Assembly (NCBI GenBank): GCA_030681265.1
Contig: JAUXXD010000094.1
Location: forward strand, 1-32,455
Reading direction: 5' to 3'
DNA length: 32,455 nt
Source of the DNA: Candidatus Didemnitutus sp.
Lineage (GTDB): Bacteria; Verrucomicrobiota; Verrucomicrobiia; Opitutales; Opitutaceae
Part shown: in pieces, positions 1 through 32,455 of the stretch
Layout: each line of letters begins with the position of its first letter
Position numbering within the stretch: the first letter of the stretch is position 1
Position numbers and translations under genes: made by a program
The notes under the pieces: generated by a model
Seen by the model: the letters and a program-made list of their open reading frames with translations, nothing else
Database searches by the model: none
Told to the model about the DNA's origin: nothing

Positions 1-2
1 GC

Positions 3-419
3 GAAGCGATACGCCTGTTTGCGATTGTTCGGCGTGCACGGACGCTGCAACCGCGCAAAGCGCTCCTCGATGCTGCGCATGATTTCGTCGTCGAACACCA
101 GAGTTTGTCCGAGGCTTTCTGCGACGATCTCGCGCGTGCGGTCATCGCACGTCGGCCCGAGTCCGCCGGTGGTGATGATGATATCGGCGCGACTCCAACT
201 TTCGCGGATCTGGCGCGCAATCGCTTCGGCCTCGTCGGTGATGGTCACCTGGCGTTCGAGCAGGATGCCGCGGCGGCCGAGTTGCGCGCCGATCCACGTG
301 AGGTGACCGTTGGCGGTGAGACCCAAGAGGAGTTCCTCGCCGAGCGTGATAAGTTCGAAGCGCGGAGAAGATTTGCCAGCCGACGGCGGCTGGGGATTGT
401 TCGGAGTGGGTGCGGACAT
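3..419 (-). CDS. CinA-like / molybdopterin-binding (MoaB-like) domain protein, N-terminal part; runs off the left edge
   Basis: Reverse strand from ATG at 419 reads MSAPTPNNPQPPSAGKSSPRFELITLGEELLLGLTANGHLTWIGAQLGRRGILLERQVTITDEAEAIARQIRESWSRADIIITTGGLGPTCDDRTREIVAESLG; the GEELLLG and TTGGLGPTxDDxT motifs are typical of CinA/MoaB. Confidence 0.88.
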   Translation of the reverse strand, partial: MSAPTPNNPQPPSAGKSSPRFELITLGEELLLGLTANGHLTWIGAQLGRRGILLERQVTITDEAEAIARQIRESWSRADIIITTGGLGPTCDDRTREIVAESLGQTLVFDDEIMRSIEERFARLQRPCTPNNRKQAYRF

Positions 420-490
420 GAAGTGAGCCAAACCAGAACCGTAGCCTGAAAAATCGAAAATGCCAGCCGCCGAAAATTGCCCCTTCCATC

Positions 491-1984
491 ATGCCGGTTG
501 ATCTCAAAGCCAAAGTGCGCGCCCTGCCCGAGACGCCGGGCGTGTATCTGATGAAGGATCGGCTCGGACGGATTATCTACGTCGGCAAGGCCAATAGCCT
601 GAAGAAGCGCGTCTCAACCTACTTCCAGGCCGGCCGCGCTCGCGCCCTGCGCCATCAACCCAAGATCAGCACGCTCATCGAGATGGTCACCGACTTCGAC
701 ATCATCGAGGTGAAGTCCGAGCCCGAGGCGCTGCTGCTCGAAGGCAAGCTGATCAAACAGTGGCGTCCGAAATACAACACCGACTTCACCGACGACAAAC
801 GCTTCCTACTCGTGCGTGTGGCGATGGATGAGGCGCTGCCGCGGTTTGTGCTTACACGTTTTCGCAAGGACGACCGTTCGCGCTACTTCGGACCGTTCGC
901 GCATTCCGGTTTGTTGCGCCGCACGTTGGCGTCGATCCGCAAGCAATTCGGCGTGCTGCTCGGCGACGTGCGGCCGACGAAATTGCCCGACGGCCGCTGG
1001 CGGCTCTACGACGACGTGCGCGCTGAACTCTACGGTTGGCCCAACGAAGTTGACACCACCGAATACGGCGCGCGCGTCGATGCGGCCTGCGCGTTTCTCG
1101 ACGGCAAGAGCCGCGAGTGGCTGGAGGAATTGCGCGCCGAGATGCAGACGCGTTCCGCCCAACAGGAATACGAGCGCGCGGCGGAGTTGCGCGATGTCGT
1201 GCTGGCGCTCGAGCGCACGCTGGCGCGCACACGGAAGTTCACGCGCGACCTCACGCAACTACGGCCGAACGAGAAAGCGCTGCGCTCGTTGCAAGAGGCG
1301 CTTGGACTCGAGTCGCCGCCCGAGTGCATGGAGTGCTTCGACATTTCGCACATCAGCGGCACGTTCGTCGTCGCCTCGATGGTGCAATTTGTCGGCGGGG
1401 TGCCGCGGCGCGATAATTACCGGCGATTTTCGATCAAGAGTTTCATCGGCAACGACGATTTCCGCGCGATGGAGGAAGTGGTCGGGCGGCGCTACCGGCG
1501 GTTGACCGAGGAGCAAAAGCAATTTCCCGACCTCGTGGTAATCGATGGCGGACGCGGGCAGATTGGCGCGGCGTTGAAGGCGTTTCTGCGGCTCGACTGC
1601 GCGCCGCCCGCCATCATCGGGTTGGCGAAAAAGCACGAGACGATCATTTTTCCCGATGCGCGCGCGCCGCTCAATCTGCCGTTGACGCATCCGGGGCTGA
1701 ACTTGCTGCAACGCCTGCGCGACGAGGCGCACCGTTTCGCCAACACCTACAACGCCGACCTGCGCTCGCGCAAAATCAAGGAGAGCGTGCTTGATGATTT
1801 GCCGGGACTCGGCCCGAAGCGCCGCGCCTTGTTGCTGGCGCATTTGGGCGACATGGGAAAATTGCGCGCCGCCTCCGCCGAGGAAATTGCGACGGTCCCC
1901 GGTTTTGGTCCGAAAATTGCCGCAGAGTTGCACGCCTTCCTTGCGCAACTGCCGCCGAAGCCGCGCGCCGGCGCGCCCCATTAA
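491..1984 (+). CDS. uvrC: UvrABC system protein C (excinuclease subunit C), compact form
   Basis: GIY-YIG start (LPETPGVYLMKDRLGRIIYVGKANSLKKRVSTYF), UVR motif (QEYERAAELRD), RNase H-like ECFDISH and VVIDGGRGQ motifs, C-terminal HhH (LPGLGPKRRALLL / VPGFGPKIA). Confidence 0.95.
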   Translation: MPVDLKAKVRALPETPGVYLMKDRLGRIIYVGKANSLKKRVSTYFQAGRARALRHQPKISTLIEMVTDFDIIEVKSEPEALLLEGKLIKQWRPKYNTDFTDDKRFLLVRVAMDEALPRFVLTRFRKDDRSRYFGPFAHSGLLRRTLASIRKQFGVLLGDVRPTKLPDGRWRLYDDVRAELYGWPNEVDTTEYGARVDAACAFLDGKSREWLEELRAEMQTRSAQQEYERAAELRDVVLALERTLARTRKFTRDLTQLRPNEKALRSLQEALGLESPPECMECFDISHISGTFVVASMVQFVGGVPRRDNYRRFSIKSFIGNDDFRAMEEVVGRRYRRLTEEQKQFPDLVVIDGGRGQIGAALKAFLRLDCAPPAIIGLAKKHETIIFPDARAPLNLPLTHPGLNLLQRLRDEAHRFANTYNADLRSRKIKESVLDDLPGLGPKRRALLLAHLGDMGKLRAASAEEIATVPGFGPKIAAELHAFLAQLPPKPRAGAPH

Positions 1985-1991
1985 TCGCGGC

Positions 1992-2834
1992 TCAGGTTTT
2001 CAGCCGCGTCACCCATTCCAGCATCCGCTTTGGCAGCAGCCAGCGGAGAAAGAGAAAGAACTTCGCGTGGAACGGTGCGCTGTAGCGTGGCGCGGGATTG
2101 TCGCTCGTCAGGGCGATCTCGACGAGGCGGGCGATGTCGTTGGGGTGTCCCGCGACGAGGCGGAGTTTGTCGTAGCCGAGCCGGAAGCCGCTGAGGTAGG
2201 GCGCGTAGGGGCCGGCGTTTTCCATGATGGGATCAGACGCCGCGTTGGCGGCCTCGACGAATTCCGTGATGATAAATCCGGGGCGAATCAACGACACGCG
2301 CACGCCGAACGGCTTGAGTTCGCCGCGCAGGCCGTCGGTGAGCGCTTCGAGCGCGTGCTTCGTCGAATCGTAGATGCTCGACAGCGGTCGCGCGATCTTC
2401 CCGGCGACGGAGCCGATGTTGACGATGCAGCCGTCGCCACGTTCGCGCAGGTGCGGCAACACGAGTTGCGTGAGCGCGAGGAGAGAGAAGACGTTGGTCT
2501 CGAAATTCAGCCGCACGGCGTCGACCGGCACAATTTCTACCGGGCCGCGCGTGCCGTAACCGGCGTTGTTCACGAGGCCGTCGATGCGGCCGAATTTGGC
2601 GAGCGTCTCGTCGACCCAGCGACGTCGGTCGGCGTCGATCGTGATGTCGCCGGCGAGCGCGAGCACGTTGGTGTCGGTGGGATCGATCTCGTGGGCGAGA
2701 GCGTCGAGGCGCTTTTGGCGGCGCGCGGTGAGCACGACGCGCGCGCCCTTTCTCGCGAGGCGCCGTGCGGTGGCCTCGCCAATGCCCGACGATGCACCGG
2801 TGATGAGAATCACCTGACCAGTTAGAAGCGGCAT
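1992..2834 (-). CDS. SDR-family oxidoreductase
   Basis: N-terminal ILITGASSGIGEATARRLA (TGxxxGIG), NNAGYGT, and YDSTKHALEALTDGLRGEL (YxxxK) motifs. Confidence 0.93.
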   Translation of the reverse strand: MPLLTGQVILITGASSGIGEATARRLARKGARVVLTARRQKRLDALAHEIDPTDTNVLALAGDITIDADRRRWVDETLAKFGRIDGLVNNAGYGTRGPVEIVPVDAVRLNFETNVFSLLALTQLVLPHLRERGDGCIVNIGSVAGKIARPLSSIYDSTKHALEALTDGLRGELKPFGVRVSLIRPGFIITEFVEAANAASDPIMENAGPYAPYLSGFRLGYDKLRLVAGHPNDIARLVEIALTSDNPAPRYSAPFHAKFFLFLRWLLPKRMLEWVTRLKT

Positions 2835-2942
2835 GGTTCTGCAATAGACAGCATTGCCAAATTTGAACAGAATTTTGCAACCGACCCTAATATTCCCGGA
2901 CGCGGAACGTCATCGGGACATCACAGTCCAACTTGTTGCTCT

Positions 2943-4595
2943 ATGAAATCTCACCATCTGGCCCTTGCGGCCGTCGTTTTTTGCGCCGCCTTGCGGCTGG
3001 TCGCGGCTCCCGTTGAATCTTTCATCGCCGCCGTCACCGTTTACACCGACCGCGCTGTCGTCACGCGCGCGGCCACCGTGGAGTTGTCCGGCGGCACGGC
3101 TGAACTCGTCTTCGCCAACCTGCCGCAGTCGCTCGACGAGCGGTCGTTGCAAGTGAGCGGGCGCGGCACGGCGCAGGCGCTGATTCTCGATGTCAGCACG
3201 CGGCAAACTTATGTGGATTTCACACCGAACGCGCGCGTCAAGGAGCTCGAGGACCAACTTAAAGCGCTCGGCAAACAAGTGCGCGCACTCGACGATCGCC
3301 GCAGTGTGTTGGCCGCGCAGACGGAGATGTTGAGCCAAATGGAAAAGGCGCTGTTCGCGCCGCCGTCGAAGGAAGTGCCGCGTCCCGATCTCGGGCAATT
3401 AACGAGTTCGCTGACTTACTTGAGCGAGCAACGCTCCCGCATCATTGCGGAGAATACCGCGCTCGACGAAGGGCGCGAGGAGTTGCGCGTGAAGATCCAG
3501 ACGGTGCAATCGCAGTTGAATGAATTGCGCGGCGCGGGCGGTCGCGCTTACAAGACGGTGACGGTGCGAGTCGCGGCGGCGCAGTCGGGCAACCTCGAAG
3601 TATCGCTTTCCTACACGGTGCCGAACGCAAGTTGGGTGCCGAGCTACGATGCGCGCGTGCTGAGCACGGAGCGCGCGGTGGCGTTTGGTTATTTCGGCGT
3701 CGTGCGTCAAAGCACGGGCGAAGACTGGCAAAATGTAGCGGTGACACTTTCGACGGCGCGCCCCGGCTTGGGCGGCGCGGCACCGTCGCTCACGCCGTGG
3801 CAATTGGATTTGTGGCGCGAGGAAGTCGTGCGGCTCGAACGGTTCCAAATGAGCGCTCCCGGGGCGCGAGCAAAGGTCGCTGATGCGCAATACGCGGTGC
3901 AAATGCAGATGATGACGAGTGAAGCCGCGCCGCCGATGCGCGAAGCCGAAATGGCGGTCGCTTCAGTCGAGGCCGGCGCGACGAGCGCATCATTCAAGAT
4001 TGCGACCGCCGCCACGATTCCCAGCGACGGCACCGCGCAGAAGGTGCCGATCACGGCGGCAAAATTTGCGGCGAATCCGGAATACCTGACGGTGCCGAAG
4101 CGCCAGCAGACGGCGTTTCTCACCGCGAAGGTGGTCAACACGTCAGAGTTTCCGCTGTTGGCGGGAGCGATGAATGTGTTTCTCGACGGCACCTTTGTGG
4201 CGACGAGCAGCCTGCGCTCCGTGATGGCGGGGGAAAAATTCGACCTCGCGCTCGGCGCCGACGAAGGGATCAGCGTGAAACACAAGCGCGTGCAAAAATT
4301 CACGGAGAACACGGGTCTGATGAACACCGGCAAGCGCATCACTTACGAATACCTCATCACGGTGCAGAACAACAAACGCACGGCGGAGCGCGTGATCGTG
4401 GTCGATCAGGTGCCGCTCTCGCGCAATGAAAAGATCACGGTGAAATTGCTCTCGCCCGATGCGCGCGAAGTGAAGCCGACCGACGAGGGCTCGCTGAAAT
4501 GGACGCTCGACTTGAAGCCCGGCGAGAAACGGGAACTCACCGTGAAGTTCGCCGTCGAGCACGCGAACGACGTCAACGTGAGCGGACTCGAATAA
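2943..4595 (+). CDS. DUF4139 / mucoidy inhibitor MuiA-family protein, probably exported
   Basis: N-terminal signal-like sequence MKSHHLALAAVVFCAALRLVAAPVES, then AAVTVYTDRAVVTRAATVEL, coiled coil, and SYTVPNASWVPSYDARV plus the C-terminal DUF4139-like region (YEYLITVQNNKRTAERVIVVDQVPLSRNEKITV). Confidence 0.85.
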   Translation: MKSHHLALAAVVFCAALRLVAAPVESFIAAVTVYTDRAVVTRAATVELSGGTAELVFANLPQSLDERSLQVSGRGTAQALILDVSTRQTYVDFTPNARVKELEDQLKALGKQVRALDDRRSVLAAQTEMLSQMEKALFAPPSKEVPRPDLGQLTSSLTYLSEQRSRIIAENTALDEGREELRVKIQTVQSQLNELRGAGGRAYKTVTVRVAAAQSGNLEVSLSYTVPNASWVPSYDARVLSTERAVAFGYFGVVRQSTGEDWQNVAVTLSTARPGLGGAAPSLTPWQLDLWREEVVRLERFQMSAPGARAKVADAQYAVQMQMMTSEAAPPMREAEMAVASVEAGATSASFKIATAATIPSDGTAQKVPITAAKFAANPEYLTVPKRQQTAFLTAKVVNTSEFPLLAGAMNVFLDGTFVATSSLRSVMAGEKFDLALGADEGISVKHKRVQKFTENTGLMNTGKRITYEYLITVQNNKRTAERVIVVDQVPLSRNEKITVKLLSPDAREVKPTDEGSLKWTLDLKPGEKRELTVKFAVEHANDVNVSGLE

Positions 4596-4617
4596 GTTAG
4601 CCCTACGCCACGCTAGA

Positions 4618-5508
4618 TTATTTCCGAGGCTCGCCCTTTGGGCGGGCCTTTTTCTTGGCGACGGGGCGCGGCGGTCGGCCAACGAGGAATTGCAACACGT
4701 CGCCGACGCGCGCGGCCCACGCGGCTTCGTTGTGCTGGCCGTTGGCGATCTCGCGGTAGGCGAGATCCTTGCCGGGCGTCCAACCGCGACTGACGAGCGT
4801 GTCGCGGAAGAGCGGCACGACTTCCCAACCCGGTTCTGCCGTGCCGATGTCGAGCCAGAGGCGCAAATCGAGTCGGCGACGCAGGCGCGCGAAGTCGTGC
4901 AGCGCCACGCGATTGTCCCACCACACGGATGGCGACAGCGCGGCAATGTTACCGAAGACGCGTGAGTGCCAGAGGCCGAAGTAGAGCGAGACGAGTCCGC
5001 CCATCGACGAGCCGACGACCGACGTGGTGCGCGGGCCGGGCAGCGTGAGGTAGCGCGCGTCAATGAATGGCTTTAACTCTTGGACAACGAAGCGCACGTA
5101 GCGTTTGGCGTCGCCCTTGCTGCGGCATTGCTCGCCATCCCACCCGGCGAATTCGCCGGGCGTGGGCGTGTATTCGTTCACGCGGTTGAAGCCGGTGTTA
5201 TAGATGCCGACCATAATCGGCGGCGTCAGCGCGCGACGTTTGATCAGCGCGGCGGCCTTGTCGCCGGCCATCCAGGCGTTGCCCAAAAAGGCCGTGAACG
5301 GATCAAAAACGTTCTGTCCGTCCTGAAAATAGATCACGGGATGACGGCGGCGACCTGAGCCGTAGCCGGGCGGAAACCAAATCGCGATGTCGCGGCAACC
5401 GCGCAAGCTGCGTGAATGAAAACGTTCATGCACAAGCAATTGAGCGGCGCCACGTCCGAGTCGGGGCGTGGGTGGGCGAGGGGATTTGGTGGAGGCGGCA
5501 GATTCCAT
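4618..5508 (-). CDS. Putative esterase (esterase D / enterochelin esterase-like alpha/beta hydrolase)
   Basis: HPVIYFQDGQNVFDP, GSSMGG nucleophile elbow and ISALSPSVWWD-like context (IAALSPSVWWDNR). Start taken at ATG 5508 (MESAASTKSPRP); the 5658 extension is low complexity and overlaps the divergent promoter region. Confidence 0.85.
   Translation of the reverse strand: MESAASTKSPRPPTPRLGRGAAQLLVHERFHSRSLRGCRDIAIWFPPGYGSGRRRHPVIYFQDGQNVFDPFTAFLGNAWMAGDKAAALIKRRALTPPIMVGIYNTGFNRVNEYTPTPGEFAGWDGEQCRSKGDAKRYVRFVVQELKPFIDARYLTLPGPRTTSVVGSSMGGLVSLYFGLWHSRVFGNIAALSPSVWWDNRVALHDFARLRRRLDLRLWLDIGTAEPGWEVVPLFRDTLVSRGWTPGKDLAYREIANGQHNEAAWAARVGDVLQFLVGRPPRPVAKKKARPKGEPRK
4628..4653 (+). terminator. 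Rho-independent terminator for the DUF4139 gene
   Basis: GGCTCGCCC-TTT-GGGCGGGCC followed by TTTTTC: 9-bp stem with one G-T pair. It lies inside the last codons of the convergent esterase ORF. Confidence 0.6.
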
Positions 5509-5660
5509 GCGGGTGAGCGGCGCGACCCTAGGTGGAGCAATCGGCCGACTGCAAGCCCGCGGCGGGCGCGCCGGAAACGCGGTCGGTGGCGAGGCGGCTT
5601 GCACCGCCTTGGTGCCGCTGTCTGAGTGTTGTGCAGACGCGGAAGGCCGCATTGCCACCG

Positions 5661-6383
5661 ATGCACGAACAACACCTCAATTGGTATACGCCGCACCTGA
5701 GCCGTCATTTCGACACGCTCTCGTTCGGGCATGCCGGTTATCCGGTGATCGTGTTTCCGACGTCGCTCGGCCGCTATTTTCAAAATCGCAATTTCGGTCT
5801 GATCGATTCCGTGGCGCATCTCGTCGATCAAGGACGCATCAAAATCTACTGTCCCGACGGCATCGACGAACAGAGTTGGTATAACCAATCGATCTCGCCG
5901 GCCGATCGCGTGCGCACGCATCTGGCCTATGAGCGCGTGATTTTGCACGACCTCGTTCCCCGCGCGCAGCACGAGACGGGACACGCGCGCGTGGCGGTGG
6001 CGGGGGCGAGCTTCGGCGGTTATCATGCGGTGAATTTCGCACTGCGTTACCCGCAGCTCGTCGGTTACTGCATCAGCATGAGCGGTTCGTTCGACATCCG
6101 CCCGTTTGTCGACGGGCATTACGACGACGACGTGTATTTCAACAACCCCGTCGATTACCTGCCGAATCTGCACGACCACGGGACACTCGAAAGCATCCGG
6201 CGCATGGGCATTATCCTGGGCACGGGCGACCGCGACTCTTGCCGAGACCGCAATTTTCAGTTATCAAATCTATTGAATGGCCAAGGCCTCCCGCACTTCC
6301 TCGACGACCGCAAATGGTGCGGCCACGACTGGAATTACTGGCGGGACATGTTTCCGCACTATCTCTCCCTCATTCACTCCTGA
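5661..6383 (+). CDS. Esterase-family alpha/beta hydrolase (COG4947-like)
   Basis: From MHEQHLNWYTPHLSRHFDTLSFGHAGYPVIVFPTSLGRYFQ; GASFGG nucleophile elbow; C-terminal KWCGHDWNYWRDMFPHYL with putative catalytic His. Confidence 0.85.
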   Translation: MHEQHLNWYTPHLSRHFDTLSFGHAGYPVIVFPTSLGRYFQNRNFGLIDSVAHLVDQGRIKIYCPDGIDEQSWYNQSISPADRVRTHLAYERVILHDLVPRAQHETGHARVAVAGASFGGYHAVNFALRYPQLVGYCISMSGSFDIRPFVDGHYDDDVYFNNPVDYLPNLHDHGTLESIRRMGIILGTGDRDSCRDRNFQLSNLLNGQGLPHFLDDRKWCGHDWNYWRDMFPHYLSLIHS

Positions 6384-6395
6384 CCCCAAAAATTT

Positions 6396-7370
6396 ATGAA
6401 AAAAATCGGCATCCTGCACGGTAAAGAACGCAGCTTCCCGCACGCCCTGATCGAGCGCATCAACGGCCTGAACGACCCCGGCATCACTGCCGAGGCCGTC
6501 AGCATCAACAAGGTCGCCCAAGGCGAACCGAGCGACTACGCCGTCATCCTCGACCGCATCTCGCAAGACGTGCCGTTCTACCGCGCCTACTTGAAAAACG
6601 CCGCGCTCAACGGCACCGCGGTGATCAACAATCCGTTCTGGTGGTCCGCCGACGAAAAGTTTTTCAACAACTGCCTCGCGACCAAACTTGGCGTCGCCGT
6701 GCCGAAGACCGTGATTCTCCCCTCGAAGGATCACCCGACCGACTGCTCCGCGGAGTCGTTCAGCAATCTCGCGTTCCCCCTGGATTGGGACGGCATTTTC
6801 GACTACATCGGCTGGCCCGCCTACTTCAAACCGCACTCCGGCGGCGGCTGGAAAAACGTCTACAAGGTCCGCGACGCCGACGAATTTTTCAAAGCCTACG
6901 CCGAGACCGGTCAGCTCGTGATGCTCCTGCAATCCGAGGTGCAATTCGACGATTACTACCGCTGCTACTGCATCGGCGGGACCGATGTGCGCATCATGCC
7001 CTATGAGCCGCGCAATCCGCACCACCTGCGCTATGTCGTTGATCGCCCGCCCGCGAGCCCCGCGCTCCTCGAGCGCATCAAGCAGGACGTCCTCACGCTC
7101 AACCAAGCGCTCGGTTACGATTTCAACACGGTCGAATTCGCGATCAGCGACGGCGTGCCGTATGCCATCGATTTCTGCAATCCTGCACCCGACGCCGACC
7201 GCGGTTCCGTGGGCGAGGAAAACTTCAAGTGGGTTGTCGAAGCCGCCGCGAACATGCTCGTGCGCAAAGCGCGCGAATTCAACCCGGCGACCAGCAGTCT
7301 CACCTGGGGCAAATACGTCCAAGCCAGCTCCGCCGGTAAATCGCTCACGGCGCCGGTTCGCAAAAAATAA
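6396..7370 (+). CDS. ATP-grasp superfamily ligase (RimK-like)
   Basis: PAYFKPHSGGGWKNVYKV (ATP-grasp lysine/glycine loop), FNTVEFAISDGVPYAIDFCNPAPDADRGS (metal-binding E...N motif). Starts 10 nt after the esterase stop. Confidence 0.85.
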   Translation: MKKIGILHGKERSFPHALIERINGLNDPGITAEAVSINKVAQGEPSDYAVILDRISQDVPFYRAYLKNAALNGTAVINNPFWWSADEKFFNNCLATKLGVAVPKTVILPSKDHPTDCSAESFSNLAFPLDWDGIFDYIGWPAYFKPHSGGGWKNVYKVRDADEFFKAYAETGQLVMLLQSEVQFDDYYRCYCIGGTDVRIMPYEPRNPHHLRYVVDRPPASPALLERIKQDVLTLNQALGYDFNTVEFAISDGVPYAIDFCNPAPDADRGSVGEENFKWVVEAAANMLVRKAREFNPATSSLTWGKYVQASSAGKSLTAPVRKK

Positions 7371-7473
7371 TCCGCCACGATTCCACGCGTCGTCAGGTCG
7401 CGCCGTTTGGTCCGGCCGGATGGGCGTGGAATTTACGGCGCGTCCCTCTCTTTAACTTCCACGCCTCCACGCC

Positions 7474-8595
7474 ATGTGCTCCGCCAAGTCCAAGCATCAA
7501 TTCACCCTCGGGATTGAGGAAGAGTTCCAGATCGTCGATCCCGTCACGCGCGAACTCAAATCGCACATCGAAGAGATCATCGAGGGCGGCAAGATGATCC
7601 TGAAGGAGCGCGTGCGCCCCGAGCTGCACCAATCCGTCGTCGAAGTCGGCACGGATATTTGCACCGACATCAAGGACGCCCGCCGCTCCGTGGCGGGTCT
7701 GCGCACGGACCTCGCGCGCCTCGCCCAGCAATCCGGACTGCGCATCGCCGCCGCCGGCACGCATCCGTTCTCGCATTGGAACGACCAGAAAATCTCCATC
7801 GGCGAGCGCCACCAAGGCGTGTTGAACGATCTGCAACAGGTCGCCCGCGCCAACCTCATCTTCGGCCTGCACGTCCACCTCGGCATGCTCGACCGCGAGA
7901 CGGCAATCCACCTGCAAAACACCGCGCGCTATTTCCTCCCGCACATTTTTGCGCTCTCGACCAACTCGCCGTTCTGGGTCGGCCGCAACACCGGCTACGC
8001 CTCCTATCGCCTGCAAGTGTTCCAACGCTTCCCGCGCACGGGCATTCCCGACTTGTTCGAATCCGTCGAGGAATTCGACGCCTACGTGAACCTGTTGGTG
8101 AAGACCGGTTGCATCGATAACGCCAAAAAAATCTGGTGGGATATCCGCCTGCACCCGATTTTCCACACGCTCGAGTTCCGCATCTGCGACATCCCGATGC
8201 GCGTGGACGAGACGATCTGCCTCGCCGCGATCATGCAGGCCGTCACGGCCAAGCTCTACAAATTGCACAAGAAAAACATGAGCTTCCGCACCTACCGCGC
8301 GCGGCTCATCAACGAAAACCGCTGGCGCGCCGCCCGCTATGGCATCAACGGCAAGATGATCGACTTCGGGACGCAGGAAGAAGTCGCCACGCGCAGCCTC
8401 ATCGCGGAGTTGCTGGAATTTATCGACGACGTGGTGGACGAACTCGGTTCGCGCGAGGAAGTCGACTACGTGCACACCATTCTGCGCAACGGCACCGGCG
8501 CCGACCGGCAGGTTGAAGTTTACCATCGCACGCAAGACCTCAAAGCCGTGGTCGATTACACGATTGCCGAAACCCATCACGGACTTGATCTCTAA
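7474..8595 (+). CDS. Carboxylate-amine ligase, glutamate-cysteine ligase type 2 (GCS2/YbdK) family
   Basis: N-terminal FTLGIEEEFQIVDPVTRELKSH, GTHPFSHW and FRICDIPMRVDE motifs of the YbdK/GCS2 family. Confidence 0.92.
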   Translation: MCSAKSKHQFTLGIEEEFQIVDPVTRELKSHIEEIIEGGKMILKERVRPELHQSVVEVGTDICTDIKDARRSVAGLRTDLARLAQQSGLRIAAAGTHPFSHWNDQKISIGERHQGVLNDLQQVARANLIFGLHVHLGMLDRETAIHLQNTARYFLPHIFALSTNSPFWVGRNTGYASYRLQVFQRFPRTGIPDLFESVEEFDAYVNLLVKTGCIDNAKKIWWDIRLHPIFHTLEFRICDIPMRVDETICLAAIMQAVTAKLYKLHKKNMSFRTYRARLINENRWRAARYGINGKMIDFGTQEEVATRSLIAELLEFIDDVVDELGSREEVDYVHTILRNGTGADRQVEVYHRTQDLKAVVDYTIAETHHGLDL

Positions 8596-8701
8596 CACCA
8601 ACCAACCCGCGAACAGCCAGTCCACCGCCCGACAATCCGCACCCGGTTTACCTGCCGACTGCCCGCTGCCCGCTCCTCGCTACCCACTTCCGCCCGACGC
8701 C

Positions 8702-9724
8702 ATGCCGCACGTAGCCACGCTGCCCACTTCCTTCGATCCCGAGCTGACGCCGGGCGCGCACAACGCGATCCACGTCTGCCTTCGCCTGCAACCGCACGAG
8801 CGCATGACCATCATCGCGGACGAAGCCTGCGCCGAAATCGCCGCCGCCCTCGTTGCCGAAATAAAGAGCGTCGGCTCCGAATACAACGTCTTCATCCTCG
8901 AGGAATACGGCCCGCGTCCGCACCACGACATGCCGCCGGAAATCCTCGCCGACCTCGCGCGCTCGCAAGTGTCCATCTACGCCTGCCTCACGCACCGCGG
9001 CGAACTCCGCACGCGCATGCAGATGATGGAAGTGCTCAACCCGCGCCGCCTGCGCCACGGGCACATGGTCAACATCAACCAGCAGATCATGCGCGAAGGC
9101 ATGCGCGCCGACTTCAACGAGGTCGATCGCCTCTCCCAAAAGCTGATCGAGAAATGCCGCCGCGCGAAACGCGTGACCTGCAAAACCGCTGCCGGCACCG
9201 ACTACGTCGCCGAACTTTCCCCTGATCTGAAATGGGTGAAGACGGCGGGCATCATCTCGCCGGAAAAATGGGGCAACCTGCCCGGCGGCGAAATCTTCAC
9301 GTCTCCCTTCAATTCCAACGGTCGCTTCGTGGTCGACGGCGTCGTCGGCGATTACCTCTGCCAAAAATACGGCGACATCGCCGCCACGCCGCTGACGATC
9401 GAGATCAAAGACAACCGCATCGCCAGCCTCGCTTGCGAAAACCAGGAGCTGCTCGCGGAGTTCGACAAGTATTGCCACACCGACGAAAACTCCGACCGCG
9501 TCGGCGAATTCGCCATCGGCACGAACCTCGCCTGCACACACATCATCGGCCACATTTTGCAGGACGAAAAACTCCCCGGCATCCACATCGCGTTCGGTCA
9601 TCCGTATTCCGAGCACACCGGCCAGCCGTGGAAAAGCACGACCCACATCGACTGCGTCGGCCGCAATTTCGACATCTGGCTCGACGACGAGCAAGTCATG
9701 GCCAACGGCAAGTTCCTCCTCTGA
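8702..9724 (+). CDS. M29-like metallopeptidase (aminopeptidase T / leucyl aminopeptidase-like)
   Basis: NLPGGEIFTSPFNSNGRFVVDG, RVGEFAIGTN, LPGIHIAFGHPYSEHTG, STTHIDCV: the ordered E/E/H/H/D ligand pattern expected for M29. Start assigned to ATG 8702; the 8513 ORF start overlaps the GCS2 gene. Confidence 0.82.
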   Translation: MPHVATLPTSFDPELTPGAHNAIHVCLRLQPHERMTIIADEACAEIAAALVAEIKSVGSEYNVFILEEYGPRPHHDMPPEILADLARSQVSIYACLTHRGELRTRMQMMEVLNPRRLRHGHMVNINQQIMREGMRADFNEVDRLSQKLIEKCRRAKRVTCKTAAGTDYVAELSPDLKWVKTAGIISPEKWGNLPGGEIFTSPFNSNGRFVVDGVVGDYLCQKYGDIAATPLTIEIKDNRIASLACENQELLAEFDKYCHTDENSDRVGEFAIGTNLACTHIIGHILQDEKLPGIHIAFGHPYSEHTGQPWKSTTHIDCVGRNFDIWLDDEQVMANGKFLL

Positions 9725-9737
9725 TCGCCGCACTTTC

Positions 9738-9839
9738 GTGAACCACGGAGGCACAGAGACGCGGAGTTCACTGAAAAAACCGAGGAGCTTTTTTTCCTTT
9801 GTATTTTTCTCTCCGCGCCTCTGTGCCTCTGTGGTTCAC
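9738..9839. repeat. Imperfect inverted repeat pair, 29 bp arms, interspersed 'ctctgtgcctctgtggtt' family
   Basis: gtgaaccacggaggcacagagacgcggag (9738-9766) versus ctccgcgcctctgtgcctctgtggttcac (9811-9839); the arms are reverse complements with 2 mismatches. Confidence 0.85.
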
Positions 9840-9850
9840 CTTCTGAATTC

Positions 9851-11044
9851 ATGATTACCTCACTCCGCCAGCGCTACAATGCCGCCTTCACCGAGGCGCG
9901 CTATGCGGCGTTCACGGATGACCTCAATCGCGCCGTGCGCTGGCCGGTGGATTTCCGCATGGCGGAAACGCCGCTCTTTCTCGACGAACACGCCACGCGC
10001 GAACTGATCCGTGCCGCGCACGACATCACCAGCCAGCTCGCGCAACCGGCTTTTCGCGACCACGCCGCCACCGCGATTCCCGCCGGGCTCAGCGTGCCCG
10101 GCGAAACACCGTGGCCGCACTTCCTCGCGGTCGATTTCGCGTTGTGCCACGACGAACAGGGCCGCGTGACGCCGCGCCTGATCGAGCTCCAAGGATTTCC
10201 CACCGTCGCCGCGTGGCAGGTTTTGTTGGCCAACGGTTATCGGCAACACTTCGAAGGCGTGCCGCCGGAATTCACCACTTATTTCGGCGGACTCGACGAA
10301 GCCGGCTATCTCGCCGCCATGCGCACGGCGATGATTGGCGACTGCGATCCGGAGAACGTCGTGCTGCTCGAAATCGAGCCGGAGAAGCAGAAGACGCGCG
10401 TCGATTTTGCCGCGACGGAAAAACTGCTCGGCGTGCGGCCCGTGTGCCTTTCGCAAGTGCAACGCCGCGGCCGCAAATTGTTCACCCACGTCGATGGACG
10501 CGAAGTGGCGATCGAGCGGATTTTCAACCGCGTGATTTTCGACGAGTTGCTGCGCCGTCCGGATTTCCAGCCGGGGTTCAACTTCACCGACGAAGTCGAC
10601 GTGCAATGGGCCGGGCACCCGAACTGGTATTTTCGCATCAGCAAGCACGCGATGCCGTTTCTGCGCAGTCCCTACGTGCCCGACTGTCATTTCGTCAGCC
10701 AGCTCGCGACGGTGCCTGACGACCTCGAAAACTACGTGCTCAAGCCGCTCTATTCGTTTGCAGGGTTGGGCGTCGATATTACGCCGACGCGCGAAAAAAT
10801 CGCCGCCGTGCCGAATCCGCACGAATGGATTCTCCAGCGCAAAGTCGCCTACGCGCCGATCCTCGCCACGCCCGACGGCCCGGCGAAAGCGGAATTGCGC
10901 CTCATCTTTGCGGGCGACGGCACGGGCATGCCGAAATTGTTGAACAACCTCGTGCGGCTCACGAAGGGCGCGATGCACGGCGTCGATTTCAACAAAGGCA
11001 AGACCTGGGTCGGTGCGAGCTGCGCGTTTCATCCGGCGATCTAG
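9851..11044 (+). CDS. ATP-grasp-like protein, apparently circularly permuted; uncharacterised
   Basis: ATP-grasp-like lysine motif KPLYSFAGLGVDI and EWILQRKV in the C-terminal half, followed by AELRLIF; a metal-motif-like PRLIELQGFPT in the N-terminal half. Classification is by motif only. Confidence 0.62.
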   Translation: MITSLRQRYNAAFTEARYAAFTDDLNRAVRWPVDFRMAETPLFLDEHATRELIRAAHDITSQLAQPAFRDHAATAIPAGLSVPGETPWPHFLAVDFALCHDEQGRVTPRLIELQGFPTVAAWQVLLANGYRQHFEGVPPEFTTYFGGLDEAGYLAAMRTAMIGDCDPENVVLLEIEPEKQKTRVDFAATEKLLGVRPVCLSQVQRRGRKLFTHVDGREVAIERIFNRVIFDELLRRPDFQPGFNFTDEVDVQWAGHPNWYFRISKHAMPFLRSPYVPDCHFVSQLATVPDDLENYVLKPLYSFAGLGVDITPTREKIAAVPNPHEWILQRKVAYAPILATPDGPAKAELRLIFAGDGTGMPKLLNNLVRLTKGAMHGVDFNKGKTWVGASCAFHPAI

Positions 11045-11068
11045 TCAGTCCTGAGAGTGGCTTTCTCC

Positions 11069-11097
11069 CTCCGCGCCTCCGCGTCCCTGCGTGAGAC
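11069..11097. repeat. Degenerate single arm of the 'ctccgcgcct...' repeat family
   Basis: ctccgcgcctccgcgtccctgcgtgagac matches about 20 of 29 positions of the arm at 9811-9839, including the first 10 bases. Confidence 0.5.
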
Positions 11098-11109
11098 GTT
11101 CCTCGCTGT

Positions 11110-12357
11110 CTACAACCGCGCCAGACTTTCCGCCGCTTCGACCACGAACAACACCGCGAAAAGCACCAGCGAGAGCAGCAACAGTCCGTTCATCACCGGG
11201 CCGTTCTTCAGTGAGCCAACCCAGTCGCGCCGGTTATTCATCACCAACAGAACACCGGCCAGAAACGGCATGAAGAACGAGCCGGCGATGGCATACATGA
11301 TCACGATGGCCAGCGGGCTTTGGTGGAGGAGTAACAGCAGCGGCGGAAACGCCAGAAAAGCGAGAAACACCCGATATGCGGTGCTGCGCGTGACCGGATC
11401 TATCGACGTTGGTGCGCGCCGCATTTTCCCCCAACTGTCGGCAAATAAGTAGGGCACACCCTGCCACACGCCGAGCAGCGATGTGAACACGGCGCACCAG
11501 AATCCGATGAGAAAACACAGCCGGCCCACCGGCCCGAGAATCTCCCCGAGACGTGCGGCCAGCGACAGTATCAGCGCGTTGCCGGAGGCATCGGCCGGCT
11601 CCGCGCCGGCCGCGATCACAATCATCGCCAGCCCAAAAACGCCGCTCAAACCGTAGGCGACTCCGAGATCGAGGCCGGTGCGGCGATGCGCGGCAGGACC
11701 GGCCCAGCCGCGCTCGCGAATCCAGTAGCCGTAGCAAAGCAACGTCACGCTGCCGCCCACGCCGCCCATCACCCCGAGCAGAAACTTGGCCGAGCCCGCC
11801 GGCACCGTCGGCACAAACAGACCAATTGTGAACCCGCTCCAGTCGTCGAGCAACGGCACCGCGCAACCGATCACGAGCACAAACATCGCCCCCATCAGCC
11901 ACGCCATGATCCGCTCAAACGTCCGGTAACGTCCCAGCCACACCAGTGCAAAACCCGCCGTCGCATGGAGCGCGGCCCAAGCGGGAACCGACAGCACCGG
12001 CCACAACGAGCGCGCCGCCACGCCGCAAGCCGACGCCAGAGCGGCGGCGACGAGAAAACTCCACAGCACAAGGAATCCCAAAAAATACCAACCGACCACG
12101 CGCGGCAGCCGGCTGCTCCAGCCCTCGATCAAGGTCGTGCCGGTGGCGAGCTGCCAGCGGGCGATGCCGTCGTTGAGCACCCATTTGAACAACGCCCCGA
12201 GCAGGACGACCCAGAGCACCGCCAGCCCGAAACGATGCCCCGCGACGCTCGCCGCGATGAGATCGCCGGCGCCGACGCCGGTGGCCGCGACAACAAAGCC
12301 CGGCCCGATCAGGTTTTTCCACGAAGACGGTGCGGGAGAATCGGAGGTATCCCTCAT
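11110..12357 (-). CDS. NRAMP-family divalent metal ion transporter-like membrane protein
   Basis: From MRDTSDSPAPSSWKNLIGPGFVVAATGVGAGDLIAASVAGHRFG; the GPGFxxAxxGxGAGDL motif is typical of NRAMP-like proteins, followed by about 11 hydrophobic segments. Confidence 0.85.
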   Translation of the reverse strand: MRDTSDSPAPSSWKNLIGPGFVVAATGVGAGDLIAASVAGHRFGLAVLWVVLLGALFKWVLNDGIARWQLATGTTLIEGWSSRLPRVVGWYFLGFLVLWSFLVAAALASACGVAARSLWPVLSVPAWAALHATAGFALVWLGRYRTFERIMAWLMGAMFVLVIGCAVPLLDDWSGFTIGLFVPTVPAGSAKFLLGVMGGVGGSVTLLCYGYWIRERGWAGPAAHRRTGLDLGVAYGLSGVFGLAMIVIAAGAEPADASGNALILSLAARLGEILGPVGRLCFLIGFWCAVFTSLLGVWQGVPYLFADSWGKMRRAPTSIDPVTRSTAYRVFLAFLAFPPLLLLLHQSPLAIVIMYAIAGSFFMPFLAGVLLVMNNRRDWVGSLKNGPVMNGLLLLSLVLFAVLFVVEAAESLARL

Positions 12358-12493
12358 GTGCGAAGTCGAATGTGGGCGGCCAACGCCACCGCGTCGAGCC
12401 CGCGACATGAGTAAGACCAACCCGATGCCTTTCGCCGTCCTTATCGAGGCAATCAATCTCGCCAGATGCCATGATTCTGGCATCACGATTATC

Positions 12494-13405
12494 ATGAAGC
12501 TCTTCGTTGGAGTAACCAACAATGAGTGGTTTCGCTTCCTTGCCGCCCGAAATCCGGACGAGGTGAATTTCTGGCGCCCTCGAAGCCAGATGGATTTCAA
12601 AGCCCTGAAAACAGGGGATATTTTCCTGTTCAAACTCCATTCTCCATTGGACGTTATCGCCGGCGGCGGCGTCTTCTTGAAGCACACGTTTCTTCCACTC
12701 CGCCTTGCGTGGCAGTCTTTCGGAGAGCGGAATGGCACTCCCGACCTCGACACTTTTGAGAAGCGGATTCTCGAACACCGCGCGCCGGACGAACTTACGC
12801 GAAATCTAGGCTGCACAATTCTCGTGCAACCATTCTTCTGGCCGAAGGAACGTTGGATTCCCATCCCGAGCGATTGGAGCAAGAATATCGTAGCGGGAAA
12901 GGGGTATTCCATCGAAACGCCGACAGGCGCAGCACTTTGGGCAAATGTTCGGGCAAGGATCTCCAGCGACGTCGTGCCGGCAACCGTCGATGCAGAGCCC
13001 CAAGACCGATACGGGGCTCCTGTCTCGATTCGCCCGCGTCTTGGGCAAGGTGCCTTCCGGATCGAGGTGACCGACGCCTACTCCCGGAAGTGTGCGATCA
13101 CGGGCGAAAAGACACTGCCCGCGCTCGAGGCCGGCCACATCCGCCCCTATTCAAAGGACGGCCCCCACGAGGTCCGCAACGGGCTTTTGCTCCGGTCCGA
13201 TCTCCACAATCTCTTCGATGAAGGCTACCTGACTGTAACTCTCGACTATCGCGTCGAAGTCAGCCGTCGCATCAGAGAGGAGTTTGAGAACGGCCGCCAT
13301 TACTACGATCTCCACGGTAAACGGCTCGCAATGATTCCTTCCGCCGAAGACTCCCGTCCTGCCCGCGAGTTCCTCGAGTGGCACCATGGGTTATTCAAAG
13401 GATGA
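12494..13405 (+). CDS. HNH endonuclease, putative restriction endonuclease (COG3440-like)
   Basis: From MKLFVGVTNNEWFRFLAARNPDEVNFWRPRS; C-terminal HNH: CAITGEKTLPALEAGHIRPYSKDGPHEVRNGLLLRSDLHNLFDEG. Confidence 0.85.
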   Translation: MKLFVGVTNNEWFRFLAARNPDEVNFWRPRSQMDFKALKTGDIFLFKLHSPLDVIAGGGVFLKHTFLPLRLAWQSFGERNGTPDLDTFEKRILEHRAPDELTRNLGCTILVQPFFWPKERWIPIPSDWSKNIVAGKGYSIETPTGAALWANVRARISSDVVPATVDAEPQDRYGAPVSIRPRLGQGAFRIEVTDAYSRKCAITGEKTLPALEAGHIRPYSKDGPHEVRNGLLLRSDLHNLFDEGYLTVTLDYRVEVSRRIREEFENGRHYYDLHGKRLAMIPSAEDSRPAREFLEWHHGLFKG

Positions 13406-13517
13406 GCGAGGCAACTGATTGATGAGCGGAGTAAAGCGGCGGTGCTTGCGTCTCGCCTGATGGTCCGCGCGGTTTTTTTCGTGCGGTTTGGTGTGATTCG
13501 TGGGCAAATCTGTCGTC

Positions 13518-14624
13518 ATGCCCGCCAAGCCCTTCATCTTCATTTGTGGAGCCGATGATTTCATCGTCGCGCGCGCAGCGCGGGAGCGGTTTGACGAACT
13601 GGCGAACGCGGCGGGGGCCGATGAGTTTGCCCGCGAGATCGTCAACGGCTGCGCCAACAACGTCGGTGAAGTCGAAACGGCGGTGAATCGTTTCCGCGAG
13701 GCGTTGCAAACCGTGCCGATGTTCGGCGGCAAGCGTGTCGTGTGGTTCAAGGACGTGAATTTTCTCGCCGACACCGTGACGGGTCGCGCCGAAGGCACGC
13801 TCAGTCAGGTCGAGGCGATGCAGGAGTTGCTCGCGAAGAACAACCCTGCGGAAGTGGACATTGTCGTGAGCGCCTCGCCGATTGACCGGCGGCGCAGTTT
13901 CGGCAAATGGTGCGAGGCTCACGGCGACTACTTGCTGACGGGCGGCGGCGAAGGCGGCTCGGTTGAAGCAGCGGCGGGCGTGATCTTGGCCGAGGCGGAT
14001 GCGATCGGTGCGAAACTCGGCGAGGGCGCGGTGGAAATGTTGCTCGCCAAAGTCGGGGCCAACACGCGTCTGCTTACGGAGGAAGTGCGCAAGCTCGCCA
14101 ACTATGCGGGCGACGGCGAAATCACCGAGGCGCACGTGATCGAGCTGACGCCGAATGTGGCGGAGGGTGATTTTTTCGAGTCGGCGGAGCGGTTTTTTGC
14201 CGGCGATTTGCGCGGCACGCTGGATGCGTTGCAGCGGCATTTTTTTACGGGCGGCGATGCGCGGCCGGTGCTGGCGTCGTTGCAGAATCGCAACCGCATT
14301 CTGATCCAGGCGCGGGTGTTGATCGACTCCGGCGATTTGCGTGCGCCATCGGAGCGTTACGGTTTCGACAAGGCGGCGTGGGCGAACGCGGCGGAGCGCT
14401 ACGCGCAACATTTCGGCGGCGACAAGGAAAAGAGTGCCTACCAGATTTTCACGCAGAACCAGTGGTATGCGGGCAAATTGGTGAGCGCGGGACGGCTGGC
14501 GCCGTTGCGCCGTTTGATCGACAACCAGCAGGAATTTCTCCGCGCGTTTGAGGAAATTATCCAGCGGCCGAATGATCAGGAAACGGTGCTGCGCGACATG
14601 GCGGTGCGCTGCCTCGGCGCGTGA
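13518..14624 (+). CDS. holA: DNA polymerase III subunit delta
   Basis: FIFICGADDFIVARA, SVEAAAGVILAEADAIG...LLAKVGANTRLLTEEVRKLANYAG, ALQRHFFTGGDARPVLASLQNRNRIL: HolA-like clamp-loader organisation. Confidence 0.82.
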   Translation: MPAKPFIFICGADDFIVARAARERFDELANAAGADEFAREIVNGCANNVGEVETAVNRFREALQTVPMFGGKRVVWFKDVNFLADTVTGRAEGTLSQVEAMQELLAKNNPAEVDIVVSASPIDRRRSFGKWCEAHGDYLLTGGGEGGSVEAAAGVILAEADAIGAKLGEGAVEMLLAKVGANTRLLTEEVRKLANYAGDGEITEAHVIELTPNVAEGDFFESAERFFAGDLRGTLDALQRHFFTGGDARPVLASLQNRNRILIQARVLIDSGDLRAPSERYGFDKAAWANAAERYAQHFGGDKEKSAYQIFTQNQWYAGKLVSAGRLAPLRRLIDNQQEFLRAFEEIIQRPNDQETVLRDMAVRCLGA

Positions 14625-14641
14625 GGTTTGATGCGGCGGGA

Positions 14642-14774
14642 GCGAAATTTCGTGGCCGCGAGCGCGAAATTTCGTGGCCGCGAGCGCCAGCGAGTGGAGG
14701 GCAATGATGAGTCCGCTCGCTGGCGCTCACGGCTACAGCAGCAGGAACGTCGCTCGCTGGTGCTCGCCGCTACA
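14642..14774. repeat. REP-like/tandem repeat cluster
   Basis: 22-bp unit gcgaaatttcgtggccgcgagc perfectly duplicated (14642-14663, 14664-14685). gccgcgagcgccagcgag (14677-14694) is the near-perfect reverse complement of ctcgctggcgctcacggc (14716-14733). A degenerate further copy, cgctcgctggtgctcgccgctac, lies at about 14751-14773. Confidence 0.8.
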
Positions 14775-14791
14775 CGAAGGCGGCGGACGTG

Positions 14792-17650
14792 CTACGGGAT
14801 CGTCGTGCCCGATTCGGGATCGATGCGCAGCCGCCAAAACTTGGCCGCGCCGCTGAAATCGACCGGCACGTTGACGTGACGAAAGCCACCGGCGAGTTGC
14901 GAGATATGGGCGGTGGTAATGCCAAGGGCGGTCCACGCGGCGAGGTCGATGGATTGCTCCAGCGTGAGGCGAGTCATGGCGGGCGCGGGGTAGGCGAAGG
15001 TGAAGGAAACGGTGGCCGTGCGGGAACTGATTTCGAGCGCGGGTGCCGCTTCGGGGACGGCGGGATCGCGGCCGAGGAGCATTTCGATGAGATTGGGAAT
15101 GCCGTCGCCATCGGGATCGTCGTTGAGATTGCGTTTGTCCGCCGCGACGCCGGGGCGGGCGGCGATCCACTGCGTGTAGCGTTGGGCGGCGGGGATGACG
15201 GCGAGTTCGATTTGCGGACGCAGGGCGGCGTTGGCCTGTTCGCGGCTGTGGTAATAGAGCAACGTCGTGTCGGGTTGTGAAACAACACGCAGAGAAAAAT
15301 CAAGGGAGGGCGCCGCTGCGCCCCACGCCGCGAGCAGAGGGTTGGTGACGTCGATAACATCCCGCAGTTCCGGCGAAGGTAAATAGGTGGCGAGGGCGGC
15401 ACCGACCGTCGGGGAGTTGTTCCATGTCAGCGTGTTTTCCTGCCACGCGGAGGTGACGGGGTGGACGCCCACTTCCCACCCCGCGTAAGTGGCGAGCGCG
15501 CGCTCGGCGGTGAGGACGAGTGTGGCGCTGAGCGGCAGGTCGCCGCCGAGTGGTGTGAGGTCGAAGCGCAGGAAGCCATGGCGCGTGGTGTTGGCATTGG
15601 CGGCCTTCTTGAGGCGCAGGGTCGCCTCGGTCCCGTAGTTGGTGTTTAGTTGGGCGGTCGAGCCGTCGCTGTAGGTGTCGGCGACGACCAGCAGCGTGCG
15701 CCCCACCGTCGGCGCGGCGGCTTCGGCGAGCAGGCGCACGGTTTGGCGGCGTGTGTTGCCGGCGTAGGTTGTGGCGCAGGTCGCGAGCCATTCGCCCGGG
15801 CCGGGGACGCGCACGAGCACGGCACCGGCGGGCAGGGGCGTGAGTTGCACGGGAGCATTCGCTTCCCACGCGACTTGGACTTGGTTGAACGAGAGTGACT
15901 GGCCGGCGACGGTGAAACTGGTTGGTGCGAGTTCGGCGGAGTTGGCGGGAAAGGGCAGCACAACGGATTCGGGCAACGTGGCGGAGGCACCGAGGCGGCG
16001 ACTGCGTTGCTCTTGAAACAGCGAAAATGGTTCCAGCGTGTCGCCTTGGCCCGCACCTTCGACGTGATCGATCGGGTCGGTGCCGGCGGCGGCGAGTCGC
16101 GGCAGTTCGACGGCGGAGCGGTTGCCGCGCGTGCCGATGACGTAGCCGTAGCGGGCTTGTTCGGCCTTCACGACGGCGTCGCTGATCGTGCCGGTGCCGC
16201 GCAGATTCCAGAAGACGGAATGCGTGGCGGCGAGGCCGTGCGGCACGGTGCCCGACGTGCCGCGGTAGCGTGCTTCGAACCAACTGTCGGTGGCCGTGCA
16301 GGTGTCCACGAGGTTGGATTGGCTGAAATGCATGTGGTGGTCGCTGCCCTTGCCCGAGGTGACGTAGGAGCCAGTGGCCCCGGTGGCGCGGCCGGTTTCG
16401 GCATCGAGGCAGTTGTAGATCACGTTGCCCGAGGAGCCCATGCCGCTGAACATGAAACCGTGCCGCGAGAAGCGCGCTTCGCTGTTTTGAATGAGGCACT
16501 CGCCGGTGTTGATGAGGCGATACATGTATCCGCTGCCGCCGCCGCCGCCGTATTGCGGCCGGGAAAATGAACAATTGTCGATCGTCACGTGCGTGGACTC
16601 CCGGATGTTGATGCCGCCACTGAGCAGGTGCGCGGTCGAGGTGTTGCCCGCCGGTTGGTAGGAGGACAGGCGGCGCACCCAGCAATCGCGCGCGCGTTCG
16701 ATCATGATGAAGAAGCAGCCGGTGACTTCGTAGCCGGCGGTCCCAGAGATGGCGTTGTCTTCTTCAAACCACGTCTGGCTCGGGTTTTGGAGATTGCCGA
16801 CGGAGAAATCCTCGAGGCCGCATTCAATCAAAGGCGTCTGCGACAAGCGGACCACGCGGGCGTTGTCGCGTAATTTCAACGCGTAACGCGTCGGCGCGTC
16901 GATAGTGAGGGTTTTGGCAATCGGATCGATCGCCACGACGGTGCGCCGGTAGGTGAGGCCGGCGAGGGAGGAATTGTTGGCGAGACCGGTCCAGTTGGGC
17001 TCGTTGTGTTCCGCAATCCAGGCTTCGGTGGTGGTGTTGCGCACGACGACCGTGTCACCGACGCTGAAAGCCGACGTGCTCACTACGGGGATGACGGTGG
17101 TGGGGCGCAGGAGATCGCTGGCCAACGCGGTCGAGGAGCTGCCGCCGGCCCAGAAGCCGACGTTGGAACTACCGCGAATGCGAATCACGGCCTTCGAACG
17201 CATATTGGTGATCGAGGTGTTGAGAATAAAGGTCTGCTCCACACCCGCGCCGCGCAGCACGATGTGGGGATTTTCGATCAGCAGCGCTTCCGCTTTCGTG
17301 CCCACCGAGACGCGATATGTGCCCGCAGGGAGAAAGACCACGCCGCCGCCCTGCGCGCCCGCCGCGTTGATGGCCGCTTGGATGGCGCTGGTGGCATCGG
17401 TGGTGCCGGTCGGGTCGGCGTTATAGGGCGCGGTGGTGACGTTGAAGATCGGCCCGGTCACGTCGGGCAACAGCGCCGCGCCCCGCCGGTAGCCCGCGTA
17501 GGAGAAATCTTGGATCACCTTGTCGGTTTCGAAATTTGCCGCGCTCGGATCGTGCCCCGTTGCCGGATAAAGCGCCGAGCGCCACGGCTGGCCGGGCAAC
17601 AGGGGGGCGGTCGCGAGCAGGAGAACGGAGGTAATCAGAAAGCGGAGCAT
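14792..17650 (-). CDS. Secreted right-handed beta-helix protein (pectate lyase superfamily/GH55-like) with DNRLRE-type and C-terminal TSP3-like modules
   Basis: Signal peptide MLRFLITSVLLLATAPLLPGQ; YNADPTGTTDATSAIQAAINAAGAQGGGVVFLPAGTYRV; TLLVVADTYSDGSTAQLNTNYGTEATLRLKK...RHGFLRFDLTPL (DNRLRE-like); DDPDGDGIPNLIEMLLGRDP. Confidence 0.85.
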   Translation of the reverse strand: MLRFLITSVLLLATAPLLPGQPWRSALYPATGHDPSAANFETDKVIQDFSYAGYRRGAALLPDVTGPIFNVTTAPYNADPTGTTDATSAIQAAINAAGAQGGGVVFLPAGTYRVSVGTKAEALLIENPHIVLRGAGVEQTFILNTSITNMRSKAVIRIRGSSNVGFWAGGSSSTALASDLLRPTTVIPVVSTSAFSVGDTVVVRNTTTEAWIAEHNEPNWTGLANNSSLAGLTYRRTVVAIDPIAKTLTIDAPTRYALKLRDNARVVRLSQTPLIECGLEDFSVGNLQNPSQTWFEEDNAISGTAGYEVTGCFFIMIERARDCWVRRLSSYQPAGNTSTAHLLSGGINIRESTHVTIDNCSFSRPQYGGGGGSGYMYRLINTGECLIQNSEARFSRHGFMFSGMGSSGNVIYNCLDAETGRATGATGSYVTSGKGSDHHMHFSQSNLVDTCTATDSWFEARYRGTSGTVPHGLAATHSVFWNLRGTGTISDAVVKAEQARYGYVIGTRGNRSAVELPRLAAAGTDPIDHVEGAGQGDTLEPFSLFQEQRSRRLGASATLPESVVLPFPANSAELAPTSFTVAGQSLSFNQVQVAWEANAPVQLTPLPAGAVLVRVPGPGEWLATCATTYAGNTRRQTVRLLAEAAAPTVGRTLLVVADTYSDGSTAQLNTNYGTEATLRLKKAANANTTRHGFLRFDLTPLGGDLPLSATLVLTAERALATYAGWEVGVHPVTSAWQENTLTWNNSPTVGAALATYLPSPELRDVIDVTNPLLAAWGAAAPSLDFSLRVVSQPDTTLLYYHSREQANAALRPQIELAVIPAAQRYTQWIAARPGVAADKRNLNDDPDGDGIPNLIEMLLGRDPAVPEAAPALEISSRTATVSFTFAYPAPAMTRLTLEQSIDLAAWTALGITTAHISQLAGGFRHVNVPVDFSGAAKFWRLRIDPESGTTIP

Positions 17651-17818
17651 GAGGGCGAGAACAAGGGACGGTGCGCGCCGGCCGCGATTTCGCGGTCGAC
17701 CAAGGCAGGCGGCGAGCGTGCTTTTATAGTTATCAGCCGACAAGCGCAATCAACGCTCCGGACCGCGCATGACACGCGGGCGACTTGTGGCGGGAAATCC
17801 GCGCGGCAACGTGGGGCC

Positions 17819-18142
17819 ATGGCACTTCCCCCTGCGTTCAGCGGCGTCACGGTTCACACAAAGGCAAATGTCTATTTCGACGGTCGCGTGGTCAGTCACA
17901 CGGTCATCGCGGCGGATGGCGCGAAGCGCACGCTCGGACTGATTTATCCGGGCTCCTATCATTTCGGCACAGCCGCGCCGGAGCGCATGGAGATTGTGGC
18001 GGGTGTGTGCTCGGTGCAAGTGGACGGGCAAACCGCCGTGCGCGACTACGCCGCGGGCATGGCTTTCGACGTCGCCGGCCAGTCCGGTTTCACCATCGAA
18101 GTGAAAACCGGACTCTGCGAATACATCTGTTCGTTTCTCTGA
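17819..18142 (+). CDS. ppnP: Pyrimidine/purine nucleoside phosphorylase (DUF1255 family)
   Basis: About 107 aa; NVYFDGRVVSHTVI, KRTLGLIYPGSYHFGTAAPERMEIVAG, GLCEYICSFL match the small cupin-like PpnP family. Confidence 0.88.
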   Translation: MALPPAFSGVTVHTKANVYFDGRVVSHTVIAADGAKRTLGLIYPGSYHFGTAAPERMEIVAGVCSVQVDGQTAVRDYAAGMAFDVAGQSGFTIEVKTGLCEYICSFL

Positions 18143-18222
18143 ACCGCGTGCGCCGCTGCGGGGTTGCGGCACGGTTTTCCGTTGGCAATCCGCACCGCCT
18201 GCCCTAACCGTTTCGCGTCCTC

Positions 18223-19662
18223 ATGTCGTCCGCCTCCGCCCCCTCCGCCGCTCTGCCCAACGTCCTCGCTGAGCGCTACGCCTCCGCGGCGATGCAGGAC
18301 ATCTGGTCGGCGCACGGCCGCATTTTGTTGGAGCGTGATTTCTGGATCGCAGTAATGAAGGCGCAACGCGATCTCGGCGTCGCGATTCCCGCCGAGGCGA
18401 TCAAGGACTACGAGCGCGTGCGCAGCGATGTGAACCTCGCGCGCATCCAAGAGCGCGAACGCACCACGCTTCACGACGTGAAGGCGCGCATCGAAGAGTT
18501 TTCCGATCTGGCCAAACGCCAGTTCATCCACCTTGGCCTCACCAGCCGCGACCTCACCGAAAACGTCGAGCAACTCCAAGTGGCCCGCGCGTTGCAACTC
18601 GTGCGCTTCAAGGCCGTCGCCGCCCTCGCCGCGCTCGCCCGCCGCGCGACCGAGTGGCGCGACGTCATGGTTACCGGCCGCACCCACAACGTCCCCGCGC
18701 AGCCCACCACGCTCGGCAAACGCCTCGCGATGTTCGGCGAGGAAATGCTCGTGGCCGTCGCGCGCCTCGATGACCTCATCGCGCGCTACCCGGTGCGCGG
18801 CGTCAAGGGCGCGGTCGGCACGCAACTGGACCAACTCACTTTGCTCGGTGGCGACACGGACCGCGTGGACCAGTTGGAGGCGCGCATCGTCAAGCATCTC
18901 GGCTTCAAGGCGTCGTTCGGTGCCGTCGGCCAAGTGTATCCGCGCTCGCTCGATTTCGATGTCGTCAGCGCGTTGCACCAAACCGGCGCAGCGGCGGCGA
19001 GTTGCGCGACGACGCTGCGGTTGATGGCCGGCGCGGGTTTGTTGACGGAAGGTTTCCAAGACGGCCAGGTCGGCTCGTCCGCGATGCCGCACAAGGTCAA
19101 CGCGCGCAATTGCGAGCGCGTCGGCGGTTTCTCCACGATTCTCGCCGGCTACGTCACGATGACCGCCGGACTCGCCGGCCACCAATGGAATGAGGGCGAC
19201 GTCTCGTGTTCGGTCGTGCGCCGCGTGGCGTTGCCCGATGCGTTCTTTGCCATCGACGGGCTTTGCGAGACTTACCTGACGATCTTGCGGCAGATGGAAA
19301 TTTTCCCGGCGACGATCGCCGCGGAAAACGAGCGCAATCTGCCCTTCCTGGCCACGACCACGATTCTCATGGAGGCGGTCAAGGGCGGCGCCGGACGCGA
19401 GACCGCGCACGAAGCGATCAAGGAGCACGCGCTCGCCGCGGCCCGCGCCCTGCGCACGGGGGGCGACGCGGATTTGTTGGCGCGACTGTCCGGCGACAAG
19501 CGCATCGGACTCAACCGCAAGAAGCTGCAAGGCATCCTCGCGCAAAGCAGCCGTTTCGTCGGCACTGCGGCGCACCAAGTCGACGCCTTCGTCGCCACCG
19601 TCGCGTCACTCGTGAAGAAGCATCGCGGCACGGCAGATTATCAGCCGGGCAAGCTGCTCTGA
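18223..19662 (+). CDS. purB: Adenylosuccinate lyase
   Basis: VLAERYASAAMQDIWS, HLGLTSRDLTENVEQLQ, VTGRTHNVPAQPTTLGKR, GSSAMPHKVNARNCERV (fumarase/aspartase superfamily signature). Confidence 0.93.
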   Translation: MSSASAPSAALPNVLAERYASAAMQDIWSAHGRILLERDFWIAVMKAQRDLGVAIPAEAIKDYERVRSDVNLARIQERERTTLHDVKARIEEFSDLAKRQFIHLGLTSRDLTENVEQLQVARALQLVRFKAVAALAALARRATEWRDVMVTGRTHNVPAQPTTLGKRLAMFGEEMLVAVARLDDLIARYPVRGVKGAVGTQLDQLTLLGGDTDRVDQLEARIVKHLGFKASFGAVGQVYPRSLDFDVVSALHQTGAAAASCATTLRLMAGAGLLTEGFQDGQVGSSAMPHKVNARNCERVGGFSTILAGYVTMTAGLAGHQWNEGDVSCSVVRRVALPDAFFAIDGLCETYLTILRQMEIFPATIAAENERNLPFLATTTILMEAVKGGAGRETAHEAIKEHALAAARALRTGGDADLLARLSGDKRIGLNRKKLQGILAQSSRFVGTAAHQVDAFVATVASLVKKHRGTADYQPGKLL

Positions 19663-19828
19663 GGCGCGCCGCCGCTTCGTGTTGCGAGGGTGGACGTTAG
19701 CCGTCTGAGGCGCGCAATTGCCTGTCATTTCCTAAACGGTCCGGAGAATTGGTTTGCCAGTGTGCAACGGGCGACATTTTTTGAACCTTCTTTCCCTTTC
19801 TTTAACAGCAATTAAACACCCACATACA

Positions 19829-21079
19829 ATGACAGAGCTTTCAGGAAACTGTCTCATCGGCCAATCCGGCGGTCCCGCCACGGTCGTCAACGCCAGCGTC
19901 GCCGGTCTCATCACCGAAGCACTCAACCACGGCTGCATCGACGAAATCTACGGCGCCCTCAACGGCGTTGCCGGCATCCTCCACGAAGACCTCATCGACC
20001 TCGCCGCCGAGTCGCAACAGACCATCCGCGGCCTGCGCCACACGCCCGGCGCCGCCCTCGGTAGCTGCCGCGCGAAGTTGAAAAACCCGCAGGATTTCGA
20101 CCGCGCCCTTGAAGTGATCAAGGCGCACAACATCCGCTATTATTTTCACATCGGCGACGGCGACGCACAGGAATTTGCCGTCAAGCTCGCCGAGCTCGCC
20201 AAGGCGCAGGACTACGACCTCCGCGTCATCGGCGTGCCAAAGACGATCGACAACGATCTCCCCGGCACCGACCACAGCCCCGGCTACGGCAGCGCCGCCA
20301 AATTCATCGCCACCACAGTGCGCGAACTCTCGGCCGACGCCGAAGCCACCGCACACCACGACATCGTCACGATCATCGAAGTGATGGGCCGCAACACCGG
20401 TTGGCTCGCCGCCGCCGCCAGCCTCGCCAAGCGCCGCGATCAACCGAACGATCCGCCGCACCTCGTTTACGTGCCGGAAGTGGCGTTCTCCTCTGGAAAA
20501 TTCATCGATGACGTCCGCCGCATCCTCAAGCGCGAGCTGCATTGCGTGATCGTCGTCGGCGAAGGCCTCGTCGATACCGACGGCAACTACGTCGCCGTCG
20601 AAACGACCGAAGTCGGCGCTCCGGCGCAACTCGGCGGCGTGGGCGAACACCTACGCGAACTCGTCGAACAACAAATCGGCGCCAAGGTGCGCGTGTCCCG
20701 TCTCGGCGTCGCCCAGCGCGCCGCGGCTCACGTTGCGTCGAAGACCGATGCCGAAGAAGCTTTCCTCGCCGGCCAAGCCGCCGTGAAGGCCGCCATGAAC
20801 GGCGAAAACAACCGCCTCGTCACGCTGCTCCGCGGCGACGGCGACCACTACACCTGCGAAACCGGCCTCACCAACCTCGCCGAAGTCGTCGGCAACGTGA
20901 AGAAGCTCCCGCGCGAATGGATCAACGAAGACGGCGTCAGCATGAACTTCCAGTTCTTCCGCTACGCCACGCCGTTGATTCAAGGAGAACTCGCCGTGCC
21001 GTATGATAACGGCTTGCCCACCCACGTGCGCCTCCACGGCGAACGCGTCAGCAAACTCCTCGGCGGTTACGAGAGCTAA
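19829..21079 (+). CDS. 6-phosphofructokinase, probably pyrophosphate-dependent
   Basis: CLIGQSGGPATVVNASVAG, VIGVPKTIDNDLPGTDHSPGYGSAAKFIA (PKTIDND as in PPi-type enzymes), IIEVMGRNTGWLAAAASLAK. Confidence 0.88.
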   Translation: MTELSGNCLIGQSGGPATVVNASVAGLITEALNHGCIDEIYGALNGVAGILHEDLIDLAAESQQTIRGLRHTPGAALGSCRAKLKNPQDFDRALEVIKAHNIRYYFHIGDGDAQEFAVKLAELAKAQDYDLRVIGVPKTIDNDLPGTDHSPGYGSAAKFIATTVRELSADAEATAHHDIVTIIEVMGRNTGWLAAAASLAKRRDQPNDPPHLVYVPEVAFSSGKFIDDVRRILKRELHCVIVVGEGLVDTDGNYVAVETTEVGAPAQLGGVGEHLRELVEQQIGAKVRVSRLGVAQRAAAHVASKTDAEEAFLAGQAAVKAAMNGENNRLVTLLRGDGDHYTCETGLTNLAEVVGNVKKLPREWINEDGVSMNFQFFRYATPLIQGELAVPYDNGLPTHVRLHGERVSKLLGGYES

Positions 21080-21103
21080 GCCGCAGTCACGCCACTCACT
21101 TCC

Positions 21104-21133
21104 GAGCCGGTCCAAGTGACCGGCTCTTTTTTT
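21104..21133 (+). terminator. Rho-independent terminator downstream of the PFK gene
   Basis: gagccggtc-caagt-gaccggctc followed by seven T; perfect 9-bp stem. Confidence 0.92.
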
Positions 21134-21160
21134 GTGCGAGTGCCACGCGGTCGTCATCTT

Positions 21161-21277
21161 GTGGGAGCCTGCTTGCAGGCGATGAGGAATGGTCGGCCCC
21201 TGTGGGAGCTTGCTTGCAAGCGATTATGAATGTCCGCGAGCCAAACTAATGCTCATCGCTTGCAAGCAAGCTCCCAC
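21161..21277. repeat. Three REP-like palindromic elements with GTGG head (two direct, one inverted)
   Basis: gtgggagcctgcttgcaggcgat (21161-21183), gtgggagcttgcttgcaagcgat (21202-21224), atcgcttgcaagcaagctcccac (21255-21277). The last two are exact reverse complements. Confidence 0.9.
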
Positions 21278-21339
21278 TGCCCGACCCAATTCCGAAGCAG
21301 GCTTCAGCGCATTGGATCCCATGGAAATGAAACCAGTGC

Positions 21340-23196
21340 CTAACCCGCCGCCGCCGCTTTTGCGTCCGCTTCTGGCGCGCCGGTCTCGAGCACGCCGCGC
21401 GCGCGCGGAAACAGCCGCACCGCCTCGATCATCATCCACACTTCGAGCAACATCGTCGCCACCGCGATGCCCACCAGCGTCCACTTGCCCTCGCTAATCC
21501 AACTCGGGCTGCCGGTGCCGCCGATAAACGTCTGCCAAATCATCGCCCACATCGGCATCACCAGCATGAAGAGCGTTGGCACAACGAGGAACCACACCGG
21601 CTTACCGCGCCGCCACAGATAAAATGTGATCACGAGAAACGAGAGCCCGCCGAGCAGTTGATTCGTCGCCCCAAAGAGCGGCCACAAAATCAGTCCGCCT
21701 TGACCCGCATTGGCCAAGGACCACTCGCGCCCCGGCGGTGGAATCGCCGCCAGCAGCGCCGCCAGCAACACCGCGAAAATCGTTGCGCCATGTTTGTTGC
21801 GCAACACCGCCACCGGCCCCGCCAACACCGGCGCTGCATCACCAAGTGCCCGCGCCAACTCTTGCACGATATAGCGTTGCAGCCGGCACGCCGTGTCGAG
21901 CGTCGTTCCTGCAAATGAAGCCACCAGCACGCCCATCAATGCCACCGCCACACCCGTCGGAATGCCGAGCGAGCGCAGGAAATTCGCCGAACCATCGACA
22001 AACGCCCCCACCAACGGACCGAGGCGCGACGACCATTCGCCGTAACGCGACAGCCACGCCGCCTCGCCGGTCAACACGGTGCCGTTCGCCAGCGTGACGC
22101 CGAGCCCGAGCCCCGCCGCGCACGCAAGAATGACCAGCACCGCGAGAAATCCTTCGGTCAACATACCGCCGTAAGCGACGAAGCGCGCGTCGGGTTCGCT
22201 CTCCAATTGTTTGCTGCTCGTGCCGCTGCTGACGAGACAGTGAAAACCACTGATCGCCCCACACGCGATGGTGATGAAGAGAAACGGAAAAATCAGCGGC
22301 GCGCCTTTCGGACTCCAGTTTACGACCGGCGCCGCCATCTCGAGTGCGGGCCGCGTGCCGTCGGCCAGTGCCGCGCCGCCGCCGAACGCTGCCGCCGCGA
22401 GTCCGAGCACAATCAACCCGAGCGCGGAGATGAGTTGCAGCGAGTTGATGTAGTCGCGCGGTTGCAGCAACGACCACACTGGCAGCACCGAGGCGACGTA
22501 GGAATAAAGCAACAGCACCACGACCCAGCGCCACGACGACCACTCCGCCATCGCGACATTGATCGAGTGAAGAAAACCAATGTCGCCGTAGATCACCGTG
22601 AGATACATCGTCGCGAGCGCGATGAGCGACGGCCAAAAAATTCCGACGCCGCGCCGGTGCAACCACCAACCAATCGCCAGCGCGATGGGAATCTGAATGG
22701 CGCACGGAAAAATCGCCGCCGGATAGAGCCGGAAAACCGACGCAATCACCAAACCGAAAATCGCGAGCACGATCGTCAGTGCCATCGCAAGCACGAAGAG
22801 AAACAGCAGCCGCACGCGCGGGTTGAGCAGGCGGCCCGCGACATCGCCGACGGTCTGGCCGTGGTTGCGCAAGCTGACCACGAGCGCGCCGAAATCGTGC
22901 ACCGCGCCGATAAAGATCGAACCGAACAACACCCAGAGCAACGCGGGCAACCAACCCCACATAATCGCAATGGCCGGACCGACAATCGGACCCGTGCCCG
23001 CGATCGACGTGAAGTGATGGCCGAAGACGATGGCCTTGGGCGTCGGCACGTAATCGTTGCCGTCGTTGAGGCGATGCGACGGACACACGGCGTCGGCGGT
23101 GAGATTAAAAATCCGCCGACCCAGCCAGCGGCCGTAAGTGTGGTAAGCGACGAGAAAGCCGACGCCGGACAACAACGCGATCAGGAGAGTCTCCAT
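21340..23196 (-). CDS. cstA: Carbon starvation protein CstA-family transporter
   Basis: YHTYGRWLGRRIFNL, DGNDYVPTPKAIVFGHHFTSIAGTGPIVGPAIAIMWGWLPALLWVLFGSIFIGAVHDFGAL: diagnostic CstA segment. Confidence 0.95.
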   Translation of the reverse strand: METLLIALLSGVGFLVAYHTYGRWLGRRIFNLTADAVCPSHRLNDGNDYVPTPKAIVFGHHFTSIAGTGPIVGPAIAIMWGWLPALLWVLFGSIFIGAVHDFGALVVSLRNHGQTVGDVAGRLLNPRVRLLFLFVLAMALTIVLAIFGLVIASVFRLYPAAIFPCAIQIPIALAIGWWLHRRGVGIFWPSLIALATMYLTVIYGDIGFLHSINVAMAEWSSWRWVVVLLLYSYVASVLPVWSLLQPRDYINSLQLISALGLIVLGLAAAAFGGGAALADGTRPALEMAAPVVNWSPKGAPLIFPFLFITIACGAISGFHCLVSSGTSSKQLESEPDARFVAYGGMLTEGFLAVLVILACAAGLGLGVTLANGTVLTGEAAWLSRYGEWSSRLGPLVGAFVDGSANFLRSLGIPTGVAVALMGVLVASFAGTTLDTACRLQRYIVQELARALGDAAPVLAGPVAVLRNKHGATIFAVLLAALLAAIPPPGREWSLANAGQGGLILWPLFGATNQLLGGLSFLVITFYLWRRGKPVWFLVVPTLFMLVMPMWAMIWQTFIGGTGSPSWISEGKWTLVGIAVATMLLEVWMMIEAVRLFPRARGVLETGAPEADAKAAAAG

Positions 23197-23275
23197 GGGG
23201 TGGGGTGCCGCGACCTTACACGCCGCGCGCGGCCGTGCTAGTCAAAATCCGCGGCGGTCGGGCAGTAACTAATTA

Positions 23276-23462
23276 AACCACAGAGGCACAGAGGACACGG
23301 AGAGAATATGGTGAAAGAATCAGCGAGCCGAGTTTTTGGACACAGCGGTTGAGTTGCTCTGTCGGTGGCGCGCGCGGCGCGCCACGTTGCGCGACCAACG
23401 CGCAACTTTCCTCAAACTAGTCCGACATCGTTTCCCGCTGTGTTCTCCGTGCCTCTGTGGTT
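23276..23462. repeat. Second inverted pair of the 'aaccacagaggcacagag' interspersed repeat
   Basis: aaccacagaggcacagaggacacggaga (from 23276) and its approximate reverse complement cgctgtgttctccgtgcctctgtggtt (ending 23462). Confidence 0.75.
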
Positions 23463-23474
23463 CCGCAAGAAACC

Positions 23475-24500
23475 TCACGCGCTCGGCTGGAAATCGAAAT
23501 GAATCATCCGACCTGTCGGGAAGAAGCGCGCTTCGAGGCGACGGATTGTTTCCGTCGTCAACTGTGGATCGAAGTGATGCGCGTCCGCATAAGCGCGCGC
23601 CTTGTTCAGCTCCGTCATCACGATGCCCTGCGCGAAGCCTTGGTATTGCGCAAAACTTTTCGTGACGGATGCGTGCAGGATCGCGACGCCTTCGGATTCA
23701 AGCGCCTCAATGACTTCCAGGATGCGATTGAATTCCGTCTGCATCGGCGCAATTTCCATTTTCTCCAGCTCAGTCGTCCAGTGGCGGTAACTCGCGGTCG
23801 GGATGCGAGGCAGGGCGGCGCGCGGGAAATGCGCTTTCTTCACGACTTGGTCGTGCACGTCGGCCAGGTTGTTGGCGAATTGGATGTCGTCTTCCAGCAA
23901 CGCGCCCGCGTCGATCGCCTTGTTGAGCAACTCGCGCGCGTTTTCGGAAATGCCCCGCGATGCGCGATCATAGGCGGTCGTCGCGCCGTTGCGCGCTTGT
24001 CCAAGTGCGCGGATGTAGTCGTTGAGCCTTCGCTCGAACCGCTCCAACCCGCGTTTCCAGTCCTCGATATTTTGCAACGTGGCGAGACTTTGGATGTAGG
24101 CCGCGTTGGTGGCGCGCATGTGATCTTCAAACTGATCCTCGGTCGATTGCCCGAGCTCTGTCCAGATTGTGGTCAACGCCTCGCACGACGCCTGCATCTT
24201 GCCCAACTCTGCGCGGGCCGCTTCCAATTCCTCCGCGACCGGTGACGAGCGTCGCGTCAGCACTTTGAGCCGGTCCATCGGCGAACGTTTTTCGAGGATG
24301 GCATTAACCATCGCTTCCTGTCCGGGAATGGCCTGTTCCAGCGCCTGTCGGCAAAGCCGCACGTAGGTTTCGTCGATGAGCTGTTGGCGCAGACCGGCCG
24401 GCAGTTCCTTAAAGGACTTGGCCGACAATGCATCGGGCGGCGAGGGCGCGGGATTGGAGGAAGGGGGAGAAGTGGGGGCCAACACGGCGGAAGCGGGCAA
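23475..24500 (-). CDS. Uncharacterised alpha-helical/coiled-coil protein
   Basis: Long ORF with charged helical composition (LERFERRLNDYIRALGQARNGATTAYDRASRGISENARELLNKAIDAGALLEDDIQFANNL). No family recognised. Start appears to be non-ATG (TTG at 24500 or a downstream GTG). Confidence 0.65.
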   Translation of the reverse strand: MPASAVLAPTSPPSSNPAPSPPDALSAKSFKELPAGLRQQLIDETYVRLCRQALEQAIPGQEAMVNAILEKRSPMDRLKVLTRRSSPVAEELEAARAELGKMQASCEALTTIWTELGQSTEDQFEDHMRATNAAYIQSLATLQNIEDWKRGLERFERRLNDYIRALGQARNGATTAYDRASRGISENARELLNKAIDAGALLEDDIQFANNLADVHDQVVKKAHFPRAALPRIPTASYRHWTTELEKMEIAPMQTEFNRILEVIEALESEGVAILHASVTKSFAQYQGFAQGIVMTELNKARAYADAHHFDPQLTTETIRRLEARFFPTGRMIHFDFQPSA

Positions 24501-24917
24501 CGGGTGCGAAAAAGGAAATTAGCCGCCAGAGCTAGCGGAGAAGCCCAAGAAAACCAACACCGGAGATTGCACGACGAAGCGCAATCCATAGGGCGGTTTA
24601 CCGAAGGAAGCGTTCCGGGCAATCCGGCACCCGCGCATACAGCACCGATTTCCGACGGGGGCTGCTGCCGAGGTCTTCGTGGTGGCATTGCGGCGGCGCA
24701 AGTTGGGCTTGCTGATTGAGGTGGGATAGACGGGGTTGTTTCAACTTTAGTCCATGCCTAACCAGCCTGCGAAAACCAAGCGACGGCAGTGCCTTGCCGA
24801 ACACGGGGCGGTGTTGGCAGCGACCCGCCGCCGCTCCCTTGAGAAACTGCGGATGACGTCATTTGCCCGCCCTGAGATATTGCGTGGCTGAAGACAGGAG
24901 CCCTCGGGCTCGCAGAT

Positions 24918-25700
24918 TCACCGGGGTGAATCCAGCAGGGATTTCAAATTTGGATAGGTAGAGAGATCGTCCACCGTCGCAGGAAGCTGTGCGATATACT
25001 CGGCCAACAACCGCCCCCCTTCGCCGCTGTAGTTTTTCACGAATGTTTCGAAATCAGGTCCGGCCCGATCATCTGCTCGATCGCTTAGTATCCGCCAATG
25101 GGCCTGTTTTAGCTTCGCGCGTGCGCAAACTCGCATGACGCCGGCGAGATTCATTTCAACAACATCGGCCGCGAACGCCACATGCAGAATTCGGCGTTGC
25201 TCATCTGAACTGATAAAGCGGGAAACGCTCAGCGAACGAACCCGCGTTGCGGTGACCAATGTCGCCGCGGTGTCGCCTGGGGTTTCAAGAAAGCCGTCCT
25301 CGGTGGGGCTCACGGCGCCAGTTCTCTCGCCCTCGACCAGGACCTCGCCGACACGAACCCAACTGCCGATAGGAATGTTGTCATTAATTGCCCCCGCAAC
25401 GCCGACGGTAAACAGATAGTTGAGTTTTTCCTGCGAGGTAAGGATGGCGATCGAGATAGCCGATTCAATCGGGCCCGCCTTCATGACGCAGGCTACGACA
25501 ACGTGACCCGCAATCGTGAAGCGATGGATCTTGGTGCCGCTCACCATGGTGACGGCCGCCGGCGAGTTGGCCGCTGCCTGGAGGGATTGCAGGTCAGATT
25601 CAAGTGCCACGCCGACCCCAATCGATGCGGCATTTGCGGTGAAAACACAGAGTCGAACGAGAAGAAATATTAATATAGTATGACTATGGCGAAATCGCAT
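24918..25700 (-). CDS. Exported MTA/SAH nucleosidase-like (phosphorylase superfamily) protein
   Basis: Signal peptide MRFRHSHTILIFLLVRLCVFTANA; VVACVMKAGPIESAISIAILTSQEKLNYLFTVGVAGAINDNIPIGSWVRVGEVL; VVEMNLAGVMRVCARAKLKQAHWRILSDRAD. Confidence 0.75.
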   Translation of the reverse strand: MRFRHSHTILIFLLVRLCVFTANAASIGVGVALESDLQSLQAAANSPAAVTMVSGTKIHRFTIAGHVVVACVMKAGPIESAISIAILTSQEKLNYLFTVGVAGAINDNIPIGSWVRVGEVLVEGERTGAVSPTEDGFLETPGDTAATLVTATRVRSLSVSRFISSDEQRRILHVAFAADVVEMNLAGVMRVCARAKLKQAHWRILSDRADDRAGPDFETFVKNYSGEGGRLLAEYIAQLPATVDDLSTYPNLKSLLDSPR

Positions 25701-26046
25701 TGATATTCGATTGACGAGAACGATGAAACAATATTGATGTCATGTAAATGAGTTACTCGCGGAAATCCTTTCTTCGGATTATGGCGATTGTCGGAATCGG
25801 CTTTATCGGTTTGGGCCGGACCGTCTGGGCGGCGGCGCATTCCGAGACCCGTTATGCGATTGAACCGCTAGCGGGGCGAAGCTACCCAGAGGGGTTTATT
25901 CGCTGGGCAAACTCAGTTACTTTCAGGTCGCCAGAGAGCGCAATCAGGGCCGTTAGGAATCCGCGTATTCGATATCGCATTACAAGCGTTTGATTTTCGC
26001 AGCCACTTGCTGTCACGACAAAAATAGTCGACTCAGCTGTCGCTGC

Positions 26047-26070
26047 CCGGACCCGGTTCGCTGGGTCCGG
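26047..26070 (+). other. Hairpin in the leader of the TPR gene
   Basis: ccggaccc-ggttcgct-gggtccgg: 8-bp perfect stem ending 20 nt before the ATG at 26091. Confidence 0.5.
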
Positions 26071-26090
26071 ATTAAATTTCTGGCAACGCC

Positions 26091-28295
26091 ATGGCCCATT
26101 ATAAGCAAATTGTCCGGCAGCAGGAAAGTCGCAAAGAGGGAGTCAAAGAACTCGCGGCGGCGGCCCGGTTAATTAGGCAGGGAGAAACGGCGCCTGCGCT
26201 TCGTGGTCTGGATCGACTGGCCGAGAAAGCGAAAACCGTTGAACTGAGGGGGAAGATTCTCGGTTTGGTGGGAGATGCGGCGATTCGACAAGGGGATTAC
26301 ACACGTGCTGCAAAAGCGTTTGAGGGCGCCGGGCAATTGGCGGAATACTCCATGAGATGGCTACGGGCTGCTCTTGGGCAATTGAGGGTTTTGTTTGCCG
26401 GGGGAAACATTGACCGAGCGGCTGAGTTTGCACTTGGCATGATTGATAGAGCGATTGAAAGTGAGCGTAAGGAACGCGAGCACTTGGCGAAGTGGAATGG
26501 AAGGGATGGCTTGGTCGTTTTGGAGCGCGTGCAGCGTCCGTCGGTGGTGGCGACACGCATCGCATCGGCATTCTTACGAGCTGGCGCACCTGAGATGGCC
26601 GCGACTTTTCTCCGGCGCGCCTTGGAGCTTCAGCCGAACGGTGCTACGCGTGCTCGTATCTTGTTGGCGAACTTGGCCTTTCGAAATAAAGATTACACTG
26701 CGGCGGAAAGGCACGCTAGTGAGGCGCTGGATATTGGGCGTTATGGTGCAAAGACACTCTCGGCTTGGGGTTTATTGCTGAATAGTCAGGCGCATTTGGG
26801 AATTCTCAGCCCCACGTGGACCGCCCTCTCCGGTCGATTGAAGTCGGCTCCAACGACGGTGCGTGCGCGCGCCGTGTTTGAGGCAATGAAGGCGCTGCGC
26901 TCCAGAGGAGATCTGCGATGGAGGGAGTATGCAAGCGAGTGGTCGTCTCTCCCGCAAAACCGAAGCACCAACACGCGAATTGCTGGGGAGATTGCCAAAA
27001 TAATGTTGGCTGACGCTGTTATCAATAAAGCACCCGTTGAAGAGCAATTAACCAAGGCGGTGCGACTGAAAGAGACGAAGGAAATAAGTCCGCGCGAATG
27101 GATGATCGCCACAAAGGTGGAGGTGAAAGCAGCGATAGCTCAAGGGCGCCCCGTCGACGTTGGGTTGCTGGTGAACCGAATCCGTGGTTTGGCTGCCAAG
27201 TCTGTCCCGCTGCAGATCTCGTTGAGGCACAGTCTTGCGAAGTTACTCTCTCGTTTGGGAGATCATGCCAGTGCCGAAACCTTGCTTCTCGGAAACCGGG
27301 CGCAGTTATCCGAGCGGGACAAGTTGTTTGCTCCAACCGCGTTTGCCTTGGCTCGCATCGAACGAATCAAGGGCCGGCGCGAAGTTGCAGCCTCCCATTA
27401 TTTGTCCGTATTCCGGTCGGATGCAGTGAGTCCGGCTAACCAAATTTCGGGACTTTGCGGATGGGCGGCGGCGATTGTTCCCGGACAATCGGATTCGAAT
27501 TCAACGGACGTTGCGCAGCGGGCCACCAAAGTAGTTGCCCAGATTTCCGACTACCGTAGTGCAATGCACGTTGCCTATTTGGCCGTAGGGAAGCCGGGGG
27601 TGTTCGCTAACTTGGGCAGACAAGCGATGGCGCGCGGAGAGAATCTTGCGTTGGCGGCTTTGGCGCGGGAGCCGTCGCGCCTGGAGACGTCCGCGATTCT
27701 GTATCGGCTTAGTCGCCGTCGTTACGACTACGGAAATTTCGACAAGATTGTGGCTCAATGGCGGGCAATGCCGGCGAATTCTCGCGAGTGGCTGCGCAGT
27801 GAAGCGTCCGACTATGCCGAATACCTTGGCTTGGTGTTTCGCGCGTATTGGCGATTGGATGAAAGGGAAGACGCGATCGCGCTTGCCGAAGGGGAGTTGA
27901 GCAGAAAACCGCTGTTGCCACTAGCCGCCGGCCAACTCGCGACTTTGCTGGGGCTGCGGTTAATCAGCACCGTTCGCAAAGGATATGCTTTCGAGCTTTT
28001 TGAAACGGCTGCGACGCAAGCGCCGCTCAATCCGATCACCGGATACGCGCACTACTGGTTGGCGGTGCGGGAATTTCGTCGGACGAACCAGGCCTCGGCG
28101 TTAAAGGCGATTCAGGCGTGCCGTCAGAGCCTCGGCCCGAAGCCGCAGCAGGGCTGGCAAGTTCGACTGGCTGCGGCAACCTATGTGTTAGAGTCATTAA
28201 TTGATCCCACCGCACTCGATCGCGCAGACGGGAAGCATTTGAAACACGGCGAGATGGCGACGGAGATCGTCAAAGCGGACCTGTCAATTTTGTGA
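26091..28295 (+). CDS. TPR-repeat protein, uncharacterised
   Basis: Repeated helical pairs such as LVGDAAIRQGDYTRAAKAFEGAGQL, ASAFLRAGAPEMAATFLRRALELQPNGATRARILLANLAFRNKDYTAAERHASEALDI. Confidence 0.75.
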   Translation: MAHYKQIVRQQESRKEGVKELAAAARLIRQGETAPALRGLDRLAEKAKTVELRGKILGLVGDAAIRQGDYTRAAKAFEGAGQLAEYSMRWLRAALGQLRVLFAGGNIDRAAEFALGMIDRAIESERKEREHLAKWNGRDGLVVLERVQRPSVVATRIASAFLRAGAPEMAATFLRRALELQPNGATRARILLANLAFRNKDYTAAERHASEALDIGRYGAKTLSAWGLLLNSQAHLGILSPTWTALSGRLKSAPTTVRARAVFEAMKALRSRGDLRWREYASEWSSLPQNRSTNTRIAGEIAKIMLADAVINKAPVEEQLTKAVRLKETKEISPREWMIATKVEVKAAIAQGRPVDVGLLVNRIRGLAAKSVPLQISLRHSLAKLLSRLGDHASAETLLLGNRAQLSERDKLFAPTAFALARIERIKGRREVAASHYLSVFRSDAVSPANQISGLCGWAAAIVPGQSDSNSTDVAQRATKVVAQISDYRSAMHVAYLAVGKPGVFANLGRQAMARGENLALAALAREPSRLETSAILYRLSRRRYDYGNFDKIVAQWRAMPANSREWLRSEASDYAEYLGLVFRAYWRLDEREDAIALAEGELSRKPLLPLAAGQLATLLGLRLISTVRKGYAFELFETAATQAPLNPITGYAHYWLAVREFRRTNQASALKAIQACRQSLGPKPQQGWQVRLAAATYVLESLIDPTALDRADGKHLKHGEMATEIVKADLSIL

Positions 28296-31200
28296 TGAAC
28301 ACTCTGGTCATGACCCGGATCCTAAAATTGCTTGGTGTAGTCTGGGGCATATCCGTGTCGGTAGTAGCGATCGGACAAGTCTACTTTCCGGTCAGCACAC
28401 CGCGATTCCAAACGGCCATTCATGTGGAGAGGACCAAGAATAGCGATGGAACCCATTCGTTGTCAGTTACGAATTCGTCAATGGGCAATCAAATCGCTCT
28501 GTCTGTTTTGGGCGGCGCGACTTCTGTCGAGGTTCCTGGACATGGGCTCTTCATTGAGCGCACCAATGGGGTCTCATTTCGCGCGGAAATGTTGCCTGCG
28601 TCGGGATGGAGGGTTTCGGGCTCTCGATTAATCCGACCTTCCGACGTGCCGACCATCGCGCGTTGGGCGTCCTCAACTCAAAATGGCGACACCGTGGACT
28701 TCGTGGTAAACTTTAGGGAGAAGCAGCCGCAGGGCCTAACCGTCGTTGGTGGTTACTTCGAGAAAGTTGAAGACAATCCCGCCGGCACTGTGACGGAAGC
28801 AGTATTTATCGGCGCCCATGTTATGTTGGCCGATCTCGATGTTGATAGCATGAACACGGGTTCAGTCACATTTGACTCGGAGTCCGACAAGGTCGAACAT
28901 CCCGAAATCGGAAGCGACAAGCCGGGGAAAATATTGGTTTTCCAAACCCGCGCAGACACGGATGGTGATGGAATAGAGGATTTTCGCCAGTTCACTCCGT
29001 GCGGAGCACAACCTTTTGCCGGCATGACACTCTTTCTGGACGGACTTCCCTCTGGCTCCAAAATGCGCTTTCTCTACAGCGGCTCGGACCCCGAAAAGAT
29101 CGTGAAAAAAACCGTCAACGGAGTTGATGTCTATGAACCCGCCCCGGGACACCTGCGAGTTTGGAACGTAAACAATGATAAGCCGCGCAATCCGACATCA
29201 TTCAACGCCATGGGAAACTACCTGCCGCCCAATGTCGCGTTCTCGCTCGATGACCTGCGCAAACGAGCGCGCAACGGCCCGGACAACCCCGGAGAAGGCC
29301 ATTTCATATTCTACATCGAACCAATTGCGATTAGCGAAAAACTGGCCGACCAAACGGTCACGGCACAGGTCCAGCTGCCAGGAGCCGCCGCCGATTGGAT
29401 AACGATTGATACCGTTGCGTTCACGGTGACTCAAATGAGCATCGCCGCCGACACTGATAGGGCTGGCAAAATCGATTTTGTCCGCGATCGAAAGGCTGCA
29501 GCGAAAACACCCTTTCGATTTTGGATTAATGATGATGATGACGACGGGGACGAAGCCAACCAGACCCTGCTCGGCGGCAACAGCGACGAGCCCGGCAAAC
29601 TGTCGGGGTGGTTCGAATTTGACGGACGCACGCCTGACCACGCCAAGACTGGCGTTGATGGTCGCTGCGACCTGATCGACCTCTTTCCTGTATACTTAGA
29701 TATAAAGCAGCTCTTGACGGTGCTGCCGCACACCACTGCGGGAAACACCTACAAACTAAAGCAGGGCGACTCCGGGCTAAATATTGTATATACCGATCTT
29801 GCCCGCGATCATGCGTTTGACTACCTGACCAAAGAAGACGCGGTTTATGGGACGGGAATGAACAGGCTTCCGCACCTTGCGGAAACCACGGCCATCACCG
29901 CCGAGGGTGCCCCGCTCAGTGTCACGTTCCTCGACAAGATCAAGAACGGCACGGACAAGGGCGTCATCTTGGTCGAAGGCACGAAGGCGACCGACAAACC
30001 GCTGCGCCTGGTCGTCGAGAAGGGTGGCGCGGTAATCGCGGAAATCTCGCTGAATATAAAGATCAGCGAAGTGGAGAAAATGTATCGTTGGGTGAACCTG
30101 CGCGGCGCGGCCGGCCAATCAGAGAAGCGTCCCACCAACACCAATGAGCCCGAGAATTACCCCGACAATCGCACGAATGGGAAAATGTTCATCTGGCTGC
30201 ACGGCTATAACGTGAACGAGCAGCAGTCCCGCGCTTGGAACGCGGAGGCCTTCAAGCGCCTATATCAATCCGGCTCACGGGCGATGTTTACGGCAGTCAC
30301 TTGGCACGGCGACCACAGCCAAATCCCGCTGATCGGCGTAGCGCCCGACTACTGGGAAAATATAACTCATGCCTTCAAGACCTCGGCCGTGTTGCCCGCC
30401 GCCGTCAGTGCGCTGCCCGGCTCATCCAAGATCATCGTCGGGCACAGCATGGGCAACGTAGTCGTCGCCAGCGCGATCAAAGACCACGGCTTGAGCGTTA
30501 CGAAATACTTTATGCTCAACGCCGCCGTGGCGCTGGAGGCGTTCGATACGAACGCGATGAGCATCGATGCCATGCGCCATCAAAATTGGGCCACATATGA
30601 TCCGCACCTGTGGGCCACGGAATGGTATCAACTGTTCCCCGGCGAAGGCCGCGCCGGTTTGACGTGGCGCAACCGGTTCGGAGACATCTCCAACGCGATC
30701 AACTTCTATTCCTCCGGCGAGGAGGTCTTGAACAACAATGACGCGGCCAGCGGCGGCACGCCCGGGCAGGTTCCGCCGATCGGTGGCGAGCGCGCTTGGG
30801 TGCTGCAAGAAATGGTCAAGGGCACGCGACATATATACGCGGTGCTCACCTTCGACAGTCAAGGCGGCTGGGGCTTTAACGGGCATTGGGACATATCGGA
30901 AACCACCACGACACACGGGCCGCACGGTGGCACAACCACGACTTATCGTCACCTGGACCCGACCGAGGCAAACGGGCTTACCAACGACGAGCTCAAGGCG
31001 CAGCCGTTCTTCCGCCGCTTCCAAAACACCGCCCTCCTCGGGGCGAACGGCAGCACCACGGCTAGCGAATACCTGGTGCGTGCCGACGCCCTCGGCACGG
31101 CGATTCCCGCGCTCTCGTTTCCCACCGGGAGAAATCCAATACCTCTCTTTGATCAGCAGGACAGAAACGTGAATCTGATGGACTTGAAAAATGGATGGCC

Positions 31201-31303
31201 GCGGTCGGCGGGACGCTGGCTCCACAGCGATGCCAAAAACGTTGCCTACCGCTACAATCATAAACTCTGGGAAAAGTGGGTGGATGATGGAGGACTTAGA
31301 TAA
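28295..31303 (+). CDS. Large exported protein with C-terminal lipase-like alpha/beta hydrolase domain
   Basis: Hydrophobic N-terminus (ILKLLGVVWGISVSVVAIGQVYF); DTDGDGIEDFRQF and RFWINDDDDDGDEANQ acidic loops; GKMFIWLHGYNVNEQQSRAWNAEAF ... SSKIIVGHSMGNVVVASAIKDHG (GHSMG elbow) ... GRWLHSDAKNVAY. ATG at 28295 overlaps the upstream TGA by 1 nt; GTG 28292 is an alternative start. Confidence 0.78.
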   Translation: MNTLVMTRILKLLGVVWGISVSVVAIGQVYFPVSTPRFQTAIHVERTKNSDGTHSLSVTNSSMGNQIALSVLGGATSVEVPGHGLFIERTNGVSFRAEMLPASGWRVSGSRLIRPSDVPTIARWASSTQNGDTVDFVVNFREKQPQGLTVVGGYFEKVEDNPAGTVTEAVFIGAHVMLADLDVDSMNTGSVTFDSESDKVEHPEIGSDKPGKILVFQTRADTDGDGIEDFRQFTPCGAQPFAGMTLFLDGLPSGSKMRFLYSGSDPEKIVKKTVNGVDVYEPAPGHLRVWNVNNDKPRNPTSFNAMGNYLPPNVAFSLDDLRKRARNGPDNPGEGHFIFYIEPIAISEKLADQTVTAQVQLPGAAADWITIDTVAFTVTQMSIAADTDRAGKIDFVRDRKAAAKTPFRFWINDDDDDGDEANQTLLGGNSDEPGKLSGWFEFDGRTPDHAKTGVDGRCDLIDLFPVYLDIKQLLTVLPHTTAGNTYKLKQGDSGLNIVYTDLARDHAFDYLTKEDAVYGTGMNRLPHLAETTAITAEGAPLSVTFLDKIKNGTDKGVILVEGTKATDKPLRLVVEKGGAVIAEISLNIKISEVEKMYRWVNLRGAAGQSEKRPTNTNEPENYPDNRTNGKMFIWLHGYNVNEQQSRAWNAEAFKRLYQSGSRAMFTAVTWHGDHSQIPLIGVAPDYWENITHAFKTSAVLPAAVSALPGSSKIIVGHSMGNVVVASAIKDHGLSVTKYFMLNAAVALEAFDTNAMSIDAMRHQNWATYDPHLWATEWYQLFPGEGRAGLTWRNRFGDISNAINFYSSGEEVLNNNDAASGGTPGQVPPIGGERAWVLQEMVKGTRHIYAVLTFDSQGGWGFNGHWDISETTTTHGPHGGTTTTYRHLDPTEANGLTNDELKAQPFFRRFQNTALLGANGSTTASEYLVRADALGTAIPALSFPTGRNPIPLFDQQDRNVNLMDLKNGWPRSAGRWLHSDAKNVAYRYNHKLWEKWVDDGGLR

Positions 31304-31307
31304 AAAC

Positions 31308-32306
31308 ATGAAAGCTATAGCATTAATAATCAGTTTAATTGCCACAGCAGCGTGGGCGCAACAGCCCGCGCCTGCGGCTCGTTATCCTGCGCAAATCACC
31401 TTCCGTGTCCTGACGGATGCGGATGCGCCCGTGCCAAATGTCGAAGTGACAACTAGCACATTCCTATATTGGCAACCCGGCGAAGGCTTTGGCCGCGACA
31501 TCTACGAAGAAAACAAAGGGCGAACCAACGACGAGGGACTGGCCACCATCAGTTTTACCAGCGAGCGCAGCGACTGCAATTATGGGATTTACGACGTCTC
31601 CGGCTACTACTCGACACGAAATTTAACATACAGGTTTACGGAGGTAAAAGCAGGACGCTGGGAGCCATGGAATCCAACGATTGAGGTGGTTTTAAAGCCG
31701 GTTCTTAAGCCCGTTGCTATGTATGCGCGAAAGATCGGGGGTGGTCGCCCATTTGAAATCCCCGCATTAAACAAACCCGCAGGCTTCGATTCGATGGTCG
31801 GCGACTGGATCGCTCCTTGGGGCAAGGGCAAGTCGTCCGACCTTATAATTACATTAAAAGAAGTGGTTCCATTCGTCGAAGGCACTAAGCCATTTAACTA
31901 CATCTTATCTATCTCCTTTCCTAACGAGCGCGACGGCATACAGCCGGTATTCGCAACGCCTCACAAAGGAAGCGATCTACTTTTGCCGCGCTATGCGCCA
32001 GAAGATGGCTACGCACCCATATTAGAAAAACAGATGGCGATCTTCGCCGAGGGGAAGCCCATGAAATTTGACACGCGCGAGGATCAAAACTACTTCTTCC
32101 GGGTGCGCACGGTGCTGGATGAGCAAGGTCGTATAAAGAGCGCTCTATACGGCAAAATATTAGGCGACATCAAGTTCGGCGTAAACCGTGTGCTCCGCTT
32201 CAACTACTATCTAAACCCAACGTCGTTGGATAGAAACATGGAGTTTGATCCAAAGAACAACCTGTTCACCGGTTTGCGCGGCTTAGAAGAGATCGAGGCA
32301 CCGTAA
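31308..32306 (+). CDS. Exported protein with Ig-like/carboxypeptidase-regulatory-like N-terminal region, uncharacterised
   Basis: Signal peptide MKAIALIISLIATAAWAQQPAPA; then ITFRVLTDADAPVPNVEVTTSTF...GRTNDEGLATISFTS (modular Ig-like pattern). Starts 4 nt after the upstream stop. Confidence 0.75.
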   Translation: MKAIALIISLIATAAWAQQPAPAARYPAQITFRVLTDADAPVPNVEVTTSTFLYWQPGEGFGRDIYEENKGRTNDEGLATISFTSERSDCNYGIYDVSGYYSTRNLTYRFTEVKAGRWEPWNPTIEVVLKPVLKPVAMYARKIGGGRPFEIPALNKPAGFDSMVGDWIAPWGKGKSSDLIITLKEVVPFVEGTKPFNYILSISFPNERDGIQPVFATPHKGSDLLLPRYAPEDGYAPILEKQMAIFAEGKPMKFDTREDQNYFFRVRTVLDEQGRIKSALYGKILGDIKFGVNRVLRFNYYLNPTSLDRNMEFDPKNNLFTGLRGLEEIEAP

Positions 32307-32344
32307 CGCGCGCGCAACGTCCCCAATCCCTCCGCAAGCGGTAT

Positions 32345-32455
32345 GATCCGGGGACATAGGTAACAGATAGTCCAAGGACATGGGTTACACTTTCAGGCTA
32401 TGGCCTGGAACGAAGTAACCCCAATGGAACAGAAGCATCGATTCATCAGTCTGGC
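32345..32455 (+). mobile_element. Left end of an IS481-like insertion sequence, truncated by the window edge
   Basis: Direct repeats ggacataggtaaca (32352-32365) and ggacatgggttaca (32376-32389), followed by an ORF MAWNEVTPMEQKHRFISLA... at 32400, resembling IS481-type transposase N-termini. Confidence 0.65.
32400..32455 (+). CDS. IS481-family-like transposase, N-terminal fragment
   Basis: ATG at 32400 reads MAWNEVTPMEQKHRFISLA and continues off the edge. Confidence 0.62.
   Translation, partial: MAWNEVTPMEQKHRFISL

Follow-up and report, generated by a model that had tools for sequence, protein, structure and literature searches.

A conserved unit of three ATP-dependent ligases with hydrolases lies in the window, the whole stretch of 32,455 nucleotides analysed here, which is contig 21 of a 3.56-Mb Candidatus Didemnitutus genome (98.9% complete; Opitutaceae type, Verrucomicrobiota). 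We suggest that this locus is dedicated to a non-ribosomal amidoligase pathway that has its own hydrolase and would yield a small, soluble peptide or peptide amide resembling glutathione (probability about 0.58). The co-occurrence of the ligases even where their genes are unlinked, their correlated evolution, their intact catalytic residues and the lack of a conserved tag or precursor open reading frame (ORF) in or near the cluster together favor small peptide or amide biosynthesis. The initial annotation had proposed that three ligases and their hydrolases could assemble, release and recycle such a compound; the conserved ligase/hydrolase unit and the intact residues agree with this proposal but do not fix the identity of the product.

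A conserved unit of six genes

Five collinear genes with short gaps had been described between positions 5661 and 11044. All five are intact on the forward strand, with a spacing of 12-126 bp (Table 1), and other genomes conserve their order to an extent far above chance expectation. They are under purifying selection, with a dN/dS of 0.12-0.19 per gene against a congener. The five genes are indeed conserved together, but the unit is larger than first drawn: the divergent esterase on the reverse strand, beyond 5661-11044, is its sixth member, and a homolog of it adjoins the cluster in most relatives. This esterase scores 90.3 bits against Pfam PF00756 (cut-off 22) and carries a GxSxGG nucleophile motif. 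The first esterase of the cluster matches the same family (50.8 bits, E = 2.5e-13), and its triad Ser117-Asp192-His222 is conserved in the 31 motif-bearing homologs; the gene was aligned in nine species and is missing from three relatives.

Table 1. Positions of the cluster genes and of the inverted repeat in the window
Feature	Position	Strand	Basis or remark
Divergent esterase ("fesest")	about 4618-5508	-	PF00756; maximal ORF to 5658, probable ATG 5508
Esterase (alpha/beta-hydrolase)	5661-6383	+	PF00756; ATG at 5661
ATP-grasp 1, Ddl/LysX-like ligase	6396-7370	+	Predicted fold and invariant residues
GCS2/YbdK-type carboxylate-amine ligase	7474-8595	+	PF04107, PRK13515
M29-family metallopeptidase	8702-9724	+	PF02073; maximal ORF from 8513
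Inverted repeat, 29-nt arms	9738-9839		93% complementary; between M29 and ATP-grasp 2
ATP-grasp 2, circularly permuted	9851-11044	+	Predicted glutathione/glutathionylspermidine-synthetase fold

The inverted repeat was rejected as a part of the system. Its half-site CTCTGTGCCTCTGTGGTTCA has 11 copies in the genome at no more than one mismatch (none for the reversed control), so the element is dispersed, and none of the loci compared from other genomes contains its 16-nt core. Rfam gave no match over the whole window, and a scan for sigma-70 promoters found none versus 1.5 expected by chance. Elsewhere in the window, downstream of a TPR protein, two overlapping ORFs at 28292-31303 (1003 aa) and 31191-32306 (371 aa) have no Pfam match at E = 0.001.

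The three ligases

The third gene had been assigned to the GCS2/YbdK-type ligases, and its protein is a full member of the E. coli YbdK/PRK13515 ligases by score (539 bits against PRK13515, cut-off 371; PF04107, E = 6.8e-62). Aligned with E. coli YbdK (1r8g), it has the same catalytic motifs, GIEEE at 13-17 (GhExE), HVH at 133-135 (HxH) and E234xR236. To our knowledge, no three-ligase operon is known for YbdK. In one Chitinophagales genome (L054, 7602-8710) the GCS2 match falls into two segments; this gene may be split or frameshifted, or the break may be a sequencing error.

Neither of the two ATP-grasp proteins exceeds any curated Pfam or NCBIfam cut-off in family-model searches, and searches of PDB sequences gave sub-threshold matches only; their folds were therefore taken from structure prediction. 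The model of ATP-grasp 1 (pLDDT 86) matches the folds of Ddl, LysX, ArgX and RimK with E values of about 1e-13. RimK is thus among its fold matches, but the earlier label "RimK-like" is too loose because no RimK family model passed (20.9 bits against NCBIfam rimK_fam, cut-off 143.4). Invariant in ATP-grasp 1 are K88, K145, the GGGW loop, R189, E247 and a shifted final motif, D259-x-x-N262. K88 is found in all 34 members and starts the helix 88-97 of the model, and we judge it by its motif position to be the linker lysine before the RAGNYA domain. An extra residue in the loop after the strand-2 lysine, K153, is lysine in 33 of the 34 and arginine in one.

These features bear on the relationship of ATP-grasp 1 with the R2K clade, which lacks the linker lysine (PMC4431377). 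Weak R2K matches were obtained for 21 of the 34 members (best E = 9e-4), and the Pfam cut-offs of R2K_2 and R2K_3 were not reached, the protein of the window scoring 13.2 bits against a cut-off of 26.2. ATP-grasp 1 shares with R2K the second lysine in the loop between strands 2 and 3 (K153), and the asparagine one place downstream in its final motif recalls the ExGD of R2K.3; it differs in retaining the linker lysine and the GGGW loop as well as in its sub-threshold scores. No curated model covers the family of ATP-grasp 1, which stands between R2K and the enzymes of the Ddl/LysX type.

The AlphaFold2 model of ATP-grasp 2 (pLDDT 93) bears out the description of this protein as permuted. Its best structural matches reach E = 9e-14, and all 32 matches with E no greater than 0.001 belong to the glutathione/glutathionylspermidine-synthetase group or its kin (YgiC/YjfC, Cp1B), including human and yeast glutathione synthetase, glutathionylspermidine synthetase, YgiC and YjfC; the predicted fold is that of the circularly permuted synthetases. 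Moreover, the ExN-type motif (E112-x-Q114) lies N-terminal to the KP lysine K298, the order that a permuted enzyme should show, and both are invariant together with K331, E348 and R350. The protein of the window has no match to Pfam GSP_synth, and 4 of 29 members of the family do (best E = 9e-4). The predicted likeness to the glutathione-synthetase fold leaves the substrate of ATP-grasp 2 unfixed. With E. coli YgiC and YjfC it shares the permuted ATP-grasp fold and a weak sequence match near the KP strand, but the identity is about 13-17%, and we know of no gene-context relation between these proteins and the cluster. Conserved catalytic residues, on which the reading of the locus as a ligase cluster depends, are thus kept in ATP-grasp 1, ATP-grasp 2 and GCS2 alike.

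Two loci in other genomes show altered ATP-grasp 2 genes. In G169 (C1:1768283-1769545) residues 1-145 and 146-394 are matched separately, about 80 bases apart within one open frame, which suggests an in-frame insertion. In G389 (C68:129850-130041) a fragment of 65 residues, in a genome without ATP-grasp 1, looks like the remnant of a lost cluster.

Distribution and coevolution

Of 57 genomes, 10 (that of the window included) have both ATP-grasp 1 and ATP-grasp 2, and none has only one of the two. The nine others, close relatives, have the same gene order, except that the first esterase is missing from one and the divergent esterase from another. The first esterase is missing from two further relatives as well. 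The complete set also occurs in other families of the class, with a ligase identity of 53-70%. Among 388 genomes of the phylum, ATP-grasp 1 occurs in 13, and a PRK13515 GCS2 above the cut-off occurs in the same 13; ATP-grasp 2 occurs in 14, namely these 13 (full-length) plus the 65-residue fragment. The 13 cluster-bearing genomes represent three families, and the counts are not phylogenetically independent.

To follow the cluster outside the phylum, we scanned about 85,000 GTDB species genomes with ATP-grasp 1, which gave at least 542 relatives. The loci analyzed are the best 80 of these and are biased toward loci close to the query from the window: 66 are from Bacteroidota, 6 from Ignavibacteriota, 5 from Verrucomicrobiota, 1 from Acidobacteriota, 1 from a genome labeled Actinomycetota and 1 from a genome that carries no phylum name. 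The single Actinomycetota-labeled relative is perhaps mis-binned. GCS2 is the next gene after ATP-grasp 1 in nearly all of these best 80, usually with the divergent esterase. The genes stay together in families of Verrucomicrobiota, in Bacteroidota and in other phyla.

It is also evident that the system is split into two loci in many Chitinophagaceae, which keep both halves. In 19 genomes, mostly of Bacteroidota, the ATP-grasp 1 locus is without ATP-grasp 2, and in 18 of the 19 ATP-grasp 2 is encoded elsewhere, with an amidotransferase within 1.5 kb in 15 of the 18. The system thus consists of two modules, one of esterase, ATP-grasp 1 and GCS2 and the other of a hydrolase or amidotransferase and ATP-grasp 2. 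Furthermore, the three ligases show correlated pairwise distances (r = 0.84-0.88 versus at most 0.22 in permutations).

Proposed pathway and alternatives

The genes present and conserved, the joint occurrence of the ligases, their predicted folds and their catalytic residues are the observations from which we infer a serial action of the three ligases, the order of their steps, their substrates and the roles of the hydrolases. GCS2 would phosphorylate a carboxylate, which for most enzymes of its kind is the gamma-carboxylate of glutamate, and couple it to an amine; ATP-grasp 1 may attach an amino acid or similar group to the GCS2 product or to another intermediate; and the peptide carboxylate may be coupled to another amine by ATP-grasp 2. 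The esterases could act on ester or thioester conjugates, to release, de-block or detoxify them. Successive action is common among linked peptide ligases (PMC4431377), and YgiC/YjfC, of the same fold as ATP-grasp 2, are peptide-spermidine ligases (Pederick 2023, cited in PMC12568646). The two halves could also act on different substrates, because many Chitinophagaceae link only the esterase, ATP-grasp 1 and GCS2. No conserved exporter or amino-acid-modifying enzyme was found with the cluster.

We infer the glutathione-like nature of the product from a comparison with the glutathione/glutathionylspermidine pathway, which likewise combines GCS-type and ATP-grasp ligases and has in its eukaryotic glutathione synthetase (GSS) and glutathionylspermidine synthetase (GspS) the fold predicted for ATP-grasp 2. 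The differences are that ATP-grasp 2 has 9-17% identity to GSS/GspS structures and does not pass the GSP_synth cut-off, and that the cluster adds a Ddl/LysX-like ligase and esterases. In addition, a search of the window's genome for GshA (PF04262), prokaryotic GshB (PF02955), BshC and a second GCS2 detected none of these four.

The slot between GCS2 and ATP-grasp 2 is the most variable part of the system and bears on several alternatives. In the window it holds the M29 protein, which scores 57 bits against Peptidase_M29 (PF02073, cut-off 27); E197, E269, H295, H315 and D317, partly aligned with AmpS (1zjc) and NicX, are invariant in all cluster members. We take these residues to be the two-metal ligands of M29 peptidases. 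A reading as a NicX-like dioxygenase was dropped, since neither of the two glutamates that serve the peptidases as metal ligands varies. The M29 peptidase, which the initial annotation listed, is not a fixed member of the cluster: among the best 80 of the at least 542 relatives, the slot holds M29, a class-I glutamine amidotransferase or nothing, and the first two never co-occur in one cluster. On the tree of the three ligases, these three states need two changes, the minimum. The amidotransferase is the gene of this slot in Bacteroidota; it exceeds the PF00117 cut-off, conserves its Cys and His-Glu residues and immediately precedes ATP-grasp 2 in every one of the 20 loci where the two are linked, no more than 200 bp away in 19 of them and with a 4-nt overlap in five. 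Ignavibacteriota with an empty slot (L158-L161, genomes G445-G449) have a distant M29 homolog elsewhere in the genome, at about 100-120 bits. We propose that M29 or the amidotransferase would share a compound with ATP-grasp 2, most likely as its hydrolase.

Such an interchangeable hydrolase also recalls the use of amines or amino acids in the manner of the Puu pathway, in which PuuA and PuuD pair a ligase with a class-I amidotransferase-type hydrolase. Here an amine would first be blocked with glutamate by a ligase, and the product would later be set free by the hydrolase, M29 or amidotransferase-like. The ligase and amidotransferase pairing of the cluster fits this logic, and PuuA and GCS2 share the broad ligase fold; but the scheme needs fewer than three ligases, and no aminotransferase, aldehyde dehydrogenase or amine oxidase is prominent among the recurring neighbors, which makes it unlikely.

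Quite unlikely, too, is a modification of a host protein, to which one or more ligases would add amino acids or a short peptide that M29 or the amidotransferase removes, as with RimK, R2K and pupylation. ATP-grasp 1 is weakly R2K-like and R2K enzymes are predicted to modify proteins (PMC4431377), and PafA also arose from the GCS2 fold (PMC2588565). However, a search of about 97 loci for conserved ORFs of 20-110 aa on the coding strand, in the cluster or up to 1.5 kb away, gave no convincing candidate, the recurring small-ORF matches being nearly all antisense to cluster or flanking genes. This argues against a peptide tag or a RiPP precursor, and protein tagging, which had been raised as an option, gains no positive support. 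Moreover, no proteasome, target or chaperone gene recurs beside the cluster, and known tagging systems need fewer than three ligases and two esterases.

The position of the Bacteroidota amidotransferase, directly before or overlapping ATP-grasp 2, its intact Cys and His-Glu residues and its persistence with ATP-grasp 2 in split systems would suit glutamine-dependent amidation, in which it feeds ammonia to ATP-grasp 2 to yield a peptide amide, as in CarA/CarB or the synthesis of N-acetylglutaminylglutamine amide. An ammonia donor fits the slot poorly because an M29 peptidase, which cannot supply ammonia, replaces the amidotransferase in one clade, and the slot is empty in another; we therefore hold this scheme to be quite improbable. 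A graspetide-like RiPP, with a ribosomal precursor cyclized by ATP-grasp 1, is highly improbable: the ligases PsnB and MdnC are among the fold matches of ATP-grasp 1, but Ddl and LysX outrank them, and the precursor would have to come from outside the cluster and its surroundings.

The non-ribosomal amidoligase pathway is in keeping with what is known of similar gene sets. The Puu and N-acetylglutaminylglutamine amide sets follow a like logic of ligase plus amidotransferase or peptidase; they use other ligase families, and we know of no marker genes that they have in common with the cluster. Iyer et al. 2009 (Mol BioSyst) reportedly surveyed amidoligase neighborhoods in which ATP-grasp and GCS2-type ligases are linked with hydrolases. 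Linked amidoligases with hydrolases are a known kind of system; no prior description of this gene set was found in the literature searched, which lay apart from that survey. A bolder proposal, and a rather unlikely one, is that three independently assembled ligases make a cofactor or protective peptide that is glutathione-like, has not been described before and is widespread in Bacteroidota, Verrucomicrobiota and Ignavibacteriota, at least some of them without canonical glutathione genes. ATP-grasp 1 and ATP-grasp 2 represent families that match no curated model and occur in hundreds of soil and water bacteria, consistently with a recognizable GCS2. The lineage-specific swap of metallopeptidase and amidotransferase makes the role of the fourth slot directly testable, and the product, once found, would enlarge the set of metabolites for much of Bacteroidota and Verrucomicrobiota, possibly by a new compound of the glutathione type.
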